A stretch of DNA of 64,000 nucleotides from Clostridiales bacterium (GTDB lineage: Bacteria; Bacillota; Clostridia; Lachnospirales; Lachnospiraceae): the NCBI GenBank assembly GCA_012839295.1, contig DUNO01000048.1, positions 62,001-126,000 of the forward strand, in the 5' to 3' direction. A program made the position numbers and the translations under genes. The notes under the pieces are model-generated. The model did not search any database, was not told where the DNA came from, and saw only the letters and a program-made list of their open reading frames with translations. The stretch's first letter is position 1, and every line of letters begins with the position of its first letter. Of this stretch, positions 1 to 64,000 are shown in pieces.

Positions 1-1738
1 GTAACCTGGCATAGGTGTTTACCAATCCCATCCCCCCGATTTCCAGCTTCATGTTACGCTTTTCCTTTAGCAGGCTGTTCTTGGTCTCAATTAATTTTCC
101 CCTGAGCAGACGGAGGGATTCCTCCGAAAAGCCCTGTCCATTGTCATGGATCCTAATAAACCATTTTTCTTCCGGGGCCGGCAGTGTTTCCCCAACCCCG
201 GAATTCATTTCTCCCATTGGTTTTGTGGCTTCAATCCTCCCGCCCGTAATAACAACCTCCATTTGCTTTGTACTGTTCTCAAAGCCATGGTTAATACAAT
301 TCTCAACAATTTGCTGGAGGGTAATCTTCGGGATTACCTGATCAAGCACACTGTCCTCCACCCGTACCTCAAAGGATATCTTATGCTCAAAGCGGGCCTT
401 GAGAATATAAAAATACTGGTCCAGATATTCCAGCTCCTCTTTAATTGTGGCATACTGGGTTTTTGTATTCGTGGAATACCGGAGCATATTTGCCAGGCTG
501 CCGCAGATTTCACAGATCTGTTCATCCTGGTTGCTGGTTCCCCGGGCTGCAATCACATTCAATACATTATACAGAAAATGAGGGTTGACCTGGGACTGAA
601 GCAGGTCAAACTGGGCCTGCAGCTGCAAAAGCGACATATGCTTTTCCTTCAGCAGGGACTGGCGCAGGCGCTCCAATACATCCTGGTAGGAATTACTAAG
701 CGCTGTAATTTCATCATTGGTGGTGCTTAAGTCAACCTCATCGTCAAGATTATCGATCTCCGTCTTTTCCATCACCGTTCTCAATTGGCGGATAGGCTTC
801 GTCAGAAAATAAGAAAGCATAATGACAAAGAACATGGAAACCACCAGAAAGACTCCCGCTATCAGTATCGTAATCAATATAATATAGCGGTTTTGCTGGT
901 GCAAGGCCTCACCTTCCTCAATAACCAGGACGGAAATATTATATTTTTCCGACTTTGATTTTGCAACCAGCATCTCCTCATTATCGGCAGGGCTGTAGCT
1001 TCTCACAAATTCACCCTCCTGCTCCACAATTTCGGAGTAGTGGGAAGGGGCATCACCGGATATATTGGAATACAGCTGCTCATCCCCATTGACATATATG
1101 ATGTATTTCATATTCTCCTTGGGTAATGCGATTATTTTTTTCAGGTCATTCACCTTTTTTTGTACTTCAATATAGCCCATGTTCTTTCCCTGGACAGCTT
1201 TTACCAGCGAAAAGACCTGCGAATTCAATTTCAATCCCCAGGTATCTTTATGCGTATTTACAATAATCGGTTTCCCATTCTGCTCTTCTGCTTTCGTAAG
1301 CCATGGCATATTGGAATAATCAACATTTTCCTTAATTACATTGTCTACCACATTTTTACTGGACGTTACAAACCCCAGCTGGTTAAATACAATAATGCGG
1401 TAAAAATTATTTGAAATAAAATCTGTATTTAATCCCACCGAAAGCTCTGACCGGGCCATCAGGGCATAGCTGTCCAAAACTTTATCCTCTTGTATGGAAA
1501 GCAGATAGATTGCCTGAAGCATATCCTTATCTGACAGGATATAATTCATGGTAAGCTCCATCGGCTTAATCATCTCATCACATTGGACGATTAATTGGTC
1601 TGCACTGATTTTGAGATTGGCTTTTTCCGTTTTTTTGTTCTGCGCTATATTATAATTATAATATGCCATGCCAAGGATGATGGAAATAACAAACATAAAT
1701 ACCGCATACATATAAATCATCTTCGTCTGAAATCGCAT
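1..1738 (-). CDS. Sensor histidine kinase, YesM type (3' end beyond window)
   Basis: Membrane sensor kinase that would phosphorylate an AraC-type response regulator, probably encoded just outside the window. Translating the minus strand from the ATG at 1738 gives an N-terminal membrane segment (about residues 8-26), an extracytoplasmic sensor region, a second membrane segment, a HAMP-like linker containing TKPIRQL, the His_kinase motif NPHFLYN around residue 390 and an ATPase domain with VENCINHGF and DNGQGFSEE. A G-rich ribosome binding site precedes the ATG. It lies 41 bases after two sugar permease genes and is probably their last or next-to-last operon partner, sensing the transported sugar. 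At least 579 codons are present; the C-terminus is cut off. Confidence 0.9.
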   Translation of the reverse strand, partial: MRFQTKMIYMYAVFMFVISIILGMAYYNYNIAQNKKTEKANLKISADQLIVQCDEMIKPMELTMNYILSDKDMLQAIYLLSIQEDKVLDSYALMARSELSVGLNTDFISNNFYRIIVFNQLGFVTSSKNVVDNVIKENVDYSNMPWLTKAEEQNGKPIIVNTHKDTWGLKLNSQVFSLVKAVQGKNMGYIEVQKKVNDLKKIIALPKENMKYIIYVNGDEQLYSNISGDAPSHYSEIVEQEGEFVRSYSPADNEEMLVAKSKSEKYNISVLVIEEGEALHQQNRYIILITILIAGVFLVVSMFFVIMLSYFLTKPIRQLRTVMEKTEIDNLDDEVDLSTTNDEITALSNSYQDVLERLRQSLLKEKHMSLLQLQAQFDLLQSQVNPHFLYNVLNVIAARGTSNQDEQICEICGSLANMLRYSTNTKTQYATIKEELEYLDQYFYILKARFEHKISFEVRVEDSVLDQVIPKITLQQIVENCINHGFENSTKQMEVVITGGRIEATKPMGEMNSGVGETLPAPEEKWFIRIHDNGQGFSEESLRLLRGKLIETKNSLLKEKRNMKLEIGGMGLVNTYARL

Positions 1739-1779
1739 TTCCCTGTCTCCCCCCATAAATCAAGCAGTCCTGTACCCAT

Positions 1780-2610
1780 CTAACCCTTGACTGCTCCTGC
1801 GGACATACCCTCTACAATTTTCTTGTTAAAGATGATAAACAGGACCAGCATAGGAACCGTGATGACAATAACGTCAGCAAACAGCAGGTTATAAGAGCTT
1901 TGGAACTGTCCCATAAAATTATAAAGCGTCAGCTGTACCGTCGCATTCTTAGCTCCCGGCAGGAAATACAGCGGATTCATAAAATCATTAAAAACATTCA
2001 CCGCATTTAAAATAATGACCGTTGCCGTTACAGGCTTAAGCAAGGGAAATACAATGGAACCATATAGCCTTGCACGGGTACATCCGTCAATGTAGCCCGC
2101 CTCTTCCAATTCTATCGGGACAGAATTCATAAAGCCCCGGTAGAGCATGACCGTGAAAGGGGTTTGTAGCGCCACCTCAACCATAATCATGCCAAATATA
2201 GTCTTATAAATATGCAGATCCTGCATGATAAAAATCGTTGGAAGTATGGCCGGAGGAATCATAAGCCCTATCATGATAAGAGAATTTATAATAGAAGTTA
2301 TCTTTTGTCTTCTTCTTTGCAGTACGTAGCCTGCCATGGAGCAGGTGATAATCAATACAATCACTGACCCTGCCGTAATCAGCATACTATTTTTAAATGC
2401 GGTCAGCAGCAGGTAATTACTATGCCGGAATACCTCGCCATAATTCTCCCAGGCAAAGACCTCCGGAAGGTTGAGCCTTAATAAATTCGCTTCCCGCCTC
2501 TCCTTCAAGGAATTCAGCAGCATAAACACAAAAGGAACAATAAAGATGAAAAAGGCTGCCAAAATCCCCACAATATCGCCAATGATAAGTAATCTCTTCC
2601 TCTTACTCAT
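1780..2610 (-). CDS. Carbohydrate ABC transporter permease, MalG/UgpE type
   Basis: Inner-membrane permease of a CUT1 sugar importer, 276 residues with about six membrane segments. The EAA-like loop near residues 165-185 (EELEEAGYIDGCTRARLYGS) contacts the ATPase subunit. It starts one base after the stop of the preceding permease, with AAGGAGGAACAATAAT before the ATG, so translation is probably coupled. No ATPase gene is nearby, which is usual for clostridial CUT1 operons that share a common MsmK-type ATPase. The substrate cannot be read from the sequence. Family assignment is firm. Confidence 0.92.
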   Translation of the reverse strand: MSKRKRLLIIGDIVGILAAFFIFIVPFVFMLLNSLKERREANLLRLNLPEVFAWENYGEVFRHSNYLLLTAFKNSMLITAGSVIVLIITCSMAGYVLQRRRQKITSIINSLIMIGLMIPPAILPTIFIMQDLHIYKTIFGMIMVEVALQTPFTVMLYRGFMNSVPIELEEAGYIDGCTRARLYGSIVFPLLKPVTATVIILNAVNVFNDFMNPLYFLPGAKNATVQLTLYNFMGQFQSSYNLLFADVIVITVPMLVLFIIFNKKIVEGMSAGAVKG

Positions 2611-2611
2611 A

Positions 2612-3469
2612 TTATTGTTCCTCCTTGCTCAGTAAATATCTCTGAAGCGGATAAGCAATGGCGGCAATCAATACCAGCATTATAACATTTCCCGCCGTTG
2701 AAAGTCCATAATATCCTGCAGCATATTGTTTATATACCACGGATGCCATAACGTCAGTGGCAAAGCCCGGTCCGCCTCCTGTCATAGACCAGATCAGGTC
2801 AAAGCTCCGGAGTCCTCCGATTAAGGAAAGGATAATGATGGAATTCATTGCCGGCCTTACAAGCGGTATCGTAATGCATTTCAGCCTCTGCCAGCCGTTC
2901 GCCCCGTCAATGTCAGCCGCCTCATAGTATCCCTTGTCAATACACTGGATACCGGCGATATAAATAACCGTTGCAATTCCAACACCCTTCCATACATCCG
3001 TCAGGATAACACTATATAGCGCCAGGTTCGGATTTCCCAGCCAGTCAATGCGTCCAAGTCCGATTCCTTCCAGCACCAGATTAAATAACCCCTTGGTCGG
3101 ATGCATTAAAGCCGCAAAGGTGACACCGACTGCCAGGGAGCTTACCAGGTTTGGAAAAAATACGATGGAACGCAGGAAATCTTTTGTTTTTATTTTACTG
3201 GTTAAGAGTACTGCAATAATGAACGCCAGCACAACCTTGGAGCCGCTGGTCAAAAATGCGTAGATCAATGTATTTTTAATACTGCCATACAAGGATTTTT
3301 GTGAAAAATACTGTTTAAAATTATCCAATCCAACGAATGTAAAGTTTTTAAAATCCCAAACGGTTAAGCTGTAAAAGAGAGAGGAGACCAAGGGAATTAA
3401 AAAGAATATACTAAAAATAACAATGGATGGAATTAAAAACCACATGCTATAGATCTTATTTTTATTCAT
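2612..3469 (-). CDS. Carbohydrate ABC transporter permease, MalF/UgpA type
   Basis: First permease of the CUT1 sugar importer, 285 residues, about six membrane helices. It begins with a short cytoplasmic tail and a helix (SMWFLIPSIVIFSIFFLIPL), and carries the EAA loop YYEAADIDGANGWQRLKCI around residues 183-201. The start is supported by GGAAGGTAATCATAG upstream. It pairs with the MalG-type permease immediately downstream and receives sugar from the lipoprotein encoded upstream at 3601-4959, from which it is separated by a strong hairpin. Confidence 0.92.
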   Translation of the reverse strand: MNKNKIYSMWFLIPSIVIFSIFFLIPLVSSLFYSLTVWDFKNFTFVGLDNFKQYFSQKSLYGSIKNTLIYAFLTSGSKVVLAFIIAVLLTSKIKTKDFLRSIVFFPNLVSSLAVGVTFAALMHPTKGLFNLVLEGIGLGRIDWLGNPNLALYSVILTDVWKGVGIATVIYIAGIQCIDKGYYEAADIDGANGWQRLKCITIPLVRPAMNSIIILSLIGGLRSFDLIWSMTGGGPGFATDVMASVVYKQYAAGYYGLSTAGNVIMLVLIAAIAYPLQRYLLSKEEQ

Positions 3470-3522
3470 CTATGATTACCTTCCATTTTTGATAAAAAGC
3501 GGTGCCCAATGCTGCTTTATAA

Positions 3523-3553
3523 GGCATTAGCCGCCACGCAGACGGCTAATGCC
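3523..3553 (-). promoter_or_regulatory. Intercistronic hairpin after a binding-protein gene
   Basis: GGCATTAGCCG at 3523-3533 pairs perfectly with CGGCTAATGCC at 3543-3553 around a 9-base loop. It lies between the binding-protein stop (3601) and the first permease (3469) and no T-run follows. Such hairpins often protect the upstream message from 3' decay and raise binding-protein levels above permease levels; that role is inferred. Confidence 0.65.
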
Positions 3554-3600
3554 CGGTGTAATGGCAGATCCATCACACTAGTCTTTCTTTTATGCAAAAG

Positions 3601-4959
3601 CTATTTCCAGTTCAATCCTAGCTGAAGAGCCTGGACCCTGCAGTCCTCATCATAGGCTTTGGCACCTTCTTCTGCCGTCATCTGTCCTGAGCCCACTGCC
3701 TGGCAGATGGAAGGACAATTAGCACCCTTTACGGGAGTTAAGAATTCAAGGGCTACATTCGTCTTGCCTGCATCAAAGTATGCCTGCATATCCTCTTTTA
3801 CCGCTTTATAAGAATTCTCAGGAAGCTGGTAGCCTTTAATACAATATGGTCCGTCCGGTAAAACCGCGCCGGCGTATGCGTTCAACGCCTCATCAGAAAC
3901 ATAGAATTCCATAAAGGCTTTTACTGCCTCCACATTGCTTGCATTCTTATTTCCATAGATGGAGCCTGGCATCCAAACCGTTAAGCCGCTGTTAGCAGCA
4001 TCATCACCAGGGATTGCGAAAACTCCGATGTCATCTATTTTGTCCGGGTATAATTCATAAATATTGGAAAGTGCCTGTGTTAACATCGGCCACATAGCGC
4101 CTTCTGCATTTGCCAGCATGTCTGTACCGTCGTCATAGGTTGCTGCCAGGTAATCGCCATTATAATATGGAAGCAGCTGTGCCAGCTTCTCAAAGCTTCG
4201 CAGTCCTGCAGGACTTGTAGCATATTTAATAGTTCCTGCTTCGAAATTCGTTGCAAAGCTGGGATCCTGGGCTAAAATATTGTAATTATCACCGAGGAAA
4301 ATGAGCTGGGAGGTCCAGCTATCCCCAAAGGTTCCGATTAAAGCAGTTTTTCCTGCCCCTTTAATCGCTTCGCAGTTAGCAATCAGTTCATCCCAGGTCT
4401 TGGGAACGGAGAGCCCTAGCTCCTGGTAAATAGTCTTATTATAAAGAATTGCGCCGGCCTGGGAAGAACTGAAAGGAATCCCATAGGTAATCCCATCCAC
4501 CGTTACTGTCTTTTTGTAGGTGTCATCAAGCCTTGAAATAAAATCTTCACCTGAAATATCAATGAAGTAGTCCGCAGGATGTATTGCCGCAAGCAGGGAA
4601 CCTGAGTTGTATAAGCAGAGGTCGGACATATCGCCGGAAGCAAGCCTTGTTTTAACAATGGTATCTCCTTCTGCACCGCCCACGCGGTTTTCCACTTCAA
4701 CGGTAATACCCAGCTTTTCCTTGGCTAATGCCAGAACTGCATTCAATCCTGTATCTGCAGAATCCGCATCCTTTAACATGGTAAGTGTAACACCATCAAA
4801 GGCTTTTGCGTCAGTTCCGCCAGAGGTTGTTTCCGTGCCCTGTCCGGTACTTCCAGTCGTTTCCGTATTTGGATCATTGTTTTTCAGGCCGCAGCCCATC
4901 AGTGTAGATGCCCCCATTGCCACTACAAGGAATGCCGCCATTAGTTTTTTAAGCTTCAT
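3601..4959 (-). CDS. Sugar-binding lipoprotein of an ABC importer (CUT1)
   Basis: Extracellular substrate-binding protein, family 1, 452 residues, tethered to the membrane by lipidation. The signal peptide MKKLMA-like start (MKLKKLMAAFLVVAMGAS) ends in a lipobox with Cys at LMGC, followed by a Thr/Gly-rich linker. The start at 4959 is chosen because AGGGAGGAAAC sits just upstream; a longer reading to 5052 would add 31 residues before the signal peptide and is unlikely. First gene of the importer: binding protein, hairpin, two permeases, kinase. Substrate unknown. Confidence 0.9.
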   Translation of the reverse strand: MKLKKLMAAFLVVAMGASTLMGCGLKNNDPNTETTGSTGQGTETTSGGTDAKAFDGVTLTMLKDADSADTGLNAVLALAKEKLGITVEVENRVGGAEGDTIVKTRLASGDMSDLCLYNSGSLLAAIHPADYFIDISGEDFISRLDDTYKKTVTVDGITYGIPFSSSQAGAILYNKTIYQELGLSVPKTWDELIANCEAIKGAGKTALIGTFGDSWTSQLIFLGDNYNILAQDPSFATNFEAGTIKYATSPAGLRSFEKLAQLLPYYNGDYLAATYDDGTDMLANAEGAMWPMLTQALSNIYELYPDKIDDIGVFAIPGDDAANSGLTVWMPGSIYGNKNASNVEAVKAFMEFYVSDEALNAYAGAVLPDGPYCIKGYQLPENSYKAVKEDMQAYFDAGKTNVALEFLTPVKGANCPSICQAVGSGQMTAEEGAKAYDEDCRVQALQLGLNWK

Positions 4960-5212
4960 TTTGTTTCCTCCCTTTATTTTAGATAACCCAATGTTAGCAT
5001 GGATCCCATAGATCTTACATGGATAATCCAATCCTGTGGCATGTATTATCAAGCAATCCTATATGGCATACCGGATATGATAGGTACCCGAGCCTGCGTG
5101 CGCCGAAAAATCCCCTGCACTGCATAGCAGGCCAATAAATCATTATCGGCAAAAAATGCTCTCGGCAGGCTCTTTGCATGCCCCAGTCCTTATCCCCTGC
5201 TGCCTCCCCAGC

Positions 5213-6244
5213 TTACCATTTATTCATAACTTTCTCCGCAAATCCAGTGAGATTCTCTATATTAATTACGGTTCCATCATCCAATACCGCCTTCCCTGTA
5301 AACCGGCCAAACACCTGATGCTGATCCGATTCCAGCACCAACAGGCTGGTACAGGCTGCCCGGTCAAGGACCGGGATAAAATCCATTTCAAATCTCCCGT
5401 CATCACTGGTGATCGTCCATGGCTTTAGATAGTCTTCTTTCCCGTCATTCCTTAAAGGAATGTTAAAGTGGATATTATGTAATTTATGTGCCTTTCCTTC
5501 ATAGAAAAGCATATTCTCGGTGGCTGCCAAAGTATCCCCGAATCCATAGCCCAAATTAAAGCCGAAGGCTTTCCCGTCCACCTGACCCGAGGCGCTTCCC
5601 CAGTACCAGGTATTTTTATAGGTCCATACTCCCCGCCCCCAGTCCAGGACTGCAAAGGTATCCTCCGGATAAAACTCATAATCCTTTCCCAGAACATTTA
5701 CCTTGCCCTGCACACGCATACAGTTGATCTTCTGATTATAATAGAAATGGGTCTTTTTATGGAAGGGCGTCGCTATTACCATGGATTCTTCCGGTTCATC
5801 CGTAAGCACCAGCGTTCCATGGATCGGCTGTTTATCCGCAAATTGCTCCATACGGAACTCAAGGATTCGCCTTCCCCCATCATGGCGAAAGGATATCTTA
5901 TAATCCTTTCCCTCTGCCGTAACATCTCCCGCTGCGGAAGAAGACGGCAGTTTTTTGCTTCCCCTGGTCATCAGCTGCATGCGGCTTACGGTTCTTTCCC
6001 TGCCTTCATCAAGCCATAGGAAGGATATGGAATCCAGTCCCATATAGGAATTGTCTGCAACCGTCAGAGCCACTGCATAATGCTCATTATTAACCAGGTA
6101 ATAATCCCATTCTTTAATTCTTAGAGGATTCGCCTTAATATCCGAACGCCTATACACCGGGAGCAGCTTTTTTGCAAAACCCGGTTCCCTTAAGCCGCCA
6201 TCTTCCTTCAATAAAAGCTCTGCTCCTTTAATTTCATGCTGCAT
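5213..6244 (-). CDS. DUF2804 family protein
   Basis: 343 residues recognised as DUF2804, a widespread family of unknown biochemical function. Visible features include an N-terminal LREPGFAKKLLPVYRRSDIK segment and a central region rich in aromatic residues with DWGRGVWTYKNTWYWGSASG around residues 200-219, the most conserved part of the family. There is no signal peptide or membrane segment, so it is probably cytoplasmic. The ribosome binding site AGGAGAGGGG precedes the ATG at 6244. It points in the same direction as the downstream sugar ABC operon, but a gap of about 250 bases separates them. Confidence 0.8.
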   Translation of the reverse strand: MQHEIKGAELLLKEDGGLREPGFAKKLLPVYRRSDIKANPLRIKEWDYYLVNNEHYAVALTVADNSYMGLDSISFLWLDEGRERTVSRMQLMTRGSKKLPSSSAAGDVTAEGKDYKISFRHDGGRRILEFRMEQFADKQPIHGTLVLTDEPEESMVIATPFHKKTHFYYNQKINCMRVQGKVNVLGKDYEFYPEDTFAVLDWGRGVWTYKNTWYWGSASGQVDGKAFGFNLGYGFGDTLAATENMLFYEGKAHKLHNIHFNIPLRNDGKEDYLKPWTITSDDGRFEMDFIPVLDRAACTSLLVLESDQHQVFGRFTGKAVLDDGTVINIENLTGFAEKVMNKW

Positions 6245-6373
6245 AACAACACCCCTCTCCTATTCTCCATCTAATCAAAAGCTTTTCTTTTTCAGTTGGA
6301 TGCAATCCATCCCATACCGATGCTTGCATCCCATCACATAAAGCATCCCTACAAGAGCTTTGATGATATCTAT

Positions 6374-6476
6374 ATTATCGGAACCAGGTACATGTTCCGA
6401 TAATCGAGATGCACGGCGCAAAAGGACTGCGCCTTTTATGAGAAGTTAAGTACAACTTCTCATAACTTATATTATC
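6374..6476. repeat. Paired-hairpin intergenic repeat, copy A
   Basis: Three adjacent inverted repeats: ATTATCGGAAC/GTTCCGATAAT (6374-6384/6394-6404, 9-base loop), GGCGCA/TGCGCC (6415-6420/6428-6433) and TTATGAGAAGTT/AACTTCTCATAA (6436-6447/6454-6465, 6-base loop). A second copy lies at 11125-11219 with the same order, spacing and shared core CGAGATGCAC. Both copies sit 100-130 bases before a minus-strand gene. It could be a miniature mobile element or a structured RNA leader. Confidence 0.8.
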
Positions 6477-6549
6477 CACCTTAATGGAAGGAAATGTCAA
6501 GCCAATCACAGGAAAAGCCATCCGATTACCGCTTCAATCCAAAAGAAAA

Positions 6550-6601
6550 GACTGCCCCAAAATAAAGCAGATATATTTCTCTGATTTATTTTGAAACAGC
6601 C
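6550..6601 (-). terminator. Rho-independent terminator of the membrane-protein gene
   Basis: On the minus strand a 17-base arm containing CAAAATAAA pairs with TTTATTTTG and flanking bases (with G-U pairs) and is followed by TTTTCTTTT. It lies about 45 bases after the stop at 6647. Confidence 0.75.
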
Positions 6602-6646
6602 TGTTATCATCTATAAATTGCATTTTCTATGGATGCAAACCAACTT

Positions 6647-8257
6647 CTACTCTATCCCAAGAACCGTATTGGAATCCGGACCTGCAGAATAGGAAAATGT
6701 AATCCGGTCACCCACATTATATTTAATAATACCTATAAAATCATTGACCAATACATCGAAAATTTCATCGCTGTTATTTAACAGGATATAATAATGCGTA
6801 TTTCCATCAATGACACAGTCCACAATCTTTGATATAGCGCCTGTAACCTTCGGAAGCTTTGATGTGTCCGTGACACTGATCCCGCTGGATTTCATCAATT
6901 CCAGATAGGTTTTCTCACAGGAGCTCACCGTATCCCCAATTGCTACAATCTGATACCTGGCTATATTTACCATGGCATACATCTTCACTAAGCCTGCGGC
7001 ATCCTTTAAAGCGATAAAGTAAGTTGGCTCTCCCCCAATGTTCAGAAGCAATGGGAAAGTGGCCTTATAACCAAGATGCTGTACCTGCCCCTCGGCAGAG
7101 GCCATGGCCGAATACTCCTCCGCTCCGGAGATGGAATAGAACCTGGTTTCTGAGGTCCTCTGGTTCATCAGCACGAAGCCCACATTGGACTCATCCGCAC
7201 CTACGGAGGTTACGCCCGTATACACCCATACGTCATCCTCCATTGCAATATAGTTATAGCCATCCGTTGTCTGCAGCGCATCCTTTTGGCCAAATACAGA
7301 ATTCCAATAACCATGAATTAAGGTTCCGTGATAGTCATATAAAGAAATCAGCATATCCGCCGAGAATACCTTATCCACCCAAGTCGGAACCTCCTCAATC
7401 GCATAATCCGTTAATTCTCCGGTAACAGCATTTACAATAACAGCCCTACCGATTGTCTGCCCGCCGAATAAACCAATGTTATACTTTTTCACAGGACAGA
7501 TCCAATATGGCGTCCCATCATCACCAATCTCAAAATTAATGGTATCAAAAACATAGGTTGGGTAATGGAAGCGGAGGTAACGATGTATATCCCTGCCAAA
7601 ACGCTCTGATTCAGAATATTTCATACCATTTTCCAGCTTTACCAGCTCCACATTCTGGGTTGTCATATCAATCCTGATATACGCCGGTATCCCCTTGGAG
7701 CGGTTGGTAATCCACTTGAAAAAGCTGCCATATTCCAACGGGGTCACCCTGACAGGTTTTCCCGTATAATTAACCTGGGTATATTTTGATGCAACCTCAA
7801 ACTGGGAAACATACTCTGCAATACTGCCCATTTTCCTTGAGCCAAGCAGGATTGCTGAATCCTTATCCAGAATCGGAATTTCTTTATAGGAGATTTCCTT
7901 AATATCATCAGTATAATTACGTTCCGTTACTGCTAATAGCTTTTGATACTTTTTTGAATTCACCACGGGGGATGAAAGAATCCCGCCTATGATAAAAATG
8001 GCCAGCATAATTACGGTTATACTGCAAACCAATGTAAATAAAATATGACGGCCGCCCTTTTGTCTTTCATGCTTACTATTTTTATCCAAAACCGATGTTA
8101 TTCCAATTATTGCCGTAGCAACGATAAGGGCAAAGAGTATGAACCACCAGAAGCCTGGGGAGTGGAAATTTATTGCCGGTAGCGTAATGTAATAATAAAC
8201 AAATCCGACGATCCCAAGTATGACCAGGGTAATCAATATTTTTATAGCCTTCTTCAC
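6647..8257 (-). CDS. Conserved membrane-anchored protein of unknown function
   Basis: 536 residues that I cannot assign to a named family. Three hydrophobic segments occupy roughly residues 5-27, 36-57 and 73-95, followed by about 440 soluble residues that are probably extracytoplasmic. The soluble part contains a patch around residues 170-200 (PLEYGSFFKWITNRSKGIP) and a later YDYHGTLIHGYWNSVFG segment. The GTG start at 8257 is supported by GAGGAGGAATATT. It stands alone, with its own terminator downstream and the hydF/lyase terminator upstream. Confidence 0.75.
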   Translation of the reverse strand: MKKAIKILITLVILGIVGFVYYYITLPAINFHSPGFWWFILFALIVATAIIGITSVLDKNSKHERQKGGRHILFTLVCSITVIMLAIFIIGGILSSPVVNSKKYQKLLAVTERNYTDDIKEISYKEIPILDKDSAILLGSRKMGSIAEYVSQFEVASKYTQVNYTGKPVRVTPLEYGSFFKWITNRSKGIPAYIRIDMTTQNVELVKLENGMKYSESERFGRDIHRYLRFHYPTYVFDTINFEIGDDGTPYWICPVKKYNIGLFGGQTIGRAVIVNAVTGELTDYAIEEVPTWVDKVFSADMLISLYDYHGTLIHGYWNSVFGQKDALQTTDGYNYIAMEDDVWVYTGVTSVGADESNVGFVLMNQRTSETRFYSISGAEEYSAMASAEGQVQHLGYKATFPLLLNIGGEPTYFIALKDAAGLVKMYAMVNIARYQIVAIGDTVSSCEKTYLELMKSSGISVTDTSKLPKVTGAISKIVDCVIDGNTHYYILLNNSDEIFDVLVNDFIGIIKYNVGDRITFSYSAGPDSNTVLGIE

Positions 8258-8382
8258 AATATTCCTCCTCTTAAAATCATTATCAAAAAGCCTGACTTAT
8301 TAATTTAAAACGCTTTTGTTTTCATTATATCCAATTCTCTCTCAATCTTCATTATAATTTGATTATAATTAGGCAACCAATG

Positions 8383-8412
8383 AAAAAATGGCGTAGCTTT
8401 TCCGCCACGCCA
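8383..8412 (-). terminator. Terminator of the hydF-lyase operon
   Basis: On the minus strand TGGCGT (8407-8412) pairs with ACGCCA (8389-8394), and T6 (8383-8388) follows. It lies 70 bases after the stop at 8484. Confidence 0.8.
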
Positions 8413-8483
8413 CACACTCAACACTAATGCAAATACTATTTTATGAAAGACTTCCCGACCAGCCGTCTTTTATTGGGCTCTTT

Positions 8484-9833
8484 CTACTGTTCCATATCCT
8501 TTGCGAGCTCCATCAAGGCTGCTTTGATCAAATCAACATTACCGCCCTGCTCAGCAATTACCCGACTTACGGTATCATACCCCAGCTTTGCTGTATAGCC
8601 TGTTGCAAACGCATAGGAGCGGTTCAGCAGTTCTTCACAGCGTTCTCTGTCCGGCTCGACCAGCTCAATACATTTTATCCGAAATATAGTTACCGCCCTT
8701 TGGAGCAATGACAGGCTTTCCAGCAGAGAGTCGGCGATCAAGGGCAGGAAGGCGTTCAGCTCAAATTCCCCATGCGCTGCGGCCGTGGAGATCGCCGCAT
8801 CATTTGCAATTACCTTCATTCCGGCCTGCATTACCATCTCCGGTATGACGGGATTGATCTTTCCGGGCATTATCGTACTTCCCAGCTGCATCGGGGCTAA
8901 TTTAATCTCCCCAAACCCTCCATGGGGTCCGCTGCTCATCAGCCGCAGGTCATTGGAAATCTTAATCAGGTTGACGGCCAGAGCCTTAAGCAACCCGGAT
9001 ACCTCTACAAATACATCATTATTCTGTGTAATATCCATCGGATACTCCGCCGCAGCCAGGCCAATGTCCGTCATGCTCCTTAACTCTTCTATGATGGCAA
9101 ACCGGTATTTCCGTTCCGCGTTACCACCGGTTCCGACTGCCGTTCCTCCGATATTAACCTGTCTTAAGCGCTCCTCTACCTTATATAGCCTCCAACGGTC
9201 CCGGGCAATGGCCTGGGCGTAAGCACCAAATTCAGAGCCAAGGGTAATAGGAATCGCATCCATTAATTCGGTACGCCCTAATTTCTTTACGTCATCAAAT
9301 TCATTTTCCTTTATTTGAAGCGCCTGCTGGAGCTTCGCACAGGCCTCACTGAGCTCCCTTAGCAATTCAATTGCTGCAATCCGCAGTGCTGTCGGATATA
9401 CATCATTCGTGGATTGTCCCCGGTTAACATCCTCCAGGGGGTGGATGAAGGAATATTCCCCATATTCTTTCCCTAACAGTCTTAAGGCAAGATTCGCAAT
9501 TACCTCATTTACGTTCATATTGGTAGAGGTTCCTGCCCCACCCTGGAGGGCATCTACTACAAATTGTTCGTTTTCCCTTCCGGCCAGGACCAGGTTACAG
9601 GCTTCCACAACAGCCTGATAGACCTCTTTCTTACCAATACCCAGTTTTATATAGGATAGCGCCGCAGCCTTTTTAATTTTAACCATGGCATAAATCAACT
9701 TAAGATTTGTCCTCCGGTATCCGAGGGCAAAGTTTTCTTTTGCACGGGCAGTCTGGAGGCCATAGGCCATTTCATCCATTAACTCCAGCTCACCAAGCTT
9801 ATCTTTCTCCCTGCGCATCCGCTCACTCCTCAA
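8484..9833 (-). CDS. Aspartate ammonia-lyase-like protein (fumarase/aspartase superfamily)
   Basis: 449-residue member of the aspartase/fumarase superfamily, expected to eliminate ammonia from aspartate or act on a related substrate. Superfamily motifs are intact: GGAGTSTNMN around residue 100, NRGQSTNDVYPT around residue 138 and the catalytic-loop signature GSTIMPGKINP around residue 318. It overlaps the 3' end of hydF by 11 bases, so it is co-transcribed and probably translationally coupled. An aspartase-like gene beside hydrogenase maturation genes recurs in clostridia; whether it supplies a precursor for H-cluster assembly is not shown here. Confidence 0.88.
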   Translation of the reverse strand: MRSERMRREKDKLGELELMDEMAYGLQTARAKENFALGYRRTNLKLIYAMVKIKKAAALSYIKLGIGKKEVYQAVVEACNLVLAGRENEQFVVDALQGGAGTSTNMNVNEVIANLALRLLGKEYGEYSFIHPLEDVNRGQSTNDVYPTALRIAAIELLRELSEACAKLQQALQIKENEFDDVKKLGRTELMDAIPITLGSEFGAYAQAIARDRWRLYKVEERLRQVNIGGTAVGTGGNAERKYRFAIIEELRSMTDIGLAAAEYPMDITQNNDVFVEVSGLLKALAVNLIKISNDLRLMSSGPHGGFGEIKLAPMQLGSTIMPGKINPVIPEMVMQAGMKVIANDAAISTAAAHGEFELNAFLPLIADSLLESLSLLQRAVTIFRIKCIELVEPDRERCEELLNRSYAFATGYTAKLGYDTVSRVIAEQGGNVDLIKAALMELAKDMEQ

Positions 9834-11028
9834 TTTCTGCTAAAATATGCGGGAAGGGCTCCAGGCTTCTCTTTAGGATACCCTGCATATAGGCGATCAA
9901 AATCCCATAATTCGTGATGGGTACAACCTGGTCCTCCGCACATTTCATACGGAATTTCACTTCCCTTTCCGGCAGCATACAGCCGCCGCAATGCACGATT
10001 AATTTATATTTTGTTAAATCCTCATAGAATTCACCGCCGGAGGTAAATTCAAAATGGAGCTGCCTTCCGGTATAGTTCTTAATCCACCTTGGCAGCTTTA
10101 CCTGTCCGATGTCATCACATTGACGGTGGTGGGTACAACCCTCAGAGATTAATACATGATCCCCGTCCTCCAGCTTTTCTATGGCTGCCGCGCCCTTTAC
10201 CGCTTCCTCAAGCAGTCCCTTATACCTTGCAAAAAGAATAGAAAAGGAGGTCAGCATAATATCCTGGGGGGTATCTGCGGAAACCTTTGCAAAGACCTGG
10301 CTGTCCGTAATCACCAGCTTCGGTTTCTTTCCAAGGTTTAGAAGGGTTTCCCTCAGCTCATATTCCTTCACAACAATTGCAGTCGCATCTGCTTCCAGGA
10401 TATCACGGATGGTCTGCTGCTGGGGCAGGATCAGCCTTCCCTTCGGCGCCGCCTTATCAATCGGCGTGACGAGCACAACAAAGTCCGAGGGGTTAATTAA
10501 ATCGGCTACAATCCTCAGTTTTTGGTTCTCGACCGGGGCAAGGGATGCTATTTTTTCTTTTAGCTCTTCTATATTCCTCCCATCCCTCGCACTAACATAG
10601 ATCTCATGCTCCTTAGCAGGAGGACAGGCCTCCAGCAGGTCTAATTTATTGTAAACCACCATATAGTTTATATTTTTCTCTTTAAAAACCCGGATTAATT
10701 CCTCATCCTCCGGCGATTTGCCGCAGGAAGCGTCCACGATCAGGATTGCTATATCCGTCTTATTCAGCACCTGCTTCGTCTTACGTATTCTTAGCTCCCC
10801 CAGCATCCCCACATCATCGATACCCGGCGTATCAATAATCATAACCGGCCCGATGGGAAGCAGCTCCATGGCCTTATGGACGGGATCCGTGGTAGTACCC
10901 TTTACCTCTGAAACCACTGCCAGCTCCTGGCCGGTCACTGCATTTACAATACTGGACTTACCGGCATTCCTCTTTCCAAAAAAACCGATGTGGATTCTAT
11001 CTGCCGAAGGTGTATCATTCAAACCCAT
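9823..11028 (-). CDS. hydF: [FeFe]-hydrogenase maturation GTPase HydF
   Basis: 401 residues. HydF is the GTPase scaffold on which the 2Fe subcluster of [FeFe]-hydrogenase is assembled before delivery. The N-terminal GTPase domain shows the P-loop GKRNAGKSS (residues about 18-26), a TTT switch and DTPG. The C-terminal cluster-binding domain has the family pattern CTH followed about 50 residues later by HCGGC. hydE and hydG are not in the window. An aspartase-like gene overlaps its end. Repeat copy B lies about 100 bases upstream. Confidence 0.95.
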   Translation of the reverse strand: MGLNDTPSADRIHIGFFGKRNAGKSSIVNAVTGQELAVVSEVKGTTTDPVHKAMELLPIGPVMIIDTPGIDDVGMLGELRIRKTKQVLNKTDIAILIVDASCGKSPEDEELIRVFKEKNINYMVVYNKLDLLEACPPAKEHEIYVSARDGRNIEELKEKIASLAPVENQKLRIVADLINPSDFVVLVTPIDKAAPKGRLILPQQQTIRDILEADATAIVVKEYELRETLLNLGKKPKLVITDSQVFAKVSADTPQDIMLTSFSILFARYKGLLEEAVKGAAAIEKLEDGDHVLISEGCTHHRQCDDIGQVKLPRWIKNYTGRQLHFEFTSGGEFYEDLTKYKLIVHCGGCMLPEREVKFRMKCAEDQVVPITNYGILIAYMQGILKRSLEPFPHILAEIEE

Positions 11029-11124
11029 ATTTATATTCCAATCCTTTCGTATACTAAAGTTTATCTACGATGCAAAAGGTGGCACCTCCTATAGAAAATT
11101 AAAGAGCAACTTTTCCAATTCATA

Positions 11125-11219
11125 TTACAGGAAGTAAGTTCATCTTCCTGTAACCGAGATGCACAGCATACAAGCAGCGCCTTTTATGAGAAGTAAAGTA
11201 CAACTTCTCATAACTTATA
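11125..11219. repeat. Paired-hairpin intergenic repeat, copy B
   Basis: TTACAGGAAG/CTTCCTGTAA (11125-11134/11144-11153, 9-base loop), then CGAGATGCAC, then TTATGAGAAGT/ACTTCTCATAA (11184-11194/11203-11213). Compared with copy A, the first stem differs in sequence but stays perfectly paired, while the second stem is nearly identical. The central short stem of copy A is not kept here. Confidence 0.8.
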
Positions 11220-11269
11220 CTACCATAAGATATCTCCTTTGCGTACTAAAATTTTCTCAGGTTTGCTAA

Positions 11270-12259
11270 AAAATTAAGATAAACTCTGTCTCCGGTAAAG
11301 CATATCTGTTTTTTGACGAGATCCAGGAGGTCACAGGCTGGGAAAAATGCATCAATTCCTTTCGTGTAGAATTCGACTGCGACATCTATATTACCGGTTC
11401 TAACGCCAAGCTGCTGTCAGGAGAACTTGCTACTTACCTTGCCGGAAGATATGTAGAATTTATTATTTATCCATTTTCCTATCAGGAGTTCTCCACATTG
11501 TACCATACAGTGCATCCTTCTGCGGATGGACGGGATATCTTCTCCAAATATATGACAATCGGCGGAATGCCCTATTTGAGCAACCTGCGTTATGAGGAAG
11601 AACCCAGTCAATTATATCTTCAGGACCTCTACAATTCCGTGGTACTTAAGGATGTAGTTAAACGCAACAGTATCCGCGACGTAGATCTGCTGGAGCGTAT
11701 CATCGCCTATATTACGGCTAATATAGGCACTATCTTTTCGGCAACAGCCATTTCTAAATATTTAAAAAGCGAAGGCCGCATCGTTGCACCGGAGACCATT
11801 CTCAGCTACATTAAGGCCTGCGAGGACGCATTTTTGTTCTATCGTGTAAAGCGGCAGGATTTACAGGGAAAGAAAATTCTCACCGTAAATGAAAAATATT
11901 ATATTGCTGATCAGGGAATCCGTGAAGCTGTATTTGGCAGCAACCTTAAGGACATTAATCTCATCCTGGAAAACAGTATCTACATGGAGCTCCTGCGGCA
12001 CGGCTATCAGGTGACAGTGGGTAAAGCGGCAGAAAAGAAAATTGATTTTATCTGTGAAAGACGAAATGAAAAAATATATGTCCAGGTTTGCTATCTTCTC
12101 GCCTCCGAAGAAACAATACAGCGGGAATTCGGTGTTTATGACAGTGTCCGTGATAATTTCCCAAAGTATGTTTTATCCCTGGATGATTTCGACATGAGCC
12201 GAAACGGAATTAAGCACAGGAATATCCGTGACTTTCTGCTGTCGGACAAGTGGGATTAA
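11270..12259 (+). pseudogene. 5'-truncated DUF4143/AAA ATPase
   Basis: The frame is open from 11270, just after an in-frame TAA at 11267, to 12259 and encodes the C-terminal part of the ATP-binding DUF4143 family. Walker B (YLFFDEIQEV) and the downstream ITGSNAKLLSG and GRYVEFIIYPFSYQEF segments are present, followed by the DUF4143 domain. The N-terminal Walker A region, normally some 60-90 residues further upstream, is absent, and there is no start codon with a ribosome binding site. The break falls about 50 bases after repeat copy B. A TTG at 11498 could in theory restart translation, but the ATPase would lack both Walker motifs. Confidence 0.8.
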
Positions 12260-12311
12260 TCATGACCACCGGCTATGATCAAGATATTCATCCATACTAA
12301 ACACAAAAAAT

Positions 12312-12347
12312 AGATTCCTTTTGATTTTTGTTTATCAAAAGGAATCT
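12312..12347. terminator. Bidirectional terminator between convergent genes
   Basis: AGATTCCTTTTGAT (12312-12325) pairs perfectly with ATCAAAAGGAATCT (12334-12347). T-rich sequence follows on both strands. It separates the ATPase remnant from the flavoprotein gene. Confidence 0.85.
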
Positions 12348-12360
12348 GTTGTTTTGTTAT

Positions 12361-13332
12361 TTATCTGTTAATATAACCCTCAAACTTCCTAAACTTCTCC
12401 AGTTCCTTCTCCAGCCTCTCCTTATTGGCCATGATCTTAGGGCCGCAGATGGAACCGAAGCTCTGGATTTCTACCGTATGCTCACGCAGGCCTTCAAAGG
12501 TTCCCCTGGCACGCGCCTGCTGTTTTTCTGAAAATTCCACCTTTACCTGCTCCCCTTCCACGGAAAGCTTTCCTTCGATGCCGCAGATGGGGCATTCCAC
12601 TGTGGTTGTGCCGTTCATCATCAGCAGGTTCTGGTGGCAAACCGGGCAGGTTCCCTCCGGTCCAAACCATTCGATGTCCTTATCTTCCTTTCCATAGGCC
12701 GCGGCTGTCTGGCGTCCCATCTCATAGGTATTGGCGATCAACTCATCATCCAGCAAAGGATTGCCGGTGGTTCCCATGTGATGTGCATCATAATTGCCGA
12801 TAACCTTCATCATCGCAGGGAATCCAAATAAATGCAGCGTCGCCGTCCCCATGGACACCCAATTCAATGTAGTGGCACCGCCGACGGATATGTAAGAAAC
12901 ATAACGCTTTTTCAGCCGTTCCTGGGGGAAGGCATCCGGATCCCCGGGAGCCTGCCCGGCACGTCTCTTATCTAACACCCAATTAATCGCAGATACATCA
13001 TGACGGCAGGAAAACCTGTCCACCAGATTCTTAAACTGTCCCACCGGCTGGAGGACATATACTGGTGCTCCCACTATGATACAATCCGCTTCACGGATTG
13101 CATTCTCCACCATCTGCATATCATCCTTTACGATACAGTCATTATCCCCGCCCCGTTCCAGGCTGGTAGAACAGGCTCCACATCCGGTGCAGCGGTCAAT
13201 CTTTAGTCTGTTCGTGTTAATAAAACGTATCTCCGCTTCCGGAGCCGCTTCCCTTGCACCGAATAAGGCATTTTTTACGAGGATATCCGTATTTCCCATC
13301 TTTTTCCCAAAGGATAAGCCTAAAATCTTCAT
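12361..13332 (-). CDS. Iron-sulfur flavoprotein / NAD(P)H-dependent FMN reductase family
   Basis: 323 residues. The N-terminal half is a flavodoxin-like FMN reductase fold (MKILGLSFGKKMGNTDIL, and VGAPVYVLQPVGQFKNLVDRF near residue 90) with CTGCGAC near residue 48, the compact cysteine motif of iron-sulfur flavoproteins. The C-terminal third carries a CPVC/CPIC zinc-ribbon-like pair around residues 228-250. It is expected to be a cytoplasmic electron carrier or reductase. The gene is monocistronic, ending at a bidirectional terminator. The partner and substrate are unknown. Confidence 0.82.
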   Translation of the reverse strand: MKILGLSFGKKMGNTDILVKNALFGAREAAPEAEIRFINTNRLKIDRCTGCGACSTSLERGGDNDCIVKDDMQMVENAIREADCIIVGAPVYVLQPVGQFKNLVDRFSCRHDVSAINWVLDKRRAGQAPGDPDAFPQERLKKRYVSYISVGGATTLNWVSMGTATLHLFGFPAMMKVIGNYDAHHMGTTGNPLLDDELIANTYEMGRQTAAAYGKEDKDIEWFGPEGTCPVCHQNLLMMNGTTTVECPICGIEGKLSVEGEQVKVEFSEKQQARARGTFEGLREHTVEIQSFGSICGPKIMANKERLEKELEKFRKFEGYINR

Positions 13333-13427
13333 GTAATAAAATCTCCATTTCCACTTTTTATACTCTCAATATTCTATCAACCATTGTATTTTCTACCGCT
13401 ATACTCCTATCCCTTTTCCAGACACAC

Positions 13428-14342
13428 CTACTCCTTCACACCCCCGAGGGCAATCCCCTTTACAAAATACCTCTGGAAGAAGGGGTACAGAACCAGTACC
13501 GGCAGCACACCGATAACCGCCATCGCCATCCGGATGCTGGTTCCCGGCAGCTTCATCGTTGTCGTTACGTCTCCCATGGAGGCCAATGCGGTGATATTTA
13601 CCATGATATTATTCAACAATACCTGTAAGCTATATAGATTTTTATCCGTAATGTAATATAACCCGTTTACCCAGTCATTCCAAAAGCCCAGGCCGGACAT
13701 AAGGCCTACTGTCGCCATGATCGGCAGGGACAGGGGTACAATGATCTTCCTGTAGATAAAGAACTCCCCTGCCCCGTCAATTTTTGCCGCTTCGATCAGC
13801 GCCGGATGGATATTGTTGGTGAAGTTATTCTTGTACAGGATGATATAGAACCCGTTTATAACCAGGTTCGGGAAAATCAATGCCCAAATCGTGTTCTTAA
13901 TCCCAAAAATATTGGTCCACATCATATAGGAGGGTACGATTCCCCCGTTAAACAGCATCGTAAAAAACACATAGAAGGTAAACACCTTCCTCCTCGGGTA
14001 ATCCCTCCTGGATAAGGGATAGGCCATCATGGGCCCGATCAGGAGGCTAAGGACCACACCTGCAATGGTGATAAAGAAGGTAATCCCATAGGCTCTGAAA
14101 ATGCTGGTCGCATTCGTAACAAATAAATATTCATAGGAATACAGGCTGAATATGGTCGGCCAGAAGGTATACCCGTATTTCCTCAAAGCATCGTTATCCG
14201 TAAAGGAGGATGCAATCAGTATGATGAACGGGAGGATGACCGCCAGGGCCAGTATGGTCAGGACAATATAGCAGAGTACCTGGAACATGACCGTTCCTTT
14301 TCCTTTTACACTTGAATCCATAATTATGTCCATGCCTATCAT
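13428..14342 (-). CDS. Sugar ABC transporter permease, LplC type
   Basis: About 304 residues with six predicted membrane segments and the EAA loop ALIEAAKIDGAGEFFIYRK around residue 190, typical of LplC/MalG permeases for complex oligosaccharides. The start is uncertain: ATGs at 14351, 14342, 14333 and 14321 and a TTG at 14369 are all in frame. I chose 14342 because AAGGG lies 11 bases upstream; no choice has a strong ribosome binding site. Third gene of an operon with a binding lipoprotein and an LplB-type permease. Confidence 0.85.
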   Translation of the reverse strand: MIGMDIIMDSSVKGKGTVMFQVLCYIVLTILALAVILPFIILIASSFTDNDALRKYGYTFWPTIFSLYSYEYLFVTNATSIFRAYGITFFITIAGVVLSLLIGPMMAYPLSRRDYPRRKVFTFYVFFTMLFNGGIVPSYMMWTNIFGIKNTIWALIFPNLVINGFYIILYKNNFTNNIHPALIEAAKIDGAGEFFIYRKIIVPLSLPIMATVGLMSGLGFWNDWVNGLYYITDKNLYSLQVLLNNIMVNITALASMGDVTTTMKLPGTSIRMAMAVIGVLPVLVLYPFFQRYFVKGIALGGVKE

Positions 14343-14475
14343 TATGGGCATTGCCCTTATACTGCACAAATAGCTATGAAAGTGCCGGCATGGACCCGAT
14401 CCCCCCTCCGTTTATTATTTTAATTTTTTTCAAGCTTTCACACCTTTCAGTTGTTACTGGTTTCTTTATATATTC

Positions 14476-15834
14476 CTAGAACATCGCATTCTCGCGGTCG
14501 ACCTTACGGACGAGGGCATTCACAGCCAGGACAACGATAAAGCCTATGATTGACTGGTATACGCTGGCCGCGGAGGCCTTCCCGATCTGGTTCAGCTGCA
14601 TCAGGGCACGGTACACATAGGTATCGATAGTCTGCGTCGCATTGAACAACACGCCCGCATTCATCGGAACCTGGTAGAAGAGACCAAAATCAGAGTAGAA
14701 CATCCTGCCCATCTGCATCAGCAGCAGCGTGATGACCGTTGGCTTTAACATAGGCAGGGTGACCTTACGGATTTGCTGCCATTTCGTAGCACCGTCCACA
14801 CAGGCGGCCTCATAGAGGCTTTTGTCGATGCCGAGGATCGAAGACAGGTATATGATTGACGCATACCCGAGGTTCTTCCACACATTTACGAAGACCAGGA
14901 TAAAGGGCCAGTAAAACTGGTTGGCATAGAAATCCACTGCCTTATCCCCCAGTATTGTTTTATTGATAAAGCCTGCTTCGTTGCTTAAGAAGGCATATAC
15001 GATATAGGCCACAATGACATAAGAAATCAGCTGGGGCATCAGGATTGTCGTCTGGAAAAATTTCTTCATAATGCCGGAGAACAGCTCAAAGAGCATGATC
15101 CCGACCATGATGCCCAGGATATTGCCAAGTGCGATAAAGGTGAGGTTATACAGGATCGTATTCCTCGTCATGATGAATGCATCCTGGGTTAAGAACAGAT
15201 ACTTGAAATTATCAATCCCGACCCAGGGGCTTTTTAAAATACCCACGCTGTAGTCAATGTTCTTAAATGCAATAAACATTCCGAACATCGGAAAATAGTT
15301 GTTAATCAAAAAATAAAGTGCTCCAGGCAGTACCATAAAATCCAAGGCAGTAACCACCTTATGCCTATATAAAAAGTATAGACCCGTGGCAATCAGGATA
15401 ATTCCAACTACCGTAATCACGATTACTCCAACGCCCGGGGATACGTTCTTTCCTTCGCTTAATACTGCTTTAATATCCTTGCTTAAAACAACACCCAGCA
15501 CTAATTCCAATACACCAAAGACCGTCAGCAGCATACCGGCCATCCGTACCTTCATCCGATGGAAGAATAACGCCAACAGAACCACCAGCACTGCAATAAC
15601 AACAATACCCAAAGCCCAATAATTAACAGGAATCGTTACGGTCCCCCTCATTACGCTGGCACCGGTGAGAAACCTTAAGCCCTTGATGCCATAAGCCTTT
15701 TTACTATAGACATAGCCGGCAAAGGGCAGCATAAAGCTGATTAAGGTCAACACAGCTGCTGCTATCATTGCAATCCGAATCCCGCTATTTAGAGAAAGCA
15801 GGTTTTTCTTATCTATCTTACGGTTTTCCTTCAC
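14476..15834 (-). CDS. LplB-type sugar ABC permease with an extra N-terminal membrane domain
   Basis: 452 residues, against about 300 for ordinary LplB permeases. Residues from about 170 onward are a normal permease, with the EAA loop SLYEAACVDGATKWQQIRKV around residue 345. The first 165 residues form an added domain with about four hydrophobic segments (near 17-35, 65-85, 92-110 and 128-148) and a short extracytoplasmic loop. The GTG start at 15834 is decided by AGTAGGGAGGTCCAC; a longer reading to 15876 would run into the upstream hairpin. The extra domain is discussed as a finding. Confidence 0.88.
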   Translation of the reverse strand: MKENRKIDKKNLLSLNSGIRIAMIAAAVLTLISFMLPFAGYVYSKKAYGIKGLRFLTGASVMRGTVTIPVNYWALGIVVIAVLVVLLALFFHRMKVRMAGMLLTVFGVLELVLGVVLSKDIKAVLSEGKNVSPGVGVIVITVVGIILIATGLYFLYRHKVVTALDFMVLPGALYFLINNYFPMFGMFIAFKNIDYSVGILKSPWVGIDNFKYLFLTQDAFIMTRNTILYNLTFIALGNILGIMVGIMLFELFSGIMKKFFQTTILMPQLISYVIVAYIVYAFLSNEAGFINKTILGDKAVDFYANQFYWPFILVFVNVWKNLGYASIIYLSSILGIDKSLYEAACVDGATKWQQIRKVTLPMLKPTVITLLLMQMGRMFYSDFGLFYQVPMNAGVLFNATQTIDTYVYRALMQLNQIGKASAASVYQSIIGFIVVLAVNALVRKVDRENAMF

Positions 15835-15854
15835 GTGGACCTCCCTACTCTCAC

Positions 15855-15906
15855 GTATGGCAAGCGGAAGCTGCATAACCCATTATGCAGCAGCCCCTTG
15901 CCATAC
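15855..15906 (-). promoter_or_regulatory. Nested intercistronic hairpin after a binding-protein gene
   Basis: Outer stem GTATGGCAAG/CTTGCCATAC (15855-15864/15897-15906) encloses an inner stem GCTGCATAA/TTATGCAGC (15870-15878/15883-15891) with a CCCA loop. It lies between the binding-protein stop and the GTG of the permease, 21 bases before the latter, so it may limit permease expression or protect the upstream message. Confidence 0.7.
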
Positions 15907-15929
15907 ATAACATTAAACCATTCCTATTT

Positions 15930-17492
15930 CTATTTCTTTGCTGCCAGCCATTCATCCAGCTGTCTCTGTGCCTCAGCCAAGTACTGCTCTAATCCTGCAT
16001 CCTGCATTGCCTTAATGAACTTCTCCTGATAGTCGGCGGGAGCGGAACCGCATACTAGGGCAGGCCTATACTGATCATTACAAAGGGCAGATAACTGTGC
16101 ATAAATATCACTTACCTTAGAGGTATCCAGGGAGAACCCGAGGATCGGGGATGCCTCTGCATTTTCCATGATTGCTTTTCCCTTTGCCGCATCGTTAGGA
16201 TCTCCACCTTCCCATGTATGTGCCAGGAATGCGTTACCGATCAGCTGTACCATGTTGATATAGTAACCGGAGGTACTTGCGTCAATGCCCTCAGGAAAGC
16301 CAATGGTTCCATCATCCTTCTTAACATAATGGGTACCTTCAACACCATAATCAAATAAATTAACTATCCTTGCATCTGTAAATAACATGTTCATCAGCTT
16401 CACTGCTGCTTCCGGCTCTGTTGCAGAGGATGGGACAGCCCAAGTCATCTGGGTCAGCGCACCCGTTGAAATAACCCCGTCAGACAGCTTAACATAGGTG
16501 AGCTTATCACCAATGGTAGTATCATAAGAAGACAGCTTTGTTGCATTCATTATAACAAATGATGTAGCAACATTTGAATCAGCTAATGGTTCACCGGCAC
16601 CTTCCTTGTTGGCAAGATCCTTATCAATCAGTCCCATGTCATACCATTTCTTTAACAATGAAACGCTTTCCAGCCATTCTTCCGTTTCATAACGGCTTAC
16701 CACCTTAGTAGGATTATCAAAATCAGCGATTGCTGCAATTGCCGTTGCCTCACCTAAGGTATCATAATGGCCTCCTGTAAGAGCCTTCTGACCGGGATAG
16801 GTCAGGTTGACTGTCTTTGCATTTCCGCCTAACGTAATCATTTCCGGATTTGCCTTATGTATTTCAACCATTGCATTCTCAACATCCGCCATAGTCTTGA
16901 TGTTTGCCGGGTCAACACCGGAGTTCTCCAGCACCGAGGTCCTTGCTACCCAGTACATATCACTGATCAGATTTTTATAGCAGGGAACTGACAGGATCTT
17001 GCCTTCCTTTGTTGTTCCATCCAGGTAAAAGTCCGGGAGTTCAGCTAATAAATCTTGACCGTACTCATTTAACAAATCGTTCAAAGGTGTCAGCATGCCC
17101 TGTGAAGACATAACAGAATAATGGGCGCTGGCTGCCGGGAACGTGATCATCAAGTCAACCTTTTCGTTGTTTGTTACCATCATGGATGCCTGAGTTAAAT
17201 AGGTTCCCATATCCATAATGTTTAAATGTACCGTTACACCGATCTCCGGCTCCGTAATCTTATTGATCGCTTCCTCAACCAAATCGATCTCTGTCGGAAC
17301 GGTATTCAATGTCCACATAATTACATTTACATCCTTTAATTCCTGTACCGGCTCTGCTGTCGGTGCCTCGGTTACTTCTGTGCCTGAGCCCGTAGTTTCT
17401 TTGCCCGTTACGCTCTCCTCTTCCTTCGCACAGGCTGTAAACAATCCTAAAACCATACACATTACAAGTAAAATTGATAGAAATTTTTTCAT
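15930..17492 (-). CDS. Sugar-binding lipoprotein, LplA type
   Basis: 520-residue family 1 extracellular binding protein. Signal peptide MKKFLSILLVMCMVLGLF is followed by a TAC lipobox and a Glu/Thr/Gly linker. The length fits the LplA group, which binds oligosaccharides. The start at 17492 has TAGGAGGGAAGG upstream. It heads an operon with the LplB- and LplC-type permeases and is divergent from the AraC-GH39 regulator at 17790, its most likely regulator. Neighbouring GH51 and GH127 enzymes suggest an arabinose-containing oligosaccharide; this is inference. Confidence 0.9.
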   Translation of the reverse strand: MKKFLSILLVMCMVLGLFTACAKEEESVTGKETTGSGTEVTEAPTAEPVQELKDVNVIMWTLNTVPTEIDLVEEAINKITEPEIGVTVHLNIMDMGTYLTQASMMVTNNEKVDLMITFPAASAHYSVMSSQGMLTPLNDLLNEYGQDLLAELPDFYLDGTTKEGKILSVPCYKNLISDMYWVARTSVLENSGVDPANIKTMADVENAMVEIHKANPEMITLGGNAKTVNLTYPGQKALTGGHYDTLGEATAIAAIADFDNPTKVVSRYETEEWLESVSLLKKWYDMGLIDKDLANKEGAGEPLADSNVATSFVIMNATKLSSYDTTIGDKLTYVKLSDGVISTGALTQMTWAVPSSATEPEAAVKLMNMLFTDARIVNLFDYGVEGTHYVKKDDGTIGFPEGIDASTSGYYINMVQLIGNAFLAHTWEGGDPNDAAKGKAIMENAEASPILGFSLDTSKVSDIYAQLSALCNDQYRPALVCGSAPADYQEKFIKAMQDAGLEQYLAEAQRQLDEWLAAKK

Positions 17493-17694
17493 AATCAGTA
17501 CCTTCCCTCCTAGGTTATTTGGTAACTTGTTGTTCCTCCTTTATTATAAATTTCACCGGGCGCTGCTTCCTCCCTATTCTTATTCTTTTTCCTTGAAACA
17601 TACCATATTTATTTAATTTTATTTCCTGTTTATAGTTACTGTTGTAAATAAGTTAAATTATGATATACTATATTTATCTTTTATTGTCTTTATT

Positions 17695-17723
17695 TTGACG
17701 ACTTTTTCACGTTTTTATATAGT
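17695..17723 (+). promoter_or_regulatory. Sigma-A-type promoter of the AraC-GH39 gene
   Basis: TTGACG at 17695-17700, 17-base spacer, TATAGT at 17718-17723, 66 bases before the TTG start at 17790. Confidence 0.6.
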
Positions 17724-17789
17724 TTGTATATTTTTACCTGGGCTTTTTTTAATTTCAATGAGTATTTTAGCTAGATTGGATGTGAGTAT

Positions 17790-20219
17790 TTGGAAAATAA
17801 TATAGAGAAATTGCCCTTTAAGAAAATATCAATATTATCCCTGGAGGGTTCCTCCAGGCAAAATTCCAGCAATTATAATTTTTTATTCATATTAAACGGT
17901 TCCATCCGGATCCAGTCCGTCAAGGAAACCTTCTTCCTTGATTCCCAGGACATCCTGCTGCTGCCTTCCAAGGAGGCTTACACCTTCTCCGGGCGGGGCA
18001 ATACGCTCCTGCTGTCCATTGAAATGGACAACAGCTTCCTCTTAAGGAACCAGCCGTCTTATATCGGAAGCTATATTTGCAATTCTTCCGCCGATAATGA
18101 CCGGGATTATACGCCCATAAGAAACCTGTTATCACAAATTGCTACGGTATATTTTAAAAACGAGGATTATAATAACCTGAACCTCTTTTCCCTGGCCTAC
18201 CAGCTGGTATATTATTTAAATTGCTACCATTTCGAAAAAACGGAGCAGGCCGGTACCCCGCATATTAATCCAAAATATTGCGAACGAATCAATGACATAT
18301 TGACCTACATCAACCAGAATTATGCCAATAATATTACCTTGCAGGACCTGGCGAACCAGGTACACCTGACAACGCCCTATCTTTCAAAGTTCTTTAAGAA
18401 CAACTTTCATACCACCTTTAATAACTACCTTAACCATGTCAGGTTAACCTATTCGGTGGAGGATTTGGTTTATTCAAACGAATCCATCACCTCCATTGCC
18501 AACCATAATGGCTTTGCCAGTATTAACGCCTTTAATAAGCTGTTTAAGCTTGAATATCATACCACACCAAACAAATACCGGCTCCAGCAGGCAGAAACCA
18601 GGTCAAAGCAGGATACCTCCGGTAAGGCATCCCTAAAGGAAATGGACTATGACACCCATAAACAGCTCCTGCAGGAATATGCACAAAGTGATGCTGAGCA
18701 TATTCCAAAATTCCAGTTCCCGTCGCAACGGGAAATCCGCATTAGGGACGTCCATGCCTACAAGCAAATCCATCCCATATGGCATTCCATGATTAACCTC
18801 GGTTCCACGCCGCATATTGCAAAACGGGATATCACGAAGCAGATCGCCCTGCTCCAGGGCAGCATCGGGTTCCAATATGCAAGAATTGAATCCATACTAA
18901 ATGATTTATTCATCCCCAAGGATCCTGACACCGGCAAATATAATTTTACCGCTTTTGACCGGGCCATTGACCTATTGCAGACCCAGAACCTCATACCATA
19001 CCTTGACCTGTCCTACCCAGAGGAAATATTGGAGGCAACGGACCAACGGATTATCCTCTATAACCTGGAGAATTATCTCGATATCGTGAATGCGCTGATC
19101 ATCCACAGCGCTAACAGCTTCGGTATTGATGAGGTCGAAAAGTGGGTTTTTGAAGTCGGCTATTTCCAGAATCTCGTGCTGGATAAAATCGAATCCGTGG
19201 ATCAATATGTGGACCGTTTTTCCCATACCTACCACCTGGTCAAAAATTATCTTCCTGAGGCAATGGTGGGCGGCATCAATTATCACCTGGCTTATCCCTG
19301 GAAGAGGCTGGATGAAATCTTATCCTCCCTTGACAGGCGGGGCTTTAATCCTGATTTTATATCCTTAAGCATATTTCCTTACGAGCTGACGGAAAAAAAG
19401 GACGCCCCCCTTACTGAAACGACTGCCTTTGTCTATTCCACGGATGCCAATTTTGCAAAGAACAAGCTTCAGGCCTTCAAAAAGCAGCTTTCCAAATATA
19501 AGAACCTTGCCCCTAAGCTATTCGTCAGCGCCCTGGGGCCTTCGATCCGCAAGAGGAATTATATGAATGATACCTGCTACCAGGCAACCTTTTTTGTTAA
19601 AAACACCATTGACCTTCTGGACGAGGTGGATCTGCTGGGATATTACCAGCTATCGGACTCCGCCTTTGACCGGAACGAAAGCACCCACTTCCTGAACGGG
19701 CATAACGGCATCATGAACCAGTATGGCATCAAAAAGCCAGGATGGCTGGCGCTGGAAGCGATTAACCACAATGGACATTACCTGATTGATAAGGGATCGA
19801 AGTATATGGTTACAAAGAGCCGCAGGGAAATTTATTACCTGACCATCTGTAATTACATCCACGTCAATGATTCCTGCTGCCTTAACATCCATAAGGAAAT
19901 GTCCATAAAGGATGCCTATTCCGCCTATGCTGAGCCTAAGACCCAGAAGATCTCCGTCAGCCTTGGCAATATGGTAAACGGACTTTATCAGGTAATCACT
20001 TATCGGATTAACAAGAACCATGGCAGTCTGCTTGATGAATGGAGCCGGATCGGATATTGGGAAGAGGTTACCAGACGGGAATTTGACTATTTTAAAAATA
20101 TAGTACAGCCCAAGCGCAATTACCAGCACCTGAATTGTACTGACGGCATGCTGGAATTCAACCTTCAGCTGACCCCCCATGAAGTGATGTTTATCGAGAT
20201 AGCGCTGGCGCTGGGATGA
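17790..20219 (+). CDS. AraC-family regulator fused to an inactive GH39-like sensor domain
   Basis: 809 residues. Order: N-terminal cupin-like region (about 1-110), AraC double helix-turn-helix (about 165-270, with LQDLANQVHLTTPYLSKFF), then a GH39 beta-xylosidase-like barrel (about 310-800). In active GH39 enzymes the acid/base Glu lies in a W-N-E-P motif; here residues 455-461 read EVGYFQN. The nucleophile segment, normally T-E-W, reads SAL at about 580-582. Surrounding GH39 motifs (NDTCYQATFFVKNTI, VDLLGYYQLSD) are kept. It is therefore probably a ligand sensor that controls the divergent LplABC-type operon. The TTG start is the first in-frame start after a TAG at 17772. Confidence 0.85.
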   Translation: MENNIEKLPFKKISILSLEGSSRQNSSNYNFLFILNGSIRIQSVKETFFLDSQDILLLPSKEAYTFSGRGNTLLLSIEMDNSFLLRNQPSYIGSYICNSSADNDRDYTPIRNLLSQIATVYFKNEDYNNLNLFSLAYQLVYYLNCYHFEKTEQAGTPHINPKYCERINDILTYINQNYANNITLQDLANQVHLTTPYLSKFFKNNFHTTFNNYLNHVRLTYSVEDLVYSNESITSIANHNGFASINAFNKLFKLEYHTTPNKYRLQQAETRSKQDTSGKASLKEMDYDTHKQLLQEYAQSDAEHIPKFQFPSQREIRIRDVHAYKQIHPIWHSMINLGSTPHIAKRDITKQIALLQGSIGFQYARIESILNDLFIPKDPDTGKYNFTAFDRAIDLLQTQNLIPYLDLSYPEEILEATDQRIILYNLENYLDIVNALIIHSANSFGIDEVEKWVFEVGYFQNLVLDKIESVDQYVDRFSHTYHLVKNYLPEAMVGGINYHLAYPWKRLDEILSSLDRRGFNPDFISLSIFPYELTEKKDAPLTETTAFVYSTDANFAKNKLQAFKKQLSKYKNLAPKLFVSALGPSIRKRNYMNDTCYQATFFVKNTIDLLDEVDLLGYYQLSDSAFDRNESTHFLNGHNGIMNQYGIKKPGWLALEAINHNGHYLIDKGSKYMVTKSRREIYYLTICNYIHVNDSCCLNIHKEMSIKDAYSAYAEPKTQKISVSLGNMVNGLYQVITYRINKNHGSLLDEWSRIGYWEEVTRREFDYFKNIVQPKRNYQHLNCTDGMLEFNLQLTPHEVMFIEIALALG

Positions 20220-20244
20220 CCCCCCTTATGCAGGGCGTATAAAA

Positions 20245-20292
20245 AAGGATTAGGACTCCCCTGTTTATTCTTTCGTGGGTATCCTAATCCTT
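20245..20292 (-). terminator. Terminator of the AraC gene
   Basis: AAGGATTAGGA (20245-20255) pairs with TCCTAATCCTT (20282-20292). On the minus strand T6 follows the stem, so it ends the AraC gene at 20297. It lies between convergent genes, but the plus side has no T-run. Confidence 0.75.
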
Positions 20293-20296
20293 AAAA

Positions 20297-21079
20297 TCAC
20301 CTATTGCCCCGGGTTCCATACTGGCTCGGCGGGCACCCGCAGATTTTCTTAAAGCACCTGGAGAAGTGGTAGATATCATTGAATCCGGTCATCCTGGCAA
20401 TCTGCCTGATCTGCAGCGCCTCATTCATCAGGAGGTACTTTGCCTTATCAATCCGGGCATTGATTAGCTCTGTCTTCGGGGAAACGCAGAAGAATTTTTG
20501 GTAATAAGCGTAGACCTGGCTCTTTTCCAGATGTAATATCCGGCACATCCGTTCAATTGGCCAATCCTCCTCGCAGTAAGTAAGCACCCTCAGACGCAAA
20601 GACTGCAATTCAGAATACAGGGATGCGTTAGCAGGAATCTCCTGCCTATTCCTTTGAAAATTACGGTCCAGATAAATCAAAAGCTGCCGTAAATAGGTGT
20701 CAATCTGCTCCTCAAAGTGAAGAGGCTTTGCTATAAATTCTTTATGTATATTTTTTATATACCAATTGATATCCTCCACCCCCTCCGGGTAAAAGATAGT
20801 ATTAAGCGGTATATCAATCTGGTTTCCTTCCTTTTGCACAGTGAAAAAATGGACATAGCTGTTGTAGAATTCCCCCACTGCCTGGTAGCTCTGGGCAAAG
20901 CCCGGTGTATATAGAATGCATGCTCCTGCCTTTACAGGAACCCTCTCCCCGTTTATCTCAAAATCCATTGGCGCAAGAATTAATAAAAACAAATAGCTAG
21001 CGCTGCCATTTGGCCGGTAAATAATGTCACCGTCCGGATTATGGACATTATAACCGCAGTATTCAACGGTATATTTCAT
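20297..21079 (-). CDS. AraC-family transcriptional regulator
   Basis: 260 residues with an N-terminal cupin-like effector domain (about 1-140) and a C-terminal AraC DNA-binding domain (about 155-258) whose second helix-turn-helix reads IRQIARMTGFNDIYHFSRCFKK. It is divergent from the GH51 arabinofuranosidase gene and shares with it a 304-base spacer containing a 16-base-period tandem repeat, so control of that gene is likely. GGGGGGAATATAGG precedes the ATG. Confidence 0.9.
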   Translation of the reverse strand: MKYTVEYCGYNVHNPDGDIIYRPNGSASYLFLLILAPMDFEINGERVPVKAGACILYTPGFAQSYQAVGEFYNSYVHFFTVQKEGNQIDIPLNTIFYPEGVEDINWYIKNIHKEFIAKPLHFEEQIDTYLRQLLIYLDRNFQRNRQEIPANASLYSELQSLRLRVLTYCEEDWPIERMCRILHLEKSQVYAYYQKFFCVSPKTELINARIDKAKYLLMNEALQIRQIARMTGFNDIYHFSRCFKKICGCPPSQYGTRGNR

Positions 21080-21133
21080 CCTATATTCCCCCCTCTTTCA
21101 ATCAGTGTATTTATTGTACAATAGCTCTGTATC

Positions 21134-21262
21134 CAATTCCTATCGTCCAGCAACTTTATTATTCAACAGCTCTATCATTCAGTGATCCTATCATTTAGCA
21201 GTTCTATCACTTAATAACTCCATTATTCGGCAATCCTACCGCTCAGTAATTCTATTATAATT
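21134..21262. repeat. Degenerate tandem repeat, period 16, about 8 units
   Basis: Eight consecutive 16-17-base units resembling CAGCTCTATCATTCAG run from 21134 to 21262 between the divergent AraC and GH51 genes. Units vary at several positions but keep the period and a CTAT(T/C)A(T/C)TCAG-like core. They may be an array of regulator sites or simple repeat expansion. Confidence 0.7.
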
Positions 21263-21304
21263 TAAAACCGGAGAAAATGTCAAATCAAACGGAAGAAAAC
21301 ACAT

Positions 21305-21333
21305 TTATAAATCAGCATACCCAATGCTATAAT
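21305..21333 (+). promoter_or_regulatory. Putative promoter of the GH51 gene
   Basis: TATAAT at 21328-21333 with TTATAA 17 bases upstream (21305-21310), 50 bases before the ATG. The -10 is perfect but the -35 is weak, which would fit activator dependence. Confidence 0.5.
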
Positions 21334-21365
21334 GTGAAATAAATATTTAAAAATACTTAAAGTGA

Positions 21366-22883
<1,518 letters not shown>

Positions 22884-23024
22884 GAAACAGGCATCTTTCG
22901 TTATTTTGAAGCGTTTAGAAACAGGGGTTGGAAGATCTTTGAGCTACATTCGGATAGCCTTTTCCGCCTTTTCTGGAAAACACTTGAAATCCGTCAGGAA
23001 TTATACTATATTGAACATAAAGAA

Positions 23025-23049
23025 AGCACCCACTCCAAAGGTGGATGCT
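23025..23049 (-). terminator. Possible terminator of the GH127 gene
   Basis: AGCACCCAC (23025-23033) pairs with GTGGATGCT (23041-23049) with one mismatch. On the minus strand TTTCTTTATG follows. It lies 117 bases after the GH127 stop. Confidence 0.45.
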
Positions 23050-23081
23050 CCGAGCATATGCTAAATGTCCTTACGGATACC

Positions 23082-23115
23082 GCCTATCCTGTGTGCAGAC
23101 AGGATAGGCATTTTT
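23082..23115 (+). terminator. Terminator of the GH51 gene
   Basis: GCCTATCCTGT (23082-23092) pairs perfectly with ACAGGATAGGC (23099-23109), followed by TTTTTATTTA. Confidence 0.85.
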
Positions 23116-23165
23116 ATTTACGCTTTTTTCTCTTATCGATGAAGGAAAGCCAGCAAGTCGGCTTC

Positions 23166-25106
23166 TTATAGCTGTTCCCTGATCCATACCAGCATTTCCC
23201 CGGTTTTCCGGTTTCCCCAGTAAGGGTATGGCACCAGGGTCAGCAGTTTCTCTTCAAATTCCGGTCTCTTTTCCGTATATAGCTCTTTTGCTTCCCAGCC
23301 CTCTGACTTCATTTTTTTCCCCTTGCACCGGATCACGCTGGTTCCGCCAAGAATGCCTTCGTCATAATATTCCTCCATGCCGGAGGCCGTATCCAGATAA
23401 TACGCCGGAAGGTTAGCCCCGTTATCCACCTCTTCCATGCAAAAGACGAGGGGTCCCTTCATAATTGCCACCTTGCCGATATCCTCCTTGACAAGAGGAT
23501 TGGCGCGTATGATCCTGGGCTCCAGCCCAAAGCACAGGGTAATGGTTTGGCTCGCGAACTCCATATCCAGCCTATAATAGCCGTCACTTCCTACCCCCGT
23601 ATCCAGGGCTCTGCCGTCCATATGTACCGTATATTCCTTCACATATTCCGGTATCCTGATGTAAAGCTTCCCCCTGACAGGCACCGGGCTATTAACGGAC
23701 ACCCTAATCCGGCCATCATAGGGGAACCTTGTATCTATTTCCAATTCCACCTCCTGACCTTGGATTACTGTCCTTACCCTGCTTGATATGAACAGGTTAA
23801 TCCAGATCGCATCCTGCTGTGCCAAATAAATATATTCTCCCAAAGAAGCCAGGGTCCTGGCAATGTTCGGCGGACAGCAGGCCACGCCAAACCAGGCTTG
23901 ACGCACCGGTTTTACATGCTCCTTGGAGGTTCTGGGAATACAATTATCCGGCCATACCTCCAAAGGATTGACATAGAAGAAGCTCCGTCCATCCAGTGCA
24001 ATTCCGGCAAGTACCGTATTATACAGTGCCTTTTCAACAATGTCATAATACCTGGCCTCCTTCTTAATCTGCGCCATTCTCCGCCCAAAGAGGGCGAGGG
24101 CTATGGAGGCACAGGTTTCCGAGTAATTGCTGTTATTCGGTAAATCATAGTCCGTCGTAAAGCGCTCCAAAATCCCTGAGCTTCCAACACTTCCTGTGAT
24201 ATACATTCTTTTTTGGACCATATTATCCCACAAAACCTCACAGGCTTTTAGCAATTCCGCATCATCATAAGCCGCCCCGATATCCGCCATGGCACAATAC
24301 ATATATCCGGCCCTTACTGCATGGCCTTCCGCGGTCTCTTGCCTTCTTACAGGCAGGTGTGACTGTGCATAGGCCGTATCATAGTTCTTAAATTCGTCAA
24401 ATAGATGCTTGAAACCGGGCTGTTTCTTTTCCTCCAGGAAATAGTTGGGTTTTTCTCCCCTGCGGTCTAAGAACATCTTCGCCTGCTCCAGGTACCGGGT
24501 TTCCCCTGTCACTTCATAAAGCTTATAGAGGCCGATTTCCACCTCCTGATGTCCTGGATAGCCTTTTGAGTTTTTCTCCAGGGAAAATTCATCACAGATC
24601 AGATCTGCAAAACGCCTCATAATATGTACAAGCTTATCCTTTCCCGTCGCACGGTAATAAGCAGCCGCAGCCTCCATAAAATGTCCCGCGCAATAAAGCT
24701 CATGCCCTTCCATCAGATTCCGGAAACGGTTTTCAGGCTCCTTAATGGTAAAATACGTATTCAGATATCCATCCTCTTCCTGGGCGTCACCGATTAAGTC
24801 AACCACTTCATCTACCTGCCGCTCCAAATCCGGATCAGGGGACGTTGCCAGGGAAAAGGCAACCGCCTCAATCCACTTCGCCAGATCTGAATCCTGGAAC
24901 ACGGCTCCGTAAAATTCGCCTTCCTCGCGCCTTGCCGCGATCCTGAAATTCTGGATGCAATGGCTTGTCTCGACACCTTCCAGTCTGTCATTTAGGATAT
25001 CCCACTGATAGGGGATAATTACCTCCTTAACAAGGCCAATATACCTATCCCAGAAGTTATCTTTGATCTCAATCTTGTTTAATGGAATTATCGTTAATTT
25101 ATTCAT
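23166..25106 (-). CDS. Beta-L-arabinofuranosidase, GH127 family
   Basis: 646 residues of the GH127 (former DUF1680) family, which removes beta-linked L-arabinofuranose. The characteristic adjacent cysteines are at residues 410-411 in FGVACCPPNIART; a family cysteine is the catalytic nucleophile coordinated with zinc. YCAGHFMEAAAAYYRATGK near residue 135 is also typical. No signal peptide, so probably cytoplasmic. ATG at 25106 follows AAAGGATGG. A LacI-type repressor gene lies upstream, and a LacI-like operator overlaps the start of the message. Confidence 0.92.
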   Translation of the reverse strand: MNKLTIIPLNKIEIKDNFWDRYIGLVKEVIIPYQWDILNDRLEGVETSHCIQNFRIAARREEGEFYGAVFQDSDLAKWIEAVAFSLATSPDPDLERQVDEVVDLIGDAQEEDGYLNTYFTIKEPENRFRNLMEGHELYCAGHFMEAAAAYYRATGKDKLVHIMRRFADLICDEFSLEKNSKGYPGHQEVEIGLYKLYEVTGETRYLEQAKMFLDRRGEKPNYFLEEKKQPGFKHLFDEFKNYDTAYAQSHLPVRRQETAEGHAVRAGYMYCAMADIGAAYDDAELLKACEVLWDNMVQKRMYITGSVGSSGILERFTTDYDLPNNSNYSETCASIALALFGRRMAQIKKEARYYDIVEKALYNTVLAGIALDGRSFFYVNPLEVWPDNCIPRTSKEHVKPVRQAWFGVACCPPNIARTLASLGEYIYLAQQDAIWINLFISSRVRTVIQGQEVELEIDTRFPYDGRIRVSVNSPVPVRGKLYIRIPEYVKEYTVHMDGRALDTGVGSDGYYRLDMEFASQTITLCFGLEPRIIRANPLVKEDIGKVAIMKGPLVFCMEEVDNGANLPAYYLDTASGMEEYYDEGILGGTSVIRCKGKKMKSEGWEAKELYTEKRPEFEEKLLTLVPYPYWGNRKTGEMLVWIREQL

Positions 25107-25195
25107 CTACGCGCCATCCTTTATTCTTTTATTTTCCACGAAGGATTTTTTCTGATTCCAAATATTTAAAATATATTTGATTAATCTTTACTTGA

Positions 25196-25207
25196 TTAAA
25201 CGTTTTA
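25196..25207. promoter_or_regulatory. LacI-family operator candidate
   Basis: TTAAACGTTTTA is a near-perfect palindrome around the central CG, the hallmark of LacI/GalR operators. It lies just downstream of the predicted -10 box of the GH127 promoter, where binding would block transcription. The adjacent LacI-type gene at 25595-26629 is the obvious candidate. Confidence 0.6.
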
Positions 25208-25219
25208 TCTAATGGTTAA

Positions 25220-25248
25220 ATAATACTCCCTTTTTCATAGGATTTCAA
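25220..25248 (-). promoter_or_regulatory. Sigma-A-type promoter of the GH127 gene
   Basis: On the minus strand TTGAAA (25243-25248), 17-base spacer, TATTAT (25220-25225), about 115 bases upstream of the ATG. Confidence 0.6.
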
Positions 25249-25466
25249 TATATTTTTTCAATATTACAAATATTTTCTATCAGAAACATTTTTATAGTAT
25301 TTATTAATACCAAAACTCATCCATCATCTCTTTTTATTTTATTTAATTGTGCTTATTTTTATTTACAGCATTTTGATATAACGTTTCACCAGTGCATTTT
25401 CAACAATTTTCATTGTTATTAGAATATATTATCCCTTGCAGGCCAAAGCTTATCGCAAAACAAAAA

Positions 25467-25506
25467 AGACGTGCTGCAAATAATTAAATAGTTTTGCAGC
25501 ACATCT
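25467..25506 (-). terminator. Terminator of the LacI-type regulator gene
   Basis: GTGCTGCAAA (25471-25480) pairs with TTTGCAGCAC (25493-25502), extended by AGA/TCT. On the minus strand a T6 run follows. The rest of 25249-25466 is AT-rich without recognisable features. Confidence 0.8.
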
Positions 25507-25594
25507 TTTATATTTTTTATATTTAATTCGATCCCAAGCCAATTTCTTTACACCCATACCGTCAGGGATTTAGAACAACTTCCGTAAATCCGGT

Positions 25595-26629
25595 TTACAG
25601 AAGCTGATTTACAGAATCCCGCCTTATAAGACTGCATTTCACGTAATTTTCACAGCCAGTACGGGATTCCCTCTCATCCAGATTATCTACAATTAATTCA
25701 GCTGCCCTCCGGCCAATCTCACTCAAAGGAATAGCCATAGTAGTTAATGCAGGCAGAAATGCCGTACAGATTTCCCGGTTATCAAACCCGACCAGGGCAA
25801 AATCCCGGCCTATTGAAAGATTATTCTCATGGGCATAATCATATACGCCCGCTGCCATATCATCATTCATGGAGAAAATTGCGGTGACCCCTTTTTTTAT
25901 CAGGGCATCCGCAGCCTCCCGGCCTTTTTCCCTTGACCAATCCCCCTCACAGATATAATCCGGGTTGCACAGGATCCCATTATCATAAAGGGCTCTCTGG
26001 TAGCCCTTCAAACGGGCGCTCGTATGCATACTGACCTTATCCCCCATAATTAAACCGATCTCACGGTGCCCGTTGCAGATCATCTCATTGGTGGCGTCAT
26101 ATGCAGCCTGTTCATCATCATAGATAATGGAGGATACTTTCTCATTTTTAGAAAAACCGTAGGCGATGGCTACCGGCACCTGATCCATCTCCGGCAGGAA
26201 TTTGATCTCACGGCAATGTGCACAGACATAGATAATTCCCGCCACCTGCGCACTTTTCATCATGTGGAATTCCTCCTGCACCTGGTTAAGGTATTCCTCA
26301 TTGTGGTAAAACTCATTGTTATATTTTTTATACAGCCGCAAATTCCCCAGGATAAAGGTATAGCCGTTCTCCTCCAGAAACTCATGGATTCCGTCTACAA
26401 TCCCCACACTGTTAAAGACCGTGAGATCCTCGGTGATGATGCCGATTACATTCGATCTCCTCTGCTTTAAGTTCTTTGCCATAATATTGGGGACATAGTT
26501 CATCTCTTTTGCAATTCTAAGTATCCTCTCCCTGGTCTCCCCGCTTACACGGCCCTTGCCATTGAAAATATTCGAAACCGTCGCTATTGATACCCCACAG
26601 GCATCAGCGACCTCCTTTATGTTTGCCAT
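25595..26629 (-). CDS. LacI-family transcriptional regulator
   Basis: 344 residues. The N-terminal helix-turn-helix (MANIKEVADACGVSIATVSNIFNGKGRVS, quoted in part: VADACGVSIATVSNIFNG) and hinge are followed by a periplasmic-binding-protein-like effector domain. RBS AGGTGAATC precedes the ATG at 26629. Its position upstream of GH127 and the operator-like palindrome at 25196 suggest it represses that gene in the absence of an arabinose-type sugar. It has its own terminator. Confidence 0.92.
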   Translation of the reverse strand: MANIKEVADACGVSIATVSNIFNGKGRVSGETRERILRIAKEMNYVPNIMAKNLKQRRSNVIGIITEDLTVFNSVGIVDGIHEFLEENGYTFILGNLRLYKKYNNEFYHNEEYLNQVQEEFHMMKSAQVAGIIYVCAHCREIKFLPEMDQVPVAIAYGFSKNEKVSSIIYDDEQAAYDATNEMICNGHREIGLIMGDKVSMHTSARLKGYQRALYDNGILCNPDYICEGDWSREKGREAADALIKKGVTAIFSMNDDMAAGVYDYAHENNLSIGRDFALVGFDNREICTAFLPALTTMAIPLSEIGRRAAELIVDNLDERESRTGCENYVKCSLIRRDSVNQLL

Positions 26630-26786
26630 GATTCACCTCAGTTAAATATCCTTGTATATACCTGTATAATTCAGTCATAACAAAAGCCACTGTGAATATT
26701 ATCGTACAAAAAGCATTCCGATGCAAGCTTATTCCAAAACATTTATGGCTTCCCAGGCTTATGGCGGGCTGCCGCCTTTTATCCGG

Positions 26787-28337
26787 TTAATATAACTCCT
26801 CCTTGATTTCCCTGAGCCATTTTTCCGTCCCATACTGTTCGGAGGGTAACAGGTGCTTCTCCGGCGTGCTGTACCTGAGAGTTCCCCCTTCCGTGCTCAG
26901 CACAAGATAGCTGTCCTTCAGGTAAGTATTTAGCTTATCTGCAAAAGCCCTGAATTTCGCTTCATCAAAGGCATTCTCCGAGCCCTTCGCAGCTCCGTAT
27001 GAGAAGGAATAGCTTCCGCTGTCCACGATATCAAGCTTATCCTTTCCCTTGATATAAAACAGCACATAGGTAAAATCCGCCAATCCCGTAGACTGATATG
27101 GATTAAAGACCAAAAGATAGTCCTCACCATTTTTTCTGGATAAGTATATGGAATTCCACCCAGCATGGGCTGTATGGGCTGTTTCCGTCCATAAACGGGT
27201 TTTTCCATCGGGAGTTAATACGTCACCAAAGGTAAGCTCCGGATCTGATGCGGCACCTGAGATTCTTATGATATCCTCTTCGCCGTCATGGGTAAGGTCA
27301 GCCTGCAGCTCCGACAGCAGCCTGGGCCTCGGGTCGTTTTCCTGTTCAGGATCCGTGATATGGTAATAATTCAACCTGGTTATGACACCGGTTTTTTCTT
27401 CTGTTTTGCTGGAAAGCGTAATCCGCACAAGCCTGTTATCATTTTCCCCATATTCCAGTCCATAAATATAGACTGTTTCGTCCTCATTATGATAAAGGCT
27501 GCTGCCCCAATAATTATAAACCGTATCCTGGAATACATAGATAAGACTTGCAGCAGAGGAAGGCTCATATGCAAAGTCGGTTCCGTAGGCCTTAAAGACA
27601 AAATCCATCTTTTCCACATCAAACACTGCACCGTAGCTGATATAAGGGCTGATGTGGCCTTCCAGAAAAAGCATGGGCTCCGGAAGATCCTCCTGCCCAA
27701 ACCAAAAATACTCCGTGATGGCATTGATGCCGCTCTCCAGTTTTTGCAGGTCATACACCTCCCCGTCAATACGGAACGAGGTCTTATCAAGGGAAAAGGT
27801 AGCTTTCATCTCCTCTATGTATGGCTTTCTGATTTTCCATAGGTAAAAGGCTTCCGCCTCATCATAATAGAGGTCGCCTTCATAGGAAATAATAAAATTA
27901 TCATAAGCCTTTACTGTAGCTAATTCCATATTGTCGCTGGTATAAAAGGTCAGGGTATAATCATATTCCGGCGTATAGTTCTCTTCCGGGGTATAGGGCT
28001 TGAATTCCGACAGGCTGCCGGAGATATCCTTTACCTCCACCGGATCCGTAACCAGTATTCCCTCATTGCCCGACCCGCTTTGAATCCTTATCTGTGCTGC
28101 GTCCGAAAGGTTAAAATGAAGCATTCCTTCCTTATCCCGTGTAACTGCACTATCCCGGTTTAGGACATCCCCGCTCTTTCCTTTGTCTGCAATGTTACCT
28201 GCTGCCCCGGCATTTACCGGCTCAGCGCCCTTTTCCCTGGAGGCTTTGCCTGGAAGCTGTTCTTGTTGCCTTTGTCCGGCACAGCCTGTCAGCAGAAGGA
28301 GAAGAGCTATACATATCATTAGAAAACAATGTTTCAA
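26787..28337 (-). CDS. Uncharacterised lipoprotein
   Basis: About 516 residues, no family recognised. The N-terminus is a lipoprotein signal with lipobox LLTGC, followed by a Gln/Lys/Gly-rich linker of about 70 residues and then a region rich in Tyr and acidic residues without further membrane segments. The TTG at 28337 is preferred as start because GAGGTG lies six bases upstream; the in-frame GTG at 28346 overlaps that ribosome binding site. It is probably anchored on the outer face of the membrane. The neighbours give no clue to its role. Confidence 0.75.
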   Translation of the reverse strand: MKHCFLMICIALLLLLTGCAGQRQQEQLPGKASREKGAEPVNAGAAGNIADKGKSGDVLNRDSAVTRDKEGMLHFNLSDAAQIRIQSGSGNEGILVTDPVEVKDISGSLSEFKPYTPEENYTPEYDYTLTFYTSDNMELATVKAYDNFIISYEGDLYYDEAEAFYLWKIRKPYIEEMKATFSLDKTSFRIDGEVYDLQKLESGINAITEYFWFGQEDLPEPMLFLEGHISPYISYGAVFDVEKMDFVFKAYGTDFAYEPSSAASLIYVFQDTVYNYWGSSLYHNEDETVYIYGLEYGENDNRLVRITLSSKTEEKTGVITRLNYYHITDPEQENDPRPRLLSELQADLTHDGEEDIIRISGAASDPELTFGDVLTPDGKTRLWTETAHTAHAGWNSIYLSRKNGEDYLLVFNPYQSTGLADFTYVLFYIKGKDKLDIVDSGSYSFSYGAAKGSENAFDEAKFRAFADKLNTYLKDSYLVLSTEGGTLRYSTPEKHLLPSEQYGTEKWLREIKEELY

Positions 28338-28463
28338 TTTTGTCACCTCATTTTACCGTCTGAGCCTATAGGCCATCATCCCGTATTATTCCCTTTTACT
28401 GTTTTACCGTATTACTTCCCTTATTTTTCCTTAGGGCATTCCCCTTGCATTATCTCCTGCATA

Positions 28464-29291
28464 TTACTTCTCCTGCTGACAGTGTTCACAAAAATACACA
28501 GTACCGCCAAGAAAGCTTGCTTTACAGATTTGGTACCCGCACTTCGCACAGGGTTCCCCATAAGTATTCTTACTCATATAGGTAACATATCCTCCCGGGT
28601 TGCCAAATAAGTCCTTCTCCGTATCCCTTCCACCCTTCTCTGCCATCTCCTTCAGAAGGCTTTTTATAGTACTATATAATTCTTTTATGTCCTCTTCCTT
28701 CAAGGTATTCATCTTTCTTTTGGGGTGCAGGCCTGCCTGGAATAATATGTCCTGAAGCACCCCGTTCCCAAGCCCCGGGATCCTCTGCTCCGTGGCAAGG
28801 AAGGCTTTCACGGACTTACCCTGCAAAGCCTCGGTGTATAATGCCCTGAAATAATCATAAGAAAATTCAGCACTAAGGGGTAAGGGCTTCTCACAGGCAA
28901 CCAGATAGTAGGGATTATCATTCTTCCCTTCCTTATATGCCCACAGGCCTCCGTACATCTGAACCGTCACTACCAGCGCAGAGCCATCCGTGAATTCCAT
29001 ATAGAGCTGGTGCTTCATAGGTGCCTTACTGCAGTCCTCATAATACCGGGGAGCCGCTCCGTCACCAAGGAGGAGCCTGCAGTCCTCCACTTCACTTTCA
29101 ATCATGGCACCCCTGGCAGTGGAGGCTCCGAACCTCTTTCCGGCCAATAAGCCATTATAATCCTCCGGGTTACCGGAGTACCAGGCAAACTTATGGGGTG
29201 ATTTATCTGCCTCTACATACCTTATTACTTTTCCCTTCAGAACCTCATTCATCTGTCCTGCAATCGTACTGCTTTCCGGAATTTCCAGCAT
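28464..29291 (-). CDS. Fpg/Nei-family DNA glycosylase-like protein without the catalytic proline
   Basis: 275 residues of the formamidopyrimidine-DNA glycosylase / endonuclease VIII family. The C-terminal zinc finger is complete (CAKC, 16 residues, CEHC), and the helix-two-turn-helix region near residue 165 contains RIPGLGNGVLQDILFQAGLHPKRK. The N-terminus reads M-L-E-I-P-E, where active enzymes have M-P-E-L-P-E: the proline that forms the Schiff base is replaced by Leu while the following Glu is kept. It may be a non-canonical glycosylase or a damage-binding protein. Confidence 0.8.
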   Translation of the reverse strand: MLEIPESSTIAGQMNEVLKGKVIRYVEADKSPHKFAWYSGNPEDYNGLLAGKRFGASTARGAMIESEVEDCRLLLGDGAAPRYYEDCSKAPMKHQLYMEFTDGSALVVTVQMYGGLWAYKEGKNDNPYYLVACEKPLPLSAEFSYDYFRALYTEALQGKSVKAFLATEQRIPGLGNGVLQDILFQAGLHPKRKMNTLKEEDIKELYSTIKSLLKEMAEKGGRDTEKDLFGNPGGYVTYMSKNTYGEPCAKCGYQICKASFLGGTVYFCEHCQQEK

Positions 29292-29644
29292 ATTACCTTT
29301 CCCCCTTCGTAATCAGATATTTGATTTTGATTCCTCTATATGCCACAAGCACAAGCCCTATTAATGTCCTTTTGTAAAATTTTTTATTGTATCAATCATA
29401 TCATAATAAACAATGAAATGCATTTATATTTTACACATTCTGTAACTTTTCCGGAGGATATGTGGTAGAGTTCCCTGATCTTCCGGGCTGTGTAACCGAG
29501 GGCAGAACCTTAACTGATGCCCTGGAAATGGGAATTGATGCGGATGCATTGTTAGAAAAAGAAAGTATAAAATAACTTTAAAGAGGTGCGCTTACTAATT
29601 TCCTTTTGGAGGGATCAGGAACGCCACCTTTTTATGCTCTCAGG
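29292..29644. other. Intergenic region, 353 bases
   Basis: Between two minus-strand genes. Contains the HicB remnant at 29417-29575. The remainder is AT-rich, and I see no further feature. Confidence 0.6.
29417..29575 (+). pseudogene. HicB-like antitoxin remnant
   Basis: The frame from 29417 to the TAA at 29573 encodes about 52 residues containing GGYVVEFPDLPGCVTEG, the signature of HicB-family partial RNase H folds, and then DALEMGIDADALLEKESIK. No start codon with a ribosome binding site is present, the C-terminal DNA-binding part is missing, and no hicA toxin lies nearby. It is a degraded gene. Confidence 0.75.
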
Positions 29645-30523
29645 TTACGTATCAGGAGTGTAAGAGGCAATATAATCTAAAAACCGCTTAACGGCAAGTG
29701 ATGAGCTCTTTTTACTTCTTAATGCCAGCCCTATTTTCCGATAGGCCGGTACTTCCAATTCTTTTGTTACAATACGATATGGAATGCGTTTTAAAATGAG
29801 CTGCGGCAAAATACTAATCCCTAAGCCATTTTCTACCATGGACATAATAGCATAGTCATCCCATGTCGTAAAATGAACCTTGGGCGAAAGGTCATATCGG
29901 TCGAATATTTCTGAAATTTCAGACTTTGCTCCTTTTTCCAGCAGCATAAACGGATAATCACGCAGGGCTTTGACAGGAAAATGCCCACAGTCTGCCAAAG
30001 GGTGATTTTCCGGTAAAACAACAAGTAATTTATCCTGTTCCAGGAATATCGTTTCAAGCTCCGGGTGTGTAGGAAGCCGTAAAAAACCGCAATCCACCCG
30101 CCCTTCAAAAATCCAGTTCTCAATCTCCGTATAATCGCCCACCAGAAGCTCGTAATCAATATTAGGATAGTCCTTTTGAAACTCCTTGATGATATACGGA
30201 AGCCAATGGGTCGCTACACTTGAAAATGTACCAATCCTTATCAGCCCCGACTGCAAGCCGTTCAGCTCGTCCACCTGCGTCTGCAATTTCTGATATTCCA
30301 TGCATACACTCCGGGCGAACGGCAACAGCTTCAATCCGTCGGAGGTCAGGCGCACGCCGGCACGTCCACGTTCAAGAAGCGATACCCTCCATTCCTTTTC
30401 CAAATCGCCAATCATACGGCTGATACCAGATTGAGAATAGTTCAATATCTCTGCTGCCTTTGTAAAGCTGCCATATTCGACGGTCTTGACGAATGCCATA
30501 TATTTTTGAATGTTCATATCCAT
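29645..30523 (-). CDS. LysR-family transcriptional regulator
   Basis: 292 residues. An N-terminal winged helix (FVKTVEYGSFTKAAEILNYS, YSQSGISRMIGDLE) is followed by a periplasmic-binding-protein-like effector domain (PLADCGHFPVKAL region). The start at 30523 follows GGGGTGAATTGT; a longer reading to 30622 would add an untypical 33-residue tail. It is divergent from a 28-codon frame at 30644 and from proB further on. The original target gene of this regulator may have been lost. Confidence 0.9.
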   Translation of the reverse strand: MDMNIQKYMAFVKTVEYGSFTKAAEILNYSQSGISRMIGDLEKEWRVSLLERGRAGVRLTSDGLKLLPFARSVCMEYQKLQTQVDELNGLQSGLIRIGTFSSVATHWLPYIIKEFQKDYPNIDYELLVGDYTEIENWIFEGRVDCGFLRLPTHPELETIFLEQDKLLVVLPENHPLADCGHFPVKALRDYPFMLLEKGAKSEISEIFDRYDLSPKVHFTTWDDYAIMSMVENGLGISILPQLILKRIPYRIVTKELEVPAYRKIGLALRSKKSSSLAVKRFLDYIASYTPDT

Positions 30524-30643
30524 ACAATTCACCCCGTTTACATCTGAATTCGTCATGCTAACCATGACAAATATTCTCTTTTGTAATTCATATTCCCATG
30601 ATACACTATAAATATTGAACATTCAAGGGAAAGGAAATAAACG

Positions 30644-30730
30644 ATGTTTGTGAGTGATATTTATACAACAGCACCACCTAAGTTTAAAACGGTGCAGCGA
30701 CGGTACAACTACAGGCTATACGAAAATTAA
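30644..30730 (+). CDS. Small open frame of 28 codons, possibly a gene remnant
   Basis: An ATG preceded by AAAGGAAATAAACG opens 28 codons ending at a TAA, just downstream of the LysR divergent promoter region. The product is basic and has no recognised motif. It could be a leader peptide or the first residues of a deleted LysR-controlled gene. Support is limited to the ribosome binding site and position. Confidence 0.3.
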   Translation: MFVSDIYTTAPPKFKTVQRRYNYRLYEN

Positions 30731-30799
30731 AACAAATCAAATCATCCATACTTTTTTACCTTTTACAAATCACATACCATCTATTATCGAGGTGTAACT

Positions 30800-31600
30800 A
30801 TGGGACTATATCAAAATAGAATTGTTGTAAAGGTTGGCACTTCTACGCTGACAAATGAAATAGGCCAAAACGACTTACGCTCTTTTGACCGCCTTGCATG
30901 CGTATTATCTGACATTCAAAATATGGGCCATGAAATTATTTTAGTATCCTCCGGTGCGATTGCTGTGGGTGCGAATAAACTTCAGATGAAAACACGCCCT
31001 ACAAGCATGCGTTTAAAGCAAGCTGCTGCCGCAGTTGGGCAATGCAGCATTATGTTTCTATATGATAAATTCTTCAATGATTATGATAAAACAATCGCAC
31101 AAATCCTGCTAAATGCCGAGGATATGGAGATCGAAGAGAAAAAGGAAAACCTGACCAACACCTTTGACAGCTTACTAGAAATGGGCATTATCCCTATTGT
31201 AAACGAGAATGATTCGGTGAGCTATACTGAAATTGAGTCCGAGGACCGGTTATTTGGTGATAATGATATGCTTTCTGCTGTTGTTGCTATATTATGCAAA
31301 GCCAAAAAGCTGGTGATTTTATCTGATATTAACGGCTTTTATGACAATGACCCCCGTCTTTATCCTGATGCAAAATTAATAGAATGCGTTACCACCATAG
31401 ACGAAAAAGTACAGTGTCTCGCCGGAGGAGCCGGTTCCCGCCGCGGCACAGGCGGAATGAAAACAAAACTGCAGGCCGCAAAATTAGCTACGGCACAGGG
31501 AATTGATACAATTATTACAAACGGAAAAAATCCGTCCACATTATATGACATTATTAAGGGCGGCAAGGCCGGGACTCTCTTTGCCGGAAAGCACCTATGA
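30800..31600 (+). CDS. proB: Glutamate 5-kinase (short form, no PUA domain)
   Basis: 266 residues. ProB phosphorylates glutamate in the first step of proline synthesis, in the cytoplasm. The amino-acid-kinase fold is clear: VVKVGTSTLT at the start, LVSSGAIAVG near residue 51, IVNENDSVS near residue 135, FGDNDMLSA and GTGGMKTKLQAA near residue 217. The PUA RNA-binding domain present in longer ProB proteins is absent. No proA follows; the gene ends 6 bases inside a convergent acetyltransferase gene. RBS GAGGTGTAACT. Confidence 0.95.
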   Translation: MGLYQNRIVVKVGTSTLTNEIGQNDLRSFDRLACVLSDIQNMGHEIILVSSGAIAVGANKLQMKTRPTSMRLKQAAAAVGQCSIMFLYDKFFNDYDKTIAQILLNAEDMEIEEKKENLTNTFDSLLEMGIIPIVNENDSVSYTEIESEDRLFGDNDMLSAVVAILCKAKKLVILSDINGFYDNDPRLYPDAKLIECVTTIDEKVQCLAGGAGSRRGTGGMKTKLQAAKLATAQGIDTIITNGKNPSTLYDIIKGGKAGTLFAGKHL

Positions 31601-32353
31601 GGTTTCCCGGGTACTGACACGGAAATAATAGCTGTAAAAGTCCTCAAACCCCAGGGATTGATAGAGGTTATAGGCAGTCTTATTCCCCGTCAATACTTGC
31701 AGATATGCTTTCCTTGCCCCCTTCTCTTTTCCTTCTTCTAAGATACGGGTACAGATTGCCCGGGCATATCCCCTGCCCCGGTAATCTTCCCTCACATGGA
31801 TTGCATATACTCCGATATAATCCCGGTCAAGGATTCCCAGGCCGGTTCCAATGATTTCGCCGTCCCTCTGTATGGAAACACAGACTGTCTCCTTTGCAAT
31901 TGCTTTATACATAGTTGGAACGATAGCTCTGTGTATGGGATCCGTAGTACGCTTTAACTCGAACAGTGCATTAATCCATTCGCCCGGAATCCCCTGTGCC
32001 ACCTCTACCATGTCGGTAGAGGCCCCTAAAGCGGCAGCTTCTATGTCTAAAACCATCACCTGCGTAGGGTTCTGTATCTCATAATTCCGGTTCTCCAGCA
32101 CATAATCAAAATCCTTTGATACCAGCGGACTGATCTTAAAAATTGTTGGGGTTCCCCACCTTTTGTAAATGGATTCGCAATAAGGGATCTTCTCACGCCA
32201 GGGAAGCATTGAGTTTCCAAACTGCTCCACACTGTTGGTCCTATGGGTATAAAAATAAGAAAAACGCAGAATCCACCCGTCATAAAGCTCTATTTGATGG
32301 GACGGCCAGGCATTCAGCGATAAATCTTCAATTGTTTTAATATCAATATTCAT
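31595..32353 (-). CDS. GNAT-family N-acetyltransferase
   Basis: 252 residues. The C-terminal half is a GNAT domain with the acetyl-CoA-binding pattern VREDYRGRGYARAICTRILE near residue 200 and the substrate-side strand AYNLYQSLGFEDFYSYYFR at the end. The N-terminal 120 residues form an additional domain seen in two-domain GNATs. The substrate is unknown. It converges on proB with a 6-base overlap. Confidence 0.88.
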   Translation of the reverse strand: MNIDIKTIEDLSLNAWPSHQIELYDGWILRFSYFYTHRTNSVEQFGNSMLPWREKIPYCESIYKRWGTPTIFKISPLVSKDFDYVLENRNYEIQNPTQVMVLDIEAAALGASTDMVEVAQGIPGEWINALFELKRTTDPIHRAIVPTMYKAIAKETVCVSIQRDGEIIGTGLGILDRDYIGVYAIHVREDYRGRGYARAICTRILEEGKEKGARKAYLQVLTGNKTAYNLYQSLGFEDFYSYYFRVSTRETS

Positions 32354-32550
32354 AGTATTTTATCCTTCTATCCGTGGTATTTGAAACAGAAAAGCCTTCA
32401 GCAGCAGATCAGCCGGCAAAAAAGCATCCTGTTTTTCTTTATGCAATTGTACCATTTACTTCGGCAGGAAACAAATAAAAATTACATTGTACATGCCTGT
32501 TCATAATGTTAAAATAGCTACAAACCTTAGGACAAAAGGAAGTAAGCCGA

Positions 32551-34314
32551 ATGAATATAATTTTTTTATCCGAATTAGCCGACAAAGCCTTTATTAACCA
32601 TATGAATACCAAGGGTACCGTTATTCTCGTCCCTAAGGATGACCGCTTTGATCCGAGGATCGGCAGCCATCCGGATCTTGTCATATCCATTCTTGACAAT
32701 ACCCTGGTCATAGATGAAAATGCCCACAGGAATATCTTTCAGCAATTAGATGCCCTGGGTCTTCCTTACGTAACCGGAAGCGGGGAGCTTGCCGCCTCCT
32801 ATCCGCAGGATATCGCCTATAATGCGGTAATCACAAAGGACTATTTTCTCCATAGGACCAGCCATACCAACCCCCTTCTCCTTCTGCACAGCCAGTCTGC
32901 GGGCAAAAAAATAATCCCTGTCAAACAGGGCTATTCCAAATGCTCCACGGTAGTGGTAAATGACAATACCCTGATCACCAGTGACCAGGGCATCTACCAT
33001 AGCGCAAAGGACTTTATGAACCTGCTGCTAGTCCAGCCGGGCCATGTCCTCCTGGAGGGCTTTGACTCTGGTTTTCTGGGAGGTGCCAGCGGGGTAATCG
33101 GGGATACAGTAATCTTCCACGGCGACTTAAGCAGGCATCCCGACTTCTTAAGGATCAAGGCCTTCCTTGAAGCTGCACAGAAAAAACTGCTGTATTTTGA
33201 TGGATTCCCCCTAACGGATATTGGTTCCATCCTTGTATTTAACTATCAGGAGCGCCATGACGGGAAAAGCCCGCACTACCGGAAGCATGTTAATATCCCC
33301 GTCTTTATCTCGCATGAGGGCTGCCCCAACGACTGTGTATTCTGCAACCAAAGAAAAATTACTGCAAAACCTGAACCTATGACCCTGGATGAAGTGTCCG
33401 GGCAGATTGAAACCTACACCTCTACCCTGGATGACAGAACCTATATTGAGCTTGCCTTCTCCGGGGGAAGCTTTACCGGTATAGCTGCCCAGCTTCAGGA
33501 GCGCTATCTTAAATTAGCTTACGAATATAAGAAGGCCGGTAAGCTGCAGGCCATCCGCCTTTCAACCAGACCGGATTATATTTCTTCTGAAATTCTTGAC
33601 CGGTTAAAGCGGTATGGCGTCGATACCATCGAGCTTGGTGTCCAATCCCTGGATGATGAGGTTCTTAAGGCCTCCAACCGGGGACACCTTACTCTTGATG
33701 TCTATCAGGCCGTTGCTTTAATTAAAACCTATGGCTTCCAGCTTGGAATCCAACTGATGGTAGGCCTGCCTGGGGACACAAAAGAACGGGCTGTCCTTTC
33801 CTCCAAGCTTGCAGCTTTACTAAAACCTGATTTTGTCCGCATCTATCCTACCCTTGTCATCAAAGAAACAGAGTTGCTCCGGCTTTGCTACCAGGGCGGC
33901 TATCATCCCCTATCCATAGAAGAGGCGGTTGACTGGACAAAGGACATGTATCAGGTGTTTTTAAGGAACCATATCCCGGTCATCCGCATAGGCTTGCAGC
34001 CCACGGATCTGATCGCCGAGGGTAAGGAAGTTCTTTATGGCCCCTTCCATCCTGCCTTCCGGCAGCTGGTAGAGAGTGCTTATTTTCTGGATCGGCTTAG
34101 AAGTAAGCTGGATGGCCAAGGCTCTGCCCTGGATAAGGCTTCCCATATAGAAATCCTGTGCAATCCAAAGGATTTATCACAGGTAATTGGACATAAACGC
34201 AGAAACATGCTTGAACTGGAGGGAGAATTTCCACAGCTCCAGGTGATACCCGACGAACGCATACGCCCTATGACGGTTGACTTACGGCTTCCTTTGCTGC
34301 CGGAAAGGCACTGA
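32551..34314 (+). CDS. DUF6873-like domain fused to a radical SAM protein
   Basis: 587 residues in two parts. Residues 1 to about 235 form a GME-fold-like DUF6873-type domain, with PVKQGYSKCSTVVVNDNTLI and LEGFDSGFLGGASGVIGD. From about residue 245 an Elp3/coproporphyrinogen-oxidase-like radical SAM domain follows, with Cys258, Cys262 and Cys265 (GCPNDCVFC, a CX3CX2C cluster motif), ELAFSGGSFTGI and a C-terminal extension. RBS GGAAGTAAGCCGA. The radical SAM part belongs to a clostridial family of unknown substrate; tRNA or protein modification is possible but unproven. Confidence 0.85.
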   Translation: MNIIFLSELADKAFINHMNTKGTVILVPKDDRFDPRIGSHPDLVISILDNTLVIDENAHRNIFQQLDALGLPYVTGSGELAASYPQDIAYNAVITKDYFLHRTSHTNPLLLLHSQSAGKKIIPVKQGYSKCSTVVVNDNTLITSDQGIYHSAKDFMNLLLVQPGHVLLEGFDSGFLGGASGVIGDTVIFHGDLSRHPDFLRIKAFLEAAQKKLLYFDGFPLTDIGSILVFNYQERHDGKSPHYRKHVNIPVFISHEGCPNDCVFCNQRKITAKPEPMTLDEVSGQIETYTSTLDDRTYIELAFSGGSFTGIAAQLQERYLKLAYEYKKAGKLQAIRLSTRPDYISSEILDRLKRYGVDTIELGVQSLDDEVLKASNRGHLTLDVYQAVALIKTYGFQLGIQLMVGLPGDTKERAVLSSKLAALLKPDFVRIYPTLVIKETELLRLCYQGGYHPLSIEEAVDWTKDMYQVFLRNHIPVIRIGLQPTDLIAEGKEVLYGPFHPAFRQLVESAYFLDRLRSKLDGQGSALDKASHIEILCNPKDLSQVIGHKRRNMLELEGEFPQLQVIPDERIRPMTVDLRLPLLPERH

Positions 34315-34426
34315 CTGATGGAATGCTTTCCAATTCAAGTAAGAATTGATACTTGATCTGGTTGATATTAAAATCCTGCATAGCTCTTTTCAATTTTATG
34401 CTAAAGGTAGAACATTCAGTTTCTTC

Positions 34427-34455
34427 TTTACAATATATGTACTGCGTGTTATATT
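34427..34455 (+). promoter_or_regulatory. Promoter of the antisense RNA
   Basis: TTTACA (34427-34432), exactly 17 bases, TATATT (34450-34455). No coding frame follows. The strong terminator at 34515-34550 ends a transcript of about 90 bases. Confidence 0.65.
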
Positions 34456-34461
34456 TAAATT

Positions 34462-34552
34462 AGAAAAGGAACAATCGCCCACAAGGTGGTTGACCGCTAA
34501 TATGGATAGAAACTCCACCCTCTCAACTGCCAAGTATCAGGGTGGTTTTTCT
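34462..34552 (+). ncRNA. Probable type I antitoxin RNA of the holin-like toxin
   Basis: A roughly 90-base transcript bounded by the promoter at 34427 and the terminator hairpin ending in T5 at 34550. It converges on the toxin gene, whose stop lies at 34561 on the other strand, so toxin mRNA continuing past its stop would be fully complementary to it. This convergent layout matches known type I systems such as txpA/RatA. Regulation of the toxin by this RNA is inferred. Confidence 0.55.
34515..34550 (+). terminator. Terminator of the antisense RNA
   Basis: CCACCCT (34515-34521) pairs with AGGGTGG (34539-34545), then T5. It may also act weakly on the minus strand for the toxin mRNA. Confidence 0.75.
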
Positions 34553-34560
34553 ATGTATGG

Positions 34561-34650
34561 CTACTTACAAAACGTAAAAACGAACGTAAGCAATGCCAAA
34601 AGGAAAATACCGAAAGTCAGTATATCCTTAAAATCAAAATGATTTTTCAT
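34561..34650 (-). CDS. Putative holin-like toxin (Hol_Tox type), 29 residues
   Basis: A 29-residue peptide: a short basic/aromatic start (MKNHFDFKD), one hydrophobic membrane segment (ILTFGIFLLALLTFVFTF) and a Cys-Lys end. This matches the small putative holin-like toxins of Firmicutes, type I toxins that insert into the membrane. The start at 34650 is set by GGAGGTGATGCCT; an ATG 15 bases upstream is also in frame but overlaps that site. It faces the antisense RNA gene. Confidence 0.75.
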   Translation of the reverse strand: MKNHFDFKDILTFGIFLLALLTFVFTFCK

Positions 34651-34828
34651 AGGCATCACCTCCATTCCTAAAGAATGAAGGTCAACGCACCCTGTAACAC
34701 GGTTGTTCCATAACCATAGCTTACCATATCCCCATACGGCTGACAACTTATATATAAATACAACAAAACATCGATACAATCCATCAAAGACCGGACAGAA
34801 TGATACGAAAGCTGTTCATAAAGCTATC

Positions 34829-35185
34829 CTACTTCATAAAGCTGTCAATTGCTTTATTCAGGTTTTCAATTGCCTTGTGGTCACCGGACTCTACCGCATC
34901 CACGATGCAATGCTCCAGGTGATCTTTTAGGATCACCTTTCCGGTATTATTCAGCGCCGCTATTACCGCCGCTAATTGTATCAATACCTCACTGCAGTCC
35001 TTTCCGTCCTCGATCATGCGCTTTACTGAGTTCAGGTGGCCACTGGCACGGGACAGCCGGGCAAGCACTGCCTTTGTATTTTGATGGCTATGGGTATGGT
35101 TCCCGTGTACCTGCTCCTCCCCGTGGCTATGTATAATTTCCGTTCCATCCTCTTTTATATGGGTGTGGGTTTGCTTTTTATCCAA
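34829..35185 (-). CDS. CsoR-type metal-sensing repressor with His-rich N-terminus
   Basis: 118 residues of the CsoR/RcnR family. The metal ligands fit the copper CsoR pattern: Cys64, His89 and Cys93 (spacing 25 and 29, as in Mycobacterium CsoR Cys36/His61/Cys65). The first 36 residues are an added tail with eight histidines, absent from minimal family members. TTG start at 35185 with GAGGAGGATGAAG upstream. No copper ATPase or chaperone gene lies beside it, so its regulon is elsewhere or it acts on the degraded YczE-like neighbour. Confidence 0.88.
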   Translation of the reverse strand: MDKKQTHTHIKEDGTEIIHSHGEEQVHGNHTHSHQNTKAVLARLSRASGHLNSVKRMIEDGKDCSEVLIQLAAVIAALNNTGKVILKDHLEHCIVDAVESGDHKAIENLNKAIDSFMK

Positions 35186-35274
35186 GATTCTTCATCCTCC
35201 TCTGTCTTTGATACTATGCTATTATAATCCGAAATAAGGGCAAATTGGGACGTTCCCTATTCAACGTTCCCCAT

Positions 35275-35632
35275 TTAATCCCTACCAGGAATCCTGTCCA
35301 ACAACGGTTTTGAAAAATTAACATTAAAGAATTCAATGAGCGGCCCCATGAAAAATGCAGTAATAACAGTTCCCACCCCCACTACTGCATGAAGCAACGC
35401 GCCGACTGCCACGCAGATCAGGTCGGAAATAATCCTGACATAGCGGAACTTCCACTGCCTTCTTTTCGTAATGATCAGGGAAAGTGCATCATAAGTGGAT
35501 ACCCCGAGATCTGCCGTATAGTACAGGAATGATGCAAAGCACATCCACGCGAGGCCAATCACCAACAAAAAAATCCTTACAAAAAGATTCGCACCGTTAA
35601 AATATTTACTCAGCCAATCCCCTATTTATCAT
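35275..35632 (-). pseudogene. 5'-truncated YczE/YitT-like membrane protein
   Basis: From about 35632 down to 35275 a frame encodes the C-terminal half of a YczE-like six-helix membrane protein: FLYYTADLGVSTYDALSLII and GVGTVITAFFMGPLIEFF match the second of the two internal repeats of this family. The N-terminal half is missing; an in-frame stop lies just upstream and the breakpoint coincides with the end of the MerR gene. No start codon has a ribosome binding site. A TTG at 35568 could give 97 residues at most. Confidence 0.7.
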
Positions 35633-36389
35633 ATGATGTCCCCATTTCCCTATCTGCTTCCAGGAGCTCAATCCAAATTTTATAATAATCATACCGGATT
35701 CCATCCATTGCCGTTATAAGATATCTGCCGACTATTTGCTTGGCTCTGTAACCATGCTTTTGGATATATCCAAGATGCTCCTTCAGATTATTCTCCTCCG
35801 GGTCATCCACTGATATCCTCAAAATGCATTGGAGGAACCTATTGCCTGTTTCCCTGTTTTCCCATATGGTTTCTCCCTTCAACCCTTCCCCTGAGACGAC
35901 AGTCCCATACTGTATCCTAGGCTTCCCTTCTAAGGGTATGAGGATTGCAAAATCATAGGGATTGCCCAGGCGAAAATGCGATATGTCAAACTCAACCATC
36001 CTGTCCATATCCGGCCTGCACCTGGAATATGGATCCGCCTGCAGCATTTTCACCTCTTTTATCTTGCTCCTTCGGATCATAATTCCTTTTTTTATTTCCT
36101 TTAATTTTTTAATCTGTGCATCTATGTCTTCCTGTGTGTCGTAGAGGATGTCATCAAATTCCTCCAGCGTCACCTCGAATATTTTTCTCAGCTTCGCGAT
36201 AGGTATGTTAAGGCTCCGGTAAAAGACAATATCACTGATATCCAGGATCTGCTTTAAGGTATATTCCCTGTAATCATTGACCTGGTTCCGGTCCATTTGG
36301 ATCAAATTTTCCGTCCCCCAATACCTTAGGGTGGATTTGGGTATTTGGAAGATCTCCGAAACCTCACCGATATTATACTTTTCTTTCAA
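35622..36389 (-). CDS. MerR-family transcriptional regulator
   Basis: 255 residues. The N-terminal MerR winged helix (YNIGEVSEIFQIPKSTLRYW) is followed by a coiled linker (about 75-110) and a C-terminal ligand-binding-like domain of about 140 residues with GNPYDFAILIPLEGKPRIQYG, resembling multidrug-binding BmrR-type GyrI folds. Divergent from a MATE efflux gene, whose promoter has the 19-base spacer typical of MerR activation. It therefore probably senses a drug or metabolite and induces the pump. Confidence 0.9.
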   Translation of the reverse strand: MKEKYNIGEVSEIFQIPKSTLRYWGTENLIQMDRNQVNDYREYTLKQILDISDIVFYRSLNIPIAKLRKIFEVTLEEFDDILYDTQEDIDAQIKKLKEIKKGIMIRRSKIKEVKMLQADPYSRCRPDMDRMVEFDISHFRLGNPYDFAILIPLEGKPRIQYGTVVSGEGLKGETIWENRETGNRFLQCILRISVDDPEENNLKEHLGYIQKHGYRAKQIVGRYLITAMDGIRYDYYKIWIELLEADREMGTSYDK

Positions 36390-36449
36390 TCGATCCCCGC
36401 CTTCCCTGGAATTAAACCAGCCATGTTTTAACCTTTGTTCTCTTGCCTA

Positions 36450-36484
36450 TTTTATTGTACAACATTATACATTGTACAATAAAA
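36450..36484. promoter_or_regulatory. 13-base perfect dyad, operator candidate
   Basis: TTTTATTGTACAA (36450-36462) and TTGTACAATAAAA (36472-36484) form a perfect inverted repeat around 9 bases, centred between the divergent MerR and MATE genes. On the minus strand TATAAT (36464-36469) lies in its centre, so a bound protein could shut off the MerR gene. Confidence 0.65.
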
Positions 36485-36488
36485 GTTC

Positions 36489-36519
36489 TTGACATTCAAG
36501 CCACTTTAACGTTTATACT
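36489..36519 (+). promoter_or_regulatory. MerR-type promoter of the MATE gene
   Basis: A perfect TTGACA (36489-36494) and TATACT (36514-36519) separated by 19 bases, the elongated spacing typical of MerR-activated promoters. It lies just downstream of the dyad and 120 bases before the MATE gene. Confidence 0.65.
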
Positions 36520-36639
36520 CCTTACTGTTACAAAATTTATAGATAATCCCAAAACTCAAATCCAACGCTATTTTCATACAACCGGTGCGGGTATTCTGAG
36601 AGCAGTTATCTATAAAAACTTAGCTGGAGGTATCAGTTT

Positions 36640-37950
36640 ATGAGCATGAAACGGAATTTTTTCAAATATGTTATCCCATCCGTAATTTCCCTTCTCTTTA
36701 CGGGCATCTATGTAAGCGTTGATGGTTTGTTTGTCGGAAGGGCTGTGGGTGATGCGGGCATTGCTGCCATCAATATTGCGTGGCCCATCGCGGCTGTAAT
36801 CTTAGCCGCCGGAACAGGCCTCGGAATGGGTGGGGCTATTAATATCTCCCATCACCTGGGAGCAGGCAGGAAGGATCTGGCTGACAAAGCTCTCGGCAAT
36901 ACCATGTCCTTATTGCTCATTGCTTCCGCCCTGCTTACAGTGACTACTTTGGTATTTTCGAAGCCGCTTCTAAGGCTTATGGGTGCGGAAGGGGAATTGC
37001 TTGAGCTTGGATATGGATATCTGAGAGTAATCGGATTCGGGGCAGTTCTCCAGGTAATGGGAACCGGGATCACCCCGCTTTTAAGAAATCAAAATAAAGC
37101 CTGGTTAGCCATGGTACTTATGATTATAAATTTTGTAATTGACACTGTCCTGAGCGGCGTCTTTGTCATGGTTTTAGGCTTTGGAGTTGTAGGTGCCGCC
37201 GGTGCTTCCCTGATCGGCCAGGTTATCGCCCTCATCCCTGCATGCATCAGCTTATTTAGTAAGGAAAACAGGGTTCCCAGAGCCAACTACTTGCTGGAGC
37301 TTAGCATTGTAAAAAGCATATTCAAGGTGGGTGCCTCCCCCTTCGGCCTCTTCTTCATCCCGTCCCTGACCATTGTTATTATCAATTGGCAGGCGCTGGC
37401 TTACGGAGGAACTGCTGCCGTGGCTGCCTATGCCGTTGTCTCTTATATCCTGTCGACGGGCCAGCTTTTGCTAGAAGGAATCGGTGACGGCTGCCAGCCG
37501 CTCATCAGCTTCGAGCAGGGAGCCGGTAATTTGGCCGCTGTGCGCACATTGCGGAAATGGACTTACCAATTGGCTATGCTCATAGGTCTTATCCTGATGC
37601 TTGCCATGTTTCTTCTTACGAACCAGATTCCGGTCCTGTTCGGAGTTTCAGAAACTACGGCAACCATATTGCATAAAGCTTTACCTTTATGCGGATTTAT
37701 TTTACCCCTATATGCCATTACACGAACCTCTTCCTCATATTTTTACGCAATTAAGAACTCCTTCTACGCATCCATTTTGATATATTCCGAGATCCTGGTC
37801 ATTCTTCCCATCTCAGTGCTGGTGCTGCCACTGATATTTGATTTAGCCGGTGTCTGGATTGCCATGGTATTTTCACAGCTTATATTGCTGTTGATATCAA
37901 TACTTTTGATAAGAAAAAGTCCTTTAAGAAACGTTATTTCCTATTCCTAG
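36640..37950 (+). CDS. MATE-family multidrug efflux protein
   Basis: 436 residues with about twelve membrane helices in two related halves. The start MSMKRNFFKYVIPSVISLLF and the SVDGLFVGRAVG motif near residue 28 are typical of the clostridial DinF/MepA-like branch, which exports drugs using Na+ or H+ gradients. ATG with GGAGG upstream (TAGCTGGAGGTATCAGTTT). Divergent from and probably controlled by the MerR gene. Confidence 0.92.
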   Translation: MSMKRNFFKYVIPSVISLLFTGIYVSVDGLFVGRAVGDAGIAAINIAWPIAAVILAAGTGLGMGGAINISHHLGAGRKDLADKALGNTMSLLLIASALLTVTTLVFSKPLLRLMGAEGELLELGYGYLRVIGFGAVLQVMGTGITPLLRNQNKAWLAMVLMIINFVIDTVLSGVFVMVLGFGVVGAAGASLIGQVIALIPACISLFSKENRVPRANYLLELSIVKSIFKVGASPFGLFFIPSLTIVIINWQALAYGGTAAVAAYAVVSYILSTGQLLLEGIGDGCQPLISFEQGAGNLAAVRTLRKWTYQLAMLIGLILMLAMFLLTNQIPVLFGVSETTATILHKALPLCGFILPLYAITRTSSSYFYAIKNSFYASILIYSEILVILPISVLVLPLIFDLAGVWIAMVFSQLILLLISILLIRKSPLRNVISYS

Positions 37951-37960
37951 GGAGAATAAA

Positions 37961-38010
37961 AACCATACTTGGAGCCGGATATTATCCAGCCGGCCCCAGG
38001 TATGGTTTTT
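37961..38010. terminator. Bidirectional terminator between MATE and glgP
   Basis: AACCATAC (37961-37968) pairs with GTATGGTT (38000-38007), with an inner CCGG-rich stem. T-runs follow on both strands. Confidence 0.75.
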
Positions 38011-38017
38011 TACTCCT

Positions 38018-40468
38018 CTAGGCTTGTATTTTTATCTTTTCCAAATGCCAAATATCCTTCACATACTCCTCAATCGTCCGGTCAGAGGAGAACTTACCGC
38101 AATGTGCTACATTCAGCAGTGCGGCCTTAGCCCATCCTGCCCTATCCCGGTAGGCTGCCTGAACCCTCCGCTGTGCCTCCTCATAGGATCGGAAATCCTT
38201 CAGGATGAAATACTGGTCAGCCCGCTCTCCGCCTCTTGCCTCCAGCAACGAGGTGTAGATTTCGCGAAACAGCTCAGGATCCTGTGGGGAGTAAAATCCG
38301 TTCACTAACTGGTTTAACACGGTACGGATATCACTGTCATTATCATAGATCTCCTTCGGATTATACTGGCCATTCTGCTCATAGGCGATGACCTCCTCCG
38401 AGCTGAGGCCGAAGATAAAGGCATTCTCTTCCCCTACTTCCTCCACAATTTCAACATTGGCACCGTCCATAGTCCCTAGGGTTATGGCACCATTCAGCAT
38501 GAATTTCATGTTCCCGGTTCCAGAGGCCTCCTTGCTTGCCGTAGAGATCTGCTCCGATACGTCTGCCGCAGCAAAGATAATCTCCGCATTGGAAACACGG
38601 TAATTCTCGATAAATACCACCTTCAGCTTATCACCGATTGCCGTATCGTTATTGATGACATTCGCCACATTATTAATCAGCTTTATGATCAGTTTGGCTC
38701 TTTGATAGCCTGCAGAGGCTTTCGCGCCAAAGATAAAGGTCCTCGGATAAAAGTCAAGCTCAGGATTGCTCTTAAGCTTATTGTACAGATGCATCACATG
38801 CAAAATATTCAAAAGCTGGCGCTTATATTCGTGGAGACGCTTCACCTGGACGTCAAAAATAGATCCCGGATCTACCTCAACATGGTTATGCTTCCTGATA
38901 TACTCCGCAAGCCTGATCTTGTTCCGGTATTTGATGTCCATGAATTCCTTCTGGTATTTTTCATCCTCTGCATGGGTAGCCAGCGCCCCAATACGGGGAA
39001 GGTCAGTAATCCATTCCTCCCCAATTTTGTCAGTCACCCAGGAGGCCAGCAAAGGATTCCCATGGAGCAGGAATCTTCTCTGGGTAATTCCGTTAGTTTT
39101 ATTGTTAAATTTCTCAGGCATCATTTCATAGAAATCCTTTAACTCCTGGTGCATTAGGATCTTGGTATGAAGTCTCGCCACGCCGTTCACGGAAAAGCTT
39201 GCGGCTATGGCCAAATGTGCCATCCTTACCTGACCATTATAGATAATGGCCATCCTCTCCAGCTTTTTACCATCTCCCGGATATCTTGCCTGGATCTCCG
39301 CCACGAACCGCCGGTTGATCTCCTCCACAATCTGATAAATTCTCGGGAGCAGTCCCCGGAAAAGCTCCAGGGGCCATTTTTCCAGGGCCTCGGACATAAT
39401 TGTATGGTTGGTATAGGCACAGGTCTTATTGGTGATCGCCCAGGCTTCCTCCCAGGTCAGGCCAAAATCATCCAGCAGGATACGCATCAGCTCCGCCACC
39501 GTAACCGTCGGATGGGTATCATTCATTTGAAAGCACACTTTTTCATATAGAAAATGAATGTCGTCATGCCTTTCCATGTATTTCGCCACCGCCCTCTGTA
39601 TGCTGGCGGATACGAAGAAATACTGCTGCTTAAGGCGCAGCTCCTTTCCGGCATAATGGTTATCATTGGGATAGAGGACCTCACAGATGGTTCTTGCCAG
39701 GTTCTGCTGCTCCACCGCCTTCTGGTAATCCCCCTTATCGAAGGAATCCAGGTTAAAGGTATCGATCGCCTCCGCATCCCAGATGCGGAGCGTATTCACC
39801 ACACCGTTGCCATAACCCACAACCGGTAAATCATAGGGTATGGCGCGGACCGAATGATAGTTCTCCTGAATGAACCGGTCCCTTCCGTTTTCATCCTTAC
39901 GGACGGTTACATAACCGCCGAATTTTACCTCTACCGCGTATTCGGACCTCTTTATCTCAAAGGGATTACCATCCTTTAACCAGTCATCCGGCCGTTCCAC
40001 CTGGAAGCCATTCTCGATGCCCTGCTTAAACATGCCATATTTATAACGGATTCCGCAGCCATATGCCGGGTAGCCCAGGGTAGATAAAGAGTCCAGAAAG
40101 CAAGCCGCCAGCCGTCCCAATCCGCCATTGCCCAGAGCCGCATCCGGCTCCTGGTCCTCAATTGCATTCAGGTCCAGCCCCAGCTCCCCAAGAACCTCCT
40201 TTACCACCTGGTCGGCACAGAGGTTAATCACCATATTCCCAAGTGCCCTTCCCATTAAGAATTCCATGGACAGGTAATATACCGTCTTCACATCCTGCTT
40301 TTCAAATTCCTGGTGGGTTGCCATCCATTGGTCAACCAAAGTGTCCTTAAGTGCAAAGGCGACCGTCTGGAATGCCTGCTGAGGTGTTACCTCTTCAATT
40401 GGCTTACGGTATAATACCTTAGCATAATCGATCATATTTTCCTTAAATTCTTCCTTCTTTATATCCAA
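38018..40468 (-). CDS. glgP: Glycogen/maltodextrin phosphorylase
   Basis: 816 residues, the usual size for GlgP, which cleaves alpha-1,4-glucan with phosphate to release glucose 1-phosphate in the cytoplasm. The PLP-binding lysine segment EASGTGNMKFMLNGA lies near residue 650, and GNGGLGRLAACFLDS near residue 110 is another signature. The TTG start at 40468 is preferred because AGGAGGAATTTGTC directly precedes it; an upstream ATG at 40534 would add 22 untypical residues. Stands alone with its own terminator. Confidence 0.93.
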   Translation of the reverse strand: MDIKKEEFKENMIDYAKVLYRKPIEEVTPQQAFQTVAFALKDTLVDQWMATHQEFEKQDVKTVYYLSMEFLMGRALGNMVINLCADQVVKEVLGELGLDLNAIEDQEPDAALGNGGLGRLAACFLDSLSTLGYPAYGCGIRYKYGMFKQGIENGFQVERPDDWLKDGNPFEIKRSEYAVEVKFGGYVTVRKDENGRDRFIQENYHSVRAIPYDLPVVGYGNGVVNTLRIWDAEAIDTFNLDSFDKGDYQKAVEQQNLARTICEVLYPNDNHYAGKELRLKQQYFFVSASIQRAVAKYMERHDDIHFLYEKVCFQMNDTHPTVTVAELMRILLDDFGLTWEEAWAITNKTCAYTNHTIMSEALEKWPLELFRGLLPRIYQIVEEINRRFVAEIQARYPGDGKKLERMAIIYNGQVRMAHLAIAASFSVNGVARLHTKILMHQELKDFYEMMPEKFNNKTNGITQRRFLLHGNPLLASWVTDKIGEEWITDLPRIGALATHAEDEKYQKEFMDIKYRNKIRLAEYIRKHNHVEVDPGSIFDVQVKRLHEYKRQLLNILHVMHLYNKLKSNPELDFYPRTFIFGAKASAGYQRAKLIIKLINNVANVINNDTAIGDKLKVVFIENYRVSNAEIIFAAADVSEQISTASKEASGTGNMKFMLNGAITLGTMDGANVEIVEEVGEENAFIFGLSSEEVIAYEQNGQYNPKEIYDNDSDIRTVLNQLVNGFYSPQDPELFREIYTSLLEARGGERADQYFILKDFRSYEEAQRRVQAAYRDRAGWAKAALLNVAHCGKFSSDRTIEEYVKDIWHLEKIKIQA

Positions 40469-40848
40469 GACAAATTCCTCCTGCCATATTAGCATATGAA
40501 TAAGCCCCCTCATACCTTTGGGGCTCCAAAACAAATATTACCCAGATAACCACCTTTTAACCTGCTATTAACCGGTGCCGACTTAGGTTCTTTCTATATA
40601 TTATCCTATGAAGCTAACGTAATTTTGTCGAATAAAATACTTTTAGAATTATTCTATCATTGAATATACTTTCTTTCAATTTGTTTTTCACCGGATTCAT
40701 GCAAATTTTTCTGATGTTTACTTAAATGCCAGAAAAAGAAGGTGCCCTTCTGACAGCACCTTCCTTACAAGCTAAGTTTATTCTCTTATGGCAAAATTTA
40801 TAACCCTTTGATATCCCGGCTAGCTGGAAAGCCGCTGCCGCCTCATCG
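40469..40848. other. Intergenic region, 380 bases
   Basis: Contains the response-regulator terminator at 40733-40763. The stretch 40520-40730 presumably holds the glgP promoter, but no convincing hexamer pair was identified. Confidence 0.5.
40733..40763 (-). terminator. Terminator of the SBP-kinase-regulator operon
   Basis: GAAGGTGC (40738-40745) pairs with GCACCTTC (40756-40763). On the minus strand T5 follows (40733-40737). Confidence 0.8.
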
Positions 40849-42426
40849 CTATTTCTCGTATCGGCTGCGGTATTCCGTAACCGTCATTCCCACATACTTT
40901 TTAAAGGTCTTACTAAAGTACTGGGCATCGTTAAAGCCCACCTCGTCCACCATATCATTAATCGTCATCTGGGGATTTTTCAGCAGCTGCTTTGCTTTGT
41001 CAATACGGACGGAATTCAAATAAGAGGAAAAGGTAATATCCATTTCCTTTTTAAATAATACGGAAAAGTAATATTTGGATATCCCCACATACCCGGAAAT
41101 ATCCTCCAGGGTTACCTTTTTATTAAAATGGTCATTGATGTACTGAACTGCCTTTTTAATCAGAATTTCTGCATTGTCGGCCCGGTTTGCGGAGTTTTCA
41201 GCAATAATATTTTTCAGGAAATCCCTGATAATTTCAATCGCCTCCCTCAGCTCCTCCGAATTAATAATTCTCTTCTGGAAGTCAAACACATCCTTATCCT
41301 CCTGGAAGCAGCTGTCAAAGCGCTTGAAGATATCATTTACCATATGGGATAATTCCAGCTTCACCTCCAGGGAGTTGCTTCTTTGCCTGTCCAGCAGCTT
41401 CTCCAGGTCATCTATTTTTCCAAAGATGGCATCCAGGTCCGCTTCCTCGATATATTGGCAAAATTCCTTTACCATTGCCGCATCATATATGAAGGAACCC
41501 TCCGACTGGTGCATGGTCTCCTTAGTCAGATGTTCCCCCTCACGAATATAGAACAGGTAATCGGAAGCGGCAAAGATCCACCCCAAATACTCCCTTGTTC
41601 CCTCTATCGTAGAGGTAACCGGGGAATTCACGCTCTTATAGCTAATATTAAAATACTGCTTAAAGGAACTTTTTAGATAATCAATGCATTTTTGTATCTT
41701 AATTTCATTTAGGTTAGAAGACATTAAAAAGCAGGTAATGGACTTGCCAAACTGCTTGGAGAATACCTCCACCTCCTCATCCTGGAATTTATTAACGATC
41801 AGCTCCAGGCAGGCTGATATGATGTTAGCAATCTGATAATCCGCGTTTTTTTCATTTTTCAGGGAAGACCGGAAATCAAACTGGATAAAGCAGTACTTGC
41901 GGGTATTCCATTCCACCTGCGCTTTCATGAATTCCTCACGGACCAGTTCGTTGCTGCGGTTGCTGCTGAGCAAAAGTCCAAGGAGATATTCCTGCTGTTT
42001 TTTCATCAGCGGGTTATCCTTTTGGATACCTGGCTTTTGCCCGCCGAGCACATCCAGCTTTTTCTTTTTCTCCAGCAGGATCTTTCTTAGCTCCTCCTCT
42101 TCCATCTCAGCCTTCAAAATATAATCAGAAACCCTTAATTTGATCGCTTCCTTCGCATAAGTAAAATCGTCGTAACAGGTTAAAAATATGATCTCCGTAT
42201 TTGGATTATACTCCTTAATCTTTTTCGTCAGCCATATTCCATCCTGCTTAGGCATCTTGATATCCGTTATAACCAGATCCGGTTTCAAGGCCACATATTT
42301 TTCATAAGCCGTCTGGCCATTGCCGGCTTCCGCCACAATCTCAAAGCCCAGCTCCTGCCAGTCAATCAATGCCTTTACCCCAATACGGACCAACATTTCG
42401 TCGTCTACAATCATAATTTTATACAT
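40849..42426 (-). CDS. AraC-type response regulator, YesN type
   Basis: 525 residues. N-terminal receiver domain (YKIMIVDDEMLVRIGV, with the phosphate-accepting Asp in LVITDIKMPKQDG near residue 55), a middle region of about 300 residues, and a C-terminal AraC helix-turn-helix pair (VTLEDISGYVGISKYYFSVLF and the NDAQYFSKTFKK end). The ATG at 42426 is chosen because GAGGAG lies six bases before it. Transcribed after its cognate kinase, with 11 bases between. Likely target: the duplicated promoters of the ribose-type ABC operon upstream. Confidence 0.92.
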   Translation of the reverse strand: MYKIMIVDDEMLVRIGVKALIDWQELGFEIVAEAGNGQTAYEKYVALKPDLVITDIKMPKQDGIWLTKKIKEYNPNTEIIFLTCYDDFTYAKEAIKLRVSDYILKAEMEEEELRKILLEKKKKLDVLGGQKPGIQKDNPLMKKQQEYLLGLLLSSNRSNELVREEFMKAQVEWNTRKYCFIQFDFRSSLKNEKNADYQIANIISACLELIVNKFQDEEVEVFSKQFGKSITCFLMSSNLNEIKIQKCIDYLKSSFKQYFNISYKSVNSPVTSTIEGTREYLGWIFAASDYLFYIREGEHLTKETMHQSEGSFIYDAAMVKEFCQYIEEADLDAIFGKIDDLEKLLDRQRSNSLEVKLELSHMVNDIFKRFDSCFQEDKDVFDFQKRIINSEELREAIEIIRDFLKNIIAENSANRADNAEILIKKAVQYINDHFNKKVTLEDISGYVGISKYYFSVLFKKEMDITFSSYLNSVRIDKAKQLLKNPQMTINDMVDEVGFNDAQYFSKTFKKYVGMTVTEYRSRYEK

Positions 42427-42437
42427 ACGCATCTCCT

Positions 42438-44165
42438 CTACGAAGCGTTATCCGGTACGCTTATTATGACAGTTGTCCCCGCCCCCACGGAAGAAACAAT
42501 CTGCAAACCGTATGCTTCACCAAGATATAGCTTTAATCTTTGATTCACATTATTTAGTCCCACCTTACTGAAGCGGTTGATGTTCTGCTCCTGCTTCAGA
42601 ATATTATCCAGTATCTCCTTTTCAATCCCTCCTCCATTATCCTTAACTATAATTTCAATGTGGTCCTCCTTCTCCTGGGTGTAGATCTGGATCAGGATCG
42701 GCTCCTCCCGTTTTTCCGCTTCATCAATACAATAAATCAAGGAATTTTCAACAATGGGCTGGAGGATCAGCTTGGGAATATACAGCTTTTTATGCTCTTC
42801 CTTAATATCATATTGAATTTCAAATAATTGATTAAAGCGCAGCTTCTGTATTAAAAGGTAGTTCTCAATATAAGCGATCTCATCCTCCAATAAAATCATA
42901 TTATTACCAAAGCCGATGCTCACGCGCAGCAGCTTCACTAAGGCAACCAAGGCCTCCGCGATACTGTCCTCTCCCTTGATCTTAGCCATCCACCGGATGG
43001 TATTTAAGGTATTATACAGGAAATGGGGATTAATCTGGGCGTGCAGCACCTCCAGCTCCAGCTCATTTTTATTATGCTCCACCGCTACAATGTCATCCAT
43101 CAGCTTCTTTATCTGGTTTACCATCTGGTTAAAGCTGTCGCTGAGGTCATCCAGCTCATTATATACATTGGACTCCACCCGTACATCCAGATTACCGGCC
43201 TCTACTTTCTTCATCTGGCGCATCATAACCTCGATGGGCTTTGTTATTTTTCTGGAGTATATAAATGCAGCGTTGAACATAATAATGAGGGAAATCATCC
43301 CGCCTAGGATGGTATATAGGAGCATCCGGTTCAAGTCCTTATACAGCACTGCCTCTGGAACTGTCTTTACAATATACCATTTGCCATAATTAAAGGATGA
43401 GTAAATCGCCACATATTTTTTTCCGTCTTCATCATAGCTGACATAATTGGGATTGCTGTCGGCAATCATTGTGTCAAAATAGCTGGCATCACCGCTGCCG
43501 ACCGGGGTAAAGTCATCCTCCGAGCTGGCTATGATATTGCCCGAGGTATCACAGATCAGCATCTTGCTGCTTTCTTCCTGCAAACCGCTGAAGGCGCCTG
43601 CCAGCACACTCTCATCCAGCTCTATGTTGATATACCCCAGCTCCTTTAAGGAATAGACATCGATGATCTTCCTCCCCATGGAAAAATACCGTTTTGTCAT
43701 ACTTCCCGAAAGGATTTTCACATTCTTCTCTGTTGTGGGGAACCAAATAATTTCACCGGAGGTATCATCTAATTCATACCGCGGAAAGCTCTTTACCCCG
43801 TCCTTAAGCTCCGCGCCGATCTGCTGATATCCGCTGGGGGTTATTACATAAATCCCTTCGATGTCATTGCTTGAGATATAGAAGCTGTACAATTTGTCTG
43901 TCAGCCGTTCCTTTTCCCCTTCCTTGATGCTATCGATCAGCTCCTGATTGGATATGATAGAATTTGACAGGTTTTCCACAGAGTTCAGGATGTAGTCAAT
44001 ATTATTCCCGATCACCTCAACGGACTGTTTTTCCGACTCCCCATACTGCTTATGAAGGGTGTGTCTGAAATTCTGGATCATAGCTATGAAAATAATCAAA
44101 AATACGACAATCAGAAAGGAGGAGCCTTTTATAAACTGCCTTCTAAAACTATGCTTTTCTTTCAT
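42438..44165 (-). CDS. Sensor histidine kinase, YesM type
   Basis: About 575 residues. N-terminal membrane segment (about 13-32), a large extracytoplasmic dCache-like sensor region (to about 285), a second membrane segment, a HAMP domain (KITKPIEVMMRQMKKVEAGN), the phosphoacceptor motif INPHFLYNTLNTIRWM and a HATPase with VENSLIYCID and DNGGGIEKE. Several starts are possible (44165, 44183, 44186); 44165 has GAGG seven bases upstream. Encoded between a sugar-binding lipoprotein and its response regulator. Confidence 0.9.
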   Translation of the reverse strand: MKEKHSFRRQFIKGSSFLIVVFLIIFIAMIQNFRHTLHKQYGESEKQSVEVIGNNIDYILNSVENLSNSIISNQELIDSIKEGEKERLTDKLYSFYISSNDIEGIYVITPSGYQQIGAELKDGVKSFPRYELDDTSGEIIWFPTTEKNVKILSGSMTKRYFSMGRKIIDVYSLKELGYINIELDESVLAGAFSGLQEESSKMLICDTSGNIIASSEDDFTPVGSGDASYFDTMIADSNPNYVSYDEDGKKYVAIYSSFNYGKWYIVKTVPEAVLYKDLNRMLLYTILGGMISLIIMFNAAFIYSRKITKPIEVMMRQMKKVEAGNLDVRVESNVYNELDDLSDSFNQMVNQIKKLMDDIVAVEHNKNELELEVLHAQINPHFLYNTLNTIRWMAKIKGEDSIAEALVALVKLLRVSIGFGNNMILLEDEIAYIENYLLIQKLRFNQLFEIQYDIKEEHKKLYIPKLILQPIVENSLIYCIDEAEKREEPILIQIYTQEKEDHIEIIVKDNGGGIEKEILDNILKQEQNINRFSKVGLNNVNQRLKLYLGEAYGLQIVSSVGAGTTVIISVPDNAS

Positions 44166-44191
44166 ACCTTTCCTCTTCTCCATCATAACCC

Positions 44192-45652
44192 TTAGCGCCG
44201 CTCGCTCCACTGGCTCTTCATATTGATAGAAACATTTTTGACCGGCCTGTCCTCCTGTATCATATCATATAAATTTGTAACCATGATATCCTCAAACTCA
44301 TAGCCATTTTTCATCTTAGGCCTGTAATAGGCATATTCCTTTTTCTGGGACTTAATCATTGCAGAAACCTGGGGCATCCCACCGGAAAAATCCCGTTCTA
44401 TTTTCTCTATTAAAGCCGTCCTCGTCGGCAGGGTTCCTCCCTCTTTTTCCATAAAGGATTTCATCTGCACCTCCGGCGAGGTTGCCCAGACAATGAACAT
44501 CCAGGCGGCCAACTTCTTTTTACTGCTGGCATAGCTGTTGATACCGATCCCTGAGCCCCCATAGATGTTGGAGCTTCGCTTTGTCCCCTTTGGCAGTACG
44601 CTGTAGCCTACCTTTCCCGCAATCTCCGAGTTTTCAATGGCTGATACATTCTCATCCCAGTTAATCATCATCGCGATATTACCTTCCGTAAACAGGGTAG
44701 CTACCTTATCCCAGGTATAGCCTTCCTTATTTTCCGGATTTAAAGCAATAATTTCTTTGAATTTTTTTAATGCGGTAGTAAACTCCTCGGTTCTTGACTG
44801 AAGCTCAAAGCCCGTGACGGTTCCAAGGCTTTTAATCTTGTTATTCGTAAAATAATCTCCGCCATATGCACCCAGAACTGTTGAAAATGCGGTGTAGATG
44901 GAATTATGCTCAGCGGACATGGTCAAGCTGCCATGTACCGGTTCCTCTCCCTCCCCATGTTCATTGATCCACTTTGAGACCTCGATAAATTGATCCCAGG
45001 TAAAATCACCATTTCCGGGATTTGGATCAAAGCCCAGCTCCTGTTCCATCTGCTCCTGGTATTGTCCAAAAATATCCTTCCGGTAGAATAAAATCATGGT
45101 GGTAGAATCAAAGGGAATGGCATCCAGCTTTTTGGTATCTTCGAAATAAGAGCACACCTCCAGCTGCTCTTTTGGAAAGCTTTCAATCCCTCCTACAATA
45201 TGGGGCAGGCTCTCATCCTGTTCATAAAGATTCAGGTCCTCCAGACCATCAGAAAAACGATTCAGGGTCTTATAGGGATCCACATAAATCAATTCATACT
45301 GGGCTGTTTTTGAAATAAATTCCATATTAATTTTTTCTTCCAGGGTATTGAAGTCCATCCGCTTGATATTTACCTTAATCCCTGTAACTCTGGTAAAGCT
45401 TTCAACCTCTTTCGATAAAATATTGGCATTGATATTATCCTCACAAATAAAGTTTAATATAGTGCCGTCACACTGTTTCCAATCAAAATCCGAGGGTGCC
45501 GTTACATTGCCAAACTCACTTGGCTCTCCCCCGAATAGCTCCGTCCTGGTAGTGGTCTTTTCTTCGGCCCGGTCACATCCCGTAGGAATTAATAATATGA
45601 TTATGAGGAAAGCCAATGCCCTCCTTATTGCTTTGCCATTACAACTTCCCAT
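44192..45652 (-). CDS. Sugar-binding lipoprotein next to a two-component system
   Basis: 486 residues of the family 1 extracellular binding proteins, with a signal peptide and lipobox (IIILLIPTGC). Unlike the other binding proteins here it is not followed by permeases but by a sensor kinase and a response regulator. It may therefore act as a co-sensor that presents a sugar to the kinase, as XylFII does for LytS; this is inference from gene order. AAGGGAGAGAATCC precedes the ATG. Confidence 0.88.
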   Translation of the reverse strand: MGSCNGKAIRRALAFLIIILLIPTGCDRAEEKTTTRTELFGGEPSEFGNVTAPSDFDWKQCDGTILNFICEDNINANILSKEVESFTRVTGIKVNIKRMDFNTLEEKINMEFISKTAQYELIYVDPYKTLNRFSDGLEDLNLYEQDESLPHIVGGIESFPKEQLEVCSYFEDTKKLDAIPFDSTTMILFYRKDIFGQYQEQMEQELGFDPNPGNGDFTWDQFIEVSKWINEHGEGEEPVHGSLTMSAEHNSIYTAFSTVLGAYGGDYFTNNKIKSLGTVTGFELQSRTEEFTTALKKFKEIIALNPENKEGYTWDKVATLFTEGNIAMMINWDENVSAIENSEIAGKVGYSVLPKGTKRSSNIYGGSGIGINSYASSKKKLAAWMFIVWATSPEVQMKSFMEKEGGTLPTRTALIEKIERDFSGGMPQVSAMIKSQKKEYAYYRPKMKNGYEFEDIMVTNLYDMIQEDRPVKNVSINMKSQWSERR

Positions 45653-45788
45653 GGATTCTCTCCCTTCAAACCTCTTCCGGTTCCTCTCCGGGGATTTATA
45701 AATAATCTTAAATCAACCAGCCAAATTATGCAAATAGTTTGTGCAATTTAGCATTGGTATAAACGATATACCATATTTTATTGAACAG

Positions 45789-45810
45789 AAAAAGCGCTCC
45801 CGAAGGAGCG
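45789..45810 (-). terminator. Terminator of the ribose-type ABC/dehydrogenase operon
   Basis: CGCTCC (45795-45800) pairs with GGAGCG (45805-45810). On the minus strand the loop is the stable TTCG tetraloop, and T5 (45789-45793) follows. Confidence 0.8.
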
Positions 45811-45838
45811 TCCTTTCCCTTTCATTTGTCCTATTGAT

Positions 45839-46879
45839 TTATCCTATTTTAATCACCGCTTTTACAACATCGTTCTTATTGTTAATTACAAAGTCAAAGG
45901 CTTTTGCGGTATCCTCGAAATCAAATTCATGGGTAACAATCCCGGATACATCAATAATGCCCTTTGCTATGGCATTAATTGCCTTCGGATAGATGTTCCT
46001 GTAACGGAATACGGAAGTAATGGTGGCTTCCTTCGCCATAATTTTTGCAAAATTATAATCAATGATATCCTCCGGTGCCATGCCCACAAGGACGATGGTT
46101 CCGCCACGTTTTACCAGATATGCGGTCTGTTTGATCGTTATCTTGCTGCCCGCTGTCTCAATTACAACGTCGGTACCCTTTCCCTTTGTTATCTCCTCCA
46201 GCTTGGCAACAGCATCCTCTTCCTTCGCATTGATTACCCTGGTAGCTCCCAGCTTCATTGCATAATCCAGCCTCTTAGGCATTACATCCACCACTGTGAT
46301 ATCCGTAGCACCATAAGCCTTGCAGGCCAGCAGGGTAACAAGACCGATGCAGCCGGATCCGAGGATCACTACGGAGTCTCCCAGCTTTACATTTCCCTGA
46401 GCCGCCGCATGCATGCCGACCGCCAGTGGTTCTACCAGGGCTCCTTCCTTGGAGGTGATATTATCCGGTAATTTAAAGCACATATTTGCCGGAAATGCGA
46501 TGTAATTCTCAAGGCAGCCATGATACGGGGGTGTTGCTAAAAATTCTACATCCGGGCAAAGATTGTATTTACCCGTCTTACAGAATTCACACTGTCCGCA
46601 GGTGCAGCCGGGCTCCAATGCCACCTTATCTCCGAGGCTTAATTCCGTTACCTTGCTTCCTACCTCCACGATCTCCCCGGCACACTCATGTCCGAGGATG
46701 AAGTCACCACTCACCACAAAATCCCCGATGGAGCCATGCTCCAGATAATGTACGTCGGAGCCGCAGATTCCCACATACTCCAGCTTCACCAGTACCTCGT
46801 TTTCCTTTATTACGGGTACTTCCACATCCCTGATTTCCATTTTGTTTAAGCCTGTCATAAATACCGCTTTGTTATCCAT
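45839..46879 (-). CDS. Zinc-dependent polyol dehydrogenase (sorbitol/xylitol dehydrogenase-like)
   Basis: 346 residues of the medium-chain dehydrogenase family. Catalytic zinc ligands are seen in YVGICGSDVHYLEHG and GHECAGEI, the structural zinc cysteines in GCTCGQCEFCKTGKYNLC (residues about 90-108), and the NAD-binding Rossmann motif in VILGSGCIGLVTL near residue 170. It would oxidise a polyol to a ketose. Last gene of the ribose-type ABC operon, so the importer may carry a polyol or pentitol. RBS AGAAAAGGAGAGG. Confidence 0.9.
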   Translation of the reverse strand: MDNKAVFMTGLNKMEIRDVEVPVIKENEVLVKLEYVGICGSDVHYLEHGSIGDFVVSGDFILGHECAGEIVEVGSKVTELSLGDKVALEPGCTCGQCEFCKTGKYNLCPDVEFLATPPYHGCLENYIAFPANMCFKLPDNITSKEGALVEPLAVGMHAAAQGNVKLGDSVVILGSGCIGLVTLLACKAYGATDITVVDVMPKRLDYAMKLGATRVINAKEEDAVAKLEEITKGKGTDVVIETAGSKITIKQTAYLVKRGGTIVLVGMAPEDIIDYNFAKIMAKEATITSVFRYRNIYPKAINAIAKGIIDVSGIVTHEFDFEDTAKAFDFVINNKNDVVKAVIKIG

Positions 46880-46958
46880 AATACCTCTCCTTTTCTATCT
46901 TGATTTTAAACTACATTTGTTTTCGTAATTTGACCTGCTTATTGATGCTCCCCCTTAT

Positions 46959-47939
46959 CTAGGCTTCCTTCTTTTCTTCAACAAGGATAACTTTTCTCGT
47001 CTTCTTTGTTTTCGATCTGATATCCCAAATAACCGCAAGTGCTATGATGCAGGCCTTAACAATCTGCTGGACATAGGAATCCACACCGATTAAGTTCATG
47101 ATATTATTTAAACAGCCGATAATAAATGCACCGGCTAAGGTTCCCATAGTGGTACCCACACCGCCGGAAAAGCTGGTTCCACCGACGATGGCGGCCGTTA
47201 AGCCTTCCATTTCATAGCCTATTGCACCGTTAGGCAGGCCCGCATTGACACGGGACATGAATAAAACACCTGCGATGCCTACTAAGATACCATTGATAAT
47301 GAATACGGTATATTTGTTCTTCTTTACTGTAATTCCTGCTGCAACGGAAGCTTCTTCATTGCCGCCGATGGCATACAGGGAACGTCCCAGTCTGGTATGC
47401 CTTAAGATATACCAGATCACCACTGTGATGACTGCCGTTATTATGATGGAGATGGGGACCGGTCCGATATTGCCCTGGCCAAAGATTACATAATTCTTTA
47501 ACTGCAGGATATTCTGTCCGTTCGTGATCAGTAAGGCCACACCCCGGGCAACCTGCATCATAACCAGCGTTGCGATAAAGGGCGGTGCATTCAGATGGGT
47601 AATCATAAAGGCATTTACCAGGTTACAGGTAACGGCAACAACAATTGCTACGATTACCGCCAATACTAGGGATCCGGTGGATTTATAGGCAATGATGGAC
47701 AACACGCCGGACAGGGCCAGCACCGCACCGGAGGACAGATCCAGCATGCCGCTGATGATCAAGAGCATTTCACCATAGGCCAGGATGGTGCTTACCGCCA
47801 GCTGCTTCATAATATTGGACAGATTGGCCGGTGATAAAAAGTTTTTGTTTAAGAAGCTGCATAGAAAAATCATTACAAACAAAACAATAAAGATTGAATA
47901 CTTCTCCTTGGCAGGAGCATTTTTAATTTTTGCGAACAT
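46959..47939 (-). CDS. Sugar ABC transporter permease, RbsC type (CUT2)
   Basis: 326 residues with eight to ten hydrophobic segments and the RbsC signature GGTSFSGGVGTTMGTLAGAFIIG near residue 260 (quoted in part: SGGVGTTMGTLAGAF). Forms the membrane channel of a CUT2 importer with the fused ATPase encoded 11 bases upstream. RBS AGGAGGGGAAGAA. Followed by the polyol dehydrogenase gene. Confidence 0.93.
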   Translation of the reverse strand: MFAKIKNAPAKEKYSIFIVLFVMIFLCSFLNKNFLSPANLSNIMKQLAVSTILAYGEMLLIISGMLDLSSGAVLALSGVLSIIAYKSTGSLVLAVIVAIVVAVTCNLVNAFMITHLNAPPFIATLVMMQVARGVALLITNGQNILQLKNYVIFGQGNIGPVPISIIITAVITVVIWYILRHTRLGRSLYAIGGNEEASVAAGITVKKNKYTVFIINGILVGIAGVLFMSRVNAGLPNGAIGYEMEGLTAAIVGGTSFSGGVGTTMGTLAGAFIIGCLNNIMNLIGVDSYVQQIVKACIIALAVIWDIRSKTKKTRKVILVEEKKEA

Positions 47940-47950
47940 TTCTTCCCCTC

Positions 47951-49444
47951 CTATTTCGTATTAGTCGCATATTTCATGATGGCTTCCTGGCTAAATTCAT
48001 CCTGCTTCAGTTCTCCGGTAATTTTGCCCTGGTTCATGACATAGATACGGTCACACATTCCGATTAGCTCCGGCAGCTCTGAGGATACCATGATTACCGC
48101 CCTTCCCTGCTTCGCCATATCCACCATCAGCTTATATATCTCAAATTTTGCCCCCACATCGATTCCTCTTGTCGGTTCATCCAGAATTAATATCTGGGGA
48201 TCCCGCAGCATCCATTTTGCCAGCAATACCTTCTGCTGGTTACCGCCGCTTAAGGACTGGATGGGAGTATCCAGGGAAGGTGTCTTCACATTCATTTTCT
48301 TAAAGTATTCTCCCACAATCCTGCGCTCCTCCTTATCGTGGGTATAGCCCCCATAGATTACCTTTTCCAGGCTTGAGATACTGGCATTTTCCATAACACT
48401 TCGGATCGGAATAATTCCATACCGCCTTCTGTCCTCGGAAAGCATTACCATCTTATGGCGGATACTGTCTGCCACCCCTTTAATTACCACCTTCTTATGA
48501 TTAATCCTGATCTCACCTGAGGTAATCGGATCAAGTCCAAAGACAGCCCTCATCACCTCGGTCCTTCCGGCACCGACAAGACCGGCAAAGCCTACAATCT
48601 CACCCTTCCTTACGTGGAAATCGATCTCCTTAAATATCCCTGTACTATGTAACCCATTCACCTCCAGGAGGGTTTCACCAACCGCAACCGGCTCCTTCGG
48701 ATACACATTTTCCATCTTCCGTCCTACCATGAGGGAAATTACCTGATCCATGGTCATTTCCTTTGCCGGATGGCTTTCCACTACGGCACCGTCCCGAAAT
48801 ACGGTAATATCATCGGCAATCTGAAATACCTCGTCGAGCTTATGGGAGATATACACGATACTTACGCCCTGCTGCTTTAGCTCCGCAATCTTTTTAAAGA
48901 GCATTTCCACTTCCCTGTGGGTGATGGAGGAGGTCGGCTCATCCATTACAATAATCTCCGCATTATTGGAAATGGCCTTAATGATCTCCAACATCTGTAT
49001 ATCTGATACGGTCAGGGTCTTTAGCTTCTGGGTCGGCTTGTAGGGCAGCTGTTCCGCTTCTAAAAACTCCAGGGTTTTCTTCCGTAACAGCTTCCAATCC
49101 ACCTTTCCCATTTTCTTAACCGGAAGCCTTCCTAAAAATAAATTTTCTTCAATGGACATCTCCGGTACATAGTTCAATTCCTGAGCAATCATTGCAATCC
49201 CATGCTGTCTCGCATGGATCGGACTTTGGATCTTAACCGGCTTTTCATCGATAAAGATCTGGCCGGCATCCGGTTTATAAATACCATTGATGATTTTCAT
49301 TAAAGTGGATTTACCTGCCCCATTTTCTCCGCACAGGGCATGGACCGTACCTTTTCTAACTTCAAAATCAATTTTATTTAAAGCTTTGACGCCGGGAAAG
49401 GATTTCTCTATCTGAGATACCCTAAGCTTGATATCCTGCTTCAT
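47951..49444 (-). CDS. Sugar ABC transporter ATP-binding protein, RbsA type
   Basis: 497 residues with two ATPase domains fused in tandem, as in RbsA/XylG. The first has Walker A CGENGAGKSTLM near residue 35, and a Q-loop and signature region around TVSDIQMLEIIKA; the second has the diverged P-loop GLVGAGRTEV, LSGGNQQKVLLAKW and ILDEPTRGIDVGAK. The start at 49444 follows GGGAGGCATTGAA; a reading to 49504 would add 20 residues that overlap the promoter. It has its own copy of the operon promoter. Confidence 0.92.
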   Translation of the reverse strand: MKQDIKLRVSQIEKSFPGVKALNKIDFEVRKGTVHALCGENGAGKSTLMKIINGIYKPDAGQIFIDEKPVKIQSPIHARQHGIAMIAQELNYVPEMSIEENLFLGRLPVKKMGKVDWKLLRKKTLEFLEAEQLPYKPTQKLKTLTVSDIQMLEIIKAISNNAEIIVMDEPTSSITHREVEMLFKKIAELKQQGVSIVYISHKLDEVFQIADDITVFRDGAVVESHPAKEMTMDQVISLMVGRKMENVYPKEPVAVGETLLEVNGLHSTGIFKEIDFHVRKGEIVGFAGLVGAGRTEVMRAVFGLDPITSGEIRINHKKVVIKGVADSIRHKMVMLSEDRRRYGIIPIRSVMENASISSLEKVIYGGYTHDKEERRIVGEYFKKMNVKTPSLDTPIQSLSGGNQQKVLLAKWMLRDPQILILDEPTRGIDVGAKFEIYKLMVDMAKQGRAVIMVSSELPELIGMCDRIYVMNQGKITGELKQDEFSQEAIMKYATNTK

Positions 49445-49489
49445 TTCAATGCCTCCCAATTCATAATTTTCATTCGCCAGGGTGTTATC

Positions 49490-49629
49490 TTGTTTCTGCA
49501 TCAACTATAACATTCCCTTGATTTTTTCAGAAGAAACAGGATTTCTGTGTTCGTGTACTTTATTATCATATTTCTCGTTAATTTATTAACCATGTAAAAT
49601 ATTGTGGTGGAGATGCAAAATATTGTGAT
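49490..49629 (-). promoter_or_regulatory. Promoter/operator copy 1, before the ATPase gene
   Basis: On the minus strand TTCTGA (49527-49532), 17 bases, TATAGT (49504-49509). Upstream of it are two 15-base direct repeats (plus-strand ATGTAAAATATTGTG at 49592-49606 and ATGCAAAATATTGTG at 49613-49627) spaced 21 bases apart. Nearly the whole block recurs at 51090-51228. The -10 lies within the longer possible reading frame of the ATPase gene, supporting the shorter start. Confidence 0.75.
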
Positions 49630-49851
49630 GTGTTTCGTTTCCCCACGGCGGTTATCCGATGTATCATATCCCTTCTCCGGAAGGTAACCGGTATGCTGCT
49701 ATCATAGACACAAAAACTGATTGCTTTCCTATTCCAGAAAACAACCGGTTTTTAGAGTAGTCTCTTTTGTATTTTCATGCAGTATGCCTCCTCGGATACC
49801 AACAAAGTTAATCAACAAGCTTAATAGCCTCTGAACAATTATCCTAATAGA

Positions 49852-49891
49852 ATATATCCGGCAGGTGATCATGACCTCCTGCCGGATATAT
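49852..49891 (-). promoter_or_regulatory. Intercistronic hairpin after a binding-protein gene
   Basis: ATATATCCGGCAGG (49852-49865) pairs perfectly with CCTGCCGGATATAT (49878-49891) around a 12-base loop. It lies 43 bases after the binding-protein stop and has no T-run. Between it and the promoter block (49630-49851) I see nothing else. Confidence 0.65.
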
Positions 49892-49933
49892 ATAATTTAA
49901 TGCTATATGGAGTTTATATATGTAATTCCCTGA

Positions 49934-50956
49934 TTACTCTTTGATTAACCCTCTTTCCTTGTACATGGATACATATTCACCCGCATTGTCTTTGGTAATT
50001 AATACTTCCTCAATATCCACATTAATTTCAGTCTCTTCACCGGTTAAAAGCTTATGGACGGATTCTAAATTTAAAGCCGCCAGATCAATTGCAGACTGTA
50101 AACAGGTGGAGGTCATTTTACCATCCTGGATCAGTAAGCAGGCTTCTGCTGTTCCGTCCACACCATAGGATAATATTTTACCCGGATCTGCAACAACCTC
50201 TAATGCGCCTGCTGCCATATTATCGTTCATGGAGATGATTGCATCGATCTGACCGTAAGCGGTAACCCAGTCTTCCATAAATGCCATAGCTTCATCCTTA
50301 TTCCAGCTTGCAATATCCTCAGCAATAATTGTTACATCAGGTCTCTTATCAAAAAATTCTGCCTGCCATGCTTTTCTTCTTTCATCCGCATGGAAATTGC
50401 CGGAAGGACCGTTTAACACTACAACCTTACCGTTCTGGGGCACCTGCTCCAGGGCTAACGCTGCGTTAACCGCTGCCTGCTTGTAAGGATCTGCATCCAC
50501 GGAGGAAGCCCCCTTAATACCATCGATACGTGCATTGGTTGTGATGGCAATAATTCCTGCTGCAACAATTTTCTCAACGTATGGTCTTTGTGCCTCGCCG
50601 TTATTTGGCTGTACAATGATGGCATCATAACCATTTGTGATTGCATTCTCAATTGCCGCATTTTCTTTTTCATCATCGGCCTGGCCGTCGAATACATCCA
50701 AGGTAATATCATCATATTCTTTGGCTGCTGCTTTCATTTCATTTGCAAGCCATGCTGCAAAGGAGTCTGACTGGGTTCTTGCAATATAAGCAACCCTGTA
50801 TTGTTTGGAGCCTTCCTCATTTCCTTTTGCTTCATTTCCCTGATTATTCGTTGTTGCACCTGTCTGTGCCTTGTTGCCGTCGGAAGAACTACATCCCATA
50901 AAAGTAGCTCCTACTAATGAAAGGCACAATACTAAACTTAATAACTTTTTTTTCAT
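49934..50956 (-). CDS. Sugar-binding lipoprotein, RbsB type (CUT2)
   Basis: 340 residues. Lipoprotein signal with lipobox FMGC and an Asn/Gln/Gly/Lys linker, then a periplasmic-binding-protein type 1 domain (VAYIARTQSDSFAAWLANEM, and QADDEKENAAIENAITNGYD near residue 90; ISMNDNMAAGALEV near residue 240). It captures sugar for the RbsA/RbsC-type importer encoded next, though separated from it by a hairpin and a second promoter. RBS AGAAAGGAAGGAAG. Confidence 0.92.
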   Translation of the reverse strand: MKKKLLSLVLCLSLVGATFMGCSSSDGNKAQTGATTNNQGNEAKGNEEGSKQYRVAYIARTQSDSFAAWLANEMKAAAKEYDDITLDVFDGQADDEKENAAIENAITNGYDAIIVQPNNGEAQRPYVEKIVAAGIIAITTNARIDGIKGASSVDADPYKQAAVNAALALEQVPQNGKVVVLNGPSGNFHADERRKAWQAEFFDKRPDVTIIAEDIASWNKDEAMAFMEDWVTAYGQIDAIISMNDNMAAGALEVVADPGKILSYGVDGTAEACLLIQDGKMTSTCLQSAIDLAALNLESVHKLLTGEETEINVDIEEVLITKDNAGEYVSMYKERGLIKE

Positions 50957-51089
50957 AAACCCTCTTCCTTCCTTTCTTTTTGTTGAATTTATAATACAAT
51001 GACGTATTATCCTGATAATAACAGCCTTTCTCTTTGCTTAGGGAAGCGGCTTCACCTCCTTTGATTTGTTTAACAAGCTTCGGGGGGTT

Positions 51090-51228
51090 CTTGTTTCTGA
51101 ATAAACTATAGCATTTCTGCCCTCGGTTCAGAAGAAACATAATTTCTGTGTTTGTGTATTTTATTGTTTAAAACTTTGTTAATTGCTTAACCATGTAAAA
51201 TATTGTGATTGATATGGAAACTATTGTG
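51090..51228 (-). promoter_or_regulatory. Promoter/operator copy 2, before the binding-protein gene
   Basis: On the minus strand TTCTGA (51128-51133), 17 bases, TATAGT (51105-51110). The direct repeats are plus-strand ATGTAAAATATTGTG (51193-51207) and ATGGAAACTATTGTG (51214-51228), again 21 bases apart. The core elements and their spacings are the same as in copy 1. The 130-base leader to the ATG at 50956 contains a GGAGGTGA that starts no plausible gene. Confidence 0.75.
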
Positions 51229-51272
51229 CACCGTACCATGAATAAGATCACGGGCCATTATCCGTCATGAAT

Positions 51273-51330
51273 AAAAAAATAATATATTAAGGAGCCGCTA
51301 TACATCGGTTTCTTAATATATTATTTTATA
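51273..51330 (-). terminator. Terminator of the Csp-like protease gene
   Basis: AAAATAATATATTAAG (51276-51291) pairs perfectly with CTTAATATATTATTTT (51312-51327). On the minus strand T7 follows. It lies about 80 bases after the protease stop. Confidence 0.85.
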
Positions 51331-51410
51331 AAGAAGAACTATTGGCAGGTAATCTTAACATCGCTCATTCCGGTCGTTGAAGAACCGTTTTTCTTATCAT
51401 AGGAATCATT

Positions 51411-53117
51411 TTACGGTAATGAGCCTCTTAAACTTTCATATGCTCCTATGATATTAACTACCCCATATCCCCAATCTCTATTCGGATACTCTATGTTAGG
51501 GCTCCTTGTGGCACCTCTGATCAATAGATTTTTGATATCAGTTCCATCTAAATGCTTAATGTATCCCCTTACCTTCCCCCATTCTAATAAAATCGCTGCG
51601 ATTCCGGCAATGTATGCGGCAGAAATACTGGTTCCAGAGTGGACTGAGTACTCATTGTTCGGTACTGGACATAACACATTTATTCCCGGAGCCGCCAGGG
51701 TAGGAGCTATTTGGTCAGTTCTTGTATACCCTTTACTGGCATAGGCATATAAGCTGTTATTCCCGGAATCATAGGCTGTTGCAACAATTGGTATGAACAC
51801 ATTGGCAGGCGAAGTTAATGTGGTATAAGGTGTTGAGCTAATAAAATAGGTTTCGGGGCCAATAAATTGATTGATTGGCAACCAGATGTTTAACCGCAAT
51901 TCGAGTGCCTTATTTACTTTATTTATCGTAAATTTCCACGTACCTTCCGTAGGATTTCTTAATCTGATAATTGTCAGCTGGGCACCGGACCGAGAACCAA
52001 CTATCTGAAAAAATATACTCAAGTCCGTATTTTCAAAAACAAAGCTGATATCCCTGTTTTCCTGCAGCCTTGGAGCAATTGTAGGTACATATTCCCCACC
52101 GGGAGTTACCAGTTCAATGGAGAAAGTATTCGGTGCATCACCCCATATTTCCATCATAAACCCTTTTTCATTTGCTCCTACCCTTAATTCTACAGTATCA
52201 CCATCGGTATTTCTACCCAATACTCTCTCATAGTGGCGTCTGCTCATGCCTTCATTTCCTGCAGCAATACTAACCGCTATTCCATCCACCTGGCCCAGGT
52301 TTGATAAATATGTACTAAGAGCCCCGTTTACATCATGGGCTCCTTGTGAAGTACCCAACCCTATGCAGATAGAAATAGGCCGATCCAGTTCCCTGGCCGT
52401 ATCTATTAGATATTTTACCCCCAGCATAATATCATTTTCCTGATAACATATTGCATCCTCCGGTACAGCATAAAGATAACGTATGTTTTGCTTGGCGGGC
52501 TTTAATTTAACAACTACAATTTCTGCATCAGGTACTAAGCCGGAAAAATTATTATTGTTATCCTCTGCACCGGCAATAATTCCGGCCAGCAGGGTGCCAT
52601 GGCCTATTTCATCTGTGCTTGGGACAATTTCAAGAGGGTTGGTGCTTTTTAATGCTAAATTTATTTGCTCACTGGTATACACGGATCCATAATTTATATT
52701 CCCGGGATGAATACCACTTTGTATTGTCTGATCCCAAATAGAAGCTATTTTGGTCGTTCCGTCCGCTTTAAGGAAAGTATTATGGCTGTAATCTATACCA
52801 GTATCAACAATCCCAATTAAAACGCCTTGACCCCTTAAATCCAGGTTGGGAATAGAACGGAGCCTGGTCACACCTGTTGCTTCAATATTTTGATAATCTA
52901 ATAACCCAAACAGGCGGACATAGATCTTATAACCATGTTCAATTAACGTATTAGGTGAGTATTGCTCCATCGGTACATAAACAGAATTGTAAATAGAGTC
53001 TATGTTGTTATAGCAAATATCCCGTTCTTCTAACTCTCCGTCGGAGGCAAGTTCATAATCCGTAATAAAATCTATATACTCTTCACTGATTACCCTATTG
53101 GTACAATTGCCGAACAT
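51411..53117 (-). CDS. Csp-like subtilisin-family (S8) serine protease
   Basis: 568 residues, close to the size of the clostridial CspA/B/C germination proteases. An N-terminal prodomain-like region of about 90 residues precedes the subtilase domain. The triad is complete: Asp105 in GIVDTGIDYSH, His173 in GHGTLLAG, Ser497 in HSGTSISAAY. A jelly-roll-like insertion of Csp proteases would correspond to about residues 290-420. No signal peptide, consistent with loading into the spore coat from the mother cell. Monocistronic, next to the collagen-like genes. In the spore it could process cortex-lytic or surface proteins; target unknown. Confidence 0.88.
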   Translation of the reverse strand: MFGNCTNRVISEEYIDFITDYELASDGELEERDICYNNIDSIYNSVYVPMEQYSPNTLIEHGYKIYVRLFGLLDYQNIEATGVTRLRSIPNLDLRGQGVLIGIVDTGIDYSHNTFLKADGTTKIASIWDQTIQSGIHPGNINYGSVYTSEQINLALKSTNPLEIVPSTDEIGHGTLLAGIIAGAEDNNNNFSGLVPDAEIVVVKLKPAKQNIRYLYAVPEDAICYQENDIMLGVKYLIDTARELDRPISICIGLGTSQGAHDVNGALSTYLSNLGQVDGIAVSIAAGNEGMSRRHYERVLGRNTDGDTVELRVGANEKGFMMEIWGDAPNTFSIELVTPGGEYVPTIAPRLQENRDISFVFENTDLSIFFQIVGSRSGAQLTIIRLRNPTEGTWKFTINKVNKALELRLNIWLPINQFIGPETYFISSTPYTTLTSPANVFIPIVATAYDSGNNSLYAYASKGYTRTDQIAPTLAAPGINVLCPVPNNEYSVHSGTSISAAYIAGIAAILLEWGKVRGYIKHLDGTDIKNLLIRGATRSPNIEYPNRDWGYGVVNIIGAYESLRGSLP

Positions 53118-53181
53118 TGAAATACTTCCTTAAATACTTTATTAAAATATATGCGGATGATCCGCTTTGAATGAGAGCATC

Positions 53182-53319
53182 CTACTCCTGCAGCAGATTA
53201 TTCATACTCTGGATGCTGGTCCAGAGCGTGGACGCATTATGGCGCAGGGAGGAGGCTGCCGGCGGTAGGATTCCGGACAATCCAAGCACCAGCAGCCCGG
53301 ATCCCGCCCTTTTTGACAT
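53182..53319 (-). CDS. Small protein of 45 residues after the collagen-like gene
   Basis: The ATG lies 10 bases after the collagen-like stop and opens 45 codons with a hydrophobic, Gly/Leu-rich start (GSGLLVLGLSGILPPAASS) and a hydrophilic tail. No strong ribosome binding site is seen, so it would depend on translational coupling. Its position at the end of a glycosyltransferase-collagen operon suggests a spore-surface or membrane-associated role, but no family was recognised. Confidence 0.4.
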   Translation of the reverse strand: MSKRAGSGLLVLGLSGILPPAASSLRHNASTLWTSIQSMNNLLQE

Positions 53320-53329
53320 TTGAATCACG

Positions 53330-54232
53330 CTATAGCTCAATAACAGCCAAACGTGCCTGGCCGCACACAACCGAGTTCGGACCCAGCAACTGGACCGTCA
53401 GGGCTACCTTATCACAATACCCATGGGTTGAAAACAGGATTGTTCCCGAAGCTGCGGTAAATGGAGTATAGTAGCATAAATTGCTTGATTTATAGTAAGT
53501 GAATAAATCAATATCCCCCTCCTGACCCGAGGCCTTTAAGAGGATCGCAAGGTTCTGCCTTGTATTAGCCACTCCTACGATATTGATAGAAAGGGAGACG
53601 CTGTAGCACCGGTCCGGCTCCAGCCAGATTATGCCACGGTCACAGTTCTCATATACTATGCATTTTCCTTTTATAAAATCACATTCCCAGGGAAATAGCT
53701 GGGAGCTTTTCCATTGATACTCCAGAGCCATCTCAGAAAAGGCTGCAACACAGTTTGAGGATTTTCCCGGAGGCCCCATTGGTCCGGTAGCTCCTGTGGC
53801 TCCTGTAGGCCCGGCAGGTCCCGCTGGCCCTGTGGTTCCTTTTGGTCCCCTTGGCCCGGTTGCTCCGGTTGCTCCCTTTGCTCCCGGTGGCCCGGTAGGC
53901 CCCTTAGGCCCGGTTGCTCCGGTCGGTCCCGTTGGGCCAAGGTCAGCAGCCATAACCTCTATCACACTATCCATCTTGCTTTTTAAGAAAACCTGATTCT
54001 GCATTACAACCTCCATCAGGGATTCCACACTTTTATTAACGTCTATTACCTCTTCAATGCTTGCCCCGCAATGCTCGGATAGCTCCTTTAGGACATATTG
54101 TATCTTTTCCCCCTCTGCATTAATAATATGGCTAAGACCAAGCTCTTCCATGGCAATAGAGGCTAATATCATATTTAATGCTTGCTCACGCGTGATCTCG
54201 GGACTAATGTTTGGAAATGTCGGCATTGACAT
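53330..54232 (-). CDS. Collagen-like spore-surface protein (BclA type)
   Basis: 300 residues: an N-terminal domain (about 1-95) shared with three other proteins in this window ([32 protein letters not shown]), about 20 Gly-X-Y triplets (about 99-160) and a 135-residue C-terminal beta-rich domain. Here the triplets include Lys, Arg and Pro (GPK, GAK, GPR, GPP), unlike the Thr-dominated repeats of the other three. The start at 54232 follows GGAGGTGATGTTA. It lies 23 bases after the glycosyltransferase gene, in the same operon. Confidence 0.85.
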
Positions 54233-54255
54233 TAACATCACCTCCTTAAAACGAT

Positions 54256-55329
54256 TTACGGTTTATTTTTAAAATAAACCTGATTGCTTAATGCGGCTGC
54301 GGAATACGGTTTTATTAAAAGTGCCTGGTCATTGTATTCCCCTGCCTTTTTGTAATTCCCGATATGGTCATAGCAGACGGCCAGCTCAATGAAGGGAATA
54401 TAGTCCCAACAGTCCGGCTGTATAAAGCCCCAGCTGTCCGCAGGCTTTTCTAAAGTCAAAATGAATTCAAACCAGAAGGCAGCACGCCTGTAATCCTCCT
54501 GTTTCTGATAATAGTAACCAAGCTGGCAGCAAATCTCCGCCCTCGGAGTATCATAGACAAAGCTTCGCAGCAAAGCCAAAAGTGCCTTTTCTGAATGATT
54601 TATTTCAAAATAACATTTGGCCAGCTCGCCGCAGGCAGTAATATTATCCTCCTTCCAGCCCAGCCCGGATGCCAGGAACTCTTCAAACTGGACGATTGCC
54701 TCCGCCGTCCTTCCATGATCCTTAAGCTCCCTTGCATAGTAATACATACCCCTTGGTGATAAAGAATCCCCCCTCTTTTTTATCCCCTCATAGATCTCCA
54801 GGTTTCTGGTTCCATGGACCGCACCCGGGGGCTTCCCATGGGTAATGGCAATATTTGAATTTATAGTCCTGCCATAAACCTGCAAATACTCATGGACCGG
54901 CTCCATCCACTTAAAATTAGCTTCCCTCTTCACCAGCCTCTCCCTATAATAGGAAAAAACAACATTTCCCCTCAGGTCAAAGCCGGTATTGTATTTCATC
55001 ATAACTGCATTGACCTCCGGATTAAGTGTTTCCTTTAATTTAAGGAACTCCAGGGCATCCTCCGGCATAAGGATATCATCCGCGTCCAGCCACAGGATAT
55101 AATCCATGGTGGCAAAGCTGTAGGAATAATTACGGGCTGCTGAAAAATCATTGATCCACTGGTAATCATATATTTTTTCCGTGTATGTTGAACATAGCTC
55201 CTTTGTGCGGTCGGTTGAACCAGTATCCACGATAATAATCTCATCCACTATATCTGCAACTGAATTCAGGCACCTTTCTATGGTGCTTTCTTCATTTTTT
55301 ACGATCATACATAGGCTGACGGTAATCAT
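54256..55329 (-). CDS. Family 2 glycosyltransferase with TPR repeats
   Basis: 357 residues. The N-terminal GT2 domain has [30 protein letters not shown] and the metal-binding LDADD motif near residue 90. The C-terminal 150 residues are TPR-like helical repeats, as in protein-directed glycosyltransferases such as those modifying bacterial glycoproteins. First gene of an operon with a collagen-like protein, so it probably glycosylates that repeat region. A mother-cell-sigma-like promoter lies upstream. RBS GGAGTGAAAAAG. Confidence 0.9.
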
Positions 55330-55381
55330 TCTTTTTCACTCCTGTTACACGGGAAGCTTCCCTCTCCACAACGCTACACAA

Positions 55382-55408
55382 TATTATATGTAGTATCAGG
55401 ATACCGGT
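55382..55408 (-). promoter_or_regulatory. Sigma-K/E-like promoter of the minus-strand glycosyltransferase
   Basis: On the minus strand AC (55407-55408), 16 bases, CATATAATA (55382-55390), matching the mother-cell pattern AC-N16-CATANNNTA, 53 bases upstream of the ATG at 55329. Confidence 0.5.
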
Positions 55409-55431
55409 GACGATATATTGATGCTTTTGTC

Positions 55432-55458
55432 ACATTTTGTAACCTATAACATACAATA
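55432..55458 (+). promoter_or_regulatory. Sigma-K/E-like promoter of the plus-strand glycosyltransferase
   Basis: AC (55432-55433), 16 bases, CATACAATA (55450-55458), matching AC-N16-CATANNNTA; CATACAAT is also the sigma-E -10 consensus. It lies 34 bases upstream of the GTG at 55493 and mirrors the promoter on the other strand. Confidence 0.5.
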
Positions 55459-55492
55459 CTATTGACCTATATAAATTGGGGATGATTGAATT

Positions 55493-56560
55493 GTGAGTAC
55501 CCTTAGCCTGTGTATGATCGTAAAAGATGAGGAAGCTAATATCAGACGTTGTCTGGAGAGCGTGCGCCTCGTTGCAGATGAAATCATTATCGTCGATACC
55601 GGTTCCAGCGACAGTACAAAAGCTATCTGTTCAGAATTTACCGATAACATCTTTGATTATCAATGGGACGGAAATTTTGCAGACGCACGTAACTTCAGCA
55701 TCGGGAAGGCATCCTCCGACTGGGTTTTATGGATGGATGCTGATGAAGAATTATACATGAAGAGCCCTGATAAATTAAAACAGCACCTTGATAGGGAGGA
55801 GTCCGTATTTTATCCGGTCAGGATGCTCCATATCATCGATACTGTTTCGGAATACCATAAGCAGCCTTATGTTTCCTATCACCATCGGCTCTTTCGAAAT
55901 AGATTAAATTTTAAATTCAACGGAGCGATCCATGAAAAGCTCATATTACCCGAACCAATCGAAGGGATACCGGTGGATAACTGCCTGGAAATCCTGCATT
56001 ACGGTTATTTAGAGAAGGATGCGGCAAAAAAAGCCTACCGCAACCTGGAGCTCTTGTTCCAGGAAAAGCAGATCCAGCGTGATGATCCCTGGCTTGACTA
56101 TCATATTGCTGCGGAGCTCTACCGTTTACAGCAGGTTGAAGCAGCCTTCCAATTTGTTAACCATTCGATTGTGGGATTTTTGTCCCTGGGAGTTATGCCC
56201 CCGGCTCTCGCCTACAAGCTAAAGTATGATATGCTTATTTCCATGGGCAATATGGAGCAGGCGTACCAGGGGATTGAGAAAGCCATTGAATTATATCCCG
56301 ATTATGTCGAGTTGCACTTTTACCGAGGGGTCATCTTATACTCTTTAAAGCATTATGAAGCTGCCCTGGGAGCCTTCACCTACTGTCTTATCCTGGGGGA
56401 GGCTAATCCCGGTTATCTGATCCGGTTAGGCAGTGGCAGCTTTCATGCCTACCACTTTCTTGGAGAATGCTATACCAGGATGGGAAGGTACGACATCGCC
56501 CAATCAGCATATCAGCGGGCAGCCAGGTATCCTCAGCGGTTTTCTCCTGCAAAGCTCTAG
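55493..56560 (+). CDS. Family 2 glycosyltransferase with TPR repeats
   Basis: 355 residues, related to the divergent gene at 54256-55329. GT2 motifs [31 protein letters not shown] and MDADEE near residue 82; the C-terminal half has TPR-like helices (ALGAFTYCLILGEANPGYLI). The GTG start at 55493 follows TTGGGGATG. Collagen-like genes follow after 125 bases with no terminator in between, so they may be read from the same promoter. Likely role: glycosylation of the Thr-rich collagen-like repeats. Confidence 0.9.
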   Translation: MSTLSLCMIVKDEEANIRRCLESVRLVADEIIIVDTGSSDSTKAICSEFTDNIFDYQWDGNFADARNFSIGKASSDWVLWMDADEELYMKSPDKLKQHLDREESVFYPVRMLHIIDTVSEYHKQPYVSYHHRLFRNRLNFKFNGAIHEKLILPEPIEGIPVDNCLEILHYGYLEKDAAKKAYRNLELLFQEKQIQRDDPWLDYHIAAELYRLQQVEAAFQFVNHSIVGFLSLGVMPPALAYKLKYDMLISMGNMEQAYQGIEKAIELYPDYVELHFYRGVILYSLKHYEAALGAFTYCLILGEANPGYLIRLGSGSFHAYHFLGECYTRMGRYDIAQSAYQRAARYPQRFSPAKL

Positions 56561-56684
56561 GAGAATGGGGTTTTATTACAAAGAGGTTATTGTTCTAACA
56601 GCAGGGATTGGTATGTGAAGCCCGTGTGATTTTACTTTAATAATACTAAAAAGGATTCATCATTTGAAAGGAAGTGTATTTAAC

Positions 56685-57788
56685 ATGTCAATGCCTAATT
56701 TTCCAGTAATCAGCCCTCCCTTGACAAGAGAGGATGCCGTCAATCAGATTCTGTCTTCAATTGCTCTGGAAGAGCTGGGATTAAGCCACATCATTAACGC
56801 AGAAGGTGAAAAACTCCAATATATCCTCGGAACTCTTCCCGGTATCAGCGGACCGCCTGCGACTGTAGACGATGTATTGGCTGCCAACGATAGTGTAAGA
56901 TCCATGATTGATACTATCGCCCAGGCCCAGCTTTTCTATAAAAATAAAATGCAAAGTGCCCTGGCCTCCTCTGAGCTGCAGGGTGCTACAGGTCCTACTG
57001 GTGCCACTGGCCCTACCGGTCCTTCAGGAGGTCCAACAGGTGCTACCGGTGCCACCGGCCCTACTGGACCTACTGGTCCTACTGGCGCAGCTGGTATTGC
57101 TGGAGATACCGGGCCTACTGGTCCTACAGGTGCTACGGGTGCCACCGGCGCTACGGGTGCTACCGGCGCTACGGGTTCTACTGGCGCCATTGGTCCTGCG
57201 GGTGCAGTCGGTGCCGCCGGCGCTACGGGTGCCACTGGGGCTACCGGATCCGTTGGACCAACCGGTGCTGCCGGGCCTGCTGGTGCTACCGGCGCTACGG
57301 GTCCTACCGGCGCTACGGGTCCTACGGGTACCACCGGTGCCACTGGACCTACCGGGCCTACCGGACCTACCGGAACCAATATCACTGACACAAGCGGCTT
57401 TGCCGTTAACACCACCGGCGCTACAATTACCGTAGCAGTTGCCGGAACCCTGGTACCTCTTCCCAATGCCCAAGTGCTGTCTCCTGATATTACGGTTAAT
57501 GGGACGGATGATACCTTTACTATTGCTCCGGCAGGAAGATACCGTATGTCCTACAATGTGAATACTACCGCGGGAATAATTCTTGGCACACGGCTGATTA
57601 TCAATGGGGTGGCTAACGTAGCCTCCACCATTATACCGCTGCTAAGCTTATCGAGCTATTCCAATGAGATCATAGTTGATATTCCTGCAAATACTACGGT
57701 ATCACTTCAATTATTTGGTCTCACCGGAGCCGCTGTATTATTGGGAAGCTCTGCCGGTGCCTCCCTGATGATGATCCGGCTTAGCTAG
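56685..57788 (+). CDS. Collagen-like spore-surface protein, Thr-rich repeats
   Basis: 367 residues: shared N-terminal domain (about 1-98), about 45 Gly-X-Y triplets (about 104-246), mostly GPT and GAT with a few GPA/GAV, and a C-terminal domain of about 120 residues ([20 protein letters not shown], ending SLMMIRLS) like the trimerisation domains of BclA-type exosporium proteins. Start at 56685 with GAAAGGAAGTG upstream. Threonines at nearly every third position are candidate glycosylation sites. Forms an operon with the next gene, 15 bases away. Confidence 0.88.
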
Positions 57789-57803
57789 AAGGAGGGGATA
57801 TAT

Positions 57804-58910
57804 ATGTCACAGCCTAGTTTTCCGACCATAAGTCCTGCTCTGACCAGAGGGGATGCCATTAACCAGATTATCTCCTCCATCGCACTGGAGGAGCTCGGCA
57901 TAAGCCATGTTTTGAATGCTGAGGGGGAAAAGCTGCAATTTTTGCTTGGAACGCTGCCCGGATTAACCGGGGGGAATCCAACCTATGAAGATTTAATCAA
58001 TGCCAATGACAGTGTCCTGGATATGGTAAATGCCACCCTAGACAACCAAATGATATTGAATGCAAAAATGGACTTAGCCTTTAACGCACCGGTAATTCAG
58101 GGGGTAACCGGCGCTACTGGAGCCACTGGCCCTACCGGGCCTGCCACTGGAGCCACCGGTGCTACCGGCCCCACGGGTCCTACAGGACCTACAGGCGCTA
58201 CCGGGGCTACCGGTGCCCTGGGTGCCGTAGGTCCTGCCGGGGCTGCTGGTCCTACAGGTGCTGACGGTGCCGCCGGCCCTGTCGGTGCCACGGGTTCCGA
58301 CGGGCCTACCGGGCCTACCGGCGCCACTGGAATAACCGGCGCTACTGGGGCTACGGGAAGCATTGGTCCCGCAGGTCCCGATGGCGCTACCGGCACCACC
58401 GGTGCTACTGGGGCTACAGGTGTTGGGGGAGTTACCGGCCCTACCGGAGCTACCGGCGCCACCGGCCCTACGGGGCCTACCGGCGCTATGGGTCCTAATC
58501 TGACTGCTACTGCCGGGTTTGCAGCCAATACCTCCGGCACTGTAATCACCGTGTTACTCGGGGGCACGAATATTCCGCTGCCAAATGCCCAGGTATTCTC
58601 AGCGGATATCGTTCCAAATGGGGCAAATACTGTTTTTACGGTCAATACCTTTGGCCGCTACCGGATTTCCTACCATATTAATACGAACGCATCACTGCTC
58701 ATGGGATCACGGCTAATGATAAATGGCGCCGCCAATACGGCATCTACCATAAATCCTGCCCTGGCAACATCAAACTATTCCAATGAGATAGAAATTGACC
58801 TTGGTGTTGGAGCAACCATATCCCTGCAAATGTTTGCAACCATTATTGGTGTTGCAACCTTATTGAGTGGCGGAGCCGGTGCTTCCTTGATGATTATCCG
58901 TTTAAGCTAA
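57804..58910 (+). CDS. Collagen-like spore-surface protein, Thr-rich repeats
   Basis: 368 residues with the same architecture as the preceding gene: N-terminal domain ([20 protein letters not shown] region), triplets from about residue 98 to 236 including GAD, GPD and GSD, and a C-terminal domain clearly homologous to its neighbour's ([10 protein letters not shown] end). Very likely a tandem duplicate. RBS AGAAGGAGGGGATATAT before the ATG. A GC-rich hairpin follows at 58932. Confidence 0.88.
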
Positions 58911-58931
58911 CTAATAGCTGGCATACCAACG

Positions 58932-58986
58932 GGGCTGCTGCAGAATTATTCTTCCATCAGGAGCGCGGATAGCTTTGCAGCAGCCC
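58932..58986 (+). repeat. Conserved hairpin after collagen-like genes, copy 1
   Basis: GGGCTGCTGCA (58932-58942) pairs with TGCAGCAGCCC (58976-58986). The loop contains CCATCAGGA and GGATAGC, also found in copy 2 at 59993-60048. No T-run follows, so a standard terminator role is unclear. Confidence 0.65.
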
Positions 58987-59077
58987 TTAAACCTGGCGAA
59001 GGCAGGGATGGCAGGAGAAAGGGGAGAAATCATCAATAAAGGTAGCTATTTATTATTAGAGAGGAAGTGAGTTTAAT

Positions 59078-59914
59078 ATGTCTATGCCCAATTTTCCGGT
59101 AATCAGTCCGCCGCTCACACGGGAGGATGCCGTGAATCAGATACTAGCCTCTATTGCCCTGGAGGAACTGGCTTTAAGCCATATCATCAATGCAGAGGGC
59201 GAGAAGCTCCAGTATATTATAGGAACCCTTCCCGGTATCAGCGGGCCGCCGGCAACTGTGGAGGACGTACTTGCTGCCAATGATAGCGTAAGGTCAATGC
59301 TGGACTCCATTGTCCAGAACCAACTAATATGCAGGAATAAGATGCAAAGTGCTCTGGCATCCTCGGGGCAGGGAATTACCGGTCCTACTGGAGCTACTGG
59401 CCCTACAGGTGCTACTGGTGCCACCGGCGCTACTGGTCCTACTGGCGCTACGGGCGCTACGGGTCCTACTGGCGCTACGGGTCCTACGGGAGAAGTTGTT
59501 TTGGCTTATGGATCTTTAAGAGGAGCTAGTGTAGAGGTACCTGGAGCAACATTCACACCCGTGCCATTTAGTATCGTTGGTCCTTTGTCATCTACAATCA
59601 CAGTAAGCCTGTCCGGCAATGAATTAGTGGTAGGAGAAAGCGGAATTTATCAAATAACAATATCTATTAACGCTGAAGCCACTGTCGCCCCGGATCCGGA
59701 CCAGCCATATTTAAACGCTATTATTACTGTCAATGGTTTACCTATTTTTGGCGATACCACTACGTTTTTTAAGATAGCCAACAGAAGCAGTTCATCCTTT
59801 GTCGTGCAAGCCTCTTTAACAGCAGGAGATGAAGTAGGCGTAAGTATTATTACGGATTTTCCTGTTTTAGGTTATATGAACCGTTCTTTAACTATTGTTC
59901 AGTTAAGTAATTAA
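59078..59914 (+). CDS. Collagen-like spore-surface protein with a different C-terminal domain
   Basis: 278 residues. The N-terminal domain is almost the same as that of the 56685 gene ([18 protein letters not shown], ending in [15 protein letters not shown]). Only 14 triplets follow (about 99-140), all with Thr at the third position apart from the last (GEV). The last 138 residues form a C1q/TNF-like beta domain ([29 protein letters not shown]) unrelated in sequence to those of the two preceding genes. RBS GAGAGGAAGTGAG. Confidence 0.85.
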
Positions 59915-59992
59915 AGGTTCTTCAATACTAATAGGGCAAAACTAAATAAATTTGCTTAAGTATATTGCCACAAACGACTGCTATGCCAAAGC

Positions 59993-60048
59993 GGGCTGCT
60001 GCAAAACGATCCCTCCATCAGGAAAGAAGGATAGCCTTGCAGCAGCCC
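59993..60048 (+). repeat. Conserved hairpin after collagen-like genes, copy 2
   Basis: GGGCTGCTGCAA (59993-60004) pairs with TTGCAGCAGCCC (60037-60048). It shares the loop segments CCATCAGGA and GGATAGC with copy 1. It also borders the alpha-galactosidase remnant on the other strand. Confidence 0.65.
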
Positions 60049-60057
60049 TTAAATTTG

Positions 60058-60466
60058 TTATTGTTTCTTTAAATACACCGCAACAGCCTTCCAATTCTCT
60101 CTTGGCTTATAGCTTAAGCGGTTTCCGGCAAGCGTAACCTCCTCCATCCTATCCGAATAGATTTCATCTACCTTATAATTGCTATCCTCCGGCAGCCCAA
60201 TACTGCACTCATAGCCGGGGCTTCCGTCAAATACGTGGAATACCGCATAAGCATCGCCCTTGTCAGCGTATCGCAATATTCCCTGCCAGCCCTGGGGATG
60301 CCGGTAGCTTTTTATCTCTGTCCCAAACCACTCCGTATAACCATCCCTCCATGCTCCATACACTTCGGATGCGGTGCACCTTTATGGTATCCGGGCCATC
60401 CCCCTCCACATAGGGCGTGATCCCTCCCAGGGAGAAGCTTGAAATCATCTCAAGGGTCACTTCTAC
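60058..60466 (-). pseudogene. Alpha-galactosidase (GH36) remnant with internal deletion
   Basis: Two frames carry GH36-like pieces. From about 60466 one reads LEMISSFSLGGITPYVEGDG and HRIRSVWSMEGW, typical of the N-terminal domain of alpha-galactosidases. From about 60340 to the stop at 60058 another frame reads GWQGILRYADKGDAYAVFHV and ENWKAVAVYL, typical of their C-terminal end. The catalytic barrel (about 500 residues) is missing and the frames do not match. It follows the aldolase gene directly, whose stop lies at 60450. Confidence 0.65.
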
Positions 60467-61385
60467 TTATTTTAGAAAATACGGCCAATGCCTTCCTTAC
60501 ATTATTCTTCATCGCCAGGTATCCCCATTCCACAATGTCGTGATAATAAACCGGGGCATCCTTCTCCTCCGATACGATGGAATAGTAGCAATGGTAGTTG
60601 GTTCCCTCATATGTTAAGGGGAACATCTTTAGATCGAATTTTTCCTTGATCTTCTCACCGCCTGCCTTGGCCATATAAGTGTAGTAATTGATCTTACGCA
60701 CACCCTTTGATATTACAATGCGGTAGTCTTCATCGCTTACTCCTGAGCCGCCATGCATAACTATGGGGAGCTTCACCTTTGCCCTTACGTTATCTAGAAC
60801 TGTAAAATCCAGCTTGGGCTTTTGTAAATACAATCCATGGGCTGTTCCAAAGGAGCATGCCAGAGCATCAATGCCGGTGGCCTCTACGAACCGCTTCGCA
60901 TCCTCCGGGTCTGTATACACCTGCTTGGGCTCAGGTTCGCTGCTCTCAGTTTTGTAACCCAGTTCCCGTTTTCCAAGAGTTCCAATCTCTGCTTCCACAG
61001 AAGCGCCCACTCTTTTTGCCATTCCCACGACCATTTTTGTATTTGCAACGTTGATGCTGTAGTCAAGGGCGGATCCATCGTACATAACAGAGGTAAATCC
61101 AAGGCTCAGGGCTTTATTCACATATTCCAGGCTCTCGCCGTGGTCCAGATGTACACACACAGGAACCTTTGCCGCCTTCGCGCGCTCAATCATAATGGGT
61201 CCAATGATGGAAATTGGCATGATGGATTCATGAACCTCTGCATGCATGATGATGACAGGCACATCCAGCTCTTCCGCCGCATCGATAACTGCCATAATAC
61301 TTTCCAAATTCGGGGTATTGAAGGAGCCGACGGCGATGTTTCTTGCTTCCGCAAGGCATAGTATTTCTTTCAAAGTAACTAACAT
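60450..61385 (-). CDS. Class II aldolase (fructose/tagatose-bisphosphate aldolase family)
   Basis: 311 residues. Class II zinc aldolase with the first signature in VPVCVHLDHGESLEYVNKAL (around residue 75) and the HGGSG strand near residue 220. It cleaves a ketose 1,6-bisphosphate or ketose 1-phosphate. The GatY/KbaY-like type and its place after a sugar kinase and an epimerase-like gene suggest a hexitol or ketohexose pathway. The C-terminus ends in ISRSDP, overlapping the alpha-galactosidase remnant, so the last residues may be altered by the deletion. RBS AAAAGGATGATTCT. Confidence 0.9.
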   Translation of the reverse strand: MLVTLKEILCLAEARNIAVGSFNTPNLESIMAVIDAAEELDVPVIIMHAEVHESIMPISIIGPIMIERAKAAKVPVCVHLDHGESLEYVNKALSLGFTSVMYDGSALDYSINVANTKMVVGMAKRVGASVEAEIGTLGKRELGYKTESSEPEPKQVYTDPEDAKRFVEATGIDALACSFGTAHGLYLQKPKLDFTVLDNVRAKVKLPIVMHGGSGVSDEDYRIVISKGVRKINYYTYMAKAGGEKIKEKFDLKMFPLTYEGTNYHCYYSIVSEEKDAPVYYHDIVEWGYLAMKNNVRKALAVFSKISRSDP

Positions 61386-61420
61386 AGAATCATCCTTTTC
61401 TTTCGATAAAATTTAACAGT

Positions 61421-62458
61421 TTAACCTTGCATCTGCTCTATTACCTTGCTACGGATAGCCTCAATAAATTCCTCGCTGTCCTCCTTGCCTGCCGCTTCAT
61501 CCAACATTTTGATCCGAATGCTGTATTCCAGGCTTTCTCCCGGCTCTGCAAACTTAAGCCTTCCTGCCCGGCGCATAACATCCCTGCCGTCCGGATAGCA
61601 GTTGCCCGGCTCCAGCCCTAATACATAGTCACGGTATCCCATCATCTTCCATTCAGTGAAGCAGTCTAATTGCTTTGGATCAAAATGAATCTGCAATCCT
61701 GCCTTTAATTTCGGCTGATAAATAGAGGCAATCCCAAGCTCCTTGCATTCATGATAATAGCATCTCTCTTCATACTGCTTCTGTGGCTTTTCCATGCGCA
61801 TCCAATTCTTTAAATCCTCCGCCGCATGCTCATTTCTTGGAATCACTTTGTCCGATGAAACCTGAACGATGCTATCCTCATCCAGAAGGGGATATCCCAT
61901 ATTCATGTGGTAGAGAATTTCTACAGGGGTTACTGCGTCTCCCCTATTCTCTACCCTATCCTTAATGGTGAACTCATTCTTTTGCAAGCTCACCCTGATT
62001 TCACGGATCAACCTCAGCTTCCTTGCAAATAATCCTTCATCATTCACCTCTGCATAGATTACAAGCTCATCCTCTTCTTTTCTCCAATAAACATGCTCCG
62101 CCGGAGTATTTCCGATGGAACCATGGAGCGGCAGCTCTTCCCCTTCATCCATACAAGGGCTTCCTACTGCCTGAAGGCCACAGGTGGTTAGGAAGCCTGC
62201 GGTAAAGGATTTTAAGAGATTAGCTCCTGTGCTCTCATAATATGCAGGCGCAACATAGCCGCAGGGCGCCATATAGCTCATGTTAATCCCTCGGTAGGTC
62301 AGCCTGGAAATATCCGCTGCACGGTCCGGTGATACGACCAGCTCTAAGCCGAGGCCGTTACGGACCTGCAACAAGCGCATGCCATCACCTTTTCCGCCAA
62401 CCAGACGATATTCTTCTACTCCGTAAATCTGTGATTCATGTCCGATATATTCATTCAT
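61421..62458 (-). CDS. DUF4432 family, aldose 1-epimerase-like protein
   Basis: 345 residues of the DUF4432 group within the galactose-mutarotase-like superfamily; its precise substrate is unknown. Typical segments: GLGLELVVSPDRAADISRL near residue 40, HGSIGNTPAEHVYW near residue 115, and GNCYPDGRDVMRRAG near the C-terminus. The ATG at 62458 follows GGAAAGGAGTGG; an upstream ATG at 62482 lacks a ribosome binding site. Lies between a sugar kinase and a class II aldolase, so it probably handles the sugar they metabolise. Confidence 0.85.
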   Translation of the reverse strand: MNEYIGHESQIYGVEEYRLVGGKGDGMRLLQVRNGLGLELVVSPDRAADISRLTYRGINMSYMAPCGYVAPAYYESTGANLLKSFTAGFLTTCGLQAVGSPCMDEGEELPLHGSIGNTPAEHVYWRKEEDELVIYAEVNDEGLFARKLRLIREIRVSLQKNEFTIKDRVENRGDAVTPVEILYHMNMGYPLLDEDSIVQVSSDKVIPRNEHAAEDLKNWMRMEKPQKQYEERCYYHECKELGIASIYQPKLKAGLQIHFDPKQLDCFTEWKMMGYRDYVLGLEPGNCYPDGRDVMRRAGRLKFAEPGESLEYSIRIKMLDEAAGKEDSEEFIEAIRSKVIEQMQG

Positions 62459-62638
62459 AGTAGCAACCACTCCTTTCCTCATACTTAGCTAATCGTTAAT
62501 TGCGGAACTCACTAATTCTGGCTATTGTGTATATCGATTTGCAATTGCCTATACTTAGCTGATTTTAGATTACAGGTTTATAGTTTATTAAAACTATGGA
62601 TTAGACCAACATTGCTTTTCTAATCGCAAGCATTTATT

Positions 62639-64000
62639 TTATACAAGGGGACGTACCGCCTCATATAATCTACGGTATTTTTGATACACTTCCTGATACA
62701 TCCGGTGCTGCTCTTCCCTTGGGTAAAAATAGGATTTAATCTTTACCATATGCTCTGTGGCATCCTCCAGATCCTGAAAGCAGCCAACCACAATTCCTGT
62801 CAGCATGGCGCTTCCTACGGTTCCTGCCTCATCGGATTCTAAGGTTGCCACAGGAACCCCCAGCGCATCCGCCTTCATCTGCATCCATACCTTAGAATGG
62901 GCTCCGCCACCAGTTGCATGAAGCATCTGATAATGGATACCTGCCTGGGATAGCCTCTCAGCGTTTAGCATCATTTCATATACCACTCCCTCCATACAGG
63001 CCTGATAGATATCATTTACCGTATGGGCCAAGGTAAGTCCCAGGATTGCCCCCTTGGAGCCGGTGTCCATATAGGGCGTTGCCGCCCCTGCGAAATGGGG
63101 CAATACCAGAAGCCCTGTCGGCTCCTCCTTTTCCCGCTTCTCCAGCAGATCATACACCGATTTACCCGCTGCCCTTGCATCGGCTGCCTCCTGCTTTGCC
63201 AGTGTGTTGATGCACCACTGGATTAAGGAGCCTCCCGTATAGGAGAAGGCATAGCATACATATTTCCCCGGAATGATGTAGGGGACGATGGAATAATTCC
63301 CATCAATCATCACCTTATTTTTCGGGATATTATCAAATACAGGGGTGATGCACTCTACGGTACCTGCCCCGTCTACCGCCTTATCATTGTCAAATACGCC
63401 GGAGCCGATGGCTGCCGCCACCTGGTCGTGGCTGATGGAGACGATCACCGCAGCCTCCGGTAAGCCCGTCTGCTCCGCTATCTCCGTCCTTACCTTTCCT
63501 GTTGCGGTACCGGTGGGCACCGGTTTGGAGAACAGATCCTTTGAGATTCCTGCTGCCTCAAAGATCTCATCGCTCCAGTTAAGTCTGCGGATGTCAAAGG
63601 CCATGGTGCGTGAGGCTAAGGAATAGTCGATTTGGGCGATGCCACTCAGCAGATATACGATATAATCCTCCATCAGGAATACATGCTTTGCATCCCGGTA
63701 GATATCCGGCTTATGCTTTTTTACCCACATCAGCTTTGCGATGCTGAACATCTCGTGAGGCTTTAGCCCGGTAATGTCCCCTATCCTTTCCTGCCCCAGC
63801 TTCTCCACCAGCTCGGCACATTCCTGGGAACCCCGGGGATCGGTGTAGAGCATTGACGGTAATAATGGATTGCCTCCCTGATCTGTGATAACAAAGGTTT
63901 CGCCAAAGCTTGCCACACCAATTCCTGCAATATCCGGGTATTTGGCAGCCATAACCCGGATCACCTCAAAAACGCCCTCCCGGATTGCGGAGGCATCCAC
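62639..64000 (-). CDS. FGGY-family carbohydrate kinase (xylulokinase-like; 5' end beyond window)
   Basis: At least 453 residues of an FGGY sugar kinase, missing its N-terminus. The gene continues past 64000, since the frame is open there and the ATP-binding start (DxGTT motif) is not yet visible. Present are VSISHDQVAAAIGSG near residue 200 and the C-terminal signature GGGAHSKVWMQMKADALGVPV with ESDEAGTVGSAM. It phosphorylates a pentulose, hexulose or polyol. It is followed by the epimerase-like protein and class II aldolase genes, forming a short sugar catabolic operon. Confidence 0.9.
   Translation of the reverse strand: MDASAIREGVFEVIRVMAAKYPDIAGIGVASFGETFVITDQGGNPLLPSMLYTDPRGSQECAELVEKLGQERIGDITGLKPHEMFSIAKLMWVKKHKPDIYRDAKHVFLMEDYIVYLLSGIAQIDYSLASRTMAFDIRRLNWSDEIFEAAGISKDLFSKPVPTGTATGKVRTEIAEQTGLPEAAVIVSISHDQVAAAIGSGVFDNDKAVDGAGTVECITPVFDNIPKNKVMIDGNYSIVPYIIPGKYVCYAFSYTGGSLIQWCINTLAKQEAADARAAGKSVYDLLEKREKEEPTGLLVLPHFAGAATPYMDTGSKGAILGLTLAHTVNDIYQACMEGVVYEMMLNAERLSQAGIHYQMLHATGGGAHSKVWMQMKADALGVPVATLESDEAGTVGSAMLTGIVVGCFQDLEDATEHMVKIKSYFYPREEQHRMYQEVYQKYRRLYEAVRPLV

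Follow-up and report, generated by a model that had tools for sequence, protein, structure and literature searches.

The window, that is, the whole 64,000-nucleotide stretch of contig DUNO01000048.1 that was analysed, contains in one part an S8 protease gene, two GT2-TPR glycosyltransferase genes (gtA, gtB) and four genes for collagen-like proteins (clpA to clpD). This content of seven genes and their positions are as the initial annotation had described them. The features are as follows.

51411..53117, minus strand: S8 (Csp-related) subtilase, a neighbour, with Pfam Peptidase_S8 and D/H/S motifs
53330..54232, minus strand: clpA, with an A-ENA-type N-terminal domain, 20 Gly-X-Y triplets and a head that is TNF/ExsF-like by model
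54256..55329, minus strand: gtA, SgtA-like GT-A + TPR glycosyltransferase, 23 bp upstream of the clpA ATG
55382..55408, minus strand: SigK-type promoter sequence facing gtA, AC-N16-CATATAATA, kept in the relative G012 (locus L033)
55432..55458, plus strand: SigK-type promoter sequence facing gtB, AC-N16-CATACAATA, kept in G012 (L033)
55493..56560, plus strand: gtB, second GT-A + TPR glycosyltransferase, deeply divergent
56685..57788, plus strand: clpB, with an A-ENA-type N-terminal domain, 45 Gly-X-Y triplets and a BclA_C head
57804..58910, plus strand: clpC, tandem partner of clpB, with an A-ENA-type N-terminal domain, 44 triplets and a BclA_C head
58932..58986, plus strand: hairpin copy 1, 55 bp; the pair of copies flanks clpD
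59078..59914, plus strand: clpD, with an A-ENA-type N-terminal domain, 14 triplets and a BclA_C match below the cut-off
59993..60048, plus strand: hairpin copy 2, 56 bp, downstream of clpD

The frame of clpA spans 53330-54241, with a GTG at 54241 that overlaps the ribosome-binding site, and that of clpB spans 56664-57788. Because of the alignment and the ribosome-binding sites, we suggest that the ATG codons at 54232 (clpA) and 56685 (clpB) are the true starts. The ORF at 60058-60363 had no Pfam, NCBIfam or PDB match, and an Rfam scan gave nothing above threshold.

The collagen repeats are not a product of chance, since PF01391 is above its cut-off in all four clp proteins and all six collagen matches at E ≤ 0.001 in the genome (6.36 Mb, 97.9% complete) are inside the cassette. 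Thr occupies the third position in 33 of the 45 triplets of clpB, 29 of 44 in clpC and 13 of 14 in clpD, in agreement with the earlier statement that three of the four proteins have Thr at most third positions; in clpA the figure is 10 of 20. The heads of clpB and clpC match BclA_C (PF18573) with 138.4 and 132.7 bits, respectively, and contain hydrophobic stretches (1.78 and 1.95 in a hydropathy scan), whereas the clpD match, at 34.3 bits, is below the cut-off of 38. The clpA head matched no Pfam domain, BclA_C included. Its model (pLDDT 92.5) has ExsFA/BxpB as the top structural match, followed by TNF-family folds, and the head is predicted to be a TNF/ExsF-like jelly roll.

All four proteins begin with one shared domain of about 95 amino acids, as had been claimed; its identity to that of clpB is 56% in clpA, 57% in clpC and 88% in clpD. 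Pfam gave nothing above cut-off for this domain, and a profile of it matched PDB 9ihh with E 2.1e-26 (profile positions 1-92 of 94 on chain residues 1-88 of 101). The record of that entry bears the title 'Ex vivo spore-silk A-ENA fibers' and lists a 101-aa subunit in 29 chains. Judged by this match, the N-terminal domain of the clp proteins is a homologue of the subunit that makes up A-ENA 'spore-silk' fibres. The domain was modelled as a two-helix hairpin (helices 15-48 and 61-94; pLDDT 87.7, pTM 0.65) for which Foldseek ranked 9ihh first (prob 1.00, TM 0.75, 37% identity), but with an E value of 0.022. The difference from 9ihh is that the domain is fused here to a collagen region and a head. 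A search for papers on A-ENA or spore silk, with bioRxiv and most subscription journals outside its coverage, found none.

The genome of the window yielded no stand-alone A-ENA gene; in telling stand-alone from fused A-ENA, short ORFs ending 3-kb loci were excluded as cut neighbours by open-frame length. For this reason the clp collagens may polymerise themselves, and it is unlikely that they dock here onto a fibre of the ordinary A-ENA kind. We raise only tentatively the idea, which is doubtful at present, that in this lineage the collagens themselves make up the spore-silk fibre: their A-ENA domains would polymerise into a core, and each subunit would extend from it a sugar-coated collagen stalk ending in a TNF-type head. 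If this is true, a glycosylated 'bottlebrush' spore appendage would take the place of the A-ENA fibre that related species have in bare form.

The genome encodes SigK and SpoIVA family proteins above cut-off. The 163-bp gap between gtA and gtB holds two outward-facing SigK-type promoter sequences, an arrangement equalled in 2 of 500 Markov-simulated sequences, and both sites are kept in G012, which belongs to the same genus. Strict SigK sites were found in both directions in three of eight divergent loci, in one direction in one and in neither in four, and none was found upstream of clpB, clpC or clpD.

Both gtA and gtB consist of a GT2 domain and TPRs according to Pfam (in gtA, which has 357 aa, PF00535 at 5-109 plus TPR models). 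Their N-terminal halves are 39% identical across a 189-column alignment; the two enzymes are divergent, as first noted, and belong to deeply separate clades. C. difficile SgtA is described (PMC7157674) as a 358-aa GT-A + TPR protein whose gene is directly upstream of a Gly-Pro-Thr collagen gene, and which adds beta-O-GlcNAc onto Thr of BclA3 peptides; BclA3 is predicted there to have C-terminal membrane helices. According to PMC3789822, bclA3 (CD3349) is under positive SigK control, and CD3350, a GT2 gene that is presumably sgtA judged by gene number, is in the same mother-cell table. gtA likewise adjoins a Thr-rich collagen gene, clpA, and the Thr contents of clpB to clpD are higher still; across the gtA clade such proximity recurs, with exceptions. 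Unlike the SgtA-BclA3 system, the present locus has glycosyltransferases of two clades and four collagens, which begin with an A-ENA-type domain and have heads of the TNF type.

The relationship between such enzymes and collagens was followed through 146 other Clostridia genomes, co-occurrence having been proposed initially as a check. Collagen genes are present in 16 of the 19 genomes with a gtA-clade enzyme and in 33 of the 127 without (Fisher p 1.6e-6); the three gtA genomes with no collagen match at E ≤ 1e-6 are G052, G085 and G113. Collagens accompanying gtA are mostly Thr-rich: among the genomes measured, a Thr fraction of at least 0.4 at Y was found in 13 of 15 with gtA and in 3 of 23 without (G066, G067, G126), with Mann-Whitney p values of 1.2e-4 per genome and 0.0044 per family, and one of three within-family contrasts runs in the opposite direction. 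G127 and G088 have gtA and yet their measured collagens are Gln-rich (Thr 0.05 and 0.04). This test covers 38 of the 49 collagen-bearing genomes besides G000 (15 of 16 with gtA, 23 of 33 without), the other 11 having been omitted because coordinates were unlisted or the stretch was not fetched; each value comes from the longest collagen ORF near the best listed match, within the fetched stretch and not genome-wide, and the ends of the stretches truncate some of these ORFs. Two genomes with matches of 258-270 bits, G083 and G135, were scored as lacking gtA, and G096, where gtA is split over two frames, as having it. The pattern was first spotted in the set of relatives; the class sample, which has G000, G050 and G052 in common with that set, then served as the test.

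A glycosyltransferase gene is in the locus at 36 of 80 A-ENA loci, and at 27 of the 51 that are flanked by 1.5 kb or more on each side, the remaining 24 having none nearby. The median Thr fraction at Y is 0.58 with a glycosyltransferase in the locus and 0.48 without (70 and 64 proteins), a small and non-independent contrast, as loci of one genome can sit on both sides. The comparative evidence supports Gly-X-Thr collagens as targets of SgtA-like enzymes across Clostridia, as far as sequence comparison can tell, and gtA and gtB probably coat the Thr-rich stalks with sugar.

We propose, with a probability of about 0.7, that the locus is a cassette, of the SigK type and active in the mother cell, for spore-surface fibrils with glycosylated collagen stalks. 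The N-terminal helical hairpin would dock into or build a spore-surface fibre, the Gly-X-Thr collagen would form a stalk of about 12-37 nm at full extension, and the C-terminal TNF/C1q-type head would provide trimerisation and collagen register. The cytosolic GT-A/TPR enzymes would glycosylate stalk Thr ahead of assembly. By analogy with SgtA, gtA is most likely the general initiator, and gtB may be a second enzyme, confined to the cassette, which either works on these stalks too or lengthens their sugar. The observations consist of the homologies, the order of the genes, the promoter-like sequences, the co-occurrence and the Thr enrichment; from them we infer the spore location, the sugar and its linkage, the role of gtB and fibre formation. 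The spore-surface glycoprotein cassette of the initial annotation is supported in its core, with the SigK-type promoters, the SigK and SpoIVA families, the lack of LPXTG and, in a simple hydropathy scan, of signal peptide-like segments, the co-occurrence and the Thr enrichment in its favour; two parts of it are not supported, the dedicated enzyme-collagen pairs and the membership of the protease. The proposal ties a recently solved subunit of spore fibres to a collagen-like family that is widespread and to SgtA-like enzymes, and the composition and function of sugar-coated spore surfaces become directly testable.

A serious competitor, to which we give somewhat less than an even chance, is an ordinary exosporium nap of the BclA type, like those of C. 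difficile (sgtA-bclA3) or C. sporogenes, with the N-terminal domain as a mere targeting tag and no fibre; it is identical to our proposal except for the fibre step, so that the two probabilities overlap. The lack of a stand-alone A-ENA gene fits such a nap, as does the resemblance of gtA to SgtA, which concerns the length, the arrangement of GT-A domain and TPRs, and the first residues (MITVSLCMI and, translated from a published primer, MITISLCMI; these nine only). The same is true of C. sporogenes, where collagen-like-repeat proteins are clustered (PMC7333573, PMC4942563) with one glycosyltransferase gene (bclB/bclA-GT-csxA) that the authors suggest may glycosylate them; the present locus differs in its two glycosyltransferases and A-ENA-type N-termini. 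Against a mere tag, the homology spans the entire domain, and the subunit concerned was solved in the form of fibres. The collagen region and the BclA_C heads of clpB and clpC resemble Bacillus BclA, whereas the exosporium leader TIGR03720, which binds ExsF, had no clp match at E ≤ 5, although HMMER filters may drop very weak ones. According to PMC11952670, F-BclA of the B. thuringiensis F-ENA/F-Anchor/F-BclA system likewise combines a fibre-coupling N-terminus, collagen and a BclA-C-like head, with a putative glycosyltransferase gene close by; F-ENA, however, uses DUF4183 and hook peptides and not a helical hairpin.

Within the cassette, the co-directional order of gtA-clpA and gtB-clpB-clpC(-clpD) had suggested dedicated pairs, with clpA as the sole substrate of gtA and clpB to clpD as those of gtB, and the halves are alike in L127 and L128. 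This is improbable, and gene order and presence or absence do not support it: 26 of 34 gtA-bearing loci have no gtB in the locus, and G012 retains gtB while clpB to clpD were not found there. In loci of the Oscillospiraceae type gtA comes after one collagen gene or a pair of them, whose heads are BclA_C-like; the relative of clpA has in most cases a Pro-rich linker in place of collagen, and the 12 genomes of this type that were searched had no gtB at E ≤ 1e-70. Moreover, 9 of the 14 gtA regions fetched from the class sample contain a collagen ORF, and in 6 of these 9 the collagens lack the A-ENA domain.

GmaR, which acts on flagellin, is the closest solved structure for both glycosyltransferase domains. 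Modification of another such protein, the location being due to chance, is nevertheless very unlikely in view of the repeated adjacency to collagens and the Thr enrichment across families; all three gtB-clade matches of at least 500 bits in the 147 genomes, window included, adjoin A-ENA collagens. The least probable reading is that the collagens are adhesins (Scl/Lcl type) on the surface of vegetative cells, with general enzymes glycosylating them. In its favour, the best named matches are collagen-adhesin models of NCBIfam, though far under their cut-offs; against it, the clp proteins have no LPXTG and, by a simple hydropathy scan, no signal peptide-like segment, and both the SigK-type promoters and the homology to a spore-fibre subunit speak for sporulation.

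The protease had been counted as a member of the cassette, but it is probably not a conserved part: one of the 80 related loci, a good number of which are truncated at contig ends, has an S8 gene, and the syntenic locus of G012 gave no match. The enzyme itself was correctly recognised, with 90.7 bits to Peptidase_S8 and Asp, His and Ser motifs starting at residues 103, 172 and 495, a full catalytic triad. Its scores for NCBIfam CspBA and CspC are below the curated cut-offs (292.5 against 1250 and 264.1 against 675 bits). Beyond the divergent gap, one strict SigK site is located within the protease gene, at 52671 on the plus strand.

The collagen-like proteins encoded by clpA-D share an N-terminal domain of ~95 aa that, by profile and predicted fold, is homologous to a spore-fibre subunit, because the profile matched the fibre chain 9ihh and Foldseek ranked this chain first. 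Against Pfam the domain gave nothing over cut-off; trigger factor was listed at E 0.02, below its cut-off. A profile (A4) built from 62 members found one clear match among solved chains: 9ihh, titled 'Ex vivo spore-silk A-ENA fibers', with E 2.1e-26 over residues 1-88 of 101. The two chains that followed had E 0.19 and 0.22. The modelled domain is a two-long-helix hairpin (pLDDT 87.7), for which 9ihh was the top hit (probability 1.00, TM 0.75, 37% identity), though with an E of only 0.022. No A-ENA paper turned up in the literature searched, and the fibre is known here from its PDB title alone. ORF reading and family matches bore out the positions initially annotated for the seven genes, which form two divergent arms.

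54256-55329, minus, left arm: gtA, GT2-TPR glycosyltransferase
Likely ATG 23 bp downstream of gtA, minus, left arm: clpA
212 bp beyond clpA, minus, left arm: S8 protease gene
55493-56560, plus, right arm: gtB, GT2-TPR glycosyltransferase
124 bp after gtB, plus, right arm: clpB
15 bp after clpB, plus, right arm: clpC
After clpC, between two hairpins, plus, right arm: clpD
58932-58986 and 59993-60048: near-identical hairpins of 55-56 bp around clpD, sequence repeat
gtA/gtB gap, toward gtA: SigK-type promoter-like site, AC-N16-CATATAATA
gtA/gtB gap, toward gtB: SigK-type promoter-like site, AC-N16-CATACAATA

All 6 PF01391 matches (E<=0.001) in the whole 6.36-Mb genome lie inside the cluster. BclA_C heads over the Pfam cut-off are present on clpB and clpC, and clpD stays under it (34.3 bits, cut-off 38). 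The clpA head has no Pfam match; its model (pLDDT 92.5) ranks ExsFA/BxpB first (E 8e-7) and TNF-family proteins after. From these matches and the clpA model, a TNF/C1q-type head is present on three of the four proteins and probably on the fourth too. Two collagen proteins, F-BclA and F-Anchor, are attached to a spore fibre (PMC11952670). At 2.8 A per residue, the value in that paper, fully extended clp stalks would measure ~12-37 nm.

Collagen-fused A-ENA was found in six sampled Clostridia (G000, the genome of the window, its same-genus relative G012, and G051, G096, G111 and G165); in these, no open frame of <=140 aa carried an A-ENA match. The same-genus genomes G014, G032 and G017 have a stand-alone copy only (86-103 aa). 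Because fused and stand-alone A-ENA fall in different genomes among the Clostridia sampled, the clp proteins may polymerise alone in G000 and thereby form fibres; a divergent stand-alone copy may also have escaped the search. Five Paenibacillus/Bacillus loci (L183, L188, L191, L194, L196) hold both kinds together, non-collagen A-ENA-like genes (99-173 aa) with A-ENA-collagen genes, as candidate fibre plus tip sets. In L039 and L040 an A-ENA-like domain is part of a large protein without collagen (685 and 692 aa), with copies of 100-128 aa close by.

The genome encodes SigK and SpoIVA, both above curated cut-offs. The SigK -35 element is AC, and its -10 element is in common with SigE (PMC3789822). 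Markov-simulated sequences gave a mean of 0.08 outward sites and reached two in 2/500. In the G012 locus, L033, both motifs are conserved and lie about as far apart from the genes as here, although their spacers differ. Among eight divergent loci including the window, strict sites occurred both ways in three (window, L033, L181), one way in one (L165) and in neither direction in four; a ninth, L127, yielded no readable pair. LPXTG motifs are lacking from all seven proteins, and a simple hydropathy scan showed no strongly hydrophobic N-terminus in any of them. Homologies, gene order, promoter-like sequences, co-occurrence and Thr bias are observations; from them, the clp proteins would be located on the spore.

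As initially annotated, Thr fills most third positions of the Gly-X-Y triplets in three collagens (clpB 33/45, clpC 29/44, clpD 13/14); clpA has 10/20. SgtA puts beta-O-GlcNAc on Thr of BclA3 stalk peptides, and sgtA adjoins bclA3 (PMC7157674); in C. sporogenes, collagen-like-repeat genes cluster with glycosyltransferase genes (PMC7333573). The best solved glycosyltransferase matches of gtA and gtB alike are GmaR and SunS. In a tree of 74 rows the gtA clade (44) and the gtB clade (13) are separate, with SH-aLRT of only 82 for the former and 99 for the latter, and a long-branch warning. gtA-clade enzymes (>=318 bits) occur in 19/146 other Clostridia genomes; G083 and G135 (258-270 bits), whose scores are close to that of another paralogue in G000 (274), were left out of this count. 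The proposed comparison across genomes upheld co-occurrence: collagen matched (E<=1e-6) in 16/19 gtA genomes versus 33/127 others (Fisher p 1.6e-6), the gtA genomes without such a match being G052, G085 and G113. Where measured, Thr at the third position reached >=0.4 in 13/15 gtA genomes and 3/23 non-gtA genomes (Mann-Whitney p 1.2e-4; p = 0.0044 collapsed by family, with 2/3 within-family contrasts favourable). Fourteen of the 19 gtA regions were fetched, picked partly for collagen matches listed nearby; nine had a collagen ORF, six of these without the A-ENA domain. The G052 region, fetched separately, had none. gtB-clade enzymes (>=500 bits) occur in only 2/146 other genomes, both adjoining A-ENA collagens and gtA. 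Among the matches listed, the weaker ones to gtB (240-299 bits) come from frames of 593-642 aa and were rejected as other proteins. Co-occurrence and Thr patterns suggest that gtA acts on Gly-X-Thr stalks in general and that gtB is specific to the cassette. The clp stalks would carry sugar, with gtB taking a step in their glycosylation. Two more GT2-TPR paralogues of other clades lie elsewhere in this genome (L119), one with relatives in many same-genus species.

The idea of dedicated pairs, gtA serving clpA and gtB serving clpB-D, was not supported, as 26/34 gtA loci have no gtB in the locus. The profile search of genome contigs gave at least 565 confirmed domain matches; by record titles the best 80 loci include Oscillospiraceae, Lachnospiraceae, Ruminiclostridium, Syntrophomonas, Desulfotomaculum, Clostridium puniceum and Paenibacillus. 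Among 20 genomes of unstated completeness selected from these 80, 15 lack gtB at E<=1e-70. Twelve of the 15 have Oscillospiraceae-type loci (seven titled Oscillospiraceae, Oscillibacter or Flavonifractor), with gtA in the locus in 11 and absent from L146. Such loci have a collagen gene or pair followed by gtA; the first collagen gene has an N-terminal domain like that of clpB, heads sort unclearly, and in the clpA relative a Pro-rich, often Cys-rich linker mostly replaces the collagen. The G012 locus has gtB, gtA and clpA and lacks clpB-D and the S8 gene, and the whole assembly (93% complete) has only one A-ENA match. A tandem of two A-ENA collagens recurs among the loci, the first head best matching that of clpB and the second that of clpC in L123, L127, L128, L177, L180, L181, L182, L193, L197 and L199. 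Divergent gtB and gtA genes are also paired in L033, L128, L140, L165, L181, L182, L184 and G165; G111 appears to be the genome of L182, with identical gtB coordinates.

The S8 protease, initially counted in the cassette, is best called a neighbour. S8 genes lie near only one of the best 80 of at least 565 matches (L141, with two), many loci being clipped by contig ends. Its Csp-like character stood in part: it is Csp-related with a complete triad but far below the CspBA and CspC cut-offs. Four other S8 homologues occur in the genome (identity 49, 49, 47 and 34%).

Since its N-terminal identity to clpB is 88%, clpD looks like a recent duplicate. The flanking hairpins (two matches, none in 100 shuffles) had no Rfam match over threshold and did not turn up in L033 and L119, the two loci checked. 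The adjoining ORF 60058-60363 (minus, 101 aa), without a match in Pfam, NCBIfam or PDB, may be what is left of a truncated gene. In an Anaerocolumna MAG (L127:7035-7889, plus) a gtB-type gene found by whole-genome match appears broken by three in-frame TGA, while the neighbouring A-ENA collagens have open reading frames. Directly upstream of a gtA-clade gene in L270 (G082) is a giant open frame; the part of it that was fetched has ~769 Gly-X-Y triplets, and Thr fills 97% of their third positions.
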